Part shown: positions 1 to 64,000 of the stretch, piece by piece | Numbering within the stretch: position 1 is the first letter of the stretch | Layout of the letters: the number at the start of each line of letters is the position of its first letter | NCBI GenBank assembly: GCA_002155105.1 | Contig: MUZD01000002.1 | Coordinates: 1 to 64,000, forward strand | Source: Sedimentibacter sp. SX930 | GTDB lineage: Bacteria; Bacillota; Bacilli; Lactobacillales; Aerococcaceae | Reading direction: 5' to 3' | DNA length: 64,000 nucleotides | Made by a program: the position numbers and the translations under genes | Notes under the pieces: model-generated | What the model was told of the DNA's origin: nothing | The model's input: only the letters and a program-made list of their open reading frames with translations | The model's database searches: none

Positions 1-50
1 CCTGCCTGTCACGCAGGAGATCGCGGGTTCAAATCCCGTCGGAGCCGCCA
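1..50 (+). tRNA. tRNA-Asp (GTC), 5' part outside window
   Basis: The window opens inside the anticodon stem. The loop reads CTGTCAC, giving anticodon GTC (Asp). The T arm (GCGGG/CCCGT), the acceptor 3' strand, discriminator G and an encoded CCA (48-50) follow. The 5' half lies left of the window. Confidence 0.9.
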
Positions 51-51
51 T

Positions 52-122
52 GCGGGTGTAGTTTAGTGGTAAAACCCCAGCCTTCCAAGCTGATGTCGGG
101 AGTTCGATTCTCCTCACCCGCT
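52..122 (+). tRNA. tRNA-Gly (TCC)
   Basis: A 7-bp acceptor stem GCGGGTG/CACCCGC and anticodon loop CTTCCAA give anticodon TCC. CCA is not encoded; a T-run follows. The top pair of the anticodon stem is a C-A mismatch (CCAGC/GCTGA), which is slightly unusual. Confidence 0.93.
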
Positions 123-133
123 TTTTTTAAGAA

Positions 134-207
<74 letters not shown>

Positions 208-246
208 TTGATAAAGCAACAATATTAACAGAAAATTTCTTGTTAT

Positions 247-334
247 GGGGAAGTACTCAAGTGGCTGAAGAGGCGCCCCTGCTAAGGGTGTAGGTCGTTA
301 ACGCGGCGCGAGGGTTCAAATCCCTCCTTCTCCG
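247..334 (+). tRNA. tRNA-Ser (GCT)
   Basis: An 88-nt class II tRNA with a long variable arm. Acceptor GGGGAAG/CTTCTCC contains one G-T wobble. The anticodon loop CTGCTAA gives GCT (Ser, AGC/AGU codons). Confidence 0.94.
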
Positions 335-362
335 TAGCTTTATCAAAAAAATAAAAAAACAT

Positions 363-434
363 GGTCCGTTGGTCAAGCGGTTAAGACACCGCCCTTTCAC
401 GGCGGTAACACGGGTTCGATTCCCGTACGGATCA
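363..434 (+). tRNA. tRNA-Glu (TTC), copy 1
   Basis: A 72-nt cloverleaf with acceptor GGTCCGT/ACGGATC and anticodon loop CTTTCAC gives TTC (Glu). It is identical to the copy at 697-768. Confidence 0.95.
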
Positions 435-466
435 TTGTCATGACCCTTAGGTCATAATAAAATTAT

Positions 467-539
<73 letters not shown>

Positions 540-606
540 TTGATTCTGATTTCAGTTGAATGAGGATCTGCTATTGCGAATCCAATTCGCATCATGCGCT
601 TTTGAA

Positions 607-680
<74 letters not shown>

Positions 681-696
681 TTTGTACTATTTTTAT

Positions 697-768
697 GGTC
701 CGTTGGTCAAGCGGTTAAGACACCGCCCTTTCACGGCGGTAACACGGGTTCGATTCCCGTACGGATCA
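697..768 (+). tRNA. tRNA-Glu (TTC), copy 2
   Basis: Exact duplicate of the 363-434 gene. It is the last tRNA of the cluster and is followed by an intrinsic terminator. Confidence 0.95.
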
Positions 769-777
769 TCACTGCAA

Positions 778-800
778 AGCACTCTTTTGAGTGCTTTTTT
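778..800 (+). terminator. terminator of the tRNA cluster
   Basis: Stem AGCACTC / GAGTGCT with a TTTT loop, followed directly by a T-run. It lies 10 bp after the last tRNA. Confidence 0.85.
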
Positions 801-809
801 CTTATACGT

Positions 810-856
810 AAACAGGCAGTTGCACCGGTCAATTCGACGGGTGCAGCTGCCTGTTT
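810..856. terminator. inverted repeat ending the leftward gene
   Basis: Long imperfect inverted repeat (AAACAGGCAGTTGCACC / GGGTGCAGCTGCCTGTTT) between the tRNA cluster and the stop of the leftward gene at 860. It is placed as that gene's terminator, although the T-run on that side is short. Confidence 0.55.
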
Positions 857-859
857 CTG

Positions 860-1666
860 TTAGACCAAAAATAGTAAGGAATAGCCCAGTGTGAAAAGAA
901 AACTGTAGTTGGCCAGATATTGTTCAATTCTGAGTGTGCCTTGAAATCTTCTTTTGAATAAAGGAAAGACCAGTAGAGCGGACAATCCGAATACGCTGAT
1001 GGCCCATAGCGAGCTGCTGAGATTCAATATTTGAAAGATTGCTGTCGCATAGGCAAGCAGGAAGGAAGTCATCTTCAAAGATTTTGAGTGTTTCATAAGC
1101 AGTTGTTGATAATAAGTCATTGGGCGATCGCTGCCCGCAGTATTCTTGACCTGAATTTGTATCAAACCAAAGATATGGAATAGGGCCAATGGAAGCAATT
1201 CGTATTGCAGCTGAAGTGGGATAAAGTTTGCCTGAGAAAAGAAGGATACAGATGAAAGAATCAGTATCTTAAAGAAAGGTCTCAGCAGTATTTCGTAAAA
1301 AGTATTTGACATACTGTACGGATAAAATTGTAAGATCGAATAAACAAAGTACAGCAAAAGAATGGCAACCAAGATCAGGTTCGATAAAGAGAAAATGATG
1401 GTCAATGTTCCGATCGAGAGAATCCCGAAAAATAAAATCATTTTATAGGGAAGTTTGGAGCCGGATTGTTCACTCTTTGAAAGGAGCCTTTCGAGGGCAT
1501 GGGTAAACATCAGAAATAGATAAAGCATGAAAAGCAGCAAGAAGTTGGGTCCGTTGAAGGTCATTCCTCTCCATGCTCCGAAAAGAAGCAGCGTCAAAGG
1601 GGCTGTCAGCATCGCCAAAAAGGTGTGGGTCATCAGGTGCAGGAATTGTTTCTTGATTGTCAGCAT
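860..1666 (-). CDS. multi-pass membrane protein of unknown function
   Basis: The 268-residue product is almost entirely hydrophobic, with about seven or eight membrane-spanning stretches and short charged loops. I see no catalytic motif and do not recognise the family; a loose likeness to UbiA-type or YwiC-type membrane proteins is too weak to use. The start at 1666 (MLTIKKQ) is chosen because AAGAAGGAAGAG lies just upstream; an in-frame ATG 10 codons earlier lacks such a site. It is transcribed away from metK as a single gene. Confidence 0.7.
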   Translation of the reverse strand: MLTIKKQFLHLMTHTFLAMLTAPLTLLLFGAWRGMTFNGPNFLLLFMLYLFLMFTHALERLLSKSEQSGSKLPYKMILFFGILSIGTLTIIFSLSNLILVAILLLYFVYSILQFYPYSMSNTFYEILLRPFFKILILSSVSFFSQANFIPLQLQYELLPLALFHIFGLIQIQVKNTAGSDRPMTYYQQLLMKHSKSLKMTSFLLAYATAIFQILNLSSSLWAISVFGLSALLVFPLFKRRFQGTLRIEQYLANYSFLFTLGYSLLFLV

Positions 1667-1853
1667 AATCTCTTCCTTCTTTATTAATGGGTACAATTAG
1701 TGTGTCAACTCATACATATTGCGCAAATTCATCATAGGTTAACGTCATTGCGATGTCAAGCTGCTGACGGGGCAAAAGCGAACCGTAAAAGTCTCGATTC
1801 GTATTTTTGTGGGCATAATCCGTGACACAAAGATGAAATTCTCTTATTTTTTG

Positions 1854-1882
1854 TTGCTTTTTCGACGATGATAGCGTATATT
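1854..1882 (+). promoter_or_regulatory. metK promoter
   Basis: TTGCTT at 1854-1859, a 17-bp spacer, and TATATT at 1877-1882. The predicted start near 1889 places the whole SMK box in the leader. Confidence 0.75.
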
Positions 1883-1897
1883 AGGTATGTTGCTTTT

Positions 1898-1967
1898 CAG
1901 AGGCTAATTGCAATATCCCGATAGGATTCACAATATGTGAAGACGCCTTGTAACCAAAAAATGGGGG
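1898..1967 (+). promoter_or_regulatory. SAM-III (SMK box) riboswitch upstream of metK
   Basis: The leader carries the SMK-box signature in order: GAGGC, then CCCGATAGGAT, a short hairpin, GACGCCTTGTAACC, and a G-rich Shine-Dalgarno (GGGGG at 1963-1967). In this class S-adenosylmethionine binding sequesters the Shine-Dalgarno and blocks translation of metK. Position and motif order match the Enterococcus type; the fold itself is inferred by eye. Confidence 0.88.
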
Positions 1968-1975
1968 AATGAAAA

Positions 1976-3172
1976 ATGGTAGAAAAAAGATTATTTACTT
2001 CAGAGTCAGTAACGGAAGGTCATCCGGATAAAATTGCTGATCAGATCAGCGATGCAATTTTGGATACACTGTTGGCTGCTGATCCAAATGCGCGTGTTGC
2101 TTGCGAAACGATTGTCACTACAGGACTGGTAGTTGTCTTTGGTGAGATCACGACAAGCGCATACGTAAACATCCAACAGATTGTCCGCGATACTGTAACT
2201 GAAATTGGTTATACACGTGGTAAATTTGGTTTTGATGCGGATAATTTAGCTGTGATGGTATCATTGGATGAACAATCCGACGATATCGCAATCGGCGTCA
2301 ACGAATCATTGGAACGTAGAGAGCTGGTGACTACTGATTACAATGAAATCGGGGCAGGGGATCAAGGCTTGATGTTCGGTTTTGCGATCAACGAAACGGA
2401 AGAACTGATGCCTTTGCCTATTTCACTTAGTCATAAGTTAGCGAAACGTCTATCTGAAGTCCGTAAAGACGGTACTTTGGAATACTTAAGACCGGACGGA
2501 AAAACGCAAGTTACCGTGGAATACGATGAGAACGGCAAACCGAAACGTGTGGACACAATCGTTTTGAGCACGCAACATGATGAGAATGTCACGTTGGAAC
2601 AATTGAAAAAAGATATTTTGGAGCATGTCATCCATGCGGTCATCGACGACTCATTATTGGATGCTGACACAAAATACTTCATCAATCCTACAGGACGCTT
2701 CGTTATCGGCGGACCTAAAGGTGATTCCGGTCTGACAGGAAGAAAAATCATCGTTGACACTTATGGTGGGTATGCGCGTCATGGTGGCGGTGCTTTCTCA
2801 GGTAAGGATGCTACAAAAGTTGACCGTTCTGCAAGTTATGCGGCCCGTTACATCGCGAAGAACATTGTTGCCGCTGGGTTAGCGACAAAATGCGAAATCC
2901 AATTGGCATATGCGATCGGCGTGGCTGAACCTGTATCGATTGCGATCGACACGTTCGGTACAGGCGAATATCCAGAAGCCACTTTGATAGAAGCGGTACG
3001 CAAAAACTTCAACTTGACACCAGCAGGCATCATTAAAATGTTGGATCTGCGTCGCCCGATCTTTAAAAAGACAGCGGCTTACGGACATTTTGGCCGTGAA
3101 GATGCTGACTTCACTTGGGAGAAGACGGATAAAACAGAAGCTTTGCTAGCATATGTCCAAGCTGACAAATAA
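1976..3172 (+). CDS. metK: S-adenosylmethionine synthetase
   Basis: The enzyme makes S-adenosylmethionine from methionine and ATP in the cytoplasm. The 398-residue protein is full length for the family and shows the N-terminal signature [16 protein letters not shown], with the GHPDK ATP-binding segment around residue 15, and the glycine-rich GGGAFSGKD phosphate loop around residue 265. The ATG at 1976 lies 8 bp after a GGGGG Shine-Dalgarno that is part of the SMK box, so SAM feedback is expected at translation. It is monocistronic, with its own promoter and terminator. Confidence 0.98.
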
Positions 3173-3182
3173 TAGTAAGTAC

Positions 3183-3213
3183 AAAAAAACTGCAACTTGT
3201 TTGCAGTTTTTTT
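3183..3213 (+). terminator. metK terminator
   Basis: AAAAAACTGCAA / TTGCAGTTTTTT hairpin with a T-run, 11 bp after the metK stop. Confidence 0.85.
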
Positions 3214-3263
3214 GTGCTTATATCCATTATATTTGTATTTCCGGAACGCTTTCCTTCAGAAAT

Positions 3264-4256
3264 TTATGACTGGAATCCACTGGGTGCAACAACATGTTCC
3301 TCAACCTTATTCCTGATGCTGTGGATCCCTTGATAAGTATTGCGTCGTTCCAACTCATGATCGATTGCGTTCAGCACTTCCCACTTTTTGAGGCTCCACA
3401 TCGGTCCGACAAGGGTGTCACGCGGAGCATCTCCCGTGATGCGGTGGATGACGATTTCTTGCGGAATGACTTCGAGCTGATCGCAGACAAGTTCAACATA
3501 TTCGTCTTTCTCCAGCAACCGTAGCCTGCCTTGATGATAGTCCCGAAGCATTTTGGTGTTTTTCATCAAATGGAGCAAATGGATCTTGATGCCTTGAATA
3601 TCCGAATCCAGGATGACGCGGTTGACGCTCTCCATCATCATCTCATGGGTTTCTCCCGGAAGCCCATTGATGAGGTGGGTACATACCGGTATATTATGCG
3701 CACGCAGTTCTTCGACTGCTTTAAGGTAGGTATCATAAGAATGAGCGCGGTTGATGATTTTGCTTGTTTCCTCATGGATGGTCTGAAGTCCCAATTCCAC
3801 CCAAATATAATAGCGTTTGTTCAGTTCCGCCAAATACGCGATCGTTTCTGGTGGCAGGCAATCCGGACGCGTCGCGATCATGATGCCAACCACACCGTCT
3901 TCGTTGACGACCTGTTCATAGCGATGGCGCAGGATATCCACCGGGGCGTGCGTATTGGTGAAGTTCTGGAAGTAGGCGATATAGCTTTTCACATTCGGCC
4001 ATTTTTTGTGCATCATGTCGATGCCTTTGCGTAATTGGACAGGCAGTGGATCGACTCGGTCTTGAGCGAAATCACCGGATCCTGATACGGTGCAGAAGGT
4101 GCAGCCGCCGTGTGCGACGGTGCCGTCGCGATTCGGGCAATCAAAACCGCCGTCGATGGCGACTTTGAATATCTTTTCACCAAAGTGTTGTTGCAGATGA
4201 TAATTCCATGTATGGTAACGTTTATTTGTGTCACTGTATAAAAATTGATTTGTCAA
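3264..4256 (-). CDS. TIGR01212-type radical SAM protein (YtqA/YhcC-like)
   Basis: The 330-residue protein carries the radical-SAM iron-sulfur cluster cysteines in the pattern C-x9-C-x2-C (DCPNRDGTVAHGGCTFC, around residue 40). It also has the N-terminal KRYHTWN segment and the later VELGLQTIHEETSKIINRAH region typical of the YhcC/YtqA family. The family's role is poorly established; its Elp3-like radical SAM fold suggests RNA modification. The TTG start at 4256 is preferred because TTGAGGTG lies 6 bp upstream of it; an ATG seven codons earlier has no good ribosome site. Single gene, convergent with metK. Confidence 0.88.
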   Translation of the reverse strand: MTNQFLYSDTNKRYHTWNYHLQQHFGEKIFKVAIDGGFDCPNRDGTVAHGGCTFCTVSGSGDFAQDRVDPLPVQLRKGIDMMHKKWPNVKSYIAYFQNFTNTHAPVDILRHRYEQVVNEDGVVGIMIATRPDCLPPETIAYLAELNKRYYIWVELGLQTIHEETSKIINRAHSYDTYLKAVEELRAHNIPVCTHLINGLPGETHEMMMESVNRVILDSDIQGIKIHLLHLMKNTKMLRDYHQGRLRLLEKDEYVELVCDQLEVIPQEIVIHRITGDAPRDTLVGPMWSLKKWEVLNAIDHELERRNTYQGIHSIRNKVEEHVVAPSGFQS

Positions 4257-4577
4257 TACTTTCACCTCAACAACCATTTTATCATGATTTTTGTCCAGTC
4301 AGTAGACTATTTGACGGCTTGTGTTATATTTAAAGTTAATCCAAAGATGGAAAGGGCTTACTTTTAAGTGATGGAAAGGATTGTTACAGAATTATTTCAA
4401 TTGTTAAATATTAAATATGGTTATGATAGCCATTCAAAAATTTGGGAAAGAAACATATAATAGACATATTGGATGATTTTCTTAAAAGAAATTTAAATTA
4501 TCTTCCATTATTTTTATAAATTCAGACGTTTTTCACTGCCAGATAGGCAGTATTTTTGATACAGGGAGTGGTATATT
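4257..4577. other. intergenic region with leader hairpin before the wall hydrolase
   Basis: About 320 bp between two divergent genes, with no open frame I can support. TATGAT at 4422-4427 is a possible -10 for the rightward gene, with TGTTAA where its -35 should be. A hairpin ACTGCC-AGATA-GGCAGT at 4535-4551, followed by ATTTTT, sits just before the ribosome site of the hydrolase and could act as an attenuator. No ydaO-type motif is seen. Confidence 0.4.
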
Positions 4578-7500
4578 TTGGTGTTATCCAGAAATGAACG
4601 CATCAACCAAAAGAAAAAAGAACAACTGATCAATTCTTTTATCACCACGAATAAAAGACTGAAACGCAGCGTAGCGGTCTTGAGTACATCATTCTTTATG
4701 ACAACTGTCGTGAAGCCAGTCCAACTGATTTTGGCAGCAGAGTCGACTACGCTTAGAACAACGGATACACAAGTATATTCCACTAATCCCTTTTTGAATC
4801 AGATCATCCCGTCAGCGACAGTGATCGCTGCGCAAAATGATCTTTACGCCTCCGTAATGATGGCCCAAGCCATTCTGGAAAGTGGCTGGGGCACAAGCAC
4901 TTTATCGAAGGCTCCCAACTACAACCTGTTCGGCATTAAAGGGGAATACAACGGGGAGTCCATCAATATGGAAACCTTGGAAGACAGCGGTGGACAGAAT
5001 TACTATCCCATCAACGCCGAATTCAGAAAATATCCTTCCTACGCTGAATCTTTGCAGGATTATGCTGCTGTTCTGGCAAACGGGACCAGCTGGAATCCGA
5101 CGTATTATGCTGGTGCTTGGAAGAGCAATGCAGCTACTTATCAGGACGCCACGGCTTACCTGACCGGCCGCTATGCGACGGACACGGCTTACAGCACCAA
5201 ACTGAACAGGATCATTGCGCAGTATGGCTTGGATCAATATGATAACTATCAACCCGTCGTTGAAGAAGAGGTTGAAGAACCGGATGCAGGCGATATCGAT
5301 TTCGAAACACCGGCTGAAACGCCTGAGCTGCCGACTGTGGAGCTTCCAGAGAATACAGACGAAGATACTGCAGAACAAGAGACACCCGCTGAACCTACAG
5401 AGGATACCGAAGAAGCTGAAACACCGACAACGCCAGAAACGCCAGAAACTCCGGTTCAAGCGGGGGATGCTGTCCATGTTGTCCAATCCGGTGACACGCT
5501 ATACGCTGTCGCTAAAAAATATGGTATTTCGTTAGTCGATTTGTTGACGTTGAATAAATTGAATTCCAATATGATCTATGTGGGTGACCGTCTGGTGCTG
5601 CCTGACAGTGTCGTAGTCGAGGAAGAGACACCTGCAGAAGAAGTGGAAGAAGAAACAACTGCACCATCTACGCCAACCGAAACGCCGTCAAACACGACAA
5701 CTACGTCCTATACGGTAGTCGCTGGCGATACACTATACAAAATCGCTAACGCAAATGGCTTGACGACCAGTGAATTGAAGAGCTTGAATACGCTGACGAG
5801 CGATACCATTTACGTAGGCCAGAAGTTATTGTTGGGCAAAGCGACAACGACTACTCCGGATACGACTGAGAACGGATCAAACAGCAATACGGGGCAAACG
5901 GCTACCCAGTCTTACACGGTAAAATCGGGAGACACACTGTGGTCGATTGCGAACGCGAACAGCATGACCGTTGCCGCATTGAAGACCGCAAACAGTCTGA
6001 CGTCCGATGCGATCTATCCGGGTCAACTTTTGAAAACTACCGGCACATTGACAGGCACTACAACGCCAACTACCGGAACGAATACGGGCACTACGGGAAC
6101 CACGGTCACTGGAGCTTTCATCAAACCGGCCAGTGGATACATTTCATCTCCCTTCGGATACCGTACGTCTCCTATCAATGGTGCGTTGGAATTCCATCGT
6201 GGCATCGATCTTGCAGGCAGCGGCAATATTTCCGCGTCGCAAGCAGGTGTTGTGGAAGTCGCGACTTATCATTACAGCTACGGAAATTACGTCGTCATCA
6301 ACCACGGCAAAATAAATGGCGTGACAATCAAAACATTGTATGCGCATATGCAATCCGGTCTTTCGGTATCCGTAGGACAGACCGTCAGCCAAGGTCAAAA
6401 AATCGGTGTGATGGGAACTACCGGCAGCTCGACAGGCGTCCATCTGCATTTTGAAGTGCAGGAAAACGGTACAGTCGTCAATCCGGTGAACTACATCAAT
6501 GGCACCGCTAGTGTGACGCCTGGCGTGACAACACCAACAACTACGCCATCCACTGGCAGCAGTGTCGTCGTTGTGTCCGGAGATACTTTGTGGAAAATCG
6601 CGACCGCAAATGGTTTGACTGTATCAGAATTAAAAACGCTGAACAACCTGACTAGTGATGCAATTATGACGGGGCAAACACTGCTCTTGAAGAGTGCGGC
6701 TACGGTAACGCCAACCACACCGACAACCCCGACGGTGACGCCGGGAACAACAACCGGAAACGTAACGGTAGCATCGGGAGACACGCTTTGGAAAATCGCT
6801 AACGCCAATGGATTGAGTGTAGCTGAACTGAAGGCGCTGAACAAGCTGACGAGCGACGTCATCGTTCCAGGCCAAACGTTGTTGCTTAAACAAACTACGA
6901 CAACGCCGAGTGTGACGCAACCGACTACTCCAGCAACACCAACTACGCCGTCGACAGCAAGTACGATCAAGGTAGCGTCAGGCGATACGCTTTGGAAAAT
7001 CGCGAACGCCAACGGTTTGAGCGTAACGGCACTGAAAGCACTGAACAGTCTGACTTCTGATGTCATTGTGCCAGGGCAAGTATTAACGCTCAAGAGCACG
7101 ACAGTCACTGCACCAACCGTAACCCAGCCGACGACAACAGCGCCGACAACGTCCACCACGACGAGCACGATCACCGTGGCGACCGGCGATACGCTCTGGA
7201 AAATCGCGAATGCAAACGGCCTGGCGGTAACTGAATTGAAGGCATTGAACAACCTGAGTTCCGATTATATTTATCCGGGTCAATCGTTAAAAGTGAAGGC
7301 CGCGGTAACGACCGGGAATACTTCTACAGTCGTAACGACGCCGGCTGTAACAACACCTTCTGTTCCGACTGCCACGAACAAAGTGTACACGGTCCAAAAA
7401 GGGGATACGCTCTATAAGATTGCCTCCGCAAATGGCGTTTCGGTTGCCGATTTGAAGACTTGGAACAGTCTGAGCACGGATATCATTTTTGTGAGCCAAT

Positions 7501-7709
7501 CGCTGAAAGTGGCTGCAACGACAACTTCTGCACAGGCAACGGCACCAACAACTAGTGCGCCTGCAGAATCAGCCAATTCGTATACCGTCGTAAAAGGCGA
7601 CACTTTGTACAGCATTGCCAAGAAAAATGGCGTTAGCTTAGCGGCTTTGATCGAAGCGAATGATATTACGTCCAACGTCATTTATGTCGGCCAAGTCATC
7701 ACTTTCTAA
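4578..7709 (+). CDS. bifunctional cell-wall hydrolase: GH73 glucosaminidase + M23 peptidase + nine LysM
   Basis: The 1043-residue secreted protein has several parts. Residues 28-53 look like a signal or anchor segment. A GH73 N-acetylglucosaminidase domain covers about 70-225, with likely catalytic Glu101 in AILESGWG. An acidic Pro/Glu/Thr linker follows, then three LysM modules (about 300-500). An M23 endopeptidase domain (about 514-650) has zinc ligands His540/Asp544 (HRGID) and the HLHFEV motif (His622, His624). Six more LysM modules run to the C-terminus. It should cleave both glycan and peptide bonds of peptidoglycan. The TTG start follows GGGAG; GTG at 4581 is an alternative. Its M23 domain closely resembles that of the gene at 58202. 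Confidence 0.92.
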   Translation: MVLSRNERINQKKKEQLINSFITTNKRLKRSVAVLSTSFFMTTVVKPVQLILAAESTTLRTTDTQVYSTNPFLNQIIPSATVIAAQNDLYASVMMAQAILESGWGTSTLSKAPNYNLFGIKGEYNGESINMETLEDSGGQNYYPINAEFRKYPSYAESLQDYAAVLANGTSWNPTYYAGAWKSNAATYQDATAYLTGRYATDTAYSTKLNRIIAQYGLDQYDNYQPVVEEEVEEPDAGDIDFETPAETPELPTVELPENTDEDTAEQETPAEPTEDTEEAETPTTPETPETPVQAGDAVHVVQSGDTLYAVAKKYGISLVDLLTLNKLNSNMIYVGDRLVLPDSVVVEEETPAEEVEEETTAPSTPTETPSNTTTTSYTVVAGDTLYKIANANGLTTSELKSLNTLTSDTIYVGQKLLLGKATTTTPDTTENGSNSNTGQTATQSYTVKSGDTLWSIANANSMTVAALKTANSLTSDAIYPGQLLKTTGTLTGTTTPTTGTNTGTTGTTVTGAFIKPASGYISSPFGYRTSPINGALEFHRGIDLAGSGNISASQAGVVEVATYHYSYGNYVVINHGKINGVTIKTLYAHMQSGLSVSVGQTVSQGQKIGVMGTTGSSTGVHLHFEVQENGTVVNPVNYINGTASVTPGVTTPTTTPSTGSSVVVVSGDTLWKIATANGLTVSELKTLNNLTSDAIMTGQTLLLKSAATVTPTTPTTPTVTPGTTTGNVTVASGDTLWKIANANGLSVAELKALNKLTSDVIVPGQTLLLKQTTTTPSVTQPTTPATPTTPSTASTIKVASGDTLWKIANANGLSVTALKALNSLTSDVIVPGQVLTLKSTTVTAPTVTQPTTTAPTTSTTTSTITVATGDTLWKIANANGLAVTELKALNNLSSDYIYPGQSLKVKAAVTTGNTSTVVTTPAVTTPSVPTATNKVYTVQKGDTLYKIASANGVSVADLKTWNSLSTDIIFVSQSLKVAATTTSAQATAPTTSAPAESANSYTVVKGDTLYSIAKKNGVSLAALIEANDITSNVIYVGQVITF

Positions 7710-7744
7710 GTCATCAGCCGAATGACTATTGCAGGTATCAAGTC

Positions 7745-7773
7745 TTGATGAAATGAGTTTTATTTGTTAAAAT
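7745..7773 (+). promoter_or_regulatory. leuS promoter
   Basis: TTGATG at 7745-7750, a 17-bp spacer, and TAAAAT at 7768-7773, upstream of the T-box leader. Confidence 0.7.
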
Positions 7774-7799
7774 AGCAGATGAATCAATTCATAACTGAA

Positions 7800-8043
7800 A
7801 CAGACATAGAGAAGGAATAGTAGAGAGCAGCTTTTTTGAAGAGAGTGCATGGGTGGTGAAAATGCACAAAGAGCCTTTTGAACTCGCCTTTGAGTTGTTC
7901 CGCCGAAAGCATCAGTAAGCGGGACCGCATCGCTGCGTTATAGGCATGATAAGGAATGCAAAGACATTCAATATAGGTGGTACCACGAAAAACTCGTCCT
8001 ATAGGCAGAACCAGTGATGGGCGCTGCCTATAGGACTTTTTTT
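7800..8043 (+). promoter_or_regulatory. T-box leader of leuS
   Basis: The conserved T-box sequence TAGGTGGTACCACG lies at 7974-7987. The competing terminator is at 7996-8043 (GTCCTATAGGCAG / CTGCCTATAGGAC plus a T-run). A stem-I region lies upstream; CTC at 7883-7885 after GAA is a plausible Leu specifier, by inference. Uncharged tRNA-Leu should stabilise the antiterminator and switch leuS on. Confidence 0.93.
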
Positions 8044-8093
8044 ATGGCCAATGGCCTGTTTGGATGAATGAAAAGAAAAGGATGTTGCTGGAA

Positions 8094-10508
8094 ATGGGTT
8101 ATACGCATAAAACGATCGAGAAAAAATGGCAAAAATATTGGGCAGACAACCGCACCTTCAAAACGACCGAAGAGGGCGGGAAACCAAAATATTATGTATT
8201 GGATATGTTCCCTTACCCATCCGGCCAAGGCTTGCATGTAGGCCATCCGGAAGGCTACACGGCGACGGATATCGTTGCCCGCGCAAAACGCGCACAAGGT
8301 TTCAACGTATTGCATCCGATGGGTTGGGATGCTTTCGGATTGCCGGCTGAGCAATATGCATTGGATACCGGTAACGATCCGGCTGATTTTACCGAACTTA
8401 ACATCAAAACTTTCAAGCGTCAGATCCAATCATTGGGATTCAGCTATGACTGGAGCCGCGAAATCAATACGACGGATCCAAGCTACTACAAATGGACGCA
8501 ATGGATCTTCACAAAATTGTACGAACAAGGTTTGGCCTATGAGGCGGAAGTTTCCGTCAACTGGTGCCCGGCGCTTGGCACCGTGCTTGCCAATGAAGAA
8601 GTCGTCGACGGCGTCAGCGAACGTGGCGGCCATCCGGTCTACCGTAAACCGATGAGACAATGGATGCTGAAAATCACTGCTTATGCAGAACGCCTGCTGG
8701 ATGATCTTGAATTGGTGGACTGGCCTGAAAGCATCAAAGAGATGCAACGCAACTGGATCGGACGTTCGGAAGGTTCGAACGTCACTTTCAAGATCAAAGA
8801 TACGGATAAAGACTTCACGGTCTTCACGACCAGACCGGACACGTTGTACGGTGCTACCTATGCGGTTATGGCGCCTGAATTGCCATTGGTGAAGGAAATT
8901 ATGTCCGGGCAACAAGCTGAAGCTGTTGAAGCTTACATCGATTCCATTTCACTGAAGAGCGATCTTGACCGTACGGAGCTTGCAAAAGAGAAGTCCGGTG
9001 TATTCACTGGCGCTTATGCGATCAATCCGGTGAACGGCAAAGAAATCCCGATCTGGATCGCCGATTATGTTTTGGCGACATACGGAACCGGCGCCATCAT
9101 GGCTGTTCCTGCCCATGATACCCGCGACTATGAATTTGCCAAAAAATTCGAATTGGAAATCATCCCGGTCCTTGAAGGCGGAAACGTCGAAGAGGAAGCC
9201 TATACGGAAGATGGCTTGCACATCAACTCCGATTTCCTGAACGGTTTGGATAAAGCGACAGGGATCGCGAAAATGAACGAATGGCTGTCCGAAAACGGAC
9301 TGGGCGAAAAAGTTATTTCCTATCGTCTGCGCGATTGGTTGTTCTCGAGACAGAGATATTGGGGCGAACCGATTCCAGTCATCCACTGGGAAGATGGCAC
9401 ATCGACAACGGTTCCTGAGAATGAACTGCCGTTGCTGTTGCCGAAGACCGATCAGGTGAAACCGAGCGGCACTGGGGAATCCCCGCTTGCCGTCATCGCT
9501 GAGTGGGTCAATGTTGTCGATCCTGTTACCGGCATGAAAGGCAGACGCGAAACCAACACAATGCCGCAATGGGCAGGCAGCTCATGGTACTTCCTGCGCT
9601 TCATGGATCCGCATAACCGCAACGACCTTGCTTCAAAAGAAAGACTGGACTATTGGCAGAACGTCGATCTTTATATCGGGGGTGCTGAACATGCGGTGCT
9701 TCATCTGCTGTATGCGCGCTTCTGGCATAAATTCCTTTACGATATTGGCATCGTTCCGACGAAAGAGCCGTTCCAAAAATTGTACAACCAAGGCATGATC
9801 TTGGGCGAAAACAATGAAAAAATGTCCAAATCCAAAGGGAATGTCGTCAACCCGGATGACATCGTGGAAAGATATGGCGCAGATACACTCCGCATGTACG
9901 AAATGTTCATGGGACCGTTGGATGCATCATCGACATGGAGTGAAGGCGGCATCGAAGGCAGCCGTAAGTTCTTGGATCGCATTTGGCGTCTGCTTTTGGA
10001 TGAAAATGATAAGATGCGGGACCGCATCACAACCATCAACACGCATGAATTGGACAAGGTTTACCATCAGACAGTCAAGAAGGTAACCGAGGATTACGAT
10101 AATCTGCATTTCAATACAGCAATCTCGCAAATGATGATCTTCATCAATGAAGCCTACAAAGTGGATGCATTGCCGTTCGAATACGTCACTGGATTTGTTC
10201 AATTGCTTGCGCCGGTCGCGCCTCACTTTGGTGAAGAGCTTTGGGTGAAACTGGGCAAACCGGAAGGCATTTCCTACGTTGCATGGCCAACTTATGATGA
10301 ATCTTTCCTTGTCGAAGACGAGATCGAAGTCGTTTTCCAGATCAATGGTAAAGTGAAAACCAAAGAAATGGTTCCCTCCGATATTTCCAATGATGACATG
10401 ATCGCATTGGCATTGGAAAACAGTGTCATCAAAGAAGGCATCGAAGGCAAAACGGTCAGAAAAACCATCGCTATCCCAGGTAGATTGGTCAATATTGTAG
10501 CGAACTAA
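8094..10508 (+). CDS. leuS: leucyl-tRNA synthetase
   Basis: It charges tRNA-Leu in the cytoplasm. The 804-residue class I synthetase shows the HIGH-type motif HVGH in [13 protein letters not shown], an inserted editing domain with TTRPDTLYG, and the KMSKS loop ([10 protein letters not shown]). The start at 8094 ([16 protein letters not shown]) matches where this family begins, with AAAAGGA upstream. ATGs at 8064 and 8082 in the same frame would add short, unusual N-terminal extensions. Expression is controlled by the T-box leader. Confidence 0.97.
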
Positions 10509-10525
10509 ACGGAAACGGTATAAAA

Positions 10526-10563
10526 AAGAACGAACACCCCACTGATGGGATGTTCGTTCTTTT
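10526..10563 (+). terminator. leuS terminator
   Basis: AAGAACGAACA / TGTTCGTTCTT hairpin followed by Ts, 18 bp past the leuS stop. It may also serve the convergent gene at 10603. Confidence 0.85.
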
Positions 10564-10602
10564 GTGTTTATGTTATTTGAAATGGGTCTTTTGCGTCCAT
10601 AC

Positions 10603-12030
10603 TTAAGGGATGATCAACACTTGGCCGACACGGATAAGGTTCGGATTGGTTATGCCGTTAGCGTTCACGAGCTGTGTGATGGTTACGCCATAGCGAAGCG
10701 CGATCGCGTATAAAGTATCCCCGGCTTTGACTGTGTAGGACGTGCCGGTTGTCGGCGTAGTAGGAGTCGTCGGCGTTCCGGTGCCAGGTATCGTCAATAC
10801 CTGGCCGACGCTGATCAGATTAGCGTTGGCGATGTTATTGGCGGTAACGATCTGTTGGATCGTCACGCCATAGCGCAAGGCAATGGCATAGAGCGTATCC
10901 CCGGCTTTTACTGTGTAACTGGTTCCGGTTGTCGGCGTAGTAGGAGTCGTCGGTGTTGTCGGCGTACTTGTGCCCGGGATCGTCAATACTTGTCCGACGC
11001 GGATCAGGTTGGCGTTGGTGATGCCATTTGCGTTAACGATCACCTGGACAGTCACACCATACCTTAAGGCGATGGCGTACAGGGTATCCCCGGCTTTGAC
11101 TGTATAGGACGTGCCGGTTGTCGGCGTAGTAGGAGTCGTCGGTGTTGTCGGCGTGCCTGTTCCCGGAATCGTCAACACTTGTCCGACGCGGATCAGGTTG
11201 GCGTTGGTCAAGCCATTAGCATTAACAATCGCTTGGACCGTCACACCATATCGCAAGGCGATCGCATAAAGGGTGTCACCTGCTTGGACGGTGTAGTTGG
11301 TTCCTGAACTCGTTCCCGGAGTGCTCGTGGTGTTCATAAGCTGAGAAAGGGTCACGAACGAGTAGCCCATCGCACGCAGCTGATTGATCATGTTCGGCAA
11401 TGCGGCAGTAGTCCCATTGGCGCCATATCCGGCATGCATCAGTACGATGGCTCCCGGCACGACGTTGTTGATGACGCGGTTGTAGATGTCAGTGGCGGAA
11501 TTGCCTGTCCAGTCGAGCGAGTCGATAGTCCACTGGAATGTGTAAGTATAGCCGGCGTTTCCGACAGTTTGCAGGACGGTACTGTTATAGGATCCGAAAG
11601 GGGCGCGGAAGAATGGTTTTGTGCTCTTGCCTGTGAGGTTTGCGATGATTGTTTCGGTTCGGTTGAGTTGGTTTGTCATCTCGGTCGTCGATACGGTTGT
11701 GAAATCCGGATGGTTATAGGAGTGGTTTCCGATATCATGGCCAGCTGCGACAATGTTCTTGATTGCCTGTGGATGATTTTCAGCACCTTGACCAGTGAGG
11801 AAGAAAGTGGCTTTTACATTATTGGCTGATAATGTGTTCAGAATTGATTGGATATAATATCCGTCCGATCCATCATCAAACGTTAAGGCAACAACCTTAT
11901 TGGATGTAGAACCTTGGTAAATAATCTGCGAGGTAGCAGCCAAAGCAGGCGTTGCCGAAAAGGTGAAGAAAAGCAGGAGCGAAAGGATGACTCCGAATAA
12001 ATGTCTGAACCCCTTTCTTGAGGTGTTCAT
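10603..12030 (-). CDS. secreted polysaccharide deacetylase (NodB domain) with four LysM modules
   Basis: The 475-residue protein begins with a signal peptide (cleavage after about residue 31, PALAA). A CE4/NodB deacetylase domain follows, with TFDDG (Asp52, Asp53), the metal-binding HSYNH (His103, His107) and the RAPFGSYN motif. Four C-terminal LysM modules are joined by Thr/Pro linkers. It should act outside the cell, deacetylating peptidoglycan amino sugars (lysozyme resistance) or a related glycan. ATG at 12030 is preceded by AGAGGAAT. Single gene, convergent with leuS. Confidence 0.93.
10621..11290 (-). repeat. tandem LysM-linker DNA repeats
   Basis: Four coding repeats with a period of about 180-195 bp, nearly identical in places (for example GTCGGCGTAGTAGGAGTCGT recurs). 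They encode the LysM modules and TPTTPTTP linkers of the deacetylase, so module number may vary by recombination. Confidence 0.85.
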
Positions 12031-12277
12031 TTTTATTCCTCTTTTCTATTGCAGCCTGTGCGACACGGTTGACGTGAAAGCGTTGAAATCCAAGTGCCTG
12101 TGAATTGTAATTTTGGCGAAAAAATGGATCGGCTCAGTTCTTTTCTACACTTACATTTTACCATAAACGTTTGGGTGATGGTATGAAAACGCACGCAAAG
12201 GAATAGGGCGTTTAGCCTGGAAATGTCAGGGAATATTCTGAAATTGTTAGGATTTTGCAAAATAAGACTGCTATAGA

Positions 12278-12305
12278 TTGAAAAAGCCCGGATTTTTGGT
12301 AAAAT
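12278..12305 (+). promoter_or_regulatory. promoter of the flippase gene
   Basis: TTGAAA at 12278-12283, a 16-bp spacer, and TAAAAT at 12300-12305. The predicted start near 12312 argues that the true start codon is ATG 12360. Confidence 0.65.
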
Positions 12306-12359
12306 ACTTGAGTGATGGTATTATTATCTTTCATTCATCGGGAAGAAAGCAGGTTGCAA

Positions 12360-14018
12360 ATGTCAACAGATAGAAAAATCAACGAAGAAAACGAAACAAC
12401 CAACAATAAGATGGTGCAGGGGACTTTTTGGATGACTTTCGGGAGCATTTTTTCCCGTTTGATCGGCGCTCTTTACATCATCCCATGGAATGCCTTGATG
12501 GGATCGACGGATGCGGCCAATACGGCCAATGCCCTTTACTCGATAGGCTACACACCTTATCAGCTGTTCCTTTCGATCGGGATAGCAGGCTTCCCTGCAG
12601 CGATGTCCAAGCAGGTGGCCCAATACAATGCAAAAAATCAATACCGCACCGGGATCGACATCTTCAAGAAGAGCATGTTCTTCATGATTTTGACGGGCGC
12701 CGTCAGTGCCGCATTGATGTACGGGTTGGCACCAATGATCGCTGAGAACAGCCCGGCCGCATCACCTGAAGACGGAGCATTGGTGATCCGGGCGTTGGCT
12801 CCGGCTTTATTGCTGGTGCCAGGCATGAGCTTGATGCGCGGTTTTTTCCAGGGCTATCAGGATATGGTGCCTTCAGCGATCTCGCAAGTGTTCGAACAGG
12901 TCGGCAGGGTAATCTACATTCTGGGAGCCACCTACATTGTGATGCAACTTCTGGATGGCAGCATCGCCACAGCTGTTGCGCATTCCACTTTCGCGGCGTT
13001 TGTGGGAGCAATCGTTGCAACCATCATCCTGCTTTTTTATTACAAAAAGAAAATGGCTGAATATCAACCATTGATCGCCAACAGTGAACCTTCCAGCAAC
13101 ATCCAGACCACTGCTGCCATCAAGAGCATGCTGCAGGAATCTATCCCGTTCATCCTGATTGGTTCAGGCATCACTTTCGCCAAGCTGATCGATCAGGTGA
13201 CGTTCAAACCGATGATGGAAAGCCTGACGAACTACTCCGGCAAAGAAATCGAAGATCTTTTTGGACTTTTCAGTTTCAACGCCGACAAATTGATCATGAT
13301 CATCGTTTCCTTGGCAGTCGGGATGGCCACCGCAGCGGTGCCGCTGATTGCCGCCGAGTTCACGAAAGGAAACTTCCGTGTGCTTCAGAGCCAGGTGAGG
13401 GAGATCATCCAACTTTTCGCTTTCATCATGCTGCCGGCATCATTGGGGATGATGATCGTTTCAGAACCGATCTACAATGTGTTCTATCCGCTTCATCCGG
13501 TAGGTCCTACGCTATTGGCGGTATCGGCTCTGATGAGCATCGTTTTGGGACTGTTCACGGTTCTCGGGTCGATTTTGCAGTCTTTGAGCCGACATAAGAC
13601 AATGATCTCCTATCTGTTGGTTGGACTAGCGGTCAAAGTGCTCATGCAGTATCCGATGTTGGCATTGTTCGATACGGCAGGCGCATTGGTTGCAACGACG
13701 ATCGGATTCATCGTTACGGTGCTGTTGAGCGGTTGGAAAATCTATCACCTGACCCATTTCGGGCTGGTTGACACATTGCGGAAAACCGGGAAAATTTTGG
13801 CAGTCGCCTTGGTCATGACGGCCTGTGCATTCATCTCTTTGAAAGCCAGCATGCTGGTCATTCCGATCGATCGCAAGTTGACGGCACTAGTGGTTGTCGC
13901 CATCGTAGCGGCAGTCGGAGGCTTCGTCTACTTGTTCCTGACCCTGAAATTGCGCATCGCTGATGACATTTTGGGCGCAAAAGCGAACGGTCTGCGCAGA
14001 AAAATGCGCATCAAATAA
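12360..14018 (+). CDS. MurJ/YtgP-type polysaccharide or lipid II flippase
   Basis: The 552-residue integral membrane protein has about 14 hydrophobic segments and belongs to the MviN/SpoVB/YtgP oligosaccharide flippase group (MOP superfamily). The N-terminal GTFWMTFGSIFSRLIGALYIIPW is the typical first helix. Members such as Bacillus YtgP move lipid II across the membrane for peptidoglycan synthesis; others export polysaccharide. ATG 12360 is preferred over GTG 12312 because the promoter would start transcription at about 12312. Confidence 0.87.
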   Translation: MSTDRKINEENETTNNKMVQGTFWMTFGSIFSRLIGALYIIPWNALMGSTDAANTANALYSIGYTPYQLFLSIGIAGFPAAMSKQVAQYNAKNQYRTGIDIFKKSMFFMILTGAVSAALMYGLAPMIAENSPAASPEDGALVIRALAPALLLVPGMSLMRGFFQGYQDMVPSAISQVFEQVGRVIYILGATYIVMQLLDGSIATAVAHSTFAAFVGAIVATIILLFYYKKKMAEYQPLIANSEPSSNIQTTAAIKSMLQESIPFILIGSGITFAKLIDQVTFKPMMESLTNYSGKEIEDLFGLFSFNADKLIMIIVSLAVGMATAAVPLIAAEFTKGNFRVLQSQVREIIQLFAFIMLPASLGMMIVSEPIYNVFYPLHPVGPTLLAVSALMSIVLGLFTVLGSILQSLSRHKTMISYLLVGLAVKVLMQYPMLALFDTAGALVATTIGFIVTVLLSGWKIYHLTHFGLVDTLRKTGKILAVALVMTACAFISLKASMLVIPIDRKLTALVVVAIVAAVGGFVYLFLTLKLRIADDILGAKANGLRRKMRIK

Positions 14019-14033
14019 AATATTCAAAATCGA

Positions 14034-14058
14034 AAAGCAGCCTTAGTGGATGCTTTTT
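14034..14058 (+). terminator. hairpin between flippase and pseudouridine synthase genes
   Basis: AAAAGCA / TGCTTTT with an interrupted stem and T-run, in the 61-bp gap. It may give only partial termination, because no separate promoter is evident for the next gene. Confidence 0.5.
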
Positions 14059-14079
14059 GGTTTATAAGGGAGAAAAAAT

Positions 14080-14823
14080 ATGCGTTTGGATAAACTGCTG
14101 TCGAATTCCGGATTCGGATCGAGAAAAGAAGTCAAAGTATTATTGAAAAAGAAACTGGTGACGGTCAATGGGAAAATTGAAACGAAAGCCGAAGCCAAAG
14201 TAGACAGCGAAAAGGACGCTATTCTTGTTTATGGCGAACCTGTCAGCTACCAGGAATACATTTACCTGATGATGAACAAACCGCAGGGCATCCTCAGTGC
14301 GACGGAGGACAATCATCAAAAGACGGTCATCGATCTGCTGGCTTTCGAACTGCATCAGCAGGAACTCTTTCCCGTGGGTCGACTGGACAAAGATACGGAG
14401 GGGCTGCTGCTGTTGACGAACGATGGCCAATTGGCGCATTTCCTGTTATCGCCTAAACGGCATGTGGACAAGATCTACTTCGCGGAAGTGGCCGGCCGGA
14501 TGACGGAAGAGGACCAAAAAGCCTTTACTGAAGGACTCATTCTGGAAGATGGCTATCGTTGCCTGCCGGCAAAACTGGAGATCCTGCGCTATGATGAAGT
14601 AAAGGATTGCTCAGAGGTAGAGATCACGATCAAAGAAGGGAAGTTCCATCAAGTGAAACGGATGGTGCTTGCCTGCGGAAAAGAGGTCACCTTCCTGAAA
14701 CGACTGACGATGGGACCCTTGCATTTGGACAAGCAATTGGAAAAAGGGGACTATCGTCCATTGCGCGATGAGGAACTTGCGGCATTGCGGGAACATTTAC
14801 CGGAGTCGATTAAAAAAGGCTAA
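14080..14823 (+). CDS. 16S rRNA pseudouridine synthase, RsuA/RluB family
   Basis: The 247-residue protein has an N-terminal S4 RNA-binding domain (MRLDKLLSNSGFGSRKEVKVLL, about 1-60). The catalytic domain carries the family motif GRLDKDTEGLLLLTNDG, whose Asp (around residue 107) attacks the uridine. RsuA modifies U516 of 16S rRNA; members of the family with other rRNA targets cannot be excluded by motif alone. The ATG follows GGGAG. Confidence 0.92.
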   Translation: MRLDKLLSNSGFGSRKEVKVLLKKKLVTVNGKIETKAEAKVDSEKDAILVYGEPVSYQEYIYLMMNKPQGILSATEDNHQKTVIDLLAFELHQQELFPVGRLDKDTEGLLLLTNDGQLAHFLLSPKRHVDKIYFAEVAGRMTEEDQKAFTEGLILEDGYRCLPAKLEILRYDEVKDCSEVEITIKEGKFHQVKRMVLACGKEVTFLKRLTMGPLHLDKQLEKGDYRPLRDEELAALREHLPESIKKG

Positions 14824-14862
14824 GAAATTGTGGGCTGTTGGGCCTAAATACCAAGCTTTTAT

Positions 14863-14890
14863 TTGGTTATTTTGCCAAAAATGATATGAT
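14863..14890 (+). promoter_or_regulatory. pepV promoter
   Basis: TTGGTT at 14863-14868, a 16-bp spacer, and TATGAT at 14885-14890. Confidence 0.6.
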
Positions 14891-14924
14891 GATAGCATGA
14901 TATTTTAAGTTAGGATGTGTGCGT

Positions 14925-16328
14925 ATGGAAATCAATTGGAAAAAAGAAGTGGAAGTCAGAAAAACGGAACTGCTGGAGGATTTATTCACTTTATTGCGGA
15001 TCGACAGTGTGCGGGACGATTCGAAAATAACCCCAGATGCCCCGGTCGGACCAGGCCCTAAAGAAGCTCTTGAGGCCTTCTTGGCTATCGGCGAACGCGA
15101 CGGTTTCACCACGAAGAATGTCGGCAATCTGGCTGGACATATCGAATTCGGCGAAGGCGAAGAATTGATGGGCGTATTCGGCCACGTCGATGTTGTGCCT
15201 ACCGGAACCGGCTGGGATACTGATCCTTTCGTGCCTGTAATCATCGATGATCGCATCTACGCCCGCGGATCCAGCGATGACAAGGGGCCTACGATGGCTG
15301 CCTATTATGCATTGAAGATCATCCGCGACCTGAAGTTGCCGATCACCAAAAAGGTCCGCGTCATCATCGGCACGGATGAAGAGAGCGGCTGGAAATGCAT
15401 GGACCACTACCTTGAAAACGAACGGATTCCGGATTTCGGTTTTTCTCCGGATGCTGAGTTCCCGATCATCAATGGTGAAAAAGGCATGCAGACATTCATG
15501 GTCCAATTCAGAGGCGATAACAAAGGCGGCAAGAACGAGCTATTGAGTTTTGATGCAGGCCTGCGCGAAAACATGGTCCCTCAGGATGCGACTGCCGTAT
15601 TCATCAGCCCAGAAGCCGACAGAATCGAACAGGCTTTCGCTGCTTTCCTTGAAAACAATCCGGTCAAAGGAACGATTTCTGTGGAAGGCGAACAAGTAAC
15701 GGTCGAATTGATCGGAAAAGCCGCTCACGGCATGAATCCGGCTGCCGGCGTGAACGCGGGCACTTATCTTGCCACTTTCCTGAACAAATTCAACTTCGGC
15801 GGACAAGCGGCTACATTCCTCGAATTGATCGCAGACCGCATCCACCTGCAGCATGATGCAAAGAAATTGAACTTGGCTTACACGGATTCGGTCATGGGCG
15901 AATTGACCATGAATGCCGGCATTTTCACCTTCACACCGACAACTGGCGGTGAAGTGGCTTTGAACTTCCGATACCCGCAAGGCGTTTCTGAAGAAGGCAT
16001 CGAAATCAAATTGGAAGCGGCATTGGCTTCCTATGGTGTGACAATCGCAAAAGGCGGACATGGCAAATTGCCGCACTACGTTCCTGCTGACGATCCGTTG
16101 GTAAAAACGTTATTGGCTGTCTACGAAAAACATACAGGCCTGAAAGGGCATGAACAATCCATCGGCGGCGGAACCTACGGACGCCTGTTGGAACGCGGCG
16201 TTGCCTATGGCGCGATGTTCCCTGACAGCATCGACACGATGCACCAAGCGAACGAATTCATCGCTCTGGATGATCTATTCCGCGCGACAGCCATCTACGC
16301 GGATGCCATGTACGAATTGCTGAAATAA
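14925..16328 (+). CDS. pepV: dipeptidase PepV (M20 family), 3' end used as phage attachment site
   Basis: Cytoplasmic zinc dipeptidase of peptide use; 467 residues, normal for PepV. Metal-site motifs visible are FGHVDVVPTGTGW and GTDEESGW. The C-terminal part contains the IGGGTYGR and MHQANEF segments of the family. ATG 14925 is chosen because TTAGGATG lies 7 bp upstream. The last codons (MYELLK and stop) lie in the 24-bp core shared with attR, so prophage insertion leaves the protein intact but replaces everything after the stop codon. Confidence 0.95.
   Translation: MEINWKKEVEVRKTELLEDLFTLLRIDSVRDDSKITPDAPVGPGPKEALEAFLAIGERDGFTTKNVGNLAGHIEFGEGEELMGVFGHVDVVPTGTGWDTDPFVPVIIDDRIYARGSSDDKGPTMAAYYALKIIRDLKLPITKKVRVIIGTDEESGWKCMDHYLENERIPDFGFSPDAEFPIINGEKGMQTFMVQFRGDNKGGKNELLSFDAGLRENMVPQDATAVFISPEADRIEQAFAAFLENNPVKGTISVEGEQVTVELIGKAAHGMNPAAGVNAGTYLATFLNKFNFGGQAATFLELIADRIHLQHDAKKLNLAYTDSVMGELTMNAGIFTFTPTTGGEVALNFRYPQGVSEEGIEIKLEAALASYGVTIAKGGHGKLPHYVPADDPLVKTLLAVYEKHTGLKGHEQSIGGGTYGRLLERGVAYGAMFPDSIDTMHQANEFIALDDLFRATAIYADAMYELLK
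16305..16328 (+). repeat. attL core
   Basis: 24 bp from GCCATG to GAAATAA, identical to 56867-56890. It contains the last pepV codons and stop. Sequences diverge on both sides of the repeat. Confidence 0.93.
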
Positions 16329-16432
16329 TGTTGACTTTTCAACGTTTCAATTATTTTCGAAAATGAAACGAAAAGCTTTTAAATCAACATTTTCCATTTT
16401 TTGAAATCTGTTTGAAACGAGTCGAAAATATG

Positions 16433-16489
16433 CGCACTCGGGATTTATCCGGGATTTTTTGATCCATTTCGGAAAAAATCCCGAGTGCG
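16433..16489. repeat. 14-bp inverted repeat inside attL; arm-type site or int terminator
   Basis: CGCACTCGGGATTT at 16433-16446 and its exact reverse complement at 16476-16489. A close direct copy (CACTCGGGATTTTCCCGGGAT) lies at 56794-56814 near attR. Presence in both phage arms suggests integrase arm-type binding sites; the left pair could also terminate the leftward integrase gene. Confidence 0.5.
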
Positions 16490-16511
16490 TTTTCGTTACC
16501 ATGTAGCCATT

Positions 16512-17672
16512 TTAGCCATGCATACGGGTGCTGGCGATCTGAATGACTTTCTGGCTGCCTTCCTCTGTGGCGTGAGTATAATGCTCCGTCATGGAGGTTT
16601 TTTTGTGTCCAAGGTAATCTGCCAGGGCCCTGCCGTTCACGCCTGCTAAGGATGCTTGGGTGGTGAAGGTGTGGCGCATCATGTGAGGGCTGGCCTTCAC
16701 GCCGCTTTCTTCAGAGACGTAGGACATAATGCGGTTCAAGTGTGTAACACAGTAGGGGACTCCTCGTTTCGGATTCAGGAAGATAAAATCATCCTGGTTC
16801 AGGATCTGGCCGAAGTCCGCTTTGATGTCGCGTGCTTCTTGGATGCAGTACTCCAGAAGAGCGGCCGCTTCCTCGGTCAAAGCAATCATGCGCTCACTGC
16901 TCGGAGTCTTCGTTCCTTTACCGTCAGGCCGTTTAAGCGTGCGGGTGAGTAAAACCCTTATGAACGTTCCATCCGACCGGAAAACCACGTTCTTTTGTGT
17001 CAGACCCATGATTTCACCGCGACGGAGTCCGAAAGTGGTGAGGTAGAGCATCGCATAATTCTGTTTCGTCAGAATTTCTCTCGCTTTGTCCATGAACAGA
17101 TTGTAGTTCGCAAGATCGATGTTCTTTGTTTTCGGCTTGGCGCCTTCCTTGCGGATCTTAACGTAAGAGAGCCGGTTGCGCTCCAGGACGCCGCAACGCA
17201 CGGCATCATTCAGGATGGCGCACATCAGATGGTGATAGGTCTTGACTGATTCTTCAGCAAGCTCTTCATCATGCAGCATTTCATTCAGGTAAAGTTCATA
17301 ACTATGCCGATCGATTTTTTTCAAGGGTGTCTGGCCAAAGCGGTTCGACAGATGATTACGGAAGTGGCTGTCGAGGCTGGAAAGAGAGTCGGCCGTCCAT
17401 TCTTTTCGGGCGATCCGTTTTTCTTTGTATTTCTGATAGTATTCGTCCAATGTGATATTGGGATTGCTGAGCATTCCGAATTCTTCTTTCTCAATGAATT
17501 CTTCGATCTCTCGCAGCTTCGCGCGGGCGGCCATTATCGTTTTGAATCCGGATTTATCGAATTCACCAGGCACGCCATTGATCACATACGCGCGTCGGAC
17601 CTGGTAACGTGTTCCTCTTTTCGTTTCGTATTTATAGATGTTCGGGTAATTAGTTTTTATTCTTTTAGACAT
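16512..17672 (-). CDS. int: tyrosine-type site-specific integrase
   Basis: The 386-residue recombinase integrates and excises the prophage at the pepV site. An N-terminal AP2-like arm-binding segment (KRGTRYQVRRAYV) and a SAM-like core-binding domain (TLDEYYQKYKEKRI) precede the catalytic domain. Catalytic motifs visible are Arg in LTTFGLRRGEIMGL, HMMRHTFTTQ, and the Tyr nucleophile in HKKTSMTEHYTHAT. The start at 17672 (MSKRIK) follows GAAGGAG with 8-bp spacing. An in-frame ATG about 18 codons upstream also has AAAGGAG, but only 3 bp away. It is the gene next to attL and transcribed toward it. Confidence 0.96.
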   Translation of the reverse strand: MSKRIKTNYPNIYKYETKRGTRYQVRRAYVINGVPGEFDKSGFKTIMAARAKLREIEEFIEKEEFGMLSNPNITLDEYYQKYKEKRIARKEWTADSLSSLDSHFRNHLSNRFGQTPLKKIDRHSYELYLNEMLHDEELAEESVKTYHHLMCAILNDAVRCGVLERNRLSYVKIRKEGAKPKTKNIDLANYNLFMDKAREILTKQNYAMLYLTTFGLRRGEIMGLTQKNVVFRSDGTFIRVLLTRTLKRPDGKGTKTPSSERMIALTEEAAALLEYCIQEARDIKADFGQILNQDDFIFLNPKRGVPYCVTHLNRIMSYVSEESGVKASPHMMRHTFTTQASLAGVNGRALADYLGHKKTSMTEHYTHATEEGSQKVIQIASTRMHG

Positions 17673-17852
17673 TGTAGTTTCTCCTTCCGCTTGCCGGGCA
17701 GGGCGCTGCTTAAGGAAATCTGGCATCAACTCCTTTCGTGTGATAAAATGATTGTACACAAAAAGACCTTGAATAAAGGCGCTTTTTCGATAAACACCAC
17801 TTTCGCTTTGGTCGGGGAGAGTGGCGTTTTTGTATCTAAAAGTTAGTGTTGT

Positions 17853-17861
17853 TGTTATAAT
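17853..17861 (+). promoter_or_regulatory. extended -10 promoter of the small ORF
   Basis: TGTTATAAT (TGn plus TATAAT) without a clear -35, 34 bp upstream of the ATG at 17895. Confidence 0.5.
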
Positions 17862-17894
17862 GGTTATAGAACAACCGAGGAGGAATCTAACTTT

Positions 17895-18113
17895 ATGAAC
17901 AACCTTGTTTTTTCAAAAGACGAAGTTAAATTCATCGAAGAGATGATCAGTTTGTTTGTGTACGAGCATCCTTCGATGCAAGAGGTACAGGAAGATGACG
18001 AAGATAACCTTTATGCGTATGACAATCAAGGAAACAAAGTAACTGATAATTTCGAGGTTTCGCGTTACAAAATGATTCAATCGATTGAAGGTAAACTAAA
18101 GACCTTCGTATAA
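17895..18113 (+). CDS. 72-residue acidic hypothetical protein
   Basis: Small, acidic soluble protein (MNNLVFSKDEVKFIEEM...) with an Asp/Glu-rich middle (QEDDEDN). It has its own promoter-like site and AGGAGG upstream. It sits between int and the leftward HEPN gene and overlaps that gene's 3' end convergently by 37 bp. I do not recognise the family. Confidence 0.65.
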   Translation: MNNLVFSKDEVKFIEEMISLFVYEHPSMQEVQEDDEDNLYAYDNQGNKVTDNFEVSRYKMIQSIEGKLKTFV

Positions 18114-19048
18114 TAATTAGCATAAATATTTTTTATCCCTGACATCAGCAGCTGGCAGTTTTCTTTACCGGCGAATCCCGAATTGAAATGGGAAACAGAA
18201 TTCCTGATCATAAAAGTACTTTTAATCGCATTTTTTTGCCGCCTATCTATTTTCAATGGTTCTTTCCCGAAAGCATTAACATAATCTTGATAAGTCGCAT
18301 TGTCCGGAAAACTCCTATCGATCATGTTATGTTTTTCGAGAGTGAGGTACATGAGATGTTCTAATACACCTCCGAGACCAGCTGCACAAACATAAAATTG
18401 CTCATTCTCGTAAGCTGACAAGCATTCAGAAAGCTCTGCTGAGAATTGATCATCATTTACATCTTTGATCATTGTATCAAATTGGTACCGGTCAGCATGA
18501 ATCCTCAACGTGTTGAAGTCTACCTGTTTAATTGGCGGCAAAGATAAGTGTGAAGTTGAAACTGTGTACTCTTTATTTATCCAATTAATAGTACCGGATG
18601 CTAAACTATTATTATATAGGGAATTATATATAATTGATTGGGGGTCCAGTTTTTCTATTAAATTATTATTTAGGAGATACGACAATTGATCTGCTACTTT
18701 ATAAATGCGCTTAAACTGGTAATCGTTTGTTTGTTTTCGCAAGTCAATAATGTGAAGATTATCAGTTTCATCACTACTGTATTGAGCGAAAAAAATAGTT
18801 TTATAATAGGGGCTGTTACTTAGTGTTATAAGAATCCAAATGTTCATTGGTTTGCTTAACCATGAAAATAAATCTTTGTTAACATCTTCGGAACCGATTA
18901 TTTCTCGTGCTCGGATATTATAATCTTGCTTATATTCACTCAGAATTGAATCTATCAATTCTTCTGTAATATCAGGTATTCGTTTCATAAGTATATCCCG
19001 TCCAAACTTGTGACATATACTCATTTTAGGATACTCAACTTGGTCCAA
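18077..19048 (-). CDS. HEPN-like protein with RNSVSH motif, possible phage-exclusion factor
   Basis: The 323-residue protein shows no membrane segment. The C-terminal half is helical and contains an Rx4H motif (Arg282 to His287 in FMIRNSVSHF), the signature of HEPN RNases found in abortive infection and toxin-antitoxin systems. The N-terminal half is unrecognised. It lies in the lysogeny module between integrase and repressor, a usual place for superinfection-exclusion genes. The start is uncertain: TTG 19048 follows GGTGG; ATG codons at about 19024 and 18988 are alternatives. The RNase role is inferred from the motif only. Confidence 0.7.
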   Translation of the reverse strand: MDQVEYPKMSICHKFGRDILMKRIPDITEELIDSILSEYKQDYNIRAREIIGSEDVNKDLFSWLSKPMNIWILITLSNSPYYKTIFFAQYSSDETDNLHIIDLRKQTNDYQFKRIYKVADQLSYLLNNNLIEKLDPQSIIYNSLYNNSLASGTINWINKEYTVSTSHLSLPPIKQVDFNTLRIHADRYQFDTMIKDVNDDQFSAELSECLSAYENEQFYVCAAGLGGVLEHLMYLTLEKHNMIDRSFPDNATYQDYVNAFGKEPLKIDRRQKNAIKSTFMIRNSVSHFNSGFAGKENCQLLMSGIKNIYANYYTKVFSLPSID

Positions 19049-19081
19049 TTTCTAGCCACCATTCGTTATTTATTAGTATAT

Positions 19082-19127
19082 CCCTCACTCCTTACCGTCC
19101 AAAGTAGGGGAGTGGGGGATTTTTTTG
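19082..19127 (+). terminator. hairpin with T-run between two leftward genes
   Basis: CCCTCACTCC / GGGGAGTGGGGG stem followed by seven Ts on the + strand. Both neighbours are transcribed leftward, so its polarity is odd; it may block rightward antisense transcription. Confidence 0.5.
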
Positions 19128-19129
19128 TT

Positions 19130-19639
19130 TTAATTAGTCATTTCTTTAAAATCATCAAAGCGGTCTTCATTGTATAAAAGCAATAACGAATATGGGCGAT
19201 CCTCATCTTCTACGTATGAAGGCAAAGCAACGTCAATGAAAACGCCGGTGCCTTCATAATTTGTGAAATAGCTGCTGTTATCAACTGTCGCAATGGCAGG
19301 AGTAATAGATAAGGCTTGTTCGATAGATTCAGAATCAGTTGGAAATTCAATGAGATCTAGTATATGCATTACTTCTTCTTTGTTCCTGTTATTAAAGTGG
19401 ACTTGCTCCACTGAATCTTCATCATTTAATACAACGACAGTGTCCTCATCAATTTCAATAACATCTTTTATTCCATCATAATATTCAGCAGTAGTTTCAA
19501 CCAATTCATTATTTATATCTAATTCATCATTAAAAAATTCTGCTGTATTTCTTGGATCTTCGACAGAAACACCGTTACTTTGACTACAACCTGCAAGAAT
19601 AGCTGCAATAAACAAAGTAGCTCCAATTTTTGATTTCAA
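19130..19639 (-). CDS. prophage lipoprotein
   Basis: The 169-residue protein has a typical lipoprotein signal (KIGATLFIAAILAGC; lipobox LAGC, Cys18). The mature part is very acidic, with no recognised domain. It should be anchored on the outer face of the cell membrane. It lies between the HEPN gene and the repressor. A lipoprotein gene in this position of the lysogeny module recalls Ltp of Streptococcus phage TP-J34, which blocks DNA injection by other phages, but no Ltp-type repeat is visible, so the role is only suggested by position. Confidence 0.8.
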   Translation of the reverse strand: MKSKIGATLFIAAILAGCSQSNGVSVEDPRNTAEFFNDELDINNELVETTAEYYDGIKDVIEIDEDTVVVLNDEDSVEQVHFNNRNKEEVMHILDLIEFPTDSESIEQALSITPAIATVDNSSYFTNYEGTGVFIDVALPSYVEDEDRPYSLLLLYNEDRFDDFKEMTN

Positions 19640-19768
19640 TATAATTCCTCCTCAATATTGGCTATTTCATTTTTAAAATAGATAACTTTATACATCAAAA
19701 ACAAAATCTACATCCTTGCTAAGTATTACGGCAGGTTGACATCCGAATGATGAACAGCAAGTACCTTA

Positions 19769-20440
19769 TTAGAATTTCATTCCAATCGGCGTCATGGCCC
19801 AAACTAACTTCCCTAATATAGATATCGAGTCTATTTCTTCTTTGCTGGTGTATATCTGATTTTTATGTTCTGGATTCGTTGATTCTGGTTGAAGCATGAT
19901 ATAATCGCCCATCTTATAGAACCTTTTTAAAGTTGCTTCAGTTCCGTTCACTCGAATTACACCTATCTCTCCGTTGTTTAACTCCTCGCATGGATTGATT
20001 AGCGCATACATACCTTCTGAAATAATTTTGTTCATGCTATCCCCACGCACAACAAGAAAATAAGCGTTTGGAAATGCGCGCTCAACATCTACAGGAATTT
20101 GGACAACATCAGGAACTTCAAACATTTCTAATGGCATTCCTGCAGCGATGGCACCTTTCACCTCTTTGTAAGCTGCTGGAGAAGCTACTGTATTCGCTGG
20201 ATTGATATGATCTGAAAATCTTTCTTCCTTGCTTTGATCATCTAGTCCCATTAGCCAGGCTTCACTTACATCAAGCGCTTTTGCTAACTTAAAAATGTTA
20301 TCTTGTTTAGCTTCATAATCGCCCTTAAGCCATGCGGTTATAGATGATTTGTTTATTCCAGTTCGTCTAGCTAGCTCCGCCGGCTTGATATCTCGATCAG
20401 CAATAGCTTTGTTTAGCCTATCCTTAAAAGATTCAACCAT
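19769..20440 (-). CDS. CI-like repressor (XRE HTH + S24 peptidase)
   Basis: The 223-residue protein has an N-terminal XRE helix-turn-helix (about 5-60; PAELARRTGINKSSITAWLKG). The C-terminal S24 self-cleavage domain has Ser in VRGDSMNK and Lys in GTEATLKRF; an Ala-Gly cleavage site is plausible in AIAAGMPLEM. It should keep the prophage silent and be inactivated through RecA after DNA damage. The start at 20440 has AAAGGAGG 8 bp upstream; the ATG seven codons earlier is less likely. Confidence 0.95.
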   Translation of the reverse strand: MVESFKDRLNKAIADRDIKPAELARRTGINKSSITAWLKGDYEAKQDNIFKLAKALDVSEAWLMGLDDQSKEERFSDHINPANTVASPAAYKEVKGAIAAGMPLEMFEVPDVVQIPVDVERAFPNAYFLVVRGDSMNKIISEGMYALINPCEELNNGEIGVIRVNGTEATLKRFYKMGDYIMLQPESTNPEHKNQIYTSKEEIDSISILGKLVWAMTPIGMKF

Positions 20441-20467
20441 TTTTCTATCCTCCTTTATCATTAAGTA

Positions 20468-20496
20468 ATTATAGTTACATAATAAAGAAAACTTAA
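20468..20496 (-). promoter_or_regulatory. repressor promoter
   Basis: On the minus strand: TTAAGT (20491-20496), a 17-bp spacer, and TATAAT (20468-20473). GTAATTATAGTTAC overlaps the -10 and GTAATTAC lies at 20498-20505; both are dyads and could be repressor sites. Confidence 0.7.
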
Positions 20497-20547
20497 CGTA
20501 ATTACAAGTTTAGTGAAAATAAAATTAAGATTTCTGAATTTTATCTA

Positions 20548-20576
20548 TTGCAATCATAAAAATAACATGCTAGTAT
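20548..20576 (+). promoter_or_regulatory. early lytic promoter
   Basis: TTGCAA (20548-20553), a 17-bp spacer, and TAGTAT (20571-20576). The start near 20583 falls exactly on the first operator-like repeat. Confidence 0.7.
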
Positions 20577-20582
20577 AAAGGT

Positions 20583-20598
20583 GTTCAGAAAACTGAAC
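20583..20598. promoter_or_regulatory. operator-like inverted repeat, copy 1
   Basis: GTTCAG-AAAA-CTGAAC at the predicted early transcription start. An identical 16-bp copy lies at 20836-20851. Likely a binding site of the CI-like or DUF739 protein. Confidence 0.7.
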
Positions 20599-20625
20599 CG
20601 AAAAAACAAAGGAGGTGAAAATAAA

Positions 20626-20868
20626 GTGAGTTTCGAATACAACAAATTGCGTGGTCGAATCAGAGAAAAATTTGCCACCCAGGAAGAGTTCGCAATAGCG
20701 CTAGGCATGAGCACAGTTGCTTTATCTAGTAAATTAAACGGGCACACTTTCTTTACTCAACCGCAAATAAAACGGGCGTGCGAGCTTTTATCTATAGAGC
20801 CAGGCGAAGTTTCGGATTATTTTTTTATTCGAAAAGTTCAGAAAACTGAACATTCTAAAGGGGAATAG
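20626..20868 (+). CDS. DUF739 family Cro-like regulator
   Basis: The 80-residue protein (SFEYNKLRGRIREKF... then a helix-turn-helix EEFAIALGMSTVALSSKLNG) matches the DUF739 phage family, first gene of the early operon and probably acting as Cro. The GTG start at 20626 follows AAAGGAGGTG. Its last codons contain the second copy of the operator-like repeat, so this gene can autoregulate or throttle the downstream antirepressor. Confidence 0.88.
   Translation: MSFEYNKLRGRIREKFATQEEFAIALGMSTVALSSKLNGHTFFTQPQIKRACELLSIEPGEVSDYFFIRKVQKTEHSKGE
20836..20851. promoter_or_regulatory. operator-like inverted repeat, copy 2
   Basis: Same 16 bp as 20583-20598, here inside the end of the DUF739 gene and 32 bp before the antirepressor start. 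Confidence 0.65.
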
Positions 20869-20882
20869 GAAGGAGTAACAGC

Positions 20883-21638
20883 ATGAATAATTTAGCAGAA
20901 AGACACAACCCTCTGATTCCACTTCATGAAGAGAGCGATGGTTCAGTAGCGGTCATGGGCAGAGACTTGCATAATTTTTTGAAAGTTGGAACACAGTACA
21001 CAAAGTGGTTTGAACGGATGGCTGAATACGGATTTGAAGAAAATCAAGACTATGTATTGGTTAGCCAAAAAAGACTAACCAATAATCCGAAAAATCCGTA
21101 CACCGAAGCAGTGGACCACATTATGACAATCGACATGGCTAAAGAAATCAGCATGATCCAGCGCAACGAAAAAGGCAAACAAGCCCGGCAGTATTTCATC
21201 CAGATTGAGAAAGCTTGGAACAGTCCAGAGATGGTCATGAAGCGGGCCCTGCAGATTGCAGATCGCAAAATCATCGACCTTCAGGAGCGCGTCCAACTGG
21301 ACAAGCCAAAAGTGATATTTGCAGATGCTGTTGCTGCAAGCCATACCTCGATACTGGTCGGAGACTTGGCCAAGTTGCTCAATCAGAACGGAATCCCAAC
21401 CGGAGCTAAGCGTTTATTTAACTGGATGCGAGAGAACGGATATCTTATCAAGCGCAAAGGAACAGATTACAACATGCCAACGCAGCGTTCAGCAGATATG
21501 AAACTGTTTGAGGTCAAAGAAACGACTATAAGTAATCCTGACGGGTCCATAAAGATCAGCAAGACGCCAAAGGTTACTGGCAAAGGGCAGCAGTATTTTA
21601 TCAATCTGTTTATGAAAAATAAGGAAATGGAGGTGTGA
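20883..21638 (+). CDS. phage antirepressor (AntA/B-type N-terminus + KilAC domain)
   Basis: The 251-residue protein begins with an AntA/AntB-like domain (VMGRDLHNFLKVGTQYTKWFERM, about 20-110; MIQRNEKGKQARQYFIQIE). It ends with a KilA-C DNA-binding domain (about 140-245; LVGDLAKLLNQNGI, GAKRLFNWMRENGYL). Such proteins counteract the CI repressor and promote the lytic switch. The ATG follows GGAAGGAG. It is second in the early operon, directly after the second operator copy. Confidence 0.92.
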   Translation: MNNLAERHNPLIPLHEESDGSVAVMGRDLHNFLKVGTQYTKWFERMAEYGFEENQDYVLVSQKRLTNNPKNPYTEAVDHIMTIDMAKEISMIQRNEKGKQARQYFIQIEKAWNSPEMVMKRALQIADRKIIDLQERVQLDKPKVIFADAVAASHTSILVGDLAKLLNQNGIPTGAKRLFNWMRENGYLIKRKGTDYNMPTQRSADMKLFEVKETTISNPDGSIKISKTPKVTGKGQQYFINLFMKNKEMEV

Positions 21639-21641
21639 GGG

Positions 21642-21737
21642 ATGCAAGCAGCAACGTTCATCCTATTGGCAATCCACCTGGTCCTGAACCTGTGCCTCTT
21701 AATCAAGCTTTTTAAAATGGACCGGGATTATTTTTGA
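21642..21737 (+). CDS. 31-residue single-span membrane peptide
   Basis: Short frame MQAATFILLAIHLVLNLCLL... ending MDRDYF, with one hydrophobic helix. It starts 3 bp after the antirepressor stop with GGAGGTG upstream. Its 3' end overlaps convergently with the leftward gene at 21699. Function unknown. Confidence 0.6.
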   Translation: MQAATFILLAIHLVLNLCLLIKLFKMDRDYF

Positions 21738-22214
21738 TTTTCTTAATCCTTTAATCGGGCGGTCGCAAGTGACTTTTATTTTCAAATCTTGACTATACGG
21801 ATTCAAATAGTATCGGAATTCCTCTTTTGAATAAGGGCCAAGAATCGTTTCACCATCAAAAGTTTCGCTGTAATCGTAAGGTGAAATCATATCGTAAACC
21901 GGAGTTTGGAATACGCCAGAGCGGGAGTATGTTGGCGTTGGTTCGTAGTCCAAAGGTTTGACGTGAGATTCATCATAAAAGAATAGTTCGATATTCAGTA
22001 ATTTGATGGATGAATTCGAGTTGTTAAAGACGTCGAACATGATCATTGCGGGCCTGTTTTCCACTTGTTTGATGAAGCAATCCGTGATTTCAATCGAATG
22101 TCTATCGTTCTTCTTGGTGTACCAGATGCTGTATATCGAAATAAGAAGAGCAGCAACGGCTATGGTGAAATTCCAAAATTCCCAGGTTGTCACAAGCGTG
22201 ATTAATAATTTCAA
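21699..22214 (-). CDS. membrane-anchored hypothetical protein on the opposite strand
   Basis: The 171-residue protein has one N-terminal membrane helix (about 12-32; FTIAVAALLISIYSIWYT) and a soluble C-terminal part that looks beta-rich. The TTG start at 22214 has AAAGGAG upstream. It is transcribed against the early operon, suggesting an independently expressed accessory gene. I do not recognise the family. Confidence 0.65.
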   Translation of the reverse strand: MKLLITLVTTWEFWNFTIAVAALLISIYSIWYTKKNDRHSIEITDCFIKQVENRPAMIMFDVFNNSNSSIKLLNIELFFYDESHVKPLDYEPTPTYSRSGVFQTPVYDMISPYDYSETFDGETILGPYSKEEFRYYLNPYSQDLKIKVTCDRPIKGLRKSKIIPVHFKKLD

Positions 22215-22275
22215 AAAATCATCTCCTTTAGGTGATTATCTCAAAAGCAGTAAACAAAAGAAAGGATTGAGACAG

Positions 22276-22497
22276 TTGAAAGAAGAAACGAAGCAAGTGC
22301 TTAACCTTTTAGAAAATATTGTTGAACCCGCCACTGAACCAAGAATCTTTATGGGGGACAAGGAGCAGCTTGGTAGAGTAACTGATCAAGTGATATCCAT
22401 ATTTGAAACTGAAAAAATGACGTATGCGGACACATACGCCACCTTAAGATTCATTGCAAAGACGCTCAAATACAAGCAGGAGCAAGTTAATTTATAG
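22276..22497 (+). CDS. 73-residue hypothetical early protein
   Basis: Soluble, helical small protein ending ATLRFIAKTLKYKQEQVNL. The TTG start at 22276 follows AAAGGA with about 10-bp spacing; the frame is open further upstream, but that part is antisense to the 21699 gene and has no ribosome site. Its end overlaps convergently with the 22487 gene by 11 bp. Confidence 0.5.
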   Translation: MKEETKQVLNLLENIVEPATEPRIFMGDKEQLGRVTDQVISIFETEKMTYADTYATLRFIAKTLKYKQEQVNL

Positions 22498-22969
22498 AAA
22501 CTAACTCGAATTCTGCGTCATCAGGAAATTTCATGAACGGTAAAGAGAATCCACTTGTCAAGTTGGTTACATTGTACAAAATTCCAGGATTTGTTTTTAC
22601 CTCAAAGGATGGTATTTCAAGTTCGCAAAATACTGAGAATAGATGCAGCTTTACCATTTCAGCATCTGAGGTATTTAGAACTCCGTAACAATTTTTTATC
22701 TGTAGGGTGTTAATAATATCATCGGTATCGATTCTATCTCTGAAACGGTACTTCAGGGAAATTGATCTTTCATCAAATCCGCCTGCGTGGTAATAGATTT
22801 CTCTAATGTTCAAGTCATTATCTACTTCTGGGAAAGTCGTTGCGGAGTAAATTTCATTGTTAAATTTAAAAACAAGTTTTGCGTCAAGCGTTTCTCCCGC
22901 TGTTTCAGGATATCTGTTTTTTAGAAATTCGAGACAAGCATCTAAGTAACGTAATTGCTTGATATTCAT
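22487..22969 (-). CDS. hypothetical protein on the opposite strand
   Basis: A 160-residue soluble protein starting MNIKQLRYLDACLEFL. The ATG at 22969 lies 6 bp after GAGGTG; a GTG three codons upstream is the overlapping alternative. It is the second leftward gene inside the early region. No motif recognised. Confidence 0.6.
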   Translation of the reverse strand: MNIKQLRYLDACLEFLKNRYPETAGETLDAKLVFKFNNEIYSATTFPEVDNDLNIREIYYHAGGFDERSISLKYRFRDRIDTDDIINTLQIKNCYGVLNTSDAEMVKLHLFSVFCELEIPSFEVKTNPGILYNVTNLTSGFSLPFMKFPDDAEFELVSIN

Positions 22970-23104
22970 TTTTTTCACCTCGGTTCATATACATAGATTT
23001 GCAGGAAACTCCGGGCGAAGGCGAGTCCTACAAATTAAGTATACAAGATATATACGGGAAATGTAATCAGAATACACAATATATAGCACGCAGGAGGCAA
23101 TAGC

Positions 23105-23296
23105 ATGTGGCCGATCATTGAAAAAATATTACAGGAGAAGGGTTTGAACCAGGAACAGCTGGCGAAGAGAATGAACGTTCATTCCGGGACAGTTTCAGAT
23201 TTAAAAAAAGGGCGAATCAAAAAGCCCAGCTTCGAGTTGATGTGCAAAATCGCAGACGCATTAGAAGTTAGTTTAGACGTATTCAGAAAGGAGTGA
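23105..23296 (+). CDS. small XRE-family DNA-binding protein
   Basis: The 63-residue protein is a single Cro/CI-type helix-turn-helix (NQEQLAKRMNVHSGTVSDLKKG). AGGAGG lies 8 bp before the ATG. It probably regulates early phage genes. The upstream gap 22979-23104 holds AT-rich sequence with the dyad GTATACAAGATATATAC (23039-23055), a possible operator. Confidence 0.85.
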   Translation: MWPIIEKILQEKGLNQEQLAKRMNVHSGTVSDLKKGRIKKPSFELMCKIADALEVSLDVFRKE

Positions 23297-23301
23297 TAAA
23301 G

Positions 23302-23595
23302 ATGGAAATACACTTCGATGGCCAGACAACCGAGGAATTCTTCCAGTGGATGGCTGCAAAAATTCAAGACGTAACCCTTCCAATCGTGAAGGAAACCGTG
23401 GAAGAAAGCCTGTTCGATGAAGAGCTGCTGACACGGAAGGAAGTGTCCAAGCGGATCTTAAATTGTTCGGTGGACACGGCAGACAAGTATTACTTGTATC
23501 AACCAGGCTTCCCTTATTGCGAAAGAGGCGGGGAGCGGCTTTATCCGAAAAAGGCAGTAGAAAAATGGATTCAAAGAAACACCAAATATAACTGA
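23302..23595 (+). CDS. DUF771-type phage DNA-binding protein
   Basis: The 97-residue protein has a C-terminal excisionase/MerR-like wHTH (ELLTRKEVSKRILNCSVDTADKYYLYQPGFP, then LYPKKAVEKWI), the pattern of DUF771 phage proteins. ATG 23302 follows AAAGGAG; the in-frame codon at 23293 overlaps the previous stop and is less likely. It could be an excisionase-like factor or an early regulator. Confidence 0.75.
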   Translation: MEIHFDGQTTEEFFQWMAAKIQDVTLPIVKETVEESLFDEELLTRKEVSKRILNCSVDTADKYYLYQPGFPYCERGGERLYPKKAVEKWIQRNTKYN

Positions 23596-23633
23596 GAAAC
23601 GGCCGGGCAGGGCGCATCACAGGAGGAATACAC

Positions 23634-23759
23634 ATGAAAATCTTTACAAATGAGTTTGAGGAATTTTTGGCCAAAGTGATCGGATCTGGCTTACTCATCG
23701 GATTGGTTGTCCTGGTCATTGGGATAGTCGGCGGAATCGAACAGGGGTTGATATTTTAA
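23634..23759 (+). CDS. 41-residue membrane peptide
   Basis: MKIFTNEFEEFLAKVIGSG followed by a hydrophobic helix (LLIGLVVLVIGIVGGI). CAGGAGG lies 8 bp upstream of the ATG. Function unknown. Confidence 0.65.
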   Translation: MKIFTNEFEEFLAKVIGSGLLIGLVVLVIGIVGGIEQGLIF

Positions 23760-23771
23760 GGGGGGCAAATC

Positions 23772-24038
23772 ATGAGAGAGACGGTGACAGAAAAAGAAAA
23801 GGCTGTCCTGGATGCGATGAGGATGGGTGCCAGCGTTAATATTTTGCTCACGACTGACTCGCTGGAAAAAATCGACGAATACCTAGATTGTTTCGACAGC
23901 TTGAAGCCGGATCGGGAATATATTCAGGACAGGTCAGGTTTTTTTTATCCGTATGTGGGTTTCTCGAAGCATTACGATCAAATCGATTTAATAGTGCAAG
24001 CAACCATAAAGCTCGAAGGTGGTGAAAACAATGAGTGA
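23772..24038 (+). CDS. 88-residue hypothetical early protein
   Basis: Soluble protein starting MRETVTEKEKAVLDAM with a strong AAGGGGGG ribosome site. It is the first of four genes joined by short overlaps (23772-24787). No domain recognised. Confidence 0.7.
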   Translation: MRETVTEKEKAVLDAMRMGASVNILLTTDSLEKIDEYLDCFDSLKPDREYIQDRSGFFYPYVGFSKHYDQIDLIVQATIKLEGGENNE

Positions 24039-24267
24039 AACAAGCTTTATAAAGTGCGAATTGAAATTTGATGAAGGTCTGCATCGTATCGATTTCGAAG
24101 GAACCACAGAAGAATGCGGGTTCATGTCAGTTCTGATTATCAACACGCTCAGGGAGAAGTTCATGTCTATCGGATTCACAGATGACGAAGCGAAGCGGAT
24201 GCTTATCGGAGGAATCGAAAGATTTTGGGGAGATCCTGCAGCTGGAGCAAAGGAGAAAACATCATGA
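24031..24267 (+). CDS. 78-residue hypothetical early protein
   Basis: Starts MSETSFIKCELKFDEG. The ATG overlaps the previous stop by 8 bp, with GGTGGTG upstream, so translation is probably coupled. No recognised domain. Confidence 0.65.
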   Translation: MSETSFIKCELKFDEGLHRIDFEGTTEECGFMSVLIINTLREKFMSIGFTDDEAKRMLIGGIERFWGDPAAGAKEKTS

Positions 24268-24533
24268 AAACTTACACAGCAGCATACGCAAAAAGGAAGG
24301 CTAAGGCTTTCCAGAAGAAACACTTCACTTCCTGCATCAGCATTTTCTTTCTGGATAAACGGACCTACAGGCTATTCGTTTTCCAGGGTGATCGCAGAGT
24401 ACTTGCAGAAAGCGGCCGTTTACCTCAGTTAGAGAAGGCGAAAAACGAGGTTCTGGACAAATATCTGGATGCATCGTTATTGGAACTGGTTGTGGAATCC
24501 GGGGATGTCTGGTTAGGTGGTGCGAATGGATGA
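24264..24533 (+). CDS. 89-residue basic hypothetical protein
   Basis: Starts MKTYTAAYAKRKAKAFQKKH, lysine-rich at the N-terminus. The ATG overlaps the previous stop (ATGA) and follows AAAGGAG. Function unknown. Confidence 0.65.
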   Translation: MKTYTAAYAKRKAKAFQKKHFTSCISIFFLDKRTYRLFVFQGDRRVLAESGRLPQLEKAKNEVLDKYLDASLLELVVESGDVWLGGANG

Positions 24534-24787
24534 CGTTGTTTATCTTGGCACAGGTTATGGCCCGGCGCGGCCTCACGCATAAACAAAGCAAGTCGGATCC
24601 AAATTTGGCACGTATATGGGAAATAATCGACGGCCGATCAGTTCCGATACTGCAGGTTAACCTGGTCGATGGTTCGTTCCTGGAAATGAAACACTACCCA
24701 TTGCTGGACACAAGAACAAAGATCAAGCTTGCTGATGCACAAGCGGAGTATCACCGCAGGTTTAAAGCAAGACGCAAAAAAAGCTGA
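24530..24787 (+). CDS. 85-residue hypothetical protein
   Basis: Starts MTLFILAQVMARRGLTHK and ends in a basic KARRKKS tail. ATGA overlap with the preceding gene. No recognised domain. Confidence 0.6.
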   Translation: MTLFILAQVMARRGLTHKQSKSDPNLARIWEIIDGRSVPILQVNLVDGSFLEMKHYPLLDTRTKIKLADAQAEYHRRFKARRKKS

Positions 24788-24840
24788 TGCGCGAACATCA
24801 GCCTGTAAAGCAAAAAACATTTACATAGTGATTATATCAC
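24783..24840. other. stem-loop and palindrome before the replisome gene
   Basis: GCTGATG-CGCGAA-CATCAGC at 24783-24802 without a T-run, then the dyad GTGAT-TAT-ATCAC at 24828-24840. Possible control or processing site between the small-gene cluster and the replication genes. Confidence 0.35.
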
Positions 24841-24858
24841 AGATCGAGGGTGAGCAAA

Positions 24859-25791
24859 GTGAGTGACAACAAGAAATATTATTATCTCAAACTGAAAGCG
24901 GACTTCTTCGACAGCGATGCAATGATCGTTCTGGAAGGTCTGCCGGATGGCTACAAGTATTCAAACATTCTGCTGAAGCTATACCTCCGGAGCCTGAAGA
25001 ACGAAGGCAAGCTGATGCTGACGGAGCGCATCCCATACAACGCAGAAATGCTTTCGAAGGTAACACGCCATAGCATTGGAGATGTGGAGCGAGCGGTTAA
25101 GTTGTTTGATGACCTGGGGCTTATCGAAGTATTGGACAACGGAGTCATGTTCATGAGTGATATCCAGACGTTCATCGGCCGGTCCAGCACAGAGGCAGAT
25201 CGTAAGCGTGAATACCGCACGCGGATCGAAAAAGAGAGGAAAATTCTCATTTCTGATGGAAAAAACGCAGGACAAGAATCCGGACAAAAGGATGGACAAA
25301 TGTCCGACAAAAATCCACCAGAGATAGAGATAGAGTTAGAGAAAGATATAGAGATAGATATAGAGTTAGAGTCAGAAATAGAAAAGCCAAACGGCGGCGA
25401 CGTCCATCTACTCTTTCAGCAGAATTTCGGTATGCCAACACCAATCATCATGCAGGACTTGGAACACTGGATCGCTGACTTGAATGAAGAGCTGGTTATC
25501 CTGGCATTGAAAAAAGCGGCTTTCACCGGCGCGCCTTATAAATACGCGCAAACAACAATGCGGAATTGGGCTTCGAAGGGCATCAAGACAATCGCGGAAG
25601 CGGAAGCTGAGTCTGTTGGCCATCAAAAACAAAAGCAGTGGAACAGGCAACCAAAGAAAGAGGTCACACCTGACTGGGTGGATGAACCACGAAACGCAAC
25701 CGAAACACCTGTAGCGCCTGATGTGGCCGAATCAATAGCAGAACGTATAGCTAAACTGAAATCTTCCGGAAAGAATAGCGAAGCTGGATGA
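24859..25791 (+). CDS. phage replisome organizer (DnaD-like helicase-loader type)
   Basis: The 310-residue protein has the N-terminal replisome-organizer winged-helix domain (KYYYLKLKADFF..., about 5-115). A low-complexity Glu/Ile/Leu linker lies at about 155-180. A DnaD-like C-terminal region (PIIMQDLEHWIADLNEELVILALKKA, then YAQTTMRNWASKGI) follows. It should bind the phage origin and recruit the host helicase. The GTG at 24859 follows GAGGGTGAG; a GTG 9 bp earlier is too close to that site. Confidence 0.88.
   Translation: MSDNKKYYYLKLKADFFDSDAMIVLEGLPDGYKYSNILLKLYLRSLKNEGKLMLTERIPYNAEMLSKVTRHSIGDVERAVKLFDDLGLIEVLDNGVMFMSDIQTFIGRSSTEADRKREYRTRIEKERKILISDGKNAGQESGQKDGQMSDKNPPEIEIELEKDIEIDIELESEIEKPNGGDVHLLFQQNFGMPTPIIMQDLEHWIADLNEELVILALKKAAFTGAPYKYAQTTMRNWASKGIKTIAEAEAESVGHQKQKQWNRQPKKEVTPDWVDEPRNATETPVAPDVAESIAERIAKLKSSGKNSEAG
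25320..25385 (+). repeat. GAGATA/GAGTTA repeat tract in the replisome gene, possible origin
   Basis: About ten near-hexanucleotide repeats (GAGATA, GAGTTA, GATATA variants) encode alternating Glu and Ile/Leu. Several Firmicute phages place their replication origin as repeats inside the replisome-organizer gene, so this may be an iteron cluster. Confidence 0.4.
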
Positions 25792-26579
25792 AGAAGCGAC
25801 ATAGCAAAAAATCCCTGAATAAACTTCTGGCCAAAGCAGGAAGAGAAATGGCTGAGGATGCATCCAGACTGGCGCAAATCAATGACGACGGCAGCATAAA
25901 CCGGCTTGCTGAAGTTCTGGCCAAAAGAACTAACGCCTTTGGCCAAACAGAAATGATCATACGCATGGATGCATCCATACCCGAATATCTTTTTGACAGA
26001 CTGGTGGATGCAACCGGCGACCTGTTCGGAGAGTTCCGGCTATTCGACAACCGGGTGATAACGGCGCCTCAAAGGAAGTTCATCAATGCGCTATGCCGGG
26101 ATATCGCGCGCTACACAGGAGACACGATAGACCAGGTGCGGGAACATCGGAAACTGGAATTCATCCATGACAAAGGGCTGCCGTACTTCAGCACATCGGA
26201 GTTGGCCAAGAATTGTTCTGTGTCGCTGGCAAGTCAGTTCATCAGCTACATCGTGGACTTTTGCCTAGATAACGATATCGGCCTAGCGGAAGCTCCATCA
26301 CGTTATCTGGATGATATCAAGCCATACCTGATCAAATGCTTGTGGATCCGGAAGTGTGTCATCTGCGGGAAGGATGCAGAGGTCCATCATGTGGATGCAA
26401 TCGGCATGGGGAGAAATCGAAGGAAGGTAGATCACTCCAAACACAACATGATGGCGCTGTGCTGGAAGCACCACGGAGAGCTGCACAACGGCGGGCAAGA
26501 AACATTCATGCGCCGGCATCATGTGGTAGGTGTGCTGATGAATGAAGAACAGTATAAGAAATTGGAATACAGGGGGTAA
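25788..26579 (+). CDS. putative HNHc nuclease, phage type
   Basis: The 263-residue protein has a C-terminal zinc-finger/HNH unit: CVICGKDAEVHHVDAIGMG (about 200-218) and later MALCWKHHGELHNGG. This matches the large phage 'putative HNHc nuclease' family that neighbours replication genes. ATGA overlap with the replisome gene. It probably acts in replication or recombination. Confidence 0.87.
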   Translation: MKKRHSKKSLNKLLAKAGREMAEDASRLAQINDDGSINRLAEVLAKRTNAFGQTEMIIRMDASIPEYLFDRLVDATGDLFGEFRLFDNRVITAPQRKFINALCRDIARYTGDTIDQVREHRKLEFIHDKGLPYFSTSELAKNCSVSLASQFISYIVDFCLDNDIGLAEAPSRYLDDIKPYLIKCLWIRKCVICGKDAEVHHVDAIGMGRNRRKVDHSKHNMMALCWKHHGELHNGGQETFMRRHHVVGVLMNEEQYKKLEYRG

Positions 26580-26585
26580 AACAGT

Positions 26586-26753
26586 ATGGATGAGGATGAA
26601 TTGAAAAAAGACAAGGCAGCAATAAACGATTTCTGGGATCGGTACGAGTCGGGAGATCCTTTTGCAACTACCGTTGAGGATTCGGAGGAACTTGCTAATC
26701 TCGCTTGGAAATATATGTCTCTTTATAAAGGGGCGGTGGCAGCGAATGGCTAA
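26586..26753 (+). CDS. 55-residue acidic hypothetical protein
   Basis: Starts MDEDELKKDKAAINDFWD. AGGGGGT lies 8 bp upstream. It overlaps the next start by 8 bp. Function unknown. Confidence 0.6.
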   Translation: MDEDELKKDKAAINDFWDRYESGDPFATTVEDSEELANLAWKYMSLYKGAVAANG

Positions 26754-26919
26754 AGTAATCATGATTGACTCTATCCGAAATAAAGCGGTAGGTGTATTCG
26801 ACAGTACAACTGAAGCCTTGAAATACGCAAAACAAGAAGACATTAAGGTCGTGAGCTTCGATACCTGCAAAGGCGGTGGGATGCATGAGAGGAATGAAAT
26901 GGACCGAAGCGGAACTTGA
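26746..26919 (+). CDS. 57-residue hypothetical protein
   Basis: Starts MAKVIMIDSIRNKAVGVFDS, a compact alpha/beta-looking small protein. It overlaps the preceding stop and the following start, so translation is probably coupled. GGCGGTGG upstream. Confidence 0.55.
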   Translation: MAKVIMIDSIRNKAVGVFDSTTEALKYAKQEDIKVVSFDTCKGGGMHERNEMDRSGT

Positions 26920-27679
26920 ATACCTGGAAGAAAACTGGGGGAAGACGACAACTGACGGCATTGCCTTCAAGCTTGGAAGGACGTACAGCGCAATCATAAA
27001 TAAGGCCCGCATCCTGGGACTTGGTGATCCATTAACGCATATGGACGGAATCACAATCAGCCGACTGTCGAAGGAACTTGGTGTCGATTACCGACTCGTA
27101 GCAAATTGGATTGAGAAATACAAATTCCCGGCCAAAAGGAAGCGGTTGGCAAAAGAGCGGCGCGTCCTATACGTAGGATATGCCGATTTCTGGGAATGGG
27201 CCGACAAGAACAGACAGATGATTGATTTCTCCAGGTTCGACAAGTACGCGCTGGGGGTTGAACCAGCATGGGCGAACGAGAAAAGAATAGCTGATTTCAA
27301 CAAGAAGCGATTGGTACCGAAGCCGCATAACACGCAATGGACTACTGGAGACGTCAACAAGCTGATCAGTCTGGCCAAAGAGCCGGATATGACCTATCCG
27401 AAGATGAGTAAAATCCTGCAGCGGACACACGGCGCGATCAAAAGAAGGCTATCAATTGAAGGTATCAAGTTCCGGCCTAGCTACCTGCCGAATCACAACA
27501 AATACACGGCAGGAGAAATAGAGACGCTCGAAACGATGATGCAGAAGGGACACAGCTTTATCGAAATAGCGTTCATTCTTGACCGTAGCGAGGCAGGCGT
27601 CAGGGGCAAGGCAGAAAGGATGGGTTACACATTTAAAAACGGTGTGCCTTTCAAGAGTGAGCAAAAAGAGGAGGCATAA
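26885..27679 (+). CDS. DNA-binding protein with three SANT/Myb-like repeats
   Basis: The 264-residue protein shows helix-turn-helix units: a Myb/SANT-like N-terminal unit (KWTEAELEYLEENWGK...GRTYSAIINKARILGL), a MerR-like unit (ISRLSKELGVDYRLVANWIEKYKFP), and two more SANT-like units (QWTTGDVNKLISL...THGAIKRRL; KYTAGEIETLETMM...SEAGVRGKAERMG). It is probably a phage transcription or replication regulator. ATG 26885 follows AAAGGCGGTGG; ATG 26894 is possible. Confidence 0.72.
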   Translation: MRGMKWTEAELEYLEENWGKTTTDGIAFKLGRTYSAIINKARILGLGDPLTHMDGITISRLSKELGVDYRLVANWIEKYKFPAKRKRLAKERRVLYVGYADFWEWADKNRQMIDFSRFDKYALGVEPAWANEKRIADFNKKRLVPKPHNTQWTTGDVNKLISLAKEPDMTYPKMSKILQRTHGAIKRRLSIEGIKFRPSYLPNHNKYTAGEIETLETMMQKGHSFIEIAFILDRSEAGVRGKAERMGYTFKNGVPFKSEQKEEA

Positions 27680-27682
27680 GCC

Positions 27683-28081
27683 ATGAAACGAATCTATACG
27701 GGTTATAGCTGGAGAGCAGCAACAGAAATGGAATTGTTTCTCATTGGTGATAAAGAAGTGCTGAATCGTATCCCGGATGAACCGCATATTGGGGACTTGT
27801 ATGAGACTGGAAAAGAAGAGCGCCAGATGAGCCTGGCATCAGAATTTCACGCCGAACCGAATCTAAAAACATACAACGGATGGATCCTCACTGTCGGTGA
27901 TTTAAAGCGGCAGCTAGCTGTGTATAACGATGATACTCAAGTGAGGTTGGATTTTCGCGGCAGGACACCTTTTGGAGAATTGATTGATGTATCCATGCCG
28001 ATTGAGTGCATAGGGAACAGTTGCACCTATGATAACGGCGAACGGAAGAATCTGATATATATCAGCGGGAATGGGAAATAG
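27683..28081 (+). CDS. 132-residue hypothetical protein, paralogous N-terminus to next gene
   Basis: Starts MKRIYTGYSWRAATEMEL with IGDLYETG near residue 38; the second half (WILTVGDLKRQLAVYNDDTQVRL) is unrecognised. AGGAGG lies upstream. The N-terminal 45 residues resemble those of the 28094 gene. Confidence 0.65.
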   Translation: MKRIYTGYSWRAATEMELFLIGDKEVLNRIPDEPHIGDLYETGKEERQMSLASEFHAEPNLKTYNGWILTVGDLKRQLAVYNDDTQVRLDFRGRTPFGELIDVSMPIECIGNSCTYDNGERKNLIYISGNGK

Positions 28082-28093
28082 GAGGACGAATAC

Positions 28094-28291
28094 TTGAAGC
28101 AAATCTACACGGGTTATAAATGGCGTCCGATGACGCCGGAAGAAATAGAAATCATGGATGCAACCAGATTGCGGCAATTCAAACTTGAAGAGCCGGAAGC
28201 CGGGGACATATACGATGGGCCACTACAGCAAACGGATGAGGATGAAGAATTTTACTCATTCCTGCGCAGTTTAAACTGGAAACGCCAATAA
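28094..28291 (+). CDS. 65-residue hypothetical protein, short paralogue
   Basis: Starts MKQIYTGYKWRPMTPEEI with AGDIYDGP, matching the pattern of the preceding gene. The TTG start lies 7 bp after GGAGG. Probably a tandem partial duplication. Confidence 0.6.
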   Translation: MKQIYTGYKWRPMTPEEIEIMDATRLRQFKLEEPEAGDIYDGPLQQTDEDEEFYSFLRSLNWKRQ

Positions 28292-28314
28292 ATCGGAGAG
28301 GAGAGCGAGGCGTG

Positions 28315-28662
28315 ATGATAGATAATGTATTTTATTTTCCTGCCAAAACAGAAAAACAGAAATACCAAGAAAGTGAGTTCTTCAGGACAAAAAGCCGTGA
28401 AGAAGTAATGAAGTGGCTTGCCGAGCGCTACGAAGAAGGATTCCGGTACGTTGTCCGAGATCCTGACAATGTATGGCTAACGGTTTATTCTATGAAACCG
28501 AAAAAATACACAGGTGACGAAGGTTGGGGATATCGCGAATCGGATTTCAACGATATAGAGTCAATGCCTGCCAAAATAATTAAAAATACAGATATGCCTG
28601 AAATTAACTGGAATAACAAATTGGCAACAGACCTGGAACGGCTGCTGAAGAGAGAAGGTTAA
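28315..28662 (+). CDS. 115-residue hypothetical protein
   Basis: Soluble protein starting MIDNVFYFPAKTEKQ, with a charged middle (REEVMKWLAERYEEGFRYVVRD). A GAGAGGAGAGCGAGG ribosome site lies upstream; a GTG one codon earlier is equally possible. Function unknown. Confidence 0.6.
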   Translation: MIDNVFYFPAKTEKQKYQESEFFRTKSREEVMKWLAERYEEGFRYVVRDPDNVWLTVYSMKPKKYTGDEGWGYRESDFNDIESMPAKIIKNTDMPEINWNNKLATDLERLLKREG

Positions 28663-28669
28663 ATGGATG

Positions 28670-28834
28670 ATGGAACACGTTGAGTTGAAATTCTACTGGC
28701 TTTATCAATACAAATGGGCGGATTGCCTGACTTTTGAAACAAGCCAAAAATTAACAGACTTGGAGATGCGAATCGGCGAATGCAGCTTCGAAAGAGCAAT
28801 ACAAATTCACTATACGGAGGAGATGGTCAAATGA
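28670..28834 (+). CDS. 54-residue hypothetical protein
   Basis: Starts MEHVELKFYWLYQYKWADCL. Weak ribosome site (GAAGG). Its stop overlaps the next start (ATGA), supporting translation. Confidence 0.45.
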   Translation: MEHVELKFYWLYQYKWADCLTFETSQKLTDLEMRIGECSFERAIQIHYTEEMVK

Positions 28835-29043
28835 CACTGGATGAAGCAATGGCAATCGTTGAAGGATTTGGTTACTCAATCGTAAAAGTTGAGAGAAGAA
28901 AACTATTCAGAAAGGCATATACGATTTATGCAGAATTTTTAGGGACCAGTTACATGTTTAAGTTAGACAAGGGCAATCTATACAAGAAGATCCCTTTGAG
29001 TTCAGGTAAAGGATTCTGGGCCGTATTGGAGGAAATAGCATGA
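28831..29043 (+). CDS. 70-residue hypothetical protein
   Basis: Starts MTLDEAMAIVEGFGYSIVKVERR. GGAGGAG lies upstream of ATG 28831; the frame is open further upstream, but the overlap with the 28670 gene favours this start. ATGA overlap with ssb. Confidence 0.6.
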   Translation: MTLDEAMAIVEGFGYSIVKVERRKLFRKAYTIYAEFLGTSYMFKLDKGNLYKKIPLSSGKGFWAVLEEIA

Positions 29044-29564
29044 TTAATAATGTGGTGCTGGTCGGCAGGTTGACCAAAGACATCGATCTCAAATACACAG
29101 CTTCTGGAACGGCGGTAGGATCTTTCATTCTGGCGGTGAGCCGAAACTTCACTGATCAGAACGGGGAGAAAAAGTCCGATTTCATAAATTGCGTAATATG
29201 GAGAAAACCAGCCGAAAACATGGCAAATTTCACTAGAAAAGGCTCGTTAGTCGGAATTACCGGGCGCATCCAAACGAGGAACTACGATAACCAGCAAGGT
29301 CAGAGAGTCTACATCACAGAGGTCGTCGTCGAGAATTTCACGCTCATGGAATCAAAACAAGTCACTGAGCAGCGGCCGCGGGAGAACACCTACCAGAACC
29401 AGGCGCCTCCAAAACAGAGTCAACAACAAAGCTCCGGACCTATGGATGCATCCAAAACAGGGGATTATAAATACAATTCGTTTGACGAGTTTAACAATAC
29501 ACCGGATCCATTCTCTGGTAATGGCGAATCAATCGACATTTCAGATGATGACCTTCCGTTCTAG
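29040..29564 (+). CDS. ssb: phage single-stranded DNA-binding protein
   Basis: The 174-residue protein has a bacterial-type OB fold (MINNVVLVGRLTKDIDLKYT...FINCVIWRKPAENMANF, about 1-105). A Gln/Ser-rich disordered tail ends in the acidic tip DDDLPF that recruits SSB partners. It should protect single strands during phage replication. Translationally coupled to the upstream gene. Confidence 0.95.
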   Translation: MINNVVLVGRLTKDIDLKYTASGTAVGSFILAVSRNFTDQNGEKKSDFINCVIWRKPAENMANFTRKGSLVGITGRIQTRNYDNQQGQRVYITEVVVENFTLMESKQVTEQRPRENTYQNQAPPKQSQQQSSGPMDASKTGDYKYNSFDEFNNTPDPFSGNGESIDISDDDLPF

Positions 29565-29575
29565 GGGGATAAGCA

Positions 29576-29986
29576 ATGAATAACATTGATTTTAACATCA
29601 GCGAACTTGCTGAAGGAGCAGTGCAGGAAAAGATAGATCAGGAAGTCCGAAAGATTGTGGCCAACATCCTGGATGTGAACACAGCGTTTAAGCCAAGCCG
29701 GAAATTGATTGTAGAGGTCGAGTTCTCCTCTGACTCAACGCGGCAGGTGATTGAAACGAACGTAACCGTCAAGAGCAAGATCCAACCGTCCGATAGCGTA
29801 TCAACGCTTATGATGGCCGGCCGTAATGATGCAGGTTATATCCAGGCAGCGGAACTCAAATCAAGCGCACCAGGGCAGATGTACTTTGATTCAAACGACA
29901 GCACATTGAAGACAGACGTCGGCGTTCCAGTGGATGAACTGGAAGACGGTGCAGTAATCGATTTCAATACTAGAAAAATCAAATAA
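29576..29986 (+). CDS. phage protein of the so-called replication terminator group
   Basis: The 136-residue protein starts MNNIDFNISELAEGAVQEKIDQEV. Proteins of this appearance next to DUF2303 genes are often labelled replication terminator protein in Listeria and Enterococcus prophages; the label is weakly supported. The N-terminal amphipathic helix and beta-rich rest show no catalytic motif. Confidence 0.65.
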   Translation: MNNIDFNISELAEGAVQEKIDQEVRKIVANILDVNTAFKPSRKLIVEVEFSSDSTRQVIETNVTVKSKIQPSDSVSTLMMAGRNDAGYIQAAELKSSAPGQMYFDSNDSTLKTDVGVPVDELEDGAVIDFNTRKIK

Positions 29987-30003
29987 GGGACAGGTGAAGA
30001 ATA

Positions 30004-30756
30004 ATGGAAAACTTAAAAGAAGCTTTGAGCTATGCAGTTGAATTGAAGGATGGCCAAGAGAAGATTGTAATGGGGTACGAAGGCAAGGAATGGTACGACG
30101 CAAAAGCGCATGACATGCGAGAGTTGGATCCGCGCCGATATCCTGAACCATTGAAGCTCTCCTCGCTTACAAGCCTGGTAGGATACATCATGAAGCAGCT
30201 GGATGAAACTGGAACGTACAAAAATCTACTCATTCACGTAACGGATCACGATACCGTCGAAGTCAAAACGGAGCTGGACGACCAAAGTAAACGCCGGTTG
30301 CTGGCGGTGGCGAAAGCTATCACTCCTGAAATAAGATACAAGCATTTCATGGATGTGGAGTCATTCAATATCATGATGCAATCGAATTTCATTCCGAATG
30401 GGGATTCCGAAATAGTTCTGAACTATGCATCTGCAATCAAAATCGATAAAGGGGCCGAGATAGCCGATAATGGCATCTCTCAGGTAACGACTATAAAAAC
30501 AGGCGTTTCTACGCTGCAGCTTGCAAAAGCGCCGAATCCGGTAACGCTGAAGCCATACAGAACGTTTCAAGAGGTGGACCAGCCGGAAAGCAAGTTCGTG
30601 TTCAGAATTAACGACAATCCTGGATGCGCCTTGTTTGAAGCGGACGGAGGCATCTGGAAAGCGGCTGCCAAAACCGCCATCGCTGATTATCTGCACACTA
30701 ATCTGATCGTTGAGCAAGGTGATCGAGCTGTCGGAAACATCACGATTTTGGCGTAA
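30004..30756 (+). CDS. DUF2303 family phage protein
   Basis: The 250-residue protein matches the DUF2303 layout: LSSLTSLVGYIMKQLDE near residue 60, a central VTDHDTVEVKTEL, and a C-terminal PYRTFQEVDQPESKFVFRI. Function unknown; it is generally found in replication modules. ATG after GGGACAGGTGAAG. Confidence 0.8.
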   Translation: MENLKEALSYAVELKDGQEKIVMGYEGKEWYDAKAHDMRELDPRRYPEPLKLSSLTSLVGYIMKQLDETGTYKNLLIHVTDHDTVEVKTELDDQSKRRLLAVAKAITPEIRYKHFMDVESFNIMMQSNFIPNGDSEIVLNYASAIKIDKGAEIADNGISQVTTIKTGVSTLQLAKAPNPVTLKPYRTFQEVDQPESKFVFRINDNPGCALFEADGGIWKAAAKTAIADYLHTNLIVEQGDRAVGNITILA

Positions 30757-30767
30757 GGCGGCGGACT

Positions 30768-31103
30768 ATGAGAGAAAACCGCGAATCCATCATGAAGATG
30801 AATATGGAAATAACCGATGACAGCACACAATGCGCAATGAGAGCTATTAAGAAAAATTCCTATCCGGAAGATCGAGCGCTATACAATCACCTGAAAACGA
30901 AGAACCTTCAGGATATTAACTTGACTGAAAAACAAGCCCTGATGAGAGCAGTAGCAAGTGGATTAAATCTCCGCGCTAGTCTGGACGGCATGATCAAAGC
31001 GAAAACAATCGAACTAACCGATAGAGCAACTCCTCAGAAGCGGCGACTGGTATTGAATGAATTAATCTGGATGCTGAAAGAATTAAGAGGGGACATCGTT
31101 TAA
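30768..31103 (+). CDS. 111-residue hypothetical protein
   Basis: Helical, basic protein (LNLRASLDGMIKAKTIEL...RLVLNELIWMLKELRG). GGCGGCGGA lies upstream of the first ATG; in-frame ATGs at residues 9 and 11 are possible starts. No domain recognised. The gap after it (31104-31270) contains only a doubtful 40-codon frame from 31186. Confidence 0.55.
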   Translation: MRENRESIMKMNMEITDDSTQCAMRAIKKNSYPEDRALYNHLKTKNLQDINLTEKQALMRAVASGLNLRASLDGMIKAKTIELTDRATPQKRRLVLNELIWMLKELRGDIV

Positions 31104-31270
31104 TAAGTGACGGCTATATTTCCATTCTGACGACTTTTAATGTCAGGGTGGATAATTAGTCGGAAAATTTTGAAATGTCCTAGACATGGAAAGAAAGGCA
31201 CGGTCTGCGATGGGATTAAGACTAATCGATAATAGAATTTATGAAAGCGAGACATTAAGGAGGCTGAGTT

Positions 31271-31510
31271 ATGACGCAAGAAGAGGCAATCGATTATTTG
31301 AAATGTGAAGGGTATGACCTTTTTTACATAGAGGAGCGCCAAACAAAGATCATTATTTGTGGATGCAGCGACAGACCTGTCGGAAAGCAGTACAAGCTGG
31401 AAGACGGGAAGCTCTTCAAACGGATCGGCTACACTGGTCTGGAAGAGAGGTGGGATGAAGAGCAAGAAATCAACGAAAAATTAAATAGTATCAAGGAAAG
31501 CGGGAAATAG
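31271..31510 (+). CDS. 79-residue hypothetical protein
   Basis: Starts MTQEEAIDYLKCEGYDLFYIEERQ, with CGC in the middle. A strong AAGGAGG ribosome site lies upstream. Function unknown. Confidence 0.6.
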   Translation: MTQEEAIDYLKCEGYDLFYIEERQTKIIICGCSDRPVGKQYKLEDGKLFKRIGYTGLEERWDEEQEINEKLNSIKESGK

Positions 31511-31513
31511 TAC

Positions 31514-31822
31514 ATGATTACTGAATTAACAGCACGTATTGAAGAATGGGCAAGAGAAAGAGGATTGGACACAGCTGAGCCAGCAAAACAGATGCTGAAG
31601 CTCGGCGAAGAATTTGGGGAGCTGTGCCAAGGTTTGGCCAAGGGCAGATCGGAGCAAGTAGAGGATAGTATAGGAGACATGTACGTTGTCCTCACGATCC
31701 TATCTCTGCAGCTCGGACTTGATATCGAAGATTGCGTACTTAAAGCGTACACAGAGATTAAAGACCGGAAAGGCAAAATGATTGATGGTATTTTTGTTAA
31801 GGAATCCGACTTGATAGATTAA
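31514..31822 (+). CDS. MazG-like nucleotide pyrophosphohydrolase
   Basis: The 102-residue protein has the all-alpha NTP-PPase metal motif: EEFGEL (about 35-40) and EDSIGD (about 53-58). It should hydrolyse non-canonical or surplus NTPs, or interfere with alarmone signalling during infection. Starts 3 bp after the preceding stop. Confidence 0.85.
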   Translation: MITELTARIEEWARERGLDTAEPAKQMLKLGEEFGELCQGLAKGRSEQVEDSIGDMYVVLTILSLQLGLDIEDCVLKAYTEIKDRKGKMIDGIFVKESDLID

Positions 31823-31840
31823 CAGAAAGTGGTGCTGCAG

Positions 31841-32047
31841 ATGGATGAAGTGCTGTATTGGTTCGAAACCTTAAGTGGGAAGCATCCGGCTAAGCCTATT
31901 TACTCTATTAATTTCCGGTGGTTCGGAATGGATAGAGATGCAGAGCCGTGGGAAATAGACGCTATGAACCTTGTGTTCATCAGCCAGATGTCGAGGGTTG
32001 AATTTGAGAAGCGCATCATATCAGAAAGGACTGTGATGCGCTATTAA
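31841..32047 (+). CDS. 68-residue hypothetical protein
   Basis: Starts MDEVLYWFETLSGKHPAKP. GAAAGTGGTG lies upstream; GTG codons 9-12 bp earlier are alternatives. Its C-terminal coding end touches the start region of the next gene. Function unknown. Confidence 0.5.
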   Translation: MDEVLYWFETLSGKHPAKPIYSINFRWFGMDRDAEPWEIDAMNLVFISQMSRVEFEKRIISERTVMRY

Positions 32048-32087
32048 GTACCAGTGGCTAAAGGAATACCAGGATTTAAAAGAGGAA

Positions 32088-32438
32088 ATGGAGACACTCA
32101 GGTGGAAGATTGAAAAGTCCGAGACTGAGCTAGATAGGTGGCTAATCGGAGGGGACCTGTCAAATGTAAGAATCACAAGAGATTCCAGGGCATCACATCT
32201 TGAATCGGAAATCGAAAGACTTAAGTGCTTCCTTGGAGAAAAAGAGCTGGCCGAAGAAGCACTGATTATAATGGTTGGCCATTTCAGAGGATTGGATAAC
32301 ATCATCCTGAAAATGAAGTACATTGATGGTAAATCATTAAAAGAAATTGCCAACGAATTAGGGTACAGCTATCAACATATCGTCAACAAGCATGCCAGTG
32401 TTGTCAACACAATCAAATTGATAGAAAGTATAAACTGA
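32088..32438 (+). CDS. DUF1492/ArpU-like late transcription regulator
   Basis: The 116-residue protein has an N-terminal coiled helix region and a C-terminal sigma-70 region-4-like helix-turn-helix (ILKMKYIDGKSLKEIANELGYSYQHIVNKH). This position before the packaging genes is usual for ArpU/RinA-type activators of late genes. The open frame continues upstream of ATG 32088 with family-like residues (KYQWLKEYQDLKEE) but without a standard start codon; ATT at 32043 lies 12 bp after AAAGGA. Confidence 0.75.
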   Translation: METLRWKIEKSETELDRWLIGGDLSNVRITRDSRASHLESEIERLKCFLGEKELAEEALIIMVGHFRGLDNIILKMKYIDGKSLKEIANELGYSYQHIVNKHASVVNTIKLIESIN

Positions 32439-32506
32439 TATAACTTATCATGTAGGTTTATGCATATTGAATAAGTTACATTATTATATATTGTGAAGAT
32501 CACTGA

Positions 32507-32534
32507 AGAGCAGCCGCGCGCGGGTGCTCTTTTT
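32507..32534 (+). terminator. terminator ending the early/middle operon
   Basis: AGAGCA / TGCTCT stem with a GC-rich loop, followed by Ts. The 32439-32506 gap before it also holds AACTTAT...ATAAGTT, a dyad that could be a late-regulator site. Confidence 0.75.
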
Positions 32535-32559
32535 CTATTGTCGAAAGGTTGGTGTTGGC

Positions 32560-32760
32560 GTGAAAGTGGATGACAACCGGTATTTGTGTAACAGGTGTGC
32601 TGATAACTACTCGAACGCAGGGTATGAGATCACGCGCACGGGAACAAATTGTGATGATGAAACGTGCGAGATATGCAGCTGGTATCGATCGCATGAATAC
32701 ATAGTCATAGACAAGGGGCGATACTCTGAGAACTCTGCTTGCAGAAGAAAGGAATGGTGA
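32560..32760 (+). CDS. 66-residue two-CxxC zinc-ribbon-like protein
   Basis: Two cysteine pairs (CNRC near residue 9, CEIC near residue 36) suggest a zinc ribbon. The GTG start follows AAAGG. It lies just before the HNH nuclease gene. Function unknown. Confidence 0.6.
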   Translation: MKVDDNRYLCNRCADNYSNAGYEITRTGTNCDDETCEICSWYRSHEYIVIDKGRYSENSACRRKEW

Positions 32761-32821
32761 TCCAACATCTTCCATGCTATCGGAAAGATAGTAACAGCAA
32801 AGGAGTTGATGGCAATCACGT

Positions 32822-33139
32822 ATGGACTACAGCACTTTAGGCAAGCGCAAAGTATTCTATGCATCCAAAGCCTGGCGAGAGACGAGAGCTTACATTCTTA
32901 AGCGTGACAACTATGAGTGCCAAGAGTGTAAGAGGCAAGGCAGAGTATTTGTTTCGGACATGAAGCCAGACAAGCAGAAGACGTTGGACGTTGACCATAT
33001 CAAAAGCCTGGAAGAATATCCGGAACTTGCATTGGTCCATTCAAACTTGGAAACACTTTGCATCAGATGCCACAACAAGAAAGAAGGGCGCTTCTTCCAA
33101 AAGAAGCCAAATAAATGGGCTCACGATGAATGTTGGTGA
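32822..33139 (+). CDS. HNH endonuclease of the packaging module
   Basis: The 105-residue protein contains FYASKAWRETRAYILKRDNYECQECKRQGR, the DVDHIKSLEEYPELAL HNH core, and LCIRCHNKKEG. In HK97-like cos phages such a nuclease works with the large terminase in genome cutting. The best Shine-Dalgarno (AAAGGAG) is 16 bp upstream and better placed for an out-of-frame ATG at 32811. Confidence 0.9.
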   Translation: MDYSTLGKRKVFYASKAWRETRAYILKRDNYECQECKRQGRVFVSDMKPDKQKTLDVDHIKSLEEYPELALVHSNLETLCIRCHNKKEGRFFQKKPNKWAHDECW

Positions 33140-33303
33140 AATTCACAGGAATATTTCTGATCAGTAACACCCCCCGGTCGAAAAAAATCGGGGTTTTAGC
33201 AAATATGGAAAAACGGTGCATAGGGTCAACTTCGCGACTGCGCCATCGTTATGGGACCCCCTCCCCCCTCGTCTTCATCTACAAAATGAAAGGAGTTGAT
33301 GTG
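33140..33303. other. gap between HNH and terminase genes; candidate cos region
   Basis: Contains a CCCCG/CGGGG hairpin with Ts (33172-33197) that may end the HNH transcript. A GC-rich segment (about 33215-33275) follows with AGGGTC...GGGACCCC symmetry. This is the usual position of cos next to HNH and terminase. No convincing gene. Confidence 0.4.
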
Positions 33304-33846
33304 ATGGATACAATCGGAAATAGAATGCGCGCTCTCAGGCTAAACCAGGGAATGACTCAGAACGAAGCGGCAGAGAAGTCTGGCATTTCGGAAAATTATT
33401 ATTCGCGGATTGAAACGGGAAAAAACTCTCCGTCTTTGGAAAAATTGACAGCCATAGCGAAAACGTTGGGTGTCTCATTATTCCATCTGATAAATGACCG
33501 AATTGAAGAAATGGAAAATCGTGTCGAAATCGAAGAAGGACGCCTCCGCAATATTTTCAAGAGTATTCCTGACCATCAATTCCAACTTGTAGAAGGCTTG
33601 ATCAAACAGGCTGCCAGACTTCGTGTCCTGCTCGACGATAATTGGAAAGATATTTTGGAAAATGGCGAATACGAAAAATTTAGTCAATCGGAAACGCAAA
33701 CGCCGTATGACCGCAAAAGGCCGATAGTTGAAAACTATGACAATCGCGATAAGACCTATCAGAACATTATCCGGCAATTAACAGAGCTGCTGCCAAAAGA
33801 TGGCGCACCTAAAAAAAATCAGCGCAGCAAACTACTAGGTCGATGA
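33304..33846 (+). CDS. XRE-HTH protein in the small-terminase position
   Basis: The 180-residue protein has an N-terminal XRE domain (IGNRMRALRLNQGMTQNEAAEKSGISENYYSRIETGK, 1-65). A helical middle follows, then a C-terminal part (YQNIIRQLTELLPKDGAPKK) resembling the tail of P27-type small terminases. It sits directly before the large terminase, where the DNA-recognition subunit is expected. ATG 33304 lies 8 bp after AAAGGAG. Either a small terminase using an XRE fold or a regulator; the first is favoured by position. Confidence 0.7.
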   Translation: MDTIGNRMRALRLNQGMTQNEAAEKSGISENYYSRIETGKNSPSLEKLTAIAKTLGVSLFHLINDRIEEMENRVEIEEGRLRNIFKSIPDHQFQLVEGLIKQAARLRVLLDDNWKDILENGEYEKFSQSETQTPYDRKRPIVENYDNRDKTYQNIIRQLTELLPKDGAPKKNQRSKLLGR

Positions 33847-33847
33847 T

Positions 33848-35569
33848 ATGCTGTGCTCAAAGTATGTTGATGCCTATTACGAAAAATGGAAATCGGGAAG
33901 ATATGTATTATGCAACAAAAATATACGGCTTCTAGAATTTCTTGAAAGAGAGATTTTGCCGCATGATGATATTTATTATTTCGATGATCAGAAGATAGAG
34001 GACTATATCGATTTTTCGGAGACCTGGTATTTCGAACTGGATGACTGGGAAAAGTTTATAGTTCCTTTCATTTTCTTGTTTCGGGCGGAAGATGATGAGG
34101 TTGTTTTTGATGAGTTTGTTATCGTTGTCGGACGAGGGGCCGGAAAGAATGGTTTTGTTTCGACGTTGTCCCATTACTTCATAAGCAGTCTCCATGGTGT
34201 TGATAATTACGACATAACGCTGGTGGCTAACTCTGAAAAACAAGCAAAGCGTTCGTTCAGTGATGTGCGTTTGACAATCACGAAACGTGGCAACGAAGCT
34301 TTGAATGCTAATCCACCGACTGAATATAAAGAGGAGCATCCTGATGAGGAATACGGAGAGTTCGAAGGTTACAAATCACGGATCACCTCCCTAGAAACAC
34401 AATCGGAAATTATCTTTGTTGCAGCGAACTCTTCAACGCTTGATGGCGGACGCGAGGGTTGCATCATCTACGATGAATTTCACGAGATGGAGGATAGCTC
34501 CATTCCAGACGTTCTCGGAGGCGGTATTGGTAAGACACAATGGGGAAGACAATTTTATATTGGGACAAAAGGCTTCGTGCGTGGCGGTTACTTTGATGAA
34601 AAGTACGCCAGGTGTGAGGCTATTTTAAATGGTGAAGAGGATTTCAATGGCATTTTCCCATTCATCAACGAACTTGATGATATTGAAGAGATGGATGATC
34701 CGACATTGTGGCCGAAGGCGAATCCGTCCCTACAGGAACCTTTGACGAAACGGGCAAAGCGATTGATTCGGACTATGAAAAAAGAGTATACCGAATTAAA
34801 TTATTCTCCTTCTAAGCGCCCTGCATTCGTCACAAAACGGATGAATTTTATCGAGGGCGATATGGAACACTCAGTCGCTTCGAAGGGGGAGCTGGATGCT
34901 ACGCGTCGACCGTATTTTGAGTTTGATGGCTTGACGCCATTATATTCGCTTGACTATGGGAGTGTACGCGACTTTGCAAGTTGCGGTGCTTTATTCAAAC
35001 AAGATTTGGATTATGCCTTCTTACAGCACAGCTTTGTTATCAAAAATTTCGTCGATGTGCATTATGGCTATTCCAATAGCGCAAATCAAACGGGCGGGGA
35101 AAAGAAAGCCCCCATCAAGAAATGGGAAGGGGACGGCCTTTTAACCGTCATTGATGAACCTTCACTGAATCCGCAACACATTGTGGATTGGTTTGTGATG
35201 GCCCGGGAGATGTACGGCGGAAACAAAATTATCGCCGACAATTACAAACTCGATATATTGAGACCTTTACTGGAAGCTGAAGGTTTCGAAGTCGAACCTA
35301 TCCGGAGGCCGCAAGCTATCCATCCTTTGATAGCCTCCAGAATCGAAGACGCGTTTGCTAATAATAAAATCATTTTCGCGAACGATGACATGATGCGTTG
35401 GTATACGAATAACGTTTTTGTAAAAGAAACGAGTGTCGGGAAGATATTCCTGAAAAAAGAAGCAGTGAAGCGAAAGACTGATGGATTTCAAGCTCTTGTT
35501 CATGCTATGTATCGCGCGAATGAACTGGATGAGCAATCCTCATTTGTTTTGGATGATATTGATTTTTAG
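33848..35569 (+). CDS. terL: large terminase subunit
   Basis: The 573-residue packaging motor has Walker A-type GRGAGKNG (about 95-102), Walker B CIIYDEFHEM (about 203-212), and a C-terminal RNase-H-like nuclease with LDYGSVRDFASCG and later DNYKLD. It translocates DNA into the prohead with ATP and makes the cuts. It begins 1 bp after the preceding stop. Confidence 0.95.
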   Translation: MLCSKYVDAYYEKWKSGRYVLCNKNIRLLEFLEREILPHDDIYYFDDQKIEDYIDFSETWYFELDDWEKFIVPFIFLFRAEDDEVVFDEFVIVVGRGAGKNGFVSTLSHYFISSLHGVDNYDITLVANSEKQAKRSFSDVRLTITKRGNEALNANPPTEYKEEHPDEEYGEFEGYKSRITSLETQSEIIFVAANSSTLDGGREGCIIYDEFHEMEDSSIPDVLGGGIGKTQWGRQFYIGTKGFVRGGYFDEKYARCEAILNGEEDFNGIFPFINELDDIEEMDDPTLWPKANPSLQEPLTKRAKRLIRTMKKEYTELNYSPSKRPAFVTKRMNFIEGDMEHSVASKGELDATRRPYFEFDGLTPLYSLDYGSVRDFASCGALFKQDLDYAFLQHSFVIKNFVDVHYGYSNSANQTGGEKKAPIKKWEGDGLLTVIDEPSLNPQHIVDWFVMAREMYGGNKIIADNYKLDILRPLLEAEGFEVEPIRRPQAIHPLIASRIEDAFANNKIIFANDDMMRWYTNNVFVKETSVGKIFLKKEAVKRKTDGFQALVHAMYRANELDEQSSFVLDDIDF

Positions 35570-35594
35570 CAATTTAAGGAGGTGAGAAAATAAT

Positions 35595-36734
35595 TTGGGA
35601 TTTTTGGATGCAATATTTAAAAGGAATTCAGAACTTTCGTTTATGTTTGATACCGAATTTTTCGTTTCCGCATCAACGCGCATTCACATGAAACATTTGG
35701 CCGTGGAAACTTGTGCAAATTTTCTAGCGCGGACCATCAGCCAATCAGAGTTCCGTGTCAAAACGAACGGCACGTATGTTAAGGATGAGTTGTATTACAA
35801 AATGAATGTCCGCCCAAACAAAAATCAAAGTGCTACTGAATTTTGGGAGCAAGTCATTATCAATATGATTTATGACAACGAAGTGTTGATCATTCAGTCA
35901 GACGATGAAGACCTACTGATTGCGGATGATTTTACGCATAATGAATATGCGGTATATGAAGATACGTTTACGGATGTCACTATTGGTGATTATACTTTCA
36001 AGCGCATCTTTAAGCAGTCTGAAGTCTTGCATATGCGCTACGCAAATAAAAACCTGCAGCCGTTGATAGATGGTCTTTATAAAGATTATGCAGATCTATT
36101 TTCAAGCGTTCTGGGTGCCCAAAAACGAAAGAATCAAATCAGATCGACTGTTAGCATTGATAGTTCTGTTGCCAAAGATGCAGAGAAAATGGCAAAGTTA
36201 CAGGCTTATATCGACAAACTTTATAAATCAATTCGAAAAAACACAGATGTGGCCGTAGTTCCGGAGCAACCTGGATTTGGTTATAAGGAGCATGCCAGCG
36301 GAACAGGCAATCAGAGTGTGGATGAAATCAATAAAGTAACGAACGGATTTTTGGATCAGATTGCGATGGCCATTGGGATCCCCGCAGGGCTTTTGCACGG
36401 CGACCTGGCAGGCGTGAAGGAAATGACCAAAAATTATACGGTATTCACAGTCAAGCCGATGCTGAAAAAGATTCGTGATGAATGCAACAGCAAGTTCTTC
36501 ACGATGAAGGAATATCTTTCCGGAAGCTTTCTGGAAGTGAAAATCGCTTCGTATGAGAGCATCTTTGATCTGGCGGTAGCTATCGACAAACTAGTGTCAT
36601 CCGGAACATTCAACCGAAGGGAAATCAGAGGTGAAGCTGGATTCGACACGCCGGAGGGTGAGGAATTCGATAAATTCTACATCACCAAAAATTATATGGA
36701 GGAGGGGAAGGAAGACAGTGAGCAGAAAACTTAA
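35595..36734 (+). CDS. HK97-type portal protein
   Basis: The 379-residue protein starts with TTG after AAGGAGGTGAG. Typical portal segments include VETCANFLARTISQSEFRV near the N-terminus and QIAMAIGIPAGLLHGDLAGVKEM (about 255-277). It forms the dodecameric ring at the head vertex. Its 3' end overlaps the protease start by 17 bp. Confidence 0.92.
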   Translation: MGFLDAIFKRNSELSFMFDTEFFVSASTRIHMKHLAVETCANFLARTISQSEFRVKTNGTYVKDELYYKMNVRPNKNQSATEFWEQVIINMIYDNEVLIIQSDDEDLLIADDFTHNEYAVYEDTFTDVTIGDYTFKRIFKQSEVLHMRYANKNLQPLIDGLYKDYADLFSSVLGAQKRKNQIRSTVSIDSSVAKDAEKMAKLQAYIDKLYKSIRKNTDVAVVPEQPGFGYKEHASGTGNQSVDEINKVTNGFLDQIAMAIGIPAGLLHGDLAGVKEMTKNYTVFTVKPMLKKIRDECNSKFFTMKEYLSGSFLEVKIASYESIFDLAVAIDKLVSSGTFNRREIRGEAGFDTPEGEEFDKFYITKNYMEEGKEDSEQKT

Positions 36735-37389
36735 TACTTTAAAACAGAAAAATCCTATCCTGACTAGAATTTCAGTCGAATCGGAAAATGAAGAAAAAAT
36801 TCAATTGCTGCTATACGGCGACATCGGTCAATACTATTCCTGGTCTGGGATTAGTTTGGACGGTGTCGTTTCTGCTTTGGCCGGAAAGTCGGCGGATACG
36901 ATCGAAGTATTCATCAATTCATATGGGGGCGACATGTTTGAATCGATCGCAATTAAGAATTATCTGATCCGAAGGCCGGAGAAAATCATCACCTATGTGG
37001 ATGGAATCGCTGCAAGCGGAGGTTCTTTGATCGCGATGGCAGGAGATGAAATCATTATGCCGAAAGATGCGCAGTTGATGATCCATAATCCGTGGACCAT
37101 TGCTGCGGGTAACGCAGAAGACTTCCGCAAGCTTGCGGATGAAATGGACAAGGCGAATACGTCTATCCAAGAAACATACCTCACTCACTTTAACGATACT
37201 CGTGAGAAACTAGGTGAATTGCTGGCAGCCGAATCCTGGCTGACCGCAGAAGAAGCTTTGGCATATGGACTTGCAACTAGCGTAACCGATGCAGCTGAAC
37301 CTACAGAACCAACGGCTGATCCAGTTGAACCGCCAGCAGAACCAAAAACCAACAAAGTAAACCGTATTGCTGCATTACTAAACTTATAA
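36718..37389 (+). CDS. ClpP-like head maturation protease
   Basis: The 223-residue S14-type protease has catalytic Ser in DGIAASGGSLIAMAG and His in QLMIHNPW. It should remove the N-terminal scaffold of the capsid protein during head assembly. The GTG start at 36718 follows GGAGGAGGGG inside the portal gene end. A Pro/Glu-rich C-terminal tail ends NKVNRIAALLNL. Confidence 0.92.
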   Translation: MSRKLNTLKQKNPILTRISVESENEEKIQLLLYGDIGQYYSWSGISLDGVVSALAGKSADTIEVFINSYGGDMFESIAIKNYLIRRPEKIITYVDGIAASGGSLIAMAGDEIIMPKDAQLMIHNPWTIAAGNAEDFRKLADEMDKANTSIQETYLTHFNDTREKLGELLAAESWLTAEEALAYGLATSVTDAAEPTEPTADPVEPPAEPKTNKVNRIAALLNL

Positions 37390-37407
37390 AAATGGAGGAA
37401 AATTTAA

Positions 37408-38577
37408 ATGACAATTAAATTTAACAAAACAGAATTATTCGCGGAAGCAAAAGCGAAATTATCCGCAGTATTATCAAATCCTGAAAGCACTGAGGCAGAG
37501 CAGACATCTGCTTATCAAAATTACCTGGAAGTGATGCAAAATGAGATCGTGAAAGCTGTATCCAGCCAAGTAAATAACGAAATGTTGGATCGTAGCATTT
37601 TGCAACAACGTGGCCAAAATGTCTTAACATCAGAAGAAACTAAGTTCTTCGCGGCTGTAGCCAATAGCGGTGGTTTCTCGGACGACACAATTCTGCCGGT
37701 TACAACACAAGAACGCGTGTTTGAAGATTTGGTACAAGAACATCCTTTATTAGCGGAAATCGGGTTGGAGAATTTAGGAGCTGTAACGCGTTATATTGAC
37801 TCAGACCCAACAAAAGCATATGCATGGGGAGATCTTTTCGGTGGAATCGCAGGACAAATTGCTAGTGCATTCTCTGAATCAACAGTTGGACAATTAAAAC
37901 TTACAGCATTTGCTGCAATTCCTACTGACATTGAAGAACTTGGTCCAAAATGGATTGAACTTTATGTTCGTACAGTATTGTCAGAATCTTATTCATTTGG
38001 TTTAGAGTTTGGGTTCGTGAATGGTGGGGGTGCTGTTGCCAAACAACCTGTTGGTTTGACAAAAAATGTGGATCCTGAAACAGGTGCGGTAACGGCTAAA
38101 ACCTCAAGCGGAACTTTGACATTTGAACCTTCGCAATATGGAGAAGTAGTAGCAGGAGAGTTGTATAGCGTTGTTAAAGAATTGTCTGTTGATGCTGAAG
38201 GTAAATCGCTAAAAGTTAACAACAAAGTAGTTATGGTAGTAAATCCAATTGACGAAATCGCAGTACAAATGCGTAATACAATCCAAACCGCAAACGGACA
38301 ATGGGTGACGGCTCTCCCATACAACATCAAAGTTATTCCATCGGAAGAAGTTGCAGTAGGAAAAGCATTATTCTTTGTCAAAGGTCGTTACAAAGCTAGA
38401 TTGTCTGGTGGTGTGAAGGTTAAGAAGTTTGATCAAACATTAGCAATTGAAGATGCAACGTTGTACACATTGAAGCAATTCGCAAACGGTGAGCCAAAAG
38501 ATAACAAAGCTGCATTGCTGTACGATTTGGATATTAAATTTGCTCCAATGACTACAACAACCACAACAGGTGTCTGA
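37408..38577 (+). CDS. HK97-fold major capsid protein with C-terminal poly-Thr tail
   Basis: The 389-residue protein has an N-terminal helical scaffold-like region (1-about 100; LFAEAKAKLSAVL) followed by the HK97-fold region (RVFEDLVQEHPLLAEIGLENLG onward). The strong ribosome site TGGAGGAAAA and AT-rich codons suggest high expression. The protein ends MTTTTTTGV: six threonines, Gly, Val. The same ending occurs on the major tail protein, and a glycosyltransferase gene follows that gene; the tails may be O-glycosylated (inference). Confidence 0.93.
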   Translation: MTIKFNKTELFAEAKAKLSAVLSNPESTEAEQTSAYQNYLEVMQNEIVKAVSSQVNNEMLDRSILQQRGQNVLTSEETKFFAAVANSGGFSDDTILPVTTQERVFEDLVQEHPLLAEIGLENLGAVTRYIDSDPTKAYAWGDLFGGIAGQIASAFSESTVGQLKLTAFAAIPTDIEELGPKWIELYVRTVLSESYSFGLEFGFVNGGGAVAKQPVGLTKNVDPETGAVTAKTSSGTLTFEPSQYGEVVAGELYSVVKELSVDAEGKSLKVNNKVVMVVNPIDEIAVQMRNTIQTANGQWVTALPYNIKVIPSEEVAVGKALFFVKGRYKARLSGGVKVKKFDQTLAIEDATLYTLKQFANGEPKDNKAALLYDLDIKFAPMTTTTTTGV

Positions 38578-38593
38578 TAAGGAGCTGATTTAA

Positions 38594-38908
38594 TTGGCTA
38601 TTACAGATCGTTTCGTTAATGACTTCAAGGAGAGAATGCGCATCGGAGATTATGAGGATGATAATCTGAAACGCATCCTTGAAGCTTCTGAGCAAGATTT
38701 GCTTTCCAAATGCGGTGAGTTTGACATTGAATCGCATCATGGGTTCAGAGAGTTGGTTTATGAGAGAGCGCGTTATGTTTATAACGACGCTCTCGAATTT
38801 TTTAACATGAACTTCCAAAGCCAAATCAATGCTTTGGGGATGGAAAAAGCTCTGTCCATGATACTGGTTGATGCCGATGGCAATGAAATTGAGGTGGTCC
38901 AAGAGTGA
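38594..38908 (+). CDS. head-tail connector (gp6-like)
   Basis: The 104-residue helical protein starts with TTG after AAGGAG. Pattern IGDYEDDNLKRILEASEQDLLSKCG and FRELVYERARYVYNDALEFF fits gp6/Gp15-type head-tail adaptors. It docks below the portal. Confidence 0.82.
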   Translation: MAITDRFVNDFKERMRIGDYEDDNLKRILEASEQDLLSKCGEFDIESHHGFRELVYERARYVYNDALEFFNMNFQSQINALGMEKALSMILVDADGNEIEVVQE

Positions 38909-39273
38909 TCTCCACCACATACAAACCGCCACGATTAAACAATGGCGATTTTCGGACGAAAGTAGAGTTTTACGAATACGTGCCAACCGAAGGGCCGGAA
39001 GCTGGCGAAGAGGTCAAGAATACACTTTTCGTAGCATTCGCGAAAATTGATGAAGTTTGGATGCGCGACCTGGAGTTGGCGAAATACAACGGTACGGTAT
39101 CCGATTTGACGATCAGCATTCGAGATCCGTTTAAAGTGTACGTTCCAACGAATAAGCATTTGTTAAAGATCTATGCTGCCGGGTACGAAAAAACAGTGTA
39201 CAAAATTAAAGAAGTGCAGCCGGCCTTGCAATCACGCGACATTGTCAAGATAATCGCGGAGGTGAAAAGCTGA
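38905..39273 (+). CDS. phage head closure / head-tail adaptor protein
   Basis: The 122-residue beta-rich protein begins with GTG after GAGGTGG. Motifs RLNNGDFRTKVEFYEYVPTEGPEAGEE and FKVYVPTNKHLLKI fit the SPP1 gp16/head-tail joining family. It overlaps both neighbours by a few bases. Confidence 0.82.
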   Translation: MISTTYKPPRLNNGDFRTKVEFYEYVPTEGPEAGEEVKNTLFVAFAKIDEVWMRDLELAKYNGTVSDLTISIRDPFKVYVPTNKHLLKIYAAGYEKTVYKIKEVQPALQSRDIVKIIAEVKS

Positions 39274-39665
39274 TGGGCGTAAATATTACCGGATTGAAAT
39301 CATTGCAGGCAGAACTCGAAAAGAGATTCGGCCAAGCGAAGATGCAAGAAATAAGTGACCAGGCTTTATTTGAAGGAGCGCAAGTTATCAAGAAAGAACT
39401 GGAGCAAAATTTTGAATCCTTTAGAGATACCGGTGCGTCCATCAATGAAATCACCATATCCGATCCCAAAGACGGGCCTAATGGCAGGCGCCGAGATATC
39501 CATTGGGTTGGTCCGAAAGACCGCTATCGCCTGATCCACATCAATGAGTGGGGAACCGTTAAAAATCCTAACCCGGCCGGTAAAGGGAAGGTTGCCGCAT
39601 CACTTGAAGGCGGAAAGAAAGCTTATCGAAAAGCTGTCAAGAAGGTATTGGAGAGTGAACTGTGA
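39273..39665 (+). CDS. HK97 gp10-like tail component
   Basis: The 130-residue protein contains the family motifs ALFEGAQVIKKELEQNFESFRDTG and YRLIHINEWGT, ending in a lysine-rich helix. It acts at the neck/tail joining step. TGATG overlaps at both ends. Confidence 0.85.
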   Translation: MGVNITGLKSLQAELEKRFGQAKMQEISDQALFEGAQVIKKELEQNFESFRDTGASINEITISDPKDGPNGRRRDIHWVGPKDRYRLIHINEWGTVKNPNPAGKGKVAASLEGGKKAYRKAVKKVLESEL

Positions 39666-40045
39666 TGGATGCATTAAATAAAATCTATGAAGCCTTATCA
39701 GCTGATCCCGTCATTTATGATGCGGTCGAGAATCGTATCAAATATTACGAATACCCCGAGACTGGCGCAGTCGATAAAGCATATATCATTATTGATCCAT
39801 TGCAGCCATCGATGCCTGATGATTATGCCGATAATGATTGGTTAACCGAAGAGCATTTAATACAGATTGACATTTGGTCCAAGTCCCGGGAAGAGAAAGA
39901 TAAGCTCGGGGAACGGATCAGAATGGTAATGAAAAACATAGGGTTTTACCAAAGTGGCGGCGGAATCGATGAATATGACAAGGATGTCAAAATATATCGT
40001 GATGCACGCAGATACTTGGGGAAATTCTACAGAAACGATATTTGA
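39665..40045 (+). CDS. tail terminator/completion protein
   Basis: The 126-residue protein begins MDALNKIYEALSADPVIYDAV and contains EHLIQIDIWSKSREEKDKLGERIRMVM, the pattern of DUF3168-like tail completion proteins. It caps the tail tube. GTG one codon earlier is an alternative start. Confidence 0.75.
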   Translation: MDALNKIYEALSADPVIYDAVENRIKYYEYPETGAVDKAYIIIDPLQPSMPDDYADNDWLTEEHLIQIDIWSKSREEKDKLGERIRMVMKNIGFYQSGGGIDEYDKDVKIYRDARRYLGKFYRNDI

Positions 40046-40061
40046 AAAGGAGTGCAGATAA

Positions 40062-40676
40062 ATGCCAGAAAAAAAATATTTGTCATCTACAGGGGTAGAT
40101 GAATTTTACTACGGTGTACTTAATGCCGGAGAAACCGGAATTGTAGCAGCCGCACCTGAACGCGTAAAGTTTTTGCAGGATATCGAAGTAGCGATGTCAT
40201 CCGAAATCACAAGGGCGTATGGGGATAATGTGGTAGCTGAGTTGGGTGTTTCCCAAGGCGGTGTAGCCGTGAGTGGTAATTTCCATGCGATCCCGCAATC
40301 AGATAAAAATACATTGTTGGGATTGGAAACAACTACAGGCGGTTTGTCCGCACATGGATCCAGTGATAACCCTCCTTACGTTGCAGTTATTTTTGCCAAG
40401 ACATATGAAGACGGATCAAAAGAATATGTGGGCTTGCCTAAAGGGAAGTTCCTGAAAACAAGCATCAAAGGGACATCTAAACAGGGCAATACCACTTTCA
40501 ACCAAGATGCAATCAGCGCGGAATTCATGGATCGTGCTGTGACAGGCTTTACGAAACAAAAATCGGTTGTAGTAGGGGCAGATGATGCAGCAGCAACTGT
40601 TAAACGTGACGCAATTTTTCAAGCGATTTTCGGCGTGGCATATCCGACGACGACAACCACCACTACAGGCCTTTAA
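40062..40676 (+). CDS. major tail protein (phi13 type) with C-terminal poly-Thr tail
   Basis: The 204-residue tube protein of the phi13/TP901-like group starts EKKYLSSTGVDEFYYGVLN and contains ALSAHG-type and AVIFAKTYEDGSKEYVGLPKGKF segments. It forms the stacked rings of the tail. It ends YPTTTTTTTGL: seven threonines, Gly, Leu, the same design as the capsid protein end. The next gene is a glycosyltransferase. Confidence 0.9.
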   Translation: MPEKKYLSSTGVDEFYYGVLNAGETGIVAAAPERVKFLQDIEVAMSSEITRAYGDNVVAELGVSQGGVAVSGNFHAIPQSDKNTLLGLETTTGGLSAHGSSDNPPYVAVIFAKTYEDGSKEYVGLPKGKFLKTSIKGTSKQGNTTFNQDAISAEFMDRAVTGFTKQKSVVVGADDAAATVKRDAIFQAIFGVAYPTTTTTTTGL

Positions 40677-40689
40677 CGTGGTATAGGGT

Positions 40690-41769
40690 ATGAAATATAT
40701 CCTTTGTCAGCCAGCAATCAAACGATTTGAATGGGAATTGGAAGTCTGTATCACTCGGCTGAACAAACTCGGAATCACTGACATTGTCCTGCTGTTCGCG
40801 CAGTGGGATAGTTACATTCCAAAACATTTTGAGGAAAATTACGGAGTGGAAGTTCACGTTTACAGCGATGCTGATCGCGAAAGAACGTACATCCCCAGTG
40901 TCAAACCTTTCCTCTGGATGAAATACCTTGAAGAAGACAAAACGCGTGAACAAGGCTCATATTTTTACATTGACAGTGATGTGCTATTCAGAGAGATACC
41001 GGAACTAACCCCGACTGAAGAAACCTGGCATGCATCAGACTGCAGCGGTTATATTGGATTGGATTACATCGATGGCAAGGGCGAGGACTTGCTGGAGCGT
41101 ATGTGTGAAGTTATCGGAATAGATCCCGCTTTGATCAGGAAGCACCGGCCAGTCGGCGGGGCACAATGGATCATCAAGAAGCCCTCCTTTGCTTACTGGA
41201 AAAAGGTTTATGAGGATTCGGTAAAGCTATACAAATTTCTATCAGACGTAGAATCCGAATACATCGACAGAAACGGCGCGGGCTATGTACCAATCCAGAA
41301 ATGGACCGCGGAAATGTGGTCCCAGCTCTGGAATGTCTATCAATTCGGGAAAACCGTGAACGTGGATAGCGAACTGGATTTCTGTTGGCCGAACGATCAG
41401 ATAGCCCGGTATCAGGAAACAAAAATCTTTCACAATGCTGGTGTTGTTGATGGGAACCAAGGTTTATTCTTCAAAGGGCAGTATGTTGAATACTCTCCAT
41501 TAAGCGAGGACTTGAGTTTCGTTGACAAAAACAAAGCATCTTATGAGTATGTCAAAGCAATTCGGGAGGTGAATCAAGTGGCAAAATATATAGTAATCGA
41601 GTCCTTTGGTGATCTGCAGGACAACGGAAAACCTTACAAGGCAGGGGATGGCTATCCAAGGCCTGCAAATAAGAAGGTTTCAAAAGAGCGAATTGAAGAG
41701 TTAAGCACAATTAAAAATGTAGCAGGAAGGCCTTTTATCGAAAAGGTTAGCGAAGAAAAGGGCGAGTAG
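40690..41769 (+). CDS. glycosyltransferase in the tail module, fused to a small structural domain
   Basis: The 359-residue protein has a GT-A-like N-terminal fold with the nucleotide-sugar motif DxD (YFYIDSDVLF, Asp95-Asp97). Before it stands a conserved-looking VKPFLWMKYL; after it, GGAQWIIKKP and IFHNAGV. Residues about 297-359 form a second, phage-type domain (YIVIESFGDLQDNGKPYKAGDGYPR...RIEELSTIKNVAGRPFI) seen as a separate small protein in other phages. It lies between the major tail gene and the tail chaperones. Its likely target is the poly-Thr tails of capsid and tail proteins, by inference. The ribosome site is weak. Confidence 0.85.
   Translation: MKYILCQPAIKRFEWELEVCITRLNKLGITDIVLLFAQWDSYIPKHFEENYGVEVHVYSDADRERTYIPSVKPFLWMKYLEEDKTREQGSYFYIDSDVLFREIPELTPTEETWHASDCSGYIGLDYIDGKGEDLLERMCEVIGIDPALIRKHRPVGGAQWIIKKPSFAYWKKVYEDSVKLYKFLSDVESEYIDRNGAGYVPIQKWTAEMWSQLWNVYQFGKTVNVDSELDFCWPNDQIARYQETKIFHNAGVVDGNQGLFFKGQYVEYSPLSEDLSFVDKNKASYEYVKAIREVNQVAKYIVIESFGDLQDNGKPYKAGDGYPRPANKKVSKERIEELSTIKNVAGRPFIEKVSEEKGE
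41578..41769 (+). CDS. possible internal start giving a 63-residue structural protein
   Basis: A GTG at 41578, in frame with the glycosyltransferase, is preceded by GGGAGGTG at 6-bp spacing. It would yield MAKYIVIESFGDLQDNG...EEKGE, the size and pattern of a free-standing small head-tail protein. It may be translated as its own product besides the fusion. Confidence 0.5.
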   Translation: MAKYIVIESFGDLQDNGKPYKAGDGYPRPANKKVSKERIEELSTIKNVAGRPFIEKVSEEKGE

Positions 41770-41806
41770 CGTTACTCGTCCATTTTTTACGTACAGGAGG
41801 GAAATA

Positions 41807-42157
41807 ATGGCGAACTTAAAAAGAAATATGATTGAACTTGTCCTAGACGTAAAAGAGGGCGAAATCGTAACAAAGAAATATGTAACTCCGGTATTTATTC
41901 CGTTGAGTGTGGTTTATGAAGCAATCGATTTAATGGCTGAATTGAACTCCAGAAAATCTGGACAGGCTGAAAAAGATATGATCGACAAAGTTCTGATCTT
42001 CGTTGCTGAAAAAGTCTACAATAATCAATTCACCCGGGATGACCTGTTCAATTATCTGCATGGACCAGGAGCAATCAACGAATTGTTTATGCAAGTCCTT
42101 TTTGTTGCGAGAGGGGAACAGACCGAAGAAGCAAAAAAGTACCTGGAGAGCTTATAG
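41807..42157 (+). CDS. tail assembly chaperone (gpG-like)
   Basis: The 116-residue protein, before the tape measure gene, has the usual N-terminal pattern (KRNMIELVLDVKEGEIVTKKYVTPVFIPLSV). It helps assemble the tape measure and tube. Near its end a slippery AAAAAAG allows a -1 frameshift to a longer form. ATG after AGGAGGG. Confidence 0.87.
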   Translation: MANLKRNMIELVLDVKEGEIVTKKYVTPVFIPLSVVYEAIDLMAELNSRKSGQAEKDMIDKVLIFVAEKVYNNQFTRDDLFNYLHGPGAINELFMQVLFVARGEQTEEAKKYLESL

Positions 42158-42342
42158 ACGAAGAAGATTTTACTCCGGAAAAACAAAAGGAAAGCCTAGA
42201 CAAGATGATTTTGGAACTGATCAAACAAGGGAAAGATATCAATACTGTCCTGGCTATGCCTTACAGCTTCCTGATTGACGTCCTTCGCGAAGAGCATAAA
42301 CCAGAACGCAAACGGTCGCTCATCGCCGCATTCGGTGGTTAG
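42133..42342 (+). CDS. -1 frameshift extension of the tail chaperone (gpGT-like)
   Basis: At A-AAA-AAG (42133-42139) a -1 slip would continue as VPGELIDEEDFTPEKQKESL... for 67 residues to TAG at 42340-42342, giving a fused product of about 178 residues. This segment has no good start of its own and fills the gap before the tape measure gene, exactly as in the lambda gpG/gpGT arrangement. Confidence 0.8.
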   Translation, partial: KKVPGELIDEEDFTPEKQKESLDKMILELIKQGKDINTVLAMPYSFLIDVLREEHKPERKRSLIAAFGG

Positions 42343-42363
42343 CTGGCAGAAAGGAGGTAAGCG

Positions 42364-45300
42364 ATGTCCGAAAGAATAGAGGGTCTTTCCATTGGATTGG
42401 ACCTTGACAGCGTACAAGTCGAGAGCGGCCTAAAGGACTTGAATAAAAAACTAGCCCTGGTCAATAGTGAGATGAAAGCAAATCTTTCCGCTTTTGACAA
42501 AGGCGATGCATCACTTAAAAAATATCAAACGCAACTGGACGGGTTAAATAAGAAGCTGGAGATCCAAAAGACGAAGGTTGACAGCGCCCGCCAATCCTAT
42601 GAGAAGATGGCGAAAGCACACGGAGAAGGCTCAAAAGAAGCCGATGCCGCCGCTACTGCGTACAACAAGGAACTAGCCAGCCTGAATAATTTGGAGCGGT
42701 ATATCGGCAGCGTAACGACTGAAATGAACAAATCACAGTCAGCCTTTACGAAATATGGCAATCAGCTGACTGGTATATCTGAAAAGGCCGGAAAACTTGG
42801 TGATGGCTTGACCAAGACAGTGACTCCTGCAGTCCTGGCATTAGGTGCGGCTGCCGTACTCAGTGCGAATAATGTTTCGGATGCGACAGCAAAGATACAG
42901 AACAATTTAGGCGGTACCGCTGAAGAAGCTGCAAAGGTAGCAGGTATTGCGAACGACGTTTTCAAAGATGGTTGGGGAGAGTCGCTTGATAGTGTAGCAA
43001 CGTCCATGCTCGAAGTGAAGGAGCAATTGACGGGCATTTCGGATGTAGATTTAGGAGCCATCACTAAGATGACGATCGCCTTGGAACAATCACTCGGAAT
43101 GGATCAGACCGAAAGCCTACGCGGTATTAATGCGTTGATGAAGACATACGGAATGACCGCATATGAGGCGTTTGATTATATGGTAGCCGGGGCTCAGAAG
43201 GGTCTGAACAAGACCGACGAACTCGGTGATAACCTTGCCGAGTATGCGCCTTTATGGGAGCAAAACGGCTACTCAGCGCAGGAGATGTTTAACACGCTTC
43301 AGGCGGGTCTCGATGCCGGAGCCTATAACTTGGATAAGGTCAACGATTTGGTGAAAGAGTTTGGGATTCGAGTAGGTGACGGGACAATCAAAACCGCTAT
43401 CGAAGCGATGGGCGGCAGCTGGAAAGAAATCTATGATACATGGGAAGCTTCCGGCGAGTCGAATGATGAACTGTTCAGGAGAATGGCCGCTAATCTAGCC
43501 AGCATTCAGGACCCGCAAGAAAAGGCCTTGGCTTTAACCGAAATCTGGGGATCGCTCGGTGAGGATGCTGGCTCTAAGGTAGTAGAGGCTTTGGGTAATG
43601 TGACAGAGCAATATGGAGAAGTAAACGGCGCTGCCCAAGGTGTCATAGATACTCTAGAGGAAACACAGTCTCAGAAATTCCAAGCTATGTTTCGCGATAT
43701 GACTGATACTCTCGTTCCACTGGGAGACATCCTGTTGGAAATGGGCGAGGAGGCACTACCCATCCTGGAAGATGCCGTAGATAACCTGACGGATGCTTGG
43801 AACGATTTGAGTCCGGATATGCAGGAGAATGTCGTGCAATGGACGTTGGTTGCGGGTGCCGCCGGACCGATTGTTAAGATTTTCGGAGGCGTTGCCGGAG
43901 GGTTAGGGGCAATGCTAAAATTGCTTCCTGGTGTTACGGCTGGCCTTGGAACGGCCGGAGTGACAGGAGCTTTGGGCGGTGTTTCTGGCGCGGCAACCAC
44001 AGCCGGAGGAGCAGCGGCCTTGTTCGCAAATCCTTGGGTTCTTGGCATCGGGGCTATAACTTTGGCTGCCACTGGTGTAGGGACTTTCATCTATAAGGAA
44101 ATGACGAAAGACGCAACGAATCATGAAGCATCTGTTGATGCAACGAAAGGTAAATACCAGGAATGGTTTGACGCGGTTACCGAAGGCGCGAACGGTATGG
44201 TCAGTTCCCAAGAGCAGATTCAAGGTGCAATCAAAGGGACGGCATCAACTATCGCTGAAGAAACCGCAAGACTGAAAGAACAAAATACCCTTGTCACAAA
44301 TGCAATAGATGATTTGTGGAACGGCGGGTATGAGTGGAACAACATGTTCTTTAAATCGTTCAACGAACCGCTCGCACGCAATGTGAACGGCATCAAGGAC
44401 AAATTAAAAGAACTAAAAATGACAGATGATCAAATCAGCGAGATTGAAGAAAGCTACAACAATTATTCTTTGACAATCGGAAACACGATGGCCGAGATTT
44501 TGTCCACCTTCACTGCCGGAAAAGTTGTCACTGAGGAATTGGCGAACGCAACGATAAATGCCAATAACGCTGTCACAGAAGAAATCATAGTTGGGCTAAC
44601 TGCTCAAAAGGATGCTGAACAAGCGCGACTCGATGAGATGCTTGCCAATGGCGTCATGACGCAAGCTGAGTATGAAAAACGCGTGATGGATAACGGTATG
44701 CACTATGCTATGTTGACTCAAATTACACAGAACGCCAACGATGAAATTAATGCGATAATTGCAGCGGCTTCCTTGGAAAACCGACAGCTGACGGCTGAAG
44801 AAACCGCCAGTATGATTGACAGTTATATTACGTTGTCTGAAAACAGTGGTAAGAGCATGACGGAAATCGCAGAAGGACAAGACGCTTTATCCGAGAACAT
44901 GCGGAACATGGTAAGCGAGGTTGCTATTGCTTCATTGGTTCAGTCAGGAGCTTTGTCTGAAAGTGCGGCTTCACAGATTGGATCACTCGGTTCTGTTGAG
45001 GAAAAGGTCGGGGCTTTACAGTGGGCGTTGGATTATTATAATCAGACTGGCATCCCTTCGAAATCTATCTATATTGATACAAGCCCGGCTTTATATGCGA
45101 TTGCAGATGTTATGACGCGCTTGAAGGGCATCCCTGATGAACAGGTTTTCATCAACGTTGATGCAGGGAGAGTTTATACGCCCACTAGCCCAACCGGAGC
45201 GCAAGGGGCTGGATATAGGGCAACCGGTGATGACAGCTTTAAAGGTGGTCCTGCCGTACTCGGAGATGGCGGGCGTGAAGAACCATTTCTTACGCCTAGT

Positions 45301-45669
45301 GGATACTTTGGAATTTCCCCGGATACAGATACATTTTATCCGAACTTGCCAAAGGGGACGAAAATTTGGCCGAGTATACAACACTTCAGGATGGACATTC
45401 CACACTTTGCGACAGGTGTTGAAGGCAGCACGGAAGCGCAAAGGTTGATTGCGAGTTTTGGAAAAAGAGAGTTATCCGGAGAAATTTCTGGATCAAACAG
45501 TGTGAGTAATTCAAACCAGACAACTACGGAAATCCATAACCATTTCAACATTACGGCTTACGGTGAATTGCCGAACAAAACTGTTAAAAACATTACTGAA
45601 AAAATATCACGAGAACTAAAAAATATGAATGATCGGAAGATTATCAACAGAGGGGAGAAGGTGCATTGA
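42364..45669 (+). CDS. tape measure protein
   Basis: At 1101 residues it is the longest phage protein. An N-terminal coiled-coil region (about 20-140), a TP901-type conserved region (ALGAAAVLSANNVSDATAKIQNNLGGTAEEAAKVAG...), and a hydrophobic Gly/Ala-rich stretch (about 500-590) that could form membrane helices are visible. It sets tail length; at about 1.5 A per residue a tail near 165 nm would be expected (family rule, inference). AAAGGAGG upstream. Confidence 0.95.
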   Translation: MSERIEGLSIGLDLDSVQVESGLKDLNKKLALVNSEMKANLSAFDKGDASLKKYQTQLDGLNKKLEIQKTKVDSARQSYEKMAKAHGEGSKEADAAATAYNKELASLNNLERYIGSVTTEMNKSQSAFTKYGNQLTGISEKAGKLGDGLTKTVTPAVLALGAAAVLSANNVSDATAKIQNNLGGTAEEAAKVAGIANDVFKDGWGESLDSVATSMLEVKEQLTGISDVDLGAITKMTIALEQSLGMDQTESLRGINALMKTYGMTAYEAFDYMVAGAQKGLNKTDELGDNLAEYAPLWEQNGYSAQEMFNTLQAGLDAGAYNLDKVNDLVKEFGIRVGDGTIKTAIEAMGGSWKEIYDTWEASGESNDELFRRMAANLASIQDPQEKALALTEIWGSLGEDAGSKVVEALGNVTEQYGEVNGAAQGVIDTLEETQSQKFQAMFRDMTDTLVPLGDILLEMGEEALPILEDAVDNLTDAWNDLSPDMQENVVQWTLVAGAAGPIVKIFGGVAGGLGAMLKLLPGVTAGLGTAGVTGALGGVSGAATTAGGAAALFANPWVLGIGAITLAATGVGTFIYKEMTKDATNHEASVDATKGKYQEWFDAVTEGANGMVSSQEQIQGAIKGTASTIAEETARLKEQNTLVTNAIDDLWNGGYEWNNMFFKSFNEPLARNVNGIKDKLKELKMTDDQISEIEESYNNYSLTIGNTMAEILSTFTAGKVVTEELANATINANNAVTEEIIVGLTAQKDAEQARLDEMLANGVMTQAEYEKRVMDNGMHYAMLTQITQNANDEINAIIAAASLENRQLTAEETASMIDSYITLSENSGKSMTEIAEGQDALSENMRNMVSEVAIASLVQSGALSESAASQIGSLGSVEEKVGALQWALDYYNQTGIPSKSIYIDTSPALYAIADVMTRLKGIPDEQVFINVDAGRVYTPTSPTGAQGAGYRATGDDSFKGGPAVLGDGGREEPFLTPSGYFGISPDTDTFYPNLPKGTKIWPSIQHFRMDIPHFATGVEGSTEAQRLIASFGKRELSGEISGSNSVSNSNQTTTEIHNHFNITAYGELPNKTVKNITEKISRELKNMNDRKIINRGEKVH

Positions 45670-46403
45670 AACCAGGAAGCTTTTATTTGAACGGTGTGCA
45701 TAGCGATGACATCGGAGCGCTCATATCTGAACGGCCCATAATTGAAATGCCAAACAGGAAGATTGAATTAAAAGAGATTCCTGGCGTTAACGGTGCAATC
45801 CCTTTTGATCATGGGTCCTACAGCAATACGCAAATGGCACTTGAAATTTTTTATATGACGGATAATGAAGAAGATTTGCCGCTGCAAAGGAGCAGAGTGG
45901 CAGCTTCTTTTTTATTTAACCGATATGTGGAATTTATCCCATATTTTGATTCTGAAAAAATCTACAAGGTGATCAATACCGAATATCCTCGTTTCAAGGG
46001 AAATAGTACATTCCGGCACTTTGATGTTTTTGAAGTAACCTTTTCGGTGAAACCATATAAATATCTGATCGGCAGCGGCACGCATGAATTGCTGGAGGGT
46101 GCAACAATTTTAAATCCAACACCGTATGAAGCAGAACCGTTAATCACTATCCAAGGTAGCGGTGATTGCACGCTGACAATAAACGGTATAGAGTATGTGG
46201 TCAAAAATATCGTTGATGAGGTCCTGCTGGATAGCGAGATCCAACACTGTTATAAAACCGTGAACGGACTGCTAGTGAACGAGAATAGTAAGATGTATTC
46301 CATTGACTTTCCTGTTTTGGTTCCGGGAAATAACATAATCACATGGACGGGCGCCGGAGTTACAGCAGTTACTTTCAAACCGAAATGGAGATCCCTCGTA
46401 TGA
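45666..46403 (+). CDS. distal tail protein (Dit)
   Basis: The 245-residue protein starts with TTG after GGGAGAAGG. The N-terminal Sipho_tail domain (FYLNGVHSDDIGALISERPIIEMPNRKIE...IPGVNGAIPFDHGSYSNTQMALEI) is typical. It forms the hub ring between tape measure and tail tip. It overlaps the tape measure stop and the next ATG. Confidence 0.9.
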   Translation: MKPGSFYLNGVHSDDIGALISERPIIEMPNRKIELKEIPGVNGAIPFDHGSYSNTQMALEIFYMTDNEEDLPLQRSRVAASFLFNRYVEFIPYFDSEKIYKVINTEYPRFKGNSTFRHFDVFEVTFSVKPYKYLIGSGTHELLEGATILNPTPYEAEPLITIQGSGDCTLTINGIEYVVKNIVDEVLLDSEIQHCYKTVNGLLVNENSKMYSIDFPVLVPGNNIITWTGAGVTAVTFKPKWRSLV

Positions 46404-48475
46404 AACCTATTTTATACAAAGCAGGCGAAACAGACTTTAATCATAAGGGCATCGGGACATTGTCGGAGACAATCGCATGCGAAGTGACTGAAGAACGTAA
46501 CGGCGAATTTGAACTGTATTTGGAATATCCAGCATCTGGCTTGCATTACGCTGAGATCCAGGAGTTATGTCTTGTAAAGGCGAAACCGAATTCCGTCGAT
46601 GATCTTCACCTATTCCGGATTTATGAACGTCAGCTCGATACGATTACACAAGTCTGGTCTGTTTACGCGACAAGCATCTCCAATGACCTTGGTGGTAATT
46701 TGGTTCAAAGCGTTGTTTCGAATGATGTTACGCCACAGACGGCCCTTGATGTGATGAAGAATAGTTTAATTCAACCTACTGATTTCATGTTTTATTCGGA
46801 CATCAATGCAACCAATAGCATTGATTGGAAGATGCGGAATCCATTAAATTGCATAGCCGGCGAAGAGGGGTCTTTGTTGGATGTGTTTGGCGGAGAGCTA
46901 AAACGGGGAAATGATTTTATTTGGCTATATGCTAGGCGGGGCCGAGATAATGTCGCAACGATTCGCCACGGGAAAAACCTGACAGGCCTGGAAGCAGAGT
47001 ATTCAACTAAAGGTTTAGTAACACAGATTCTGCCCTATTTTACACACACTCCTGAAGGAAGCGAGGCGGAAGAGACTGTTATCGGCAGTCTTGTCATTTC
47101 TCAGTATGCGAACAATTACCCGGTCACAATGATTCTGCCGGTCGATTATTCTAGTGACGATCGAGTGACGGATCTTGCTAGTTTGAATACTGCAGCTTCT
47201 AATTATTTTATTGAAAATGCCGGGATTGATAAACCAAGTGTAGCGATGGACGTGGATCTGGATGACTTGTCTGACAGCAGCGAGTATGAACAATTCAAGT
47301 CATTTGAGAATGTCGAAGTTTGCGATACCATAACGGTTTATTCGAAGCAATTTGATGTAAACCTAACCGCGAAGGTGACGCAAATAGTATTTGATGTACT
47401 CAGAGAGAAGAACCAATCACTGAAGGTAGGATCTGTAAGAACGAGTTTTTATGATGACTTGAAGAGTGGTTACAAAGACTTAGTAAAAGAGGTTACTGTA
47501 TCGCTTACCAACACCATCGAGAAAGCAGCGAACGGAAAGAATCGCATTTTCAGAGGGGCAGATGAACCGCTGGAAGGGATGAGCAAAAACGATGTGTGGT
47601 ATAAGCCCGTTGGTGATGGGGAAATAGAGATGTACGTCTATGATGGCGCGTACTGGAATAGGGAAGCCTACTCTGCCGACTCGCTTGGTGGGACAGTAAA
47701 CTTCGCCAATATCAATGCAATAAATCTGAATTTGAACGCTTTGACGACAGCTAGTATCTCCGGAGCCAACTTCTGGTTAAACCTTATCGCCAGCATCATG
47801 CAGTTCACGAACCCGACAACTGGAGATATTTTGGTGTTTGATCAGGGGGAAATCTATTATCAAAACGGAACCAAGGTGAGGCGTTTAAGATATTCAGAAG
47901 AAGGTTTCATCTTCGAGCCGGGTGAAGGCAATACAGGCACATCGTTAAATACTTCGCTGATTCTGCGGGGAGGTTTCGGATCAGACAAGTACATAGATTT
48001 TATGGACAAAGATTTTGAGACCGGAACCATCTATAACCACCAACGCATCACAGCGCGGAACGCAATTATGTATTTCCAAACGATTGACCGGGTTCACGTT
48101 GTCCATGATTCTGATTTATCATTTGCCCCGATTGCTGCATCAGCGTTTGAGGTTGGATCTAGTGAGGATTTCAAGCAGAATATCGTAACCTCGGAAATCA
48201 GCGCCTTGGATAAAATCAGCAGTTTAGCGGTCGTGGAATACGATCTGAATCACAATGTCGAAACCGGAGTGGATAACAAGCAACTCGGCTTTATCGCAGA
48301 GGATAGCCCTTATATTTCCGGCAGTGACGGTAAAAGTATCGATCTGTATAAAGCGATAACCCTGAACACGAAAGGTGTCCAGGAGTTGTTGGCTAAGATT
48401 GAGGCGTTGGAAGAAGAAAATGCAACGATGAGAGCTGACGTTACAGCAATAAAAAAATTATTAGGGTTAACTTAG
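46400..48475 (+). CDS. tail-associated protein (Tal) with C-terminal S74-like chaperone
   Basis: The 691-residue protein begins MKPILYKAGETDFNHKGIGTLSE, the prophage tail / Tal N-terminal domain that forms the tail tip. A middle linker region follows. The C-terminal about 120 residues (SSEDFKQNIVTSEISALDKISSLAVVEYDL...LGFIAEDSP) have the Peptidase S74 autocleaving trimer-chaperone pattern, ending in a coiled coil. ATG 46400 overlaps the Dit stop; GGAGAT upstream. Confidence 0.88.
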   Translation: MKPILYKAGETDFNHKGIGTLSETIACEVTEERNGEFELYLEYPASGLHYAEIQELCLVKAKPNSVDDLHLFRIYERQLDTITQVWSVYATSISNDLGGNLVQSVVSNDVTPQTALDVMKNSLIQPTDFMFYSDINATNSIDWKMRNPLNCIAGEEGSLLDVFGGELKRGNDFIWLYARRGRDNVATIRHGKNLTGLEAEYSTKGLVTQILPYFTHTPEGSEAEETVIGSLVISQYANNYPVTMILPVDYSSDDRVTDLASLNTAASNYFIENAGIDKPSVAMDVDLDDLSDSSEYEQFKSFENVEVCDTITVYSKQFDVNLTAKVTQIVFDVLREKNQSLKVGSVRTSFYDDLKSGYKDLVKEVTVSLTNTIEKAANGKNRIFRGADEPLEGMSKNDVWYKPVGDGEIEMYVYDGAYWNREAYSADSLGGTVNFANINAINLNLNALTTASISGANFWLNLIASIMQFTNPTTGDILVFDQGEIYYQNGTKVRRLRYSEEGFIFEPGEGNTGTSLNTSLILRGGFGSDKYIDFMDKDFETGTIYNHQRITARNAIMYFQTIDRVHVVHDSDLSFAPIAASAFEVGSSEDFKQNIVTSEISALDKISSLAVVEYDLNHNVETGVDNKQLGFIAEDSPYISGSDGKSIDLYKAITLNTKGVQELLAKIEALEEENATMRADVTAIKKLLGLT

Positions 48476-48510
48476 ATGTCTGGAGTGTACAATTAATTTG
48501 ATTATGATAA

Positions 48511-48560
48511 TAGCTAAATCAGTAGCATATTTGATGCAGCTACCGATTTAGCTATTCTTT
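48511..48560. terminator. terminator between Tal and the leftward DUF4393 gene
   Basis: TAGCTAAATC / GATTTAGCTA stem (48511-48520, 48545-48554) followed by a T-rich run. It can serve the converging transcripts of both neighbours. Confidence 0.65.
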
Positions 48561-48594
48561 ACTATTTAAAATTTACTGATGCATTTTCGTTGGT

Positions 48595-49374
48595 TCAATT
48601 AGCAATAACTGCACTCCCAAATTTTTTGCCAAATTGAGTTGTTGTAATATAACCTTCTGAAACCACAAGTTTATCAAAAGGTATTTCAGTTGACTTGTGA
48701 AAGTTTAACTCATGAAGAGCTCTTTTGTACAAGTCGTCTTTTTTAAATTCCGTGTATCGAGCCACGAAATGTGGTCGAATCAAAGTATTGTTATGAATGC
48801 TGATAAGACCAAGTCTTTCTAGTGTGTTTATTGACACTGGTTCATTTATTGTACCTTCATCAGTTAATATAATATTATCAATTACTGGCAATTTGTTCGT
48901 GTTAGCGTAGTTTTCATAACTAATATTCACTTTTGCAAATGCAGGGACACTATAGATTTTGTTAAATAATGTAGCATCTTTTGCGGTCAAGTCTTTTAAG
49001 ACTGTTGAGAAAGAAGGTAATACATCTTTATTCTTTCTATCATCCAACGATGAGGCAATAAGATTTGCAAACATTTCTTGAAGTTCTTCGCTATCTAATT
49101 GATATATCGAATCTTCCACAGCTTTTAATGCAAGCCCTTGTTTGGACATATCACGATTTTCGAGAGGAATATTACTATTTTTCTCCATTATTTTCCTTTC
49201 GAAATTATCCATGTTGTACTTGTTGATTATTCCAAGTTTCATAAAAGGATTCATGATAAAACTAGCAACTCCACCAATTCCTTTCCCTAATGGTTCTGCA
49301 ATTGGGTCTAACAGCTTGCCTATAGTATTTTGTGGTACCATTTCGAACCATGGATTTAAGTCAGTTTCTGGCAT
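48595..49374 (-). CDS. DUF4393 / Abi-alpha-like protein, accessory insert in the tail module
   Basis: The 259-residue protein has the DUF4393 (Abi-alpha) pattern: an N-terminal hydrophobic glycine-rich segment (PLGKGIGGVASFIMNPF), ELQEMFANLIASSLDDRKNKDVLPSF in the middle, and LKDLTAKDATLFNKI. Family members have been linked to abortive phage infection. It is transcribed against the tail genes, with its own GAGGTG ribosome site, so it can be expressed in the lysogen. Function inferred from family and context. Confidence 0.75.
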   Translation of the reverse strand: MPETDLNPWFEMVPQNTIGKLLDPIAEPLGKGIGGVASFIMNPFMKLGIINKYNMDNFERKIMEKNSNIPLENRDMSKQGLALKAVEDSIYQLDSEELQEMFANLIASSLDDRKNKDVLPSFSTVLKDLTAKDATLFNKIYSVPAFAKVNISYENYANTNKLPVIDNIILTDEGTINEPVSINTLERLGLISIHNNTLIRPHFVARYTEFKKDDLYKRALHELNFHKSTEIPFDKLVVSEGYITTTQFGKKFGSAVIAN

Positions 49375-49507
49375 TTATATCACCTCGCCTTCTATATCAA
49401 GTATAAGCGATAGTTACCTCAAATTTATACAGAACCCAAAAGAATATTTTAGAAAAAGCTATCTTCATGGATAGTTTTTTTCAATTTACAAAAAGGAGTG
49501 ATACATA

Positions 49508-51940
49508 TTGGTCTTAGAACAATTTATAATTGATGCCGACATTATTTGGGACCAGGTCGGCAAGACGTTTTTCGAAAATCCAGAAGCGAAACCCGGCCGG
49601 ATTATGCGCGTGCAAGTTGTGAATGCCGGCATCATAGAGGATCTAACGGGGTATACATTGAACCTTGGTTGGACCAGTGTTAGAGATCCTTCCAAGTTTG
49701 GACTGGATGCTTTCGATGACGTTGACATCACAAAAGGGATTTTTGAGATTGCCTATACAACTGGAATGCTCACGAATATCGGGCCGCTGAATGCATCGCT
49801 GCTGCTGGTACCTCCTGGTGAAGGAAGGCCAATAGAATCCAATAATTTCAAGCTTACTGTGAAGAACAGTGCGATCAATGCATCGGCGATTCAGGGTGAG
49901 ACAAGCTTTTCTACATTGGAGAATGCGCTCGTGGAAGTGAATGGCTGGAATGCGCGGATTGATGTGGTGGAGCAGGAGTTTAAGGATAGGGCGGAAGCTC
50001 TCGATGGGGCTTATCCGGTAAGACTTACTGCTGCAGAACAAGCTGCTACTAGTGCTGTAACGGTGGCAAATACTGCATCCCAAAAAGCGGATGCAATGGC
50101 GAGCGGTAGCCCTAAAGGGGTTTACGCTACACTCGCATTATTGCAAGCAGCCTATCCAACAGGTACGACAGGCGCTTATCTCGTTTCTGCGGATGGTAAA
50201 TGGTACTACTGGTCAGGTAGTACGTGGACAATCGGTGGCGTTTATCAAGCAACGGAACTCGGAATCGGGGCGGTGACGGACGACAAAATCAACAGTGCCA
50301 GTAAATTGGGTATGGTAACCGATGATTTGGAAGTAAATGGAATTTTAAAATCGGTAAATGTCAATCCAATCAAGAGTTATGGTAGCTTGAGCGCCAATTT
50401 ATCCCCATCATATGCCGGTATGAGCGTGCCGTTTGTCTATCATGGTATTCAACACAAATATATTTTGATACCTTATTTAAAAACAACCTATGACGCTTTT
50501 GTCACCTTTGCAATCGCTAATCTGACCATTGATTGTTGGGGAACCCAAACAAAAGGTGATGTGGATACATTAACCTACTTTGACCATTGGTTAGTTGCCG
50601 GAGAATACACCAATCTGATGATTCCGGTTGCTTTTAATTACACACCGCTTGTCGCAGAAACAGAGTATTTGTTATTGGTTCAAAGTATGCAGAATATCGG
50701 ATCACCAACATATTCAAGTCAAGCGCCTTTTCAGGTGAAGAAAAACAATAGCACAACAACTTTTGGCCCTTTAGTTTCAGCTTATCTCAAAACTAAATTT
50801 TTGCTAAACTACGGGGCATACGCTTGGGGATTGGGTAGCCCTGGTCAAATAGATTATGTTTTACCTCCCTTGGAATTGATTGAGGACATCGTACAAGTGT
50901 CCGACATTGACACATATGTGGATAATAAAATCATGAGTGTGACGTTACCCATCACCGATTATGTACCGGATGAAATTGAACTGATTAAAAATGACGATGT
51001 GGAAATCTTTTACGACAGTATTTTTAGTGTGAAGCGCATTGAAAACTATCGCTTGGACGTGACAAACGGCTTGGGAACGTACCACAACCGCAAAGCGATT
51101 ATCCAACCAGTAGACGCTACCGTGGACAAGATTACAAACGTCAAAGTCTACAACGACTACGAGCAACTGGTCAGCGAGTGTGATTTAAACTTTAAAGTCT
51201 ATCCAGTAGTAAATCCCAGTGCGCCGAAAAACTTGCTGATTATTGGTGATAGTTTGACAGAGTACGGGGAGGGCAGTAGTACGGTAAATACGCTTTACAG
51301 TAAGCTTCAGTCCAAAGGTATGACGAACATCAATTTTATCGGCACAAAAAATGCCGCAGGAAACGCGTTGGCAAAACATGAGGGTAGAGCCGGATGGCGG
51401 ACGTGGGACTATCTCGGTGTAGGAACGACCGGAAATCCTTTTGTCTACAATGGTATCGTTGATTTTGGCGCTTACTGCACCGCAAACGGGTATAGCGGGA
51501 TTGATTACTGTATCATTCACATGAACTGGAACGCAATTATGTTCAGCACGGAAACCATGGTGTCTAATCTTAGCCAACTCGTTGACAAAGTGAAAGCAAG
51601 CTATCCTAACGCAATTGTGTTTATTGTTGGGATGAGCGCTTATCGCAAAGGACGCTACACAGGTGATTTTGCTTGTAGTAAGCTAAGAGCGTGGGAAGTC
51701 GATGCCGCGTACAAAGTAATGGCCGCCACAAAAACAAACGTCAAAGCCATCAATTTATTGCCATATCGCGATATGGACTACGGCAATGTCTATAACACAT
51801 CACAAGTCAATCTGCGTAACGCTACCGACACAGAGCGGTTGTTGTCTGATCACGTGCATTGTGGAGCGGTCGGCTACATGCAAATAGCGGACGTTTATTT
51901 CCGGAAATTGGCAAAACAAACTTATCTGGAATCGTTATAA
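49508..51940 (+). CDS. baseplate/receptor-binding protein with SGNH hydrolase domain
   Basis: The 810-residue protein has a BppU-like N-terminal domain (about 1-130; QVVNAGIIEDLTGYTLNLGW), a linker with helical repeats, a tip-like middle, and a C-terminal SGNH/GDSL hydrolase (about 570-810). The catalytic Ser582 lies in LLIIGDSLTEYGEG, and Asp781/His784 in SDHVHCGAVGY. It probably binds and deacetylates host surface glycan during adsorption. The TTG start follows AAAAGGAGTG. Confidence 0.87.
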   Translation: MVLEQFIIDADIIWDQVGKTFFENPEAKPGRIMRVQVVNAGIIEDLTGYTLNLGWTSVRDPSKFGLDAFDDVDITKGIFEIAYTTGMLTNIGPLNASLLLVPPGEGRPIESNNFKLTVKNSAINASAIQGETSFSTLENALVEVNGWNARIDVVEQEFKDRAEALDGAYPVRLTAAEQAATSAVTVANTASQKADAMASGSPKGVYATLALLQAAYPTGTTGAYLVSADGKWYYWSGSTWTIGGVYQATELGIGAVTDDKINSASKLGMVTDDLEVNGILKSVNVNPIKSYGSLSANLSPSYAGMSVPFVYHGIQHKYILIPYLKTTYDAFVTFAIANLTIDCWGTQTKGDVDTLTYFDHWLVAGEYTNLMIPVAFNYTPLVAETEYLLLVQSMQNIGSPTYSSQAPFQVKKNNSTTTFGPLVSAYLKTKFLLNYGAYAWGLGSPGQIDYVLPPLELIEDIVQVSDIDTYVDNKIMSVTLPITDYVPDEIELIKNDDVEIFYDSIFSVKRIENYRLDVTNGLGTYHNRKAIIQPVDATVDKITNVKVYNDYEQLVSECDLNFKVYPVVNPSAPKNLLIIGDSLTEYGEGSSTVNTLYSKLQSKGMTNINFIGTKNAAGNALAKHEGRAGWRTWDYLGVGTTGNPFVYNGIVDFGAYCTANGYSGIDYCIIHMNWNAIMFSTETMVSNLSQLVDKVKASYPNAIVFIVGMSAYRKGRYTGDFACSKLRAWEVDAAYKVMAATKTNVKAINLLPYRDMDYGNVYNTSQVNLRNATDTERLLSDHVHCGAVGYMQIADVYFRKLAKQTYLESL

Positions 51941-52015
51941 CGACTGAACCAAACTGACAAGTTTTTGAAAATCATTTTTCAGGAAAAAACTACTGAATGA
52001 GTGAAAACAAAACTG

Positions 52016-52042
52016 AAAGGATTGTCTGCGGATAGTCCTTTT
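52016..52042 (+). terminator. terminator after the receptor-binding gene
   Basis: AAAGGATTGTC / GGATAGTCCTTTT hairpin with Ts, 75 bp after the stop. Confidence 0.7.
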
Positions 52043-52080
52043 AAATAATAAATAAAATCATTTTATTGAATTATGTTGTA

Positions 52081-52145
52081 AAATAAAAAAGAACTCACAT
52101 AAGGGTGGCGACCCAGTGAGTTCTTAGTATAGTAGTTGTTTAGGT
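52081..52145 (-). ncRNA. candidate small RNA (about 65 nt) with its own promoter and terminator
   Basis: On the minus strand an extended -10 (TGGTATAAT, 52152-52160) would start transcription near 52145. A terminator follows after about 20 nt: AAGAACTCAC (52116-52125) pairing with GTGAGTTCTT (52089-52098), an inner GGGTCGCCACCC hairpin, then a T-rich run. No open frame fits inside. It resembles antitoxin RNAs of type I toxin systems, but no toxin frame is seen nearby. Confidence 0.55.
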
Positions 52146-52196
52146 ACTCCTATTATACCATCTTTTTTAATTAATTATAATGAGGAGTTGTTCAAG

Positions 52197-53003
52197 GTGA
52201 GCAAAGTAGGCAGAAATGACTCGTGCCCTTGCATGAGTGGGGAAAAATTCAAAAAGTGCTGCCAAATTTCCCGAATATGGGATAATTTTAAGGTGCAAGA
52301 TTTATCATTTGTTAACGAAAAGTATTTTTTTAGTGACCTATTAGAAAACGACGAAAGATTTAATCGACTTTATAGAGCGGATAGAATCAGGATAAATAAA
52401 CCTGTATTTTGTTTTAAGGCTGATTTTACAATGAAGTCTGCTGCAAGTTATGGAAGTATAGGAAATGAAGTATATACTATCCTTTCTAAACATCAAAAAT
52501 CACCTGTTTCGGATTCAATACATATGGCACATGAGATTGAACATCTAGTTTTGCATTCCATGGGCCACAAAGGAGTAACTCATAAAAATAGAGAGTTCAA
52601 TACCCAATATAGAACTCATAAATTTTTAAATGATATGCTGTATGATCCACTGGTGAACAAAAGACTTATTCAATATGGGTACGACTTGCAAAAGTATCTT
52701 GATTTGTCTGATGAAGTGCAAATAGGGTTGAAAAACATAAGCAATAATGAACTGTTAGTTAAAACGTTATATGTAAAAAGAACATTAGATTATCGAAATT
52801 TATATGCCAACATCACTAATGATGAGATTGAGTTTGTAAAATGGGTTAAATTAGCTCACCCTCAAGTTGTAAGTGATAGTGAAAGAATCTTAGAGATAAT
52901 TGAAAAGTATGAGATTGAATTACCGCACCAATCTGAGTTAGCTTTGAATGAAGTCATTAACTATTTAGGTTTAGAAAATTTGTTAACTCTTGTTGAAGTA
53001 TAG
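52197..53003 (+). CDS. SEC-C zinc-finger protein with HExxH motif
   Basis: The 268-residue protein starts SKVGRNDSCPCMSGEKFKKCC, a SEC-C metal-binding motif (Cys10, Cys12, Cys21, Cys22). A zincin-like HEIEH (His112-Glu113-His116) follows in MAHEIEHLVLHSMGHKG, suggesting a metalloprotease. The rest is helical and unrecognised. GTG 52197 lies 9 bp after GAGGAG; the TTG nine bases earlier touches that site. It lies between tail and lysis genes with its own terminator: an accessory gene with a possible defence role (inference). Confidence 0.75.
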   Translation: MSKVGRNDSCPCMSGEKFKKCCQISRIWDNFKVQDLSFVNEKYFFSDLLENDERFNRLYRADRIRINKPVFCFKADFTMKSAASYGSIGNEVYTILSKHQKSPVSDSIHMAHEIEHLVLHSMGHKGVTHKNREFNTQYRTHKFLNDMLYDPLVNKRLIQYGYDLQKYLDLSDEVQIGLKNISNNELLVKTLYVKRTLDYRNLYANITNDEIEFVKWVKLAHPQVVSDSERILEIIEKYEIELPHQSELALNEVINYLGLENLLTLVEV

Positions 53004-53008
53004 ATAGC

Positions 53009-53036
53009 TGGAGCATCCATGTGGGTGCTCCTTTTT
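53009..53036 (+). terminator. terminator after the SEC-C gene
   Basis: GGAGCATCC / GGGTGCTCC hairpin followed by TTTTT. Confidence 0.85.
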
Positions 53037-53049
53037 AGGAGGTATTCAT

Positions 53050-53199
53050 ATGGATGAACAAATCATGATTATTCTAAATAATGAAAGTAGAAAAATAGAG
53101 GAACTTTTCCATAAAAAGGAAATTAACAAAATGGATTTAACGATTTCCATTCTAGGAGAAGGGTTACCCTCTGCAAAAGAAGAGAACACTGAAAAGTAA
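53050..53199 (+). CDS. 49-residue small phage protein
   Basis: Starts MDEQIMIILNNESRKIEELF, charged and helical. TAGGAGG lies 7 bp upstream. It lies between two terminators just before the holin gene. Small proteins here often belong to the tail-tip or lysis set; function unknown. Confidence 0.6.
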   Translation: MDEQIMIILNNESRKIEELFHKKEINKMDLTISILGEGLPSAKEENTEK

Positions 53200-53205
53200 A
53201 AGTCA

Positions 53206-53234
53206 GAAGGTTGTCCATCAGGGCAGCCTTTTTA
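53206..53234 (+). terminator. terminator before the holin gene
   Basis: AAGGTTGTCC / GGGCAGCCTT hairpin followed by Ts. Confidence 0.75.
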
Positions 53235-53258
53235 ATATGGGCAAAAGGAGCGTGGAAA

Positions 53259-53768
53259 ATGACTGAAATAATGGATTTGCTTAAAGGACAGTTATCGAAA
53301 ATGAACGTTGATGGATCGTGGATATTTGGGGTGGTTTCAGGTGGTTTAACTATCGCAATCCCGCAATGGATTTACAGATCAGAATGGAGCATGAGCCATT
53401 CTGTTTTAATCGGCATTCTGATCGGGGTCATTGGGATGGAGTGGTTAGTTGGTGGCAGGCTAGCCAAGCTTTCGCCGGTTGAAAAAAAATCGAGTTCAGT
53501 GGCCATCGATTCAGCGATCCGGGATGTAATCATCATCGGCATGTGTGCTGCCGGATATGGATTTGATTTTTTATTCAATACTGGCAGTGTGATCTTTGTC
53601 ATCATCACGGCGGCTTTTATCTATCACAACTTTTATTCATTGGTTGCAAATATAGGGGTGCTAGGATGGGAAAAACACTTTCCGATGTGGTTGCTTAATT
53701 GGGTAGATAATGAGATTGCTGCTAAAAAGGATAAGTATTTCCCGGTCAGAAATAAGGAGGGAAAATAA
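53259..53768 (+). CDS. holin
   Basis: The 169-residue membrane protein has about four hydrophobic segments (GVVSGGLTIAIPQWI, SVLIGILIGVIGMEWL, VIIIGMCAAGYGFDFLF, SVIFVIITAAFIYHNFY), as in the Phage_holin_4/TcdE group. It makes membrane holes that release the endolysin. ATG 53259 follows AAAAGGAG. It overlaps the endolysin start by 1 bp. Confidence 0.87.
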   Translation: MTEIMDLLKGQLSKMNVDGSWIFGVVSGGLTIAIPQWIYRSEWSMSHSVLIGILIGVIGMEWLVGGRLAKLSPVEKKSSSVAIDSAIRDVIIIGMCAAGYGFDFLFNTGSVIFVIITAAFIYHNFYSLVANIGVLGWEKHFPMWLLNWVDNEIAAKKDKYFPVRNKEGK

Positions 53769-54934
53769 TGGCTTATACAATTAATGATAGACGCGCTTCC
53801 GCACTAGGCGGCCAAAGCAAGGACCGTAACCGATCGGCAATCACAACAATCGTATGGCACTATTCTGCAGTCATGCGTAAGGTTCGTAAGTTTATCACCG
53901 GGCATGAAGCATATTGGCGCGATACACTCGGTTGGGATCGTGGCGGTTATCACTTTTATATTGACGCGGATGGAAATATCTGGCAAAACTATGATTACGA
54001 GCGGATCACTTGGGGCGTTTATAACAACAATGGCTACTGCGTGCATATCAGTGTGGAGGCCGGCAGCGGAACGGATTACTCGCAAGCACAGATTGATGCC
54101 AGAGAATGGCTGACACGAAAAATAATGGGTGATTTAAATGTTCCAGCAAGTAAGGTAAAGGGTCACTGGGAGGTTTATAATAATTCGGCTTGTCCTGGAT
54201 ATTCGAAAGAACAGATGGATGCGTTTCGCGCAAGATTGGGCCAATCTACAGCTGCAGCATCAGCACCGATTGCTCCGATGCGCGTCCCTGTGAATTATAA
54301 TAAGATGGTGGCCTATCCTGGTTACTCGATCGATAGCAAACCCTGGGGCGAGCCCGGTCTGGTTAATTGGGGTAAAACAGATGATATCATTGGAAATACA
54401 ATCTCAATCTACGAAGAAAATGGCAGCGGCGAGTATGCCAATGGCGTGAAAGTCGGTTGGATTGACAAGCGGGCTCTGATTGACGTTCCTGCGCGCGTGC
54501 CGTTTAGTTATAACGTCATCGTGAAAGTCGGCGGCTATTCAATCGATTCCCGGCCGTGGGGCGAACCAGGCTTCACGAATTGGGGCACAACGGACGCGTT
54601 TATTGGAAAAACGATCCCGGTGGTTGAAGAAAATGCATCCGGGGAGTACGTCAATACAAGCCTTGGATGGATCGATAAGCGAGCAGTCGAAAAAGAGCCA
54701 GTTGTCGTATCCTCCACGCTGCACTTACCTGCAGGACAGACCTGGGTTGTTTATCCGGAAAATGGGCCATACAAAGCCGGCAATGTGATTGCAATCGAAG
54801 AGCGATGTTCCTGTTTGGTGTTGGGAGATAAAGGACAGGGGCTTATTGTTGTAGATTTAGAAGGTAATGTAGGTCGCGTGGCGATTCGGTACGATGAATC
54901 GAAGGGTGCGACTATCGAGAAAAAATATGCATAA
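53768..54934 (+). CDS. endolysin: N-acetylmuramoyl-L-alanine amidase with two SH3-like repeats
   Basis: The 388-residue protein has an N-terminal Amidase_2 domain (about 15-155). Zinc ligands are His in TTIVWHYSAV and His/Cys in VKGHWEVYNNSACPGY. Two wall-binding repeats follow (GYSIDSKPWGEPGLVNWG and GYSIDSRPWGEPGFTNWG, each ending GWIDKRA), then a C-terminal domain of about 75 residues. It cuts the amide bond between muramic acid and the peptide at lysis. AAGGAGGG upstream; no signal peptide, so export needs the holin. Confidence 0.94.
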   Translation: MAYTINDRRASALGGQSKDRNRSAITTIVWHYSAVMRKVRKFITGHEAYWRDTLGWDRGGYHFYIDADGNIWQNYDYERITWGVYNNNGYCVHISVEAGSGTDYSQAQIDAREWLTRKIMGDLNVPASKVKGHWEVYNNSACPGYSKEQMDAFRARLGQSTAAASAPIAPMRVPVNYNKMVAYPGYSIDSKPWGEPGLVNWGKTDDIIGNTISIYEENGSGEYANGVKVGWIDKRALIDVPARVPFSYNVIVKVGGYSIDSRPWGEPGFTNWGTTDAFIGKTIPVVEENASGEYVNTSLGWIDKRAVEKEPVVVSSTLHLPAGQTWVVYPENGPYKAGNVIAIEERCSCLVLGDKGQGLIVVDLEGNVGRVAIRYDESKGATIEKKYA

Positions 54935-55106
54935 ATTTGAATAGAAAGTTTGATGTCAATAGGCTCATTTTTTATTTGTTAATAGCTATGCAATAGTACA
55001 ATTCCTTTCAGAGAATTAATGCGCCAGGTCCAAGTGGACAATAGTCATTCGGGCTTTTTTATGTTTTACTATATTAAGCGTATATTTTATGATAGGTGGG
55101 ATTAAT
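54935..55106. other. gap after the endolysin
   Basis: AT-rich, with a weak hairpin (GGTCC-AAGT-GGAC, about 55027-55038) and a GGGCTTTTTT run at 55054-55063 that may end the late operon. No gene is supported. Confidence 0.35.
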
Positions 55107-56075
55107 GTGGAGTTTTATATTGTACCGTTAGATAATTTCCAAATAAATGAAGACTCTGAATTACAAGATATTAAATTGGATAATCACACTGTTTTTACAA
55201 TATCAAAAGATAATAAAGTTATTGGACGATCAATCGATACTAACTATTTGAAAAATTTTGGAAGCTTATCTGCTAAACATTTGTTAGAAGTTACATGTTC
55301 TTTTAGTACTTTAAACAGAGATTACCCAGTGACTTATAATAAGAAAAATGAGTATTTACATATGTTATATGGTCTAAATCAATTGTTCGCACTAGGCTTA
55401 TGGATTGTTAAGGATAATAGCGTTAATATACCATTTGCCATATATAATAATGATAAGTTTGACGATTCTATCACTGTAAGAAAAAATGTTATGGTGTCAA
55501 ATTCCAAGGGAAGGTATGCATTAAAATCATTTAATTTGGAAGAGATAGAAGAAGCTAATCAATGGATGAATATTTTTTGGGATTATATGCCAACAAGTGA
55601 GAATGATTCAACAAGACAATATTTGTTATATAATGATTTGAAAAGTGATTTAAGCCAAAATGTGAGTAGTTTCGAACGAGCGGTTTTATACCTTCAGGTT
55701 GCAAGAAGTGAATCTTTTTTGCCATCTAAAATTGCTACATATATTAGTGTGCTTGAAACATTATTTGCAGTTAACGGAGAAAATACTTATAAGACTGCGG
55801 AAAGAGCTGCGATATTTATTGGTAAAGATTTGGAAGAGCGATATAATATATATAATAAAGTAAGTACAGCATATAAAGTGAGATCTAGTTACGTACATGG
55901 ATCGAATATCAAAGAAAGTTTAAATAAAACTTTGGAGACAATAAGTACTGAAATTGATGGGATTGTTAGGTTGATAATTGTTAGTTTTTTTACAAACTAC
56001 AAAGAATTAAATTATTCTAAGCAAAGCGGATTCGATGAGGTCAATACTTGGTTCATAAAAAAAGTTTTGGAATAG
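55107..56075 (+). CDS. Apea-like HEPN protein, right-end accessory gene
   Basis: The 322-residue soluble protein has a C-terminal helical domain containing KVRSSYVHGS (Arg259 to His264, Rx4H). It is preceded by SKIATYISVLETLFAVNGENTYKTAERAAIFIGKD. This is the pattern of Apea-like HEPN proteins, some of which are RNases in defence systems. The GTG start at 55107 follows AGGTGGG; the ATG six codons earlier lacks a ribosome site. It is more AT-rich than the late genes, consistent with separate acquisition. Role inferred. Confidence 0.75.
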   Translation: MEFYIVPLDNFQINEDSELQDIKLDNHTVFTISKDNKVIGRSIDTNYLKNFGSLSAKHLLEVTCSFSTLNRDYPVTYNKKNEYLHMLYGLNQLFALGLWIVKDNSVNIPFAIYNNDKFDDSITVRKNVMVSNSKGRYALKSFNLEEIEEANQWMNIFWDYMPTSENDSTRQYLLYNDLKSDLSQNVSSFERAVLYLQVARSESFLPSKIATYISVLETLFAVNGENTYKTAERAAIFIGKDLEERYNIYNKVSTAYKVRSSYVHGSNIKESLNKTLETISTEIDGIVRLIIVSFFTNYKELNYSKQSGFDEVNTWFIKKVLE

Positions 56076-56090
56076 ATTGGGGGAATTATT

Positions 56091-56273
56091 TTGGAATTGA
56101 TCATAAATGGTGTGTTAGAAGCTGAATATATGGAAGATTGCTACGGAAATGATGTACGATATTTAGATTTATATGATAATATATCAAATATGGAACTTTA
56201 TGATTTATCCAAATACTTTCACGGTAAAAAAGTAAAAATTATTATTCGCGAAATTGAAAAAGATGAATGCTAG
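56091..56273 (+). CDS. 60-residue hypothetical protein
   Basis: Starts MELIINGVLEAEYMEDCYG with a TTG start after GGGGGAATT. Acidic. It lies 15 bp after the HEPN gene and is probably co-transcribed. Function unknown. Confidence 0.55.
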   Translation: MELIINGVLEAEYMEDCYGNDVRYLDLYDNISNMELYDLSKYFHGKKVKIIIREIEKDEC

Positions 56274-56286
56274 GAGGATATATTTG

Positions 56287-56541
56287 ATGGAAGAAAAAAT
56301 TGTAGATTGCAACGTAAACTTTAGAGTAGATGGTAAACAGATAGAATCCTTTACAATAGGATTTTCTTATTTACCAAGAATTGGTGAAGTTTTTATTTAT
56401 GAAAGTTCTGTTATGGAAGTTGTAAGTATCATGCATCATCAAATAATTGAGAATGGCCGAACAATTACTGTGGGTGCGGATGCAACATTATACGTAAAAG
56501 AAATAGGATCTCAAAGTGAATGGACAACTCGAATTATTTGA
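56287..56541 (+). CDS. 84-residue hypothetical protein
   Basis: Starts MEEKIVDCNVNFRVDGKQIESF and looks beta-rich. ATG 56287 lies after TAGGAGG. Last gene of the right-end accessory set. Function unknown; together with the 56091 gene it could be a partner of the HEPN protein. Confidence 0.55.
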   Translation: MEEKIVDCNVNFRVDGKQIESFTIGFSYLPRIGEVFIYESSVMEVVSIMHHQIIENGRTITVGADATLYVKEIGSQSEWTTRII

Positions 56542-56666
56542 ATTTCAGTAAACAAAATCCTAACTAATTTTGCTGGGGGTTTGTTTATTGTAAGGTTCAA
56601 TCTTTTCAATGCTATAAAAAGTATGAATATTAAAATCAAATCATCCGAAATGCGTATAGTATAAGT

Positions 56667-56712
56667 GAGACTGGTATTTATCCCCCCCAAGGTTAGCCAG
56701 TCTCTATTTTTA
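56667..56712 (+). terminator. terminator near the prophage right end
   Basis: GAGACTGG / CCAGTCTC stem (56667-56674, 56697-56704) followed by TATTTTTA. Confidence 0.75.
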
Positions 56713-56793
56713 TACATGTTTTCTAACAAGATGATTTGAGGCTATTTGGAACTATTATTATAGGAAGAAAAAAAGCCCTGCCCGGACTTTTGC

Positions 56794-56820
56794 CACTCGG
56801 GATTTTCCCGGGATATTTTT
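56794..56820. repeat. right-arm copy of the ACTCGGGATTT repeat
   Basis: CACTCGGGATTTTCCCGGGAT, closely matching 16435-16455 in the left arm and in the same orientation. Possible integrase arm-type site 46 bp from the attR core. Confidence 0.45.
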
Positions 56821-56866
56821 CTTTTTCATGTTAGAAAGCTTGATTTGTCAAGGGGTAAAAAGGTTA

Positions 56867-56890
56867 GCCATGTACGAATTGCTGAAATAA
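56867..56890 (+). repeat. attR core
   Basis: 24 bp identical to attL (16305-16328). It repeats the last pepV codons and stop codon out of context. Confidence 0.93.
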
Positions 56891-56920
56891 AAAAGCAGTT
56901 TTTAAAGCTACCTAACGTAA

Positions 56921-56960
56921 AAAAACAGAAATGCTGTCAAATCAGCACTTCTGTTTTTTT
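56921..56960 (+). terminator. original pepV terminator, displaced by the prophage
   Basis: ACAGAAATGCTG / CAGCACTTCTGT hairpin with a T-run, about 30 bp after the pepV-derived stop in attR. Before integration this would have ended pepV. Confidence 0.75.
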
Positions 56961-56987
56961 AGTATATTTACTTGGTCCGGCTTGTCG

Positions 56988-57149
56988 TCATATAAAATTC
57001 CTTCTTCTGGAAATTTGCCATGGCGCGTAAAGCAAACTCCAGAAAATGATGATGGATCCAAGGACCGCAATCAAGTAGCCGGGTGTTCCCAGCCAATATC
57101 CGGAACGGGTAGCAGAGATTTGCCAATCCCGCTGCTTTTCCTTAGAATG
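56988..57149 (-). pseudogene. possible remnant: C-terminal end of a membrane protein
   Basis: A leftward frame ends with WLGTPGYLIAVLGSIIIFWSLLYAPWQ and a basic tail (ISRRRNFI), which looks like a real membrane-protein end, but there is no usable start codon or ribosome site close by. It may be a decayed gene. The rest of 56961-57228 shows nothing clear. Confidence 0.3.
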
Positions 57150-57228
57150 AAGGGTGAAGGCTGGCCGTTTCTGCGAATCGCTGAATAGGCGGCAGTCATA
57201 TCTAAGAATCGAAGGGAGACCTGTAATC

Positions 57229-57660
57229 ATGACATTGAAAGAAAAAGTGAACAAGGATTTCATCCAAGCAAGAAAAGACAAAGACACATTGAAGGCAGAT
57301 GTCCTGCGTCTCATCAAAACCGAGTACGATTCTTTCTTGATCGACAACAAACGCGAAATGACCGAAGCGGAGGAAATCCATGTTTTTCTGAAGGACATAA
57401 AGAAAAACAACGAAGCCATTGACTATGCGAAACAAGTCGACCGCACGGATCTGATTGAAGAGAACCAAAAGAAATTGGCCATTTTGGAGGCATATGTCCC
57501 CAAAATGATGGATGAAAGAGAAGTCCGCTTCTTTTTGGCCGAAAACGGTGTAGCCGAAATGTCGTTGAAGGATGCGATGAAATTTTCGATGCAAGTGCTG
57601 GACGGAAAAGCCGACAAAGCCCTCGTCTCCAAAATCATCAAAGAACTGTTGGCAAAATAA
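57229..57660 (+). CDS. yqeY: GatB/YqeY domain protein
   Basis: The 143-residue protein matches YqeY (TLKEKVNKDFIQARKDKDTLKADVLRLIKTEY...; LEAYVPKMMDEREV near the middle; LDGKADKALVSKIIKELL at the end). The family shares a tRNA-binding domain with GatB and is linked to amidotransferase-type functions; its exact role is unknown. ATG 57229 follows AAGGGAG. Confidence 0.9.
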   Translation: MTLKEKVNKDFIQARKDKDTLKADVLRLIKTEYDSFLIDNKREMTEAEEIHVFLKDIKKNNEAIDYAKQVDRTDLIEENQKKLAILEAYVPKMMDEREVRFFLAENGVAEMSLKDAMKFSMQVLDGKADKALVSKIIKELLAK

Positions 57661-57673
57661 TGCGTCAGACAAG

Positions 57674-57709
57674 AAAAGGACTGCGCGGCTCGAGCTGCAC
57701 GGTCCTTTT
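57674..57709 (+). terminator. yqeY terminator
   Basis: AAAAGGAC...GTCCTTTT stem with GC-rich interior; it can also serve the convergent gene at 57773. Confidence 0.75.
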
Positions 57710-57772
57710 CTGAAGTGAAATCCAAGGTTCCTCCGCCCTGAATTGTTCAAGTGATTAGTGATAGGCGAATAA

Positions 57773-57952
57773 TCAGTCTTTTTTGATCCATTTGTTTCCG
57801 GCTTTGTTTGTAGGCGGAAGTCTGTGCCCTTCGACAATGTGGACTTCTTTGCTGCCGGTGATTTTGCCCCCTCTAGGGCCAACTTCTTTGTAGACGCCAG
57901 GAGGAAGATTATCCGTACCCGGTTTGTGTAAATCTTTTTGATCGATTTCCAT
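57773..57952 (-). CDS. YjzC-like small protein
   Basis: The 59-residue protein contains PGTDNLPPGVYKEVGPRGGKI and VEGHRLPPTNKAGNKW, the YjzC-like pattern. Function unknown. ATG 57952 lies after AAAGGAG; an upstream extension in the same frame lacks a ribosome site. Confidence 0.78.
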   Translation of the reverse strand: MEIDQKDLHKPGTDNLPPGVYKEVGPRGGKITGSKEVHIVEGHRLPPTNKAGNKWIKKD

Positions 57953-58139
57953 GCTTTTTGCTCCTTTCTTTCCTGAAGAGCGATGGCGGAGGCACTGCTT
58001 GGTACAGGTTAAGTATATCGCTGCAAACGCAAACAATCAAATGATGGCTGTCTTCGGAAGGCATTGTGCAAGTTTGAACAACATTTCAGGATTTTCGGCT
58101 GCCGTAACAAATTGAAACACAATTGTCATATTTCTATCA

Positions 58140-58167
58140 TGTAATAGTATTTTAATTTTGATATACT
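58140..58167 (+). promoter_or_regulatory. candidate WalR box and -10 of the M23 hydrolase gene
   Basis: TGTAAT-AGTAT-TTTAAT (58140-58156) matches the WalR direct repeat TGTWAH-N5-TGTWAH with one mismatch. It lies just upstream of TATACT (58162-58167). Wall hydrolases of PcsB type are known WalRK targets. Confidence 0.5.
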
Positions 58168-58201
58168 TCATCTCGTAGAAGAAACAGGAGGAGAAGTATA
58201 A

Positions 58202-59509
58202 TTGGGAAAAAAACATATCGCGTTGTTCGCATCAATCTTATTGCTTAGTCCGATTGCAGGTGGATTTACTGCTCAAGCGGCTACATTGGAAGAATTACAA
58301 CAACAAAAAGATGCTTTGCAATTAGAAACGAATACGATTCAATCGCAGATTGAAGAAAAATCAAATTCATTGAATACTTTGGAATCCGAAAAAGCAAACT
58401 TGGAAACAAAAGTGAATGAACTTCAATCGCAATTGGATGAATTGATGAATCGGTTAGCGACTCAAGAGCAAAAATTAGCTGATATCGAATCAAAAATTTT
58501 GGAATTGCAAGCTGAAATTGAAGCATTACAAGTGGTCATCGACCAGAGAACCGAAAAATTAAATACGCAGGCTCGTTATATCCAAACGGATGCGGGTGTT
58601 ACGGATATAGCTTCAATGCTGTTGTCTTCAGAGAATTTTTCTGACTTAGTCGGAAAAATCACGGTCGTTTCAAAGATTGTGACTGCCAACAAGGACATCG
58701 TGGAACAACAGGAAGCGGATCAGCAAAAAGTCGAAGACAGCAAAGTGGCTGTTGAAGAAGAAAAACTTGCTGCTGAAGCATTGAGACAAGACATTCTGAT
58801 TTCAAAAAATAATGTCGTAGCCCAAAAAGCTGAAATCGACGTCCAAATCGCGCAAGTCATCGAGAACTACGAGTTGACTGAAGCCGAGAAAAATGGATTG
58901 GAATCAACCAGAGCTGACTTAGCTGCACAAACAGAAACAATCAGCAATGATATGGCGGCTGAACAAGCGCGCATCACGGCTGAAGCCATCGCAGCTGCCG
59001 AGGCAGAAGCGGCAGCCATCGCAGCGGCGGAAGCAGCTGCAGCAGCTGCAGCAAATAACCTGACGGCATCTGTCGCAACAACGACGACAACACCAAGTTA
59101 TTCAGTGAATTCCAGCGGGTTCTTGAGACCGGCAAGCGGCTACATCTCTTCTCCTTTCGGAAATCGCGTTTCTCCATTCGGCGGCTCGATCGAATTCCAT
59201 CGCGGCGTTGATATCGCAGGCAGCGGAGCGATCTCTGCAGCGCAATCAGGAACAGTTGAGACAGCTACTTATCATGCAAGTTACGGCTATTATGTTGTCA
59301 TCAACCACGGCACAATCAATGGCGTAAACGTCAAAACTTTATATGCCCACATGCAACCGGGCTTGTTGGTGGCTCCAGGTCAAACTGTCAGCCAAGGACA
59401 ACAAGTTGGCGTGATGGGTACGACAGGAAGTTCGACCGGCGTCCACTTGCACTTTGAAGTACAAGAAAATGGCGCAGTGGTAAACCCTGTAAACTACATC
59501 GGCGGATAA
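58202..59509 (+). CDS. secreted coiled-coil M23 peptidoglycan hydrolase (PcsB/EnvC-like)
   Basis: The 435-residue protein has a signal peptide (cleavage after about residue 26, TAQAA) and a long coiled coil (about 27-265). An Ala-rich linker follows, then a C-terminal M23 domain with HRGVD and HLHFEV zinc motifs. Coiled-coil regulation of an M23 or CHAP hydrolase is typical of division hydrolases. Its M23 domain is very close to that of the 4578 gene. The TTG start follows GGAGGAG. Confidence 0.9.
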   Translation: MGKKHIALFASILLLSPIAGGFTAQAATLEELQQQKDALQLETNTIQSQIEEKSNSLNTLESEKANLETKVNELQSQLDELMNRLATQEQKLADIESKILELQAEIEALQVVIDQRTEKLNTQARYIQTDAGVTDIASMLLSSENFSDLVGKITVVSKIVTANKDIVEQQEADQQKVEDSKVAVEEEKLAAEALRQDILISKNNVVAQKAEIDVQIAQVIENYELTEAEKNGLESTRADLAAQTETISNDMAAEQARITAEAIAAAEAEAAAIAAAEAAAAAAANNLTASVATTTTTPSYSVNSSGFLRPASGYISSPFGNRVSPFGGSIEFHRGVDIAGSGAISAAQSGTVETATYHASYGYYVVINHGTINGVNVKTLYAHMQPGLLVAPGQTVSQGQQVGVMGTTGSSTGVHLHFEVQENGAVVNPVNYIGG

Positions 59510-59535
59510 GAATCCGAGAAGGCATATAAAAATAT

Positions 59536-59576
59536 AGAGAAGCGATCAGGATTTTCTGACCCCTTCTCTTTTTTTT
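59536..59576 (+). terminator. terminator after the M23 hydrolase gene
   Basis: GAGAAG...GATCAG / CTGACC...CTTCTC stem with a long T-run. Confidence 0.8.
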
Positions 59577-59636
59577 GCAACGAAAAGGGTAATGATGCGT
59601 TATAATAGGGGATATGTTGAACTGAGGAGTTACAAA

Positions 59637-60395
59637 ATGGAAAAGATAGCATCGATGAAAAATCAAAAAGTAAAACAATGGAAAAAACTGCAGACCACCA
59701 AAGGCCGGAAAGAGGCGGGCGCTTATCTGATCGAGGGGACGCATCTTTTGAAAGAGGCCATCAAAGCAAACGCAAGCATCCAGGAAGTTTTGATGACTGA
59801 AGCTTTTCACCAACAGTCGGATCTGCCGCTTGGTGAGAGGGACATCATCATCGTTTCCCAGGAAATCCTGGCCAGCCTGGCCCAGACAGAAACGCCGCAA
59901 GGAGTCGTCGCGATCGTTCAGTTTCCTGAAGCCGCTCCGATTTTGGATTACAAGGGCAAATATATCCTTTTGGATCAGGTCCAGGATCCAGGGAATGTCG
60001 GCACCATCATCCGGACGGCGGATGCTGCCGGGTATGCCGGGGTGATTTTAGGGGAGGGATCGGTGGATCTCTACAATGATAAAGTGCTTCGTTCCATGCA
60101 AGGGAGCCACTTCCATCTGCCTGTATATCGTGGTGATCTGCAAGAGATGATACCTGAATTTAAGAAGAATGGTATCCCGGTCTACGGAACCGAACTGAAC
60201 GAAGCGGCTGTCGATTACCGGACCGTTTCCCCGACCGATGCGGTAGCGTTGGTGCTCGGTAACGAAGGGAATGGCGTTTCAGGAAAAATATTGGCATTAA
60301 CGGATCAGAATCTGTATATCCCGATCTTCGGCGAAGCGGAGTCTCTGAATGTTGCAGTCGCGGCAGGCATTCTGCTTTATCACTTCGTCGGCTGA
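59637..60395 (+). CDS. TrmH/SpoU family RNA methyltransferase
   Basis: The 252-residue protein has an N-terminal substrate-binding domain (ASMKNQKVKQWKKLQTTKGR...GAYLIEGTHLLKEA) and a SPOUT knot domain with the three motifs LLDQVQDPGNVGTIIRTADAAG, ALVLGNEGNGVS, and IPIFGEAESLNVAVAAGILLY. It should 2'-O-methylate rRNA or tRNA using SAM. ATG 59637 follows GAGGAG. TATAAT lies at 59601-59606 without a well-spaced -35. Confidence 0.92.
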   Translation: MEKIASMKNQKVKQWKKLQTTKGRKEAGAYLIEGTHLLKEAIKANASIQEVLMTEAFHQQSDLPLGERDIIIVSQEILASLAQTETPQGVVAIVQFPEAAPILDYKGKYILLDQVQDPGNVGTIIRTADAAGYAGVILGEGSVDLYNDKVLRSMQGSHFHLPVYRGDLQEMIPEFKKNGIPVYGTELNEAAVDYRTVSPTDAVALVLGNEGNGVSGKILALTDQNLYIPIFGEAESLNVAVAAGILLYHFVG

Positions 60396-60444
60396 AGAAA
60401 TGCATGAAAAAAACGCTATTTTTTCAATTAAACGTGAAAAAGTG

Positions 60445-60473
60445 TTGCCTTTGTGAAATTCCTATCCTATTAT
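60445..60473 (+). promoter_or_regulatory. promoter-like sequence without a clear gene
   Basis: TTGCCT, a 17-bp spacer, and TATTAT. The following 200 bp (to 60673) contain no gene I can support; only a 13-codon frame starts at 60484. Possibly a short untranslated RNA or an upstream promoter of the HxlR gene. Confidence 0.4.
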
Positions 60474-60673
60474 AGAAAACAGACATGAACTTTTGTATGC
60501 GAGCAAGCGGGCTGCCGAATTCCTAACCAACATCATTCGTGATTCTTTTCCTTTTCGGATGGAAGGAAGCGGCGGCCACAAGCATTTTTCTGAGGAAGTA
60601 CTTCAGGTAGTGCAGATTGTGGAGCGGGATGCTTATTTTTTGTAAACATTTTGTGACAAAAGGCACATTCCCT

Positions 60674-60702
60674 TTGACAGGGGAAATGAGGGTGTTTATA
60701 AT
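60674..60702 (+). promoter_or_regulatory. consensus promoter of the HxlR-family gene
   Basis: TTGACA, a 17-bp spacer, and TATAAT: a perfect consensus match, 20 bp before the start codon. Confidence 0.88.
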
Positions 60703-60722
60703 AGGTCAAAGAGGTGAAGGCT

Positions 60723-61046
60723 GTGAATGAAATGCTGGAAGTAAAAAAATGTATTTGTCCAAAGTTTGAAAAAACATTCTCTATTTTAGGGAAAAAATGG
60801 ACCGGCTTAATCATCGAAGTCTTGATGGACGGAGATAAACGATTCAAGGAATTGGCCGTGCAGATACCTAATGTCAGTGATCGAGTATTAGTGGAACGCT
60901 TAAAAGAGCTGGAAGATGAAAAAATTGTCGTAAGAACCGAAAATCCTGCGGCGGCAATCAAAGTGATGTATGGATTGTCCGAAAAAGGGAAAGCTTTGAA
61001 CAATGTGATGCTGGAAATCCAATCTTGGTCGGATGCTTGGGTCTAA
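60723..61046 (+). CDS. HxlR-family transcriptional regulator
   Basis: The 107-residue winged-helix protein shows KCICPKFEKTFSILGKKWTGLIIEVLMDGDKRFKELAVQI and the wing (VVRTENP...VMYGLSEKGKALNNVM). The N-terminal CIC pair fits redox- or electrophile-sensing members (YodB/HypR type). The GTG start follows AAAGAGGTG. A very strong promoter suggests autorepression. No divergent target gene is adjacent. Confidence 0.9.
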   Translation: MNEMLEVKKCICPKFEKTFSILGKKWTGLIIEVLMDGDKRFKELAVQIPNVSDRVLVERLKELEDEKIVVRTENPAAAIKVMYGLSEKGKALNNVMLEIQSWSDAWV

Positions 61047-61129
61047 TCCGAACTTGACGGATACGGCATTTCCGGTTAAACTGGCAAAGTAAGTCAAATG
61101 AATATGAAAAGCGTTGAAGGGAACCTTCA

Positions 61130-61347
61130 CGATCTGCAGCTTTTTTCAGGGAATAATGGCCATTGACTGCGAGCCTTTATAGAAGCCGATTGTGATTTTT
61201 CACTCCCCGAGCTGACTTTGGGATTTGCCCCGTGCAATGAATAAAGTTCCGGTTTATTACCGTTAAACAAATGAAGTGTCGTTGCTTGCAGCGAAACAAG
61301 GGTGGTACCACGAAAATCTCGTCCCTTACCAGGGATGGGATTTTTTT
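61130..61347 (+). promoter_or_regulatory. T-box leader of pheST
   Basis: The T-box sequence AGGGTGGTACCACG lies at 61299-61312. The terminator follows at 61317-61347 (GTCCCT / AGGGAT core with a T-run). Stem-I-like sequence is upstream; TTC at 61199-61201 is a possible Phe specifier (inference). Uncharged tRNA-Phe should relieve termination. Confidence 0.9.
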
Positions 61348-61374
61348 GCATTTTTTAAGAAAAGGGGACAGAAC

Positions 61375-62421
61375 ATGGAATTGAAAGCAAAATTACAAAC
61401 ATTACGCATAGATGCCTTACAGCAAGTAGAATCTGCAGAGGATCTGCAAGCATTGAATCAAGTCCGCATTTCCTACTTGGGGAAAAAAGGACCAATCACA
61501 GAGGCTTTGAGAGGGATGAAGGATTTAAGCCCTGAAGAGCGTCCCGTCATCGGAACGTTGGCGAACGAACTGCGCGACGACATCGAAGCCGCAATCCAAG
61601 CCAAAAAAGATGCGCTTGAAATCAAAAAAATGGAAGCCGAAATCGCGGCTGAAACGATTGATGTCACCTTGCCGGGCAAAAAAATCGCACAAGGCACGAC
61701 ACACGTCCTGACGCAAATCAATGAAGAAATCGAAGACCTGTTCCTCGGAATGGGATACAAAATCGTCGACGGACCGGAAGTCGAAGAAGACAGCTACAAC
61801 TTCGAAAAGATGAACTTGCCGAAAGATCATCCAGCCCGCGATATGCAGGACACTTTCTACATCACGGATGAGACCTTGCTGCGCACGCATACGTCGCCTG
61901 TCCAAGCGCGCACGATGGAAAAACATGACTTTTCCAAAGGACCATTGAAGATGATCAGCCCGGGGAAAGTCTACCGCCGCGACAGCGATGACGCGACCCA
62001 TTCACACCAATTCCACCAGATTGAAGGATTGGTCATCGGCGAGAACATCACTTTGGCTGATCTGAAAGGCACGCTTGCCGTCTTCGCCAAAAAATTGTTC
62101 GGAGAAGAACGTGAAATCCGTTTGCGTCCAAGCTACTTCCCATTCACTGAACCTTCTGTCGAAGTCGATGTCAGCTGCTTCAAATGCGGCGGTTCCGGCT
62201 GCAATGTCTGCAAACAGACCGGTTGGATCGAAATCCTGGGATCCGGCATTGTGCACCCGAACGTTCTGGAAATGTCGGGGATCGATTCCACGAAATATTC
62301 CGGTTTTGCTTTCGGGCTTGGGCAAGAGCGTGTAGCGATGTTGAAATATGGAGTGGATGATATCCGTCACTTCTATCAGAACGACATCCGATTCTTAAGT
62401 CAATTTGATGTAAAGGAGTAA
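61375..62421 (+). CDS. pheS: phenylalanyl-tRNA synthetase alpha subunit
   Basis: The 348-residue class II synthetase has an N-terminal coiled coil (1-about 85). Motif 2 includes [27 protein letters not shown], and motif 3 is [14 protein letters not shown]. Together with PheT it forms the alpha2-beta2 enzyme that charges tRNA-Phe. ATG 61375 follows AAAAGGGG. In an operon with pheT (4-bp gap), controlled by the T-box. Confidence 0.97.
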
Positions 62422-62425
62422 TGAA

Positions 62426-64000
62426 ATGAAAGTTTCCTATAAATGGTTAAAAGAGTATTTAGATCTATCCGATGTAACACCTGCAGAATTAGCTGAAAAA
62501 ATGTCCCGCACGGGTATCGAGGTGGACGACGTCGTCTATCCTGGCAAAGGTTTGTCCAAAATCGTTGTCGGCGAAACGTTGTCCGTGGTTGACCATCCTG
62601 ATTCGGACCATCTGCATGTCTGCCAAGTGAATATCGGGGCTGAGGAACCGATCCAGATCGTCTGCGGCGCGCCGAATGTGGCTGGCGGCCAAAAAGTCAT
62701 CGTGGCTTTGCATGGCGCACGGATCACCGGCAACGCAAAAATCAAAAAGGGCAAGATGCGCGGCCAAGAATCGAACGGAATGATCTGTTCGTTGGCTGAA
62801 TTGGGCTACTCTGAAAGTGTTGTTTCAAAAAAATATGCGGACGGGATTTTTGTCCTGCCTGCTGATGCTGTTCCCGGAACGGAAGTCGTTGAGTTGTTGG
62901 AACTGGATGATGCGATCCTGGACATCGACATCACACCGAACCGTGCCGATGCTTTAAGCATGCGCGGATCCGCCTATGAAGTCGCAGCCATCTACAACAA
63001 AGCATTGAAATTCCCGGAGGCTCCGGTCTCCGAAAAAACGGGTTCTGTTGCGGATTACATCAAAGTTGCCGTTGAGGACACGAACGATGCTCCTGCCTAC
63101 CATATCCAAGTGATCAAAGACGTAAAAATCGCGGAAAGTCCGCTTTGGTTGCAGAATAAACTGATGAACGGCGGTATCCGTCCGATCAACAACGTAGTCG
63201 ACATCACGAACTATATCCTGTTGGAATACGGCCAGCCATTGCATGCTTTCGATTATGATCAAATCGGTTCCAAGGAAATCATTGTCCGCCGTGCGAAAGC
63301 AAACGAAACGATGACTACTCTTGATGGAGTGGAAAGAACGCTCGACACAGATAACATCGTCATCACGAACGGCACTGCACCGATTGCATTGGCGGGTGTC
63401 ATGGGCGGTCTGGATTCAGAAATCACCGATGAAACCGTGACTGTCGCATTGGAAGCGGCTTTGTTCAATCCGGTTTTGATCCGTAAAACCGCAGGTAAAT
63501 TCAACTTGCGCAGCGAATCCAGTTCCCGTTTCGAAAAAGGCATCAACGTCGCGACAATCCGCACAGCCGGACAACATGCGGCTGAACTGATGCATGAGTT
63601 GGCTGGAGGCACTGTCGTTGCCGGTACAGCTTCCGTCGATACTGTGGAAGTGAAGGATACGGAAGTGGTCATCACTTTGGAAAAAATCAACCGTTCGTTA
63701 GGGACTGCCATTTCCAGCGACGAAGTGACCGCCATCTTCAAACAGTTGGGCTTTGCCTCGACGTTTGACGGCGAAACCTTCACTGTTGCTGTACCACCGA
63801 GAAGATGGGATATCTCCATCTATGCGGATATCCTGGAAGAAGTCGCACGCATCTACGGATACGACAACCTTCCGGAGACATTGCCGATCACACCGGCTTT
63901 GCCTACTGCATTGACGCCTAAACAACACACGATGCGCATAACCAGAAGATTCATGGAAGGCGCGGGACTGACCCAGAATATCAGTTATGTCTTGACTACC
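62426..64000 (+). CDS. pheT: phenylalanyl-tRNA synthetase beta subunit, C-terminus outside window
   Basis: 525 codons are present and the frame is still open at the window edge (the family has about 800 residues). Visible parts are the N-terminal tRNA-binding OB fold (about 40-150; [32 protein letters not shown]), the B3/4 editing domain (about 210-380; [26 protein letters not shown]), and B5 (about 400-475; [28 protein letters not shown] near its end). AAAGGAG lies before ATG 62426. Confidence 0.97.

Follow-up and report, generated by a model that had tools for sequence, protein, structure and literature searches.

Poly-threonine C-termini of virion proteins accompany a predicted glycosyltransferase in phages of Bacillota and point to a probably sugar-coated particle

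The window analyzed here, a stretch of 64,000 nucleotides, carries the capsid and tail genes of a prophage (a dormant virus) whose host is a Trichococcus bacterium (Table 1). The major capsid protein (MCP) ends in ...KFAPM-TTTTTT-GV-stop and the major tail-tube protein (MTP) in ...GVAYP-TTTTTTT-GL-stop. These endings, six threonines with Gly-Val and seven with Gly-Leu, are as read in the initial annotation, and its two further statements, that the runs differ in codon order and that the proteins are otherwise unrelated, also hold: the run is encoded as ACT ACA ACA ACC ACA ACA in MCP and as ACG ACG ACA ACC ACC ACT ACA in MTP, and the cores of the two proteins belong to different families in both Pfam and PHROG, namely Phage_capsid/phrog_10 and Phage_TTP_1/phrog_88 respectively. 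Taken by itself, the ACN pattern is no rarity in this genome of 3.13 Mb, with 5 overlapping matches at 3 sites versus 12 matches for the reversed pattern. Two of the three sites with six Thr-type codons are the C-termini of MCP and MTP, and at the third (contig C36) no Thr run was found in any ORF of at least 50 aa.

Table 1. Features of the capsid and tail region in the window
Feature	Position	Strand	Evidence
Major capsid protein (MCP), HK97 type, phrog_10	37408..38577	+	PF05065 E 6.8e-9; phrog_10 E 6.2e-37
MCP Thr6 run, then Gly-Val and stop; putative O-glycosylation acceptor	38551..38568	+	sequence
Small phrog_749 protein at the connector position, without a Thr run in the window	38594..38908	+	
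Major tail (tube) protein (MTP), phrog_88	40062..40676	+	PF04630 E 5.8e-8; phrog_88 E 3.1e-37
MTP Thr7 run, then Gly-Leu and stop; putative O-glycosylation acceptor	40647..40667	+	sequence
Glycosyltransferase (GT) gene, 359 aa	40690..41769	+	phrog_4417; GT-A fold in AlphaFold2 model
DSD (DxD) motif, GT residues 95-97	40972..40980	+	alignment of 51 sequences
Possible internal start: ribosome-binding site (GGGAGGTG) with GTG at 41578	41564..41580	+	sequence
Tail assembly chaperone, gene following the GT slot	41807..42157	+	PF23857 E 6.3e-24

Going by its AlphaFold2 model (pLDDT 92.6, pTM 0.85), the product of the gene after MTP is a GT-A glycosyltransferase (GT), with the activity being predicted. 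Residues 1-295 match positions 1-292 of the 293 in phrog_4417 (E 4.4e-113), i.e. the whole length of the family, and residues 299-356 constitute a fused small domain of the phrog_3673 type. A Foldseek comparison of the model with the PDB yielded 240 matches at E <= 0.001, of which the 50 best all read as glycosyltransferases (E 4.9e-7 to 4.2e-6 among the 50 matches listed), with UGGT, GT6 and LgtC-type enzymes being the nearest among those listed. Searches with the GT against Pfam and NCBIfam returned no match, as did a GT profile against PDB sequences, and Pfam searches with 51 GT members gave stray weak matches alone, the best being to HPAT in a single member (E 0.0058). Nevertheless, the designation of this gene as a DxD glycosyltransferase in the initial annotation stands, though it is unnamed in Pfam and NCBIfam, because the model has the GT-A fold and both aspartates of the motif, D95 and D97, are invariant in the 51 aligned sequences. 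The enzyme is probably soluble and probably uses a UDP-sugar. The internal GTG start might allow separate production of the C-terminal domain of the GT; by eye, a similar small ORF follows MTP in a number of relatives lacking the GT.

Thr runs closely co-occur with the GT across different virion proteins. Among MTP relatives, a run is present in 19 of 20 GT-bearing versus none of 39 GT-less cases (Fisher 1.4e-14), and among MCP relatives, in which five or more threonines were counted as a run, in 18 of 19 versus none of 46 (Fisher 3.8e-15); the co-occurrence check proposed in the initial annotation was thus passed. At the level of loci, a Thr-run C-terminus is encoded in 77 of the 80 GT-bearing viral loci, many of which are closely related to one another, versus a single one of the 87 GT-less relative loci, and also in 34 of the 35 Bacillota genome loci with a GT. 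The GT domain itself is matched by 75 records of the phage collection. Conversely, a search begun from Thr tails encountered the GT in 25 of 70 records versus none of 50 frame controls (p 2.8e-7), and for all ten distant GTs that were reached via the tails (27-43% identical) there is a Thr-run ORF at most 0.7 kb away. In a phylogenetic tree of MTP the two traits are clustered; it offers 4 independent pairs on well-supported branches, of which on average 3.9 are concordant and which are never discordant, with a sign test giving p 0.125, where 0.05 is unreachable with 4 pairs.

The exceptions to this pattern are of several kinds. VPE25, SA2 and bIL285 possess the GT and a Thr tail on MTP, with a capsid protein devoid of such a tail. 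In another GT-bearing phage MTP is without a run, which sits instead on a 119-aa ORF before the GT, and in one record of 39 kb the connector ends in a Thr10 tail although the record contains no GT. In a further exception, L370, the tails are Ser/Thr-rich, and its GT is followed by a second, galactofuranosyltransferase-like gene (PRK09814-type, E 6.4e-52, below the curated cut-off). Of the Thr-tailed records, 45 of 70 are without this GT, and many of those records are short. For 46 of 51 GT-less loci we searched ORFs near the tails (at most 4 per locus, 150-700 aa); of the 29 Pfam families matched (132 ORFs, 40 GT-less loci), the 25 listed include no other glycosyltransferase, and tail and other phage families were present among the 25 of 133 PHROG matches listed.

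Related viruses pair Thr runs with one GT, and therefore the virus probably sugar-coats its own particle; the reading in which we place good confidence is that the GT O-glycosylates the Thr tails of the virion proteins. In its favor, cellular, non-phage relatives of the GT, all distant, adjoin RiPP-type peptide-modifying genes in three loci inspected singly, and LanC_like is matched by 12 of the 99 neighboring ORFs of 24 cellular GT loci; against it, no Thr runs were found near these 24. The enzyme made from the gene behind MTP would transfer a sugar, presumably from a UDP-linked donor, to acceptors that are likely to be the Thr runs at the C-termini of MCP and MTP. These tails would point outward on the particle, and the benefit would most likely be a protective hydrophilic coat; the initial annotation suggests that it may shield the particle from antibodies, receptors or host factors. 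As to this last step, there is a sizeable, though lesser, chance that the GT does glycosylate the tails but that their main role is physical stability or binding, be it to lectins or glycans on the host, in biofilm or in mucus, rather than shielding. This is favored by the hosts in the records, which comprise halophilic and other environmental Bacilli, lactic acid bacteria, enterococci and staphylococci; with hosts this varied, mammalian antibodies are unlikely as a common pressure.

It is improbable that the GT modifies something else altogether, such as a receptor or wall polymer of the host (say, to block superinfection), with unmodified tails that are flexible or sticky and both elements belonging to one travelling module. 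That the GT directly adjoins MTP, here as in many relatives, would fit such a module, as would the presence of Thr tails without the GT in other lineages, but the MCP tail of the window is 2.1 kb and five genes away from the GT and tails of this kind still track it, and all the GT-less relatives counted for the two proteins lack the runs. Moreover, the pairing is seen again with several different MCP and MTP families of GT-bearing phages, in support of the earlier suggestion of a portable tag, and again in a different gene order in bIL285, where the GT comes after MCP and 1.3 kb before the Thr-tailed MTP; in this prophage of Lactococcus lactis IL1403 the MTP tail consists of a Thr9 run with three further residues. 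The connector-position phrog_749 protein is likewise Thr-tailed in several GT-bearing relatives.

That the runs are DNA repeats without protein function, arising by replication slippage or acting as a nucleic-acid signal at gene ends, is hardly credible: ACN repeats are of low complexity and run length differs among relatives, but this reading is disfavored because the codons are mixed, with no single-codon run among 223 distinct runs, and further by the differing DNA past the two window stops and by frame controls that are without the GT in every case. Three or four codons are used in 186 of the 223 runs, and identical adjacent Thr codons are observed at 0.269 against an expected 0.279, as if drawn at random. 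At the sequence level, selection is shown to act on the amino acids of the runs and not on the DNA. We also rejected a programmed frameshift into a common C-terminal domain, as the window stops do not resemble such sites; in two GT-less relatives both genes stop at CCC-TAA, with similar DNA downstream, as in the +1 frameshift of Listeria phage PSA.

A broader and more doubtful possibility is that, in the tailed phages of this group, both major virion proteins end in a modular address that corresponds to a decorating gene behind MTP, such that poly-Thr and the GT would be one entry in a swappable code of tags and decorators. A Gly-Val-Glu-Gly/Ala ending of MTP goes with a gene for a collagen-like, head-fibre-like protein (7/7 versus 0/52 others), and by eye proline/acidic endings in Gly-Ala accompany other genes in this slot. 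Further, the capsid and tail proteins of one and the same GT-less phage often agree in their last two residues: of 29 distinct pairs 23 do so, where shuffling gives a mean of 11.5.

If glycosylation of the tails is indeed what the GT does, mycobacteriophages would have no monopoly on virion glycosylation, which would occur widely among Bacillota phages, well-known examples being VPE25, SA2, bIL285 and Semele, in whose records the GT is labeled 'prophage pi2 protein 34', 'hypothetical protein' or 'Orf45'. It would also provide a function for an unnamed protein family (phrog_4417) and a simple, testable pair of enzyme and tag, would help in recognizing sugar-coated phages from sequence, and would bear on the recognition and clearance of phage particles.

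Several known systems offer points of comparison. The catalytic domain of UGGT (GT24), the blood-group and alpha-1,3-galactosyltransferases (GT6) and LgtC (GT8) have the same fold and DxD motif as the window GT, with TM-scores of 0.30-0.46 by query length and 8-15% identity among the matches listed. Ser-rich repeat adhesins of Gram-positive bacteria are O-glycosylated by transferases acting on Ser/Thr-rich low-complexity stretches, and the L370 phage tails resemble such repeats; there the acceptors are adhesins, whereas those proposed here are virion subunits. phrog_4417, which contains the window GT domain and carries no functional assignment, is here tied to poly-Thr virion tails and the GT-A fold. 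In the open-licence PubMed Central literature we found no account of poly-threonine phage virion tails: the matching text of a low-complexity-region paper retrieved with poly-threonine and phage leaves virion tails unmentioned, and the excerpted text of a VPE25 proteomics preprint shows no virion glycosylation. A match for threonine-rich, phage glycosyltransferase and virion concerns insect viruses.

The closest parallel is in mycobacteriophages. Virion glycosylation is described for Che8, Corndog and Myrna (Freeman et al. 2023, Cell Host Microbe, as cited in passages of PMC12363180, PMC12619734 and PMC13313380), and a citing passage among these papers locates glycans on both the capsid and the tail-tube subunits, at their C-terminal ends. 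As with the predicted GT of the window, the glycosyltransferase is phage-encoded, and the window has Thr tails, known from their sequence, at the same two C-termini. However, Che8 gp108, gp109 and gp110, the mycobacteriophage enzymes compared, are unlike the phrog_4417 GT (hhalign probability below 1% each) and are encoded toward the distal end of the Che8 genome, whereas the window GT adjoins MTP. Likewise, the Che8 MCP and MTP end in ...VVFNKTGS and ...EQYSDGS, with no Thr runs. The system of the window would most likely operate in the manner of mycobacteriophage virion glycosylation, but with a GT dissimilar in sequence to the Che8 transferases and with a portable poly-Thr tag.

The genome containing the window (3.13 Mb) carries, on the plus strand of the latter, a prophage virion operon with successive genes for a portal, a Clp-type protease, the major capsid protein (MCP), connector-type proteins, the major tail protein (MTP), a glycosyltransferase-fold protein (GT) and a tail chaperone. 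The window sequence bears out the initial annotation of Thr6-Gly-Val on the MCP and Thr7-Gly-Leu on the MTP, with the codon order of one Thr run differing from that of the other. The genome has three sites in all with six ACN triplets in a row, namely the MCP end, the MTP end and one on another contig, where they form no Thr run in an ORF of at least 50 amino acids. As a DNA pattern it is not over-represented in the genome (5 overlapping matches versus 12 for the reversed control); its placement rather than its frequency is the special feature. The nearest named relatives of the GT are from Trichococcus flocculiformis (93%) and T. collinsii (78%), and it is present in three genomes labelled as the same genus and absent from seven listed genomes of the same genus or species.

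Features of the prophage region, with positions in the window
Feature	Position	Strand	Remarks
MCP	37408-38577	+	C-terminal end TTTTTTGV
MTP	40062-40676	+	C-terminal end TTTTTTTGL
GT gene	40690-41769	+	between MTP and tail chaperone genes
Good ribosome-binding site and GTG start	41564-41580		within the GT gene, ahead of its C-terminal small domain
Abi_alpha (abortive infection) gene	48595-49374	-	PF14337, E 2.4e-37; between tail genes, on the strand opposite to them; likely a prophage-borne defence gene
Long tail-region protein	49508-51940		C-terminal GDSL/SGNH hydrolase-like domain (PF13472, E 6.3e-5, below curated cut-off); candidate surface-polymer esterase

Residues 1-295 of the GT belong to phrog_4417, a family without assigned function, and the stretch 299-356 matches the small 'Arc-like' proteins of phrog_3673/390. 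The GT received no name from sequence searches of Pfam, NCBIfam or the PDB. Its AlphaFold2 model is confident (pLDDT 92.6), and Foldseek matched it to UGGT catalytic domains, GT6 blood-group and alpha-1,3-galactosyltransferases and LgtC (best E 4.9e-7 and TM 0.30-0.46 by query length among the matches listed), and among viral models to Orf49 of Lactobacillus phage LP65. The modelled protein thus has the fold of GT-A enzymes, and the same structural neighbours make a UDP-sugar its probable donor. Across 51 aligned sequences, in which the relatives share 27-78% identity with the window protein, neither aspartate of the DxD motif (D95, D97) varies, and the same constancy is seen at W15, Y67, G157, Q203, W205, H248 and K262, among others; together with the modelled fold this supports the earlier reading of the gene next to the MTP as a DxD glycosyltransferase. 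In a number of GT-less phages a small ORF resembling its C-terminal domain comes after the MTP, and the GT gene is possibly a fusion with an internal start.

Relatives were collected from IMG/VR with the MTP (56 loci, tail-free query), the MCP (50 loci) and the GT (80 of 121 relatives kept), along with loci from genomes of the same genus or species. Distinct proteins with at least 35% identity and 60% coverage were counted, 6 MTPs and 18 MCPs being dropped where the locus ended early, and a Thr run was scored as at least five Thr within the last 30 residues. The MTP has such a run in 19 of 20 cases with the GT versus 0 of 39 without it (Fisher 1.4e-14), and the MCP in 18 of 19 versus 0 of 46 (Fisher 3.8e-15); the longest Thr runs in GT-less relatives are three in the MTP and two in the MCP. 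The co-occurrence expected from the initial annotation is thus found for both proteins. In the MTP exception (L027) the run sits on a 119-aa ORF immediately 5' of the GT, and in the MCP exception (L245) the MCP ORF is broken, with the downstream piece terminating in STTTTTTTSA. The GT gene is also broken in L245 and in a further relative, L324, and in both the Thr tails remain. In an MTP tree, built after most of the C-terminal tail had been removed, Thr tail and GT presence are each clustered (11 changes each); its well-supported branches give four independent pairs (mean 3.9 concordant, 0 discordant), too few for the sign test (p 0.125) to get below 0.05.

The association extends beyond the protein families of the window. 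An ORF with a C-terminal Thr run is encoded at 77 of 80 GT-bearing viral loci, as against 1 of 87 loci of GT-less MCP/MTP relatives, where these totals count loci rather than independent phages, as the three scans share contigs, and some of the 87 are short enough for the GT slot to fall beyond their ends. The three GT loci without a run (L021, L049, L081) have Thr-rich tails that are Ser-interrupted or shorter. The single GT-less locus with a run (L230) has it on the connector; no GT was found in its 39-kb record, nor by a second search that recovers all four known positives. On whole-genome contigs, runs of at least four Thr were found at 34 of 35 Bacillota loci (L337-L370, L372). In L370, a Lentilactobacillus prophage, the GT is present and the run absent; Ser/Thr-rich repeats form the ends of both its phrog_247 major head protein and a protein of phrog_341 type, and a galactofuranosyltransferase-like gene, scoring below NCBI's cut-off, comes after the GT. 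Thr-tailed head proteins span phrog_10, 840, 29 and 909, which may be distantly akin, and tail proteins phrog_88, 238, 14018/341 and 6686; a head protease (phrog_3270) and a structural protein (phrog_4247) are also tailed. Among named phages with the GT, the MTP ends one to three residues after a run of Thr10 (VPE25), Thr8 (SA2) or Thr9 (bIL285); the myophage Semele has, 5' of the GT, the small protein rich in Thr that is annotated as 'major tail protein'. VPE25, SA2 and bIL285 depart from a strict rule of tags on both proteins, as their capsid proteins lack a Thr tail despite the GT; VPE25 and SA2 have Thr runs on a protein of head-protease type, some 30-60 residues short of its C-terminal end. 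A second frame overlapping the Thr-tailed MTP end of SA2 (L333:19667-19930) likewise codes for long Thr runs, as though a frameshift might lengthen the tail. In six metagenomic phages (L115, L119, L165, L170, L181, L194) short ORFs of 61-85 aa that end in at least one Thr run come after the GT, some with a Glu-Cys-Cys motif.

Starting instead from the tails, viral contigs were scanned for stop codons preceded by six Thr codons and two further residues, which gave at least 120 loci; of the 120 listed, 70 are in frame with at least 40 preceding ORF residues and the other 50 served as frame controls. Among these, the GT was found at locus level in 19 of 70 versus 0 of 50 controls (Fisher 1.5e-5), and a whole-record search added six (25 of 70 versus 0 of 50; Fisher 2.8e-7). 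Ten positives have distant GTs (27-43% identical), each within 0.7 kb of a Thr-run ORF, in phages that, judging by their metagenomic records, appear aquatic. The other 45 of the 70 tailed records, many of them short, show no such GT, and the Pfam families listed (25 of 29) for 132 neighbouring ORFs at 40 GT-less tailed loci include no glycosyltransferase. As nearly all GT loci have tails, yet most of these tailed records have no GT, the implication from GT to Thr tails is strong in phages, whereas the reverse is valid only near the phage group of the window.

None of 223 distinct Thr runs uses a single codon and 186 use three or four, with identical codons adjacent at 0.269 against 0.279 expected under random draw; it is the residues, not the DNA, upon which selection acts.

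No Thr runs were found at 24 loci of distant GT relatives (L371, L373-L395), mostly from Bacteroidota with one labelled delta proteobacterium. Peptide-maturation genes lie near the GT relative in all three loci viewed singly: grasp-with-spasm genes in L371, a GG-leader RiPP in L386, and radical SAM and LanC-like genes in L374. Of 99 ORFs that neighbour the GT relatives across all 24 loci, 12 match LanC_like, 13 thioredoxin, 5 peptidase C39 and 10 GT2. The GT ORF of L374 has an extra Glyco_transf_7C domain that is absent from that of L386. Such peptide-modifying neighbours favour peptides or proteins as acceptors in the wider family, and the cellular versions may possibly serve glycosylated RiPPs.

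GT-less relatives present a wider pattern, in that the MCP and MTP of one phage end alike: the last two residues match in 23 of 29 distinct pairs versus a shuffled mean of 11.5 (p 0.0002). Among these (L229-L330) the last two to four residues are common, e.g. DPTV/DPTV, ALPGA/ALPGA and EPEGA/EPEGA, despite the two proteins being of different families and with codons frequently unlike. An MTP end of Gly-Val-Glu-Gly/Ala (GVEG/GVEA) pairs with a collagen-like gene in the GT slot in 7 of 7 cases (L243, L244, L263, L265, L268, L270, L274) and 0 of 52 others; PHROG matches of one member liken this gene to head-fibre proteins, and the MCP of L263 departs from the pattern, ending in APVTA. This suggests that tag and decorator may switch jointly. 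In L256 and L276 the MCP and MTP genes each terminate in CCC-TAA and are followed by DNA that is alike in both, as would be seen if the two ends were a pair of programmed +1 frameshift sites leading into a common extension.

We propose that the GT, expressed alongside the virion genes, would encounter the MCP and MTP in the cytoplasm, either ahead of assembly or while it proceeds, and there attach sugar to the hydroxyl groups of Thr in both C-terminal tails. The analysis shows the tails, the GT-A fold of the model, the co-occurrence and the amino-acid selection; we infer the acceptor, the donor, the solubility of the GT, and the surface position and use of the tails. GT hosts range from environmental and halophilic Bacilli to enterococci and lactic acid bacteria, a breadth that makes antibody evasion less likely as the common role than a general coat that protects or solubilises the particle; the glycans may also have binding roles.

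Passages of PMC12619734 and PMC12363180 describe glycans on mycobacteriophage capsid and tail-tube subunits, at their C-termini, and name Che8 gp110 and Corndog gp38 in this connection. No paper on poly-Thr virion tails was found in open-licence PubMed Central. The three GTs of Che8 have no sequence similarity to the window GT family, and its MCP and MTP, unlike those of the window, lack a Thr run; hence, the present system would be a functional analog, and not evidently a homologue, of the mycobacteriophage one. What appears novel here is the combination of a separate enzyme family with a portable tag.
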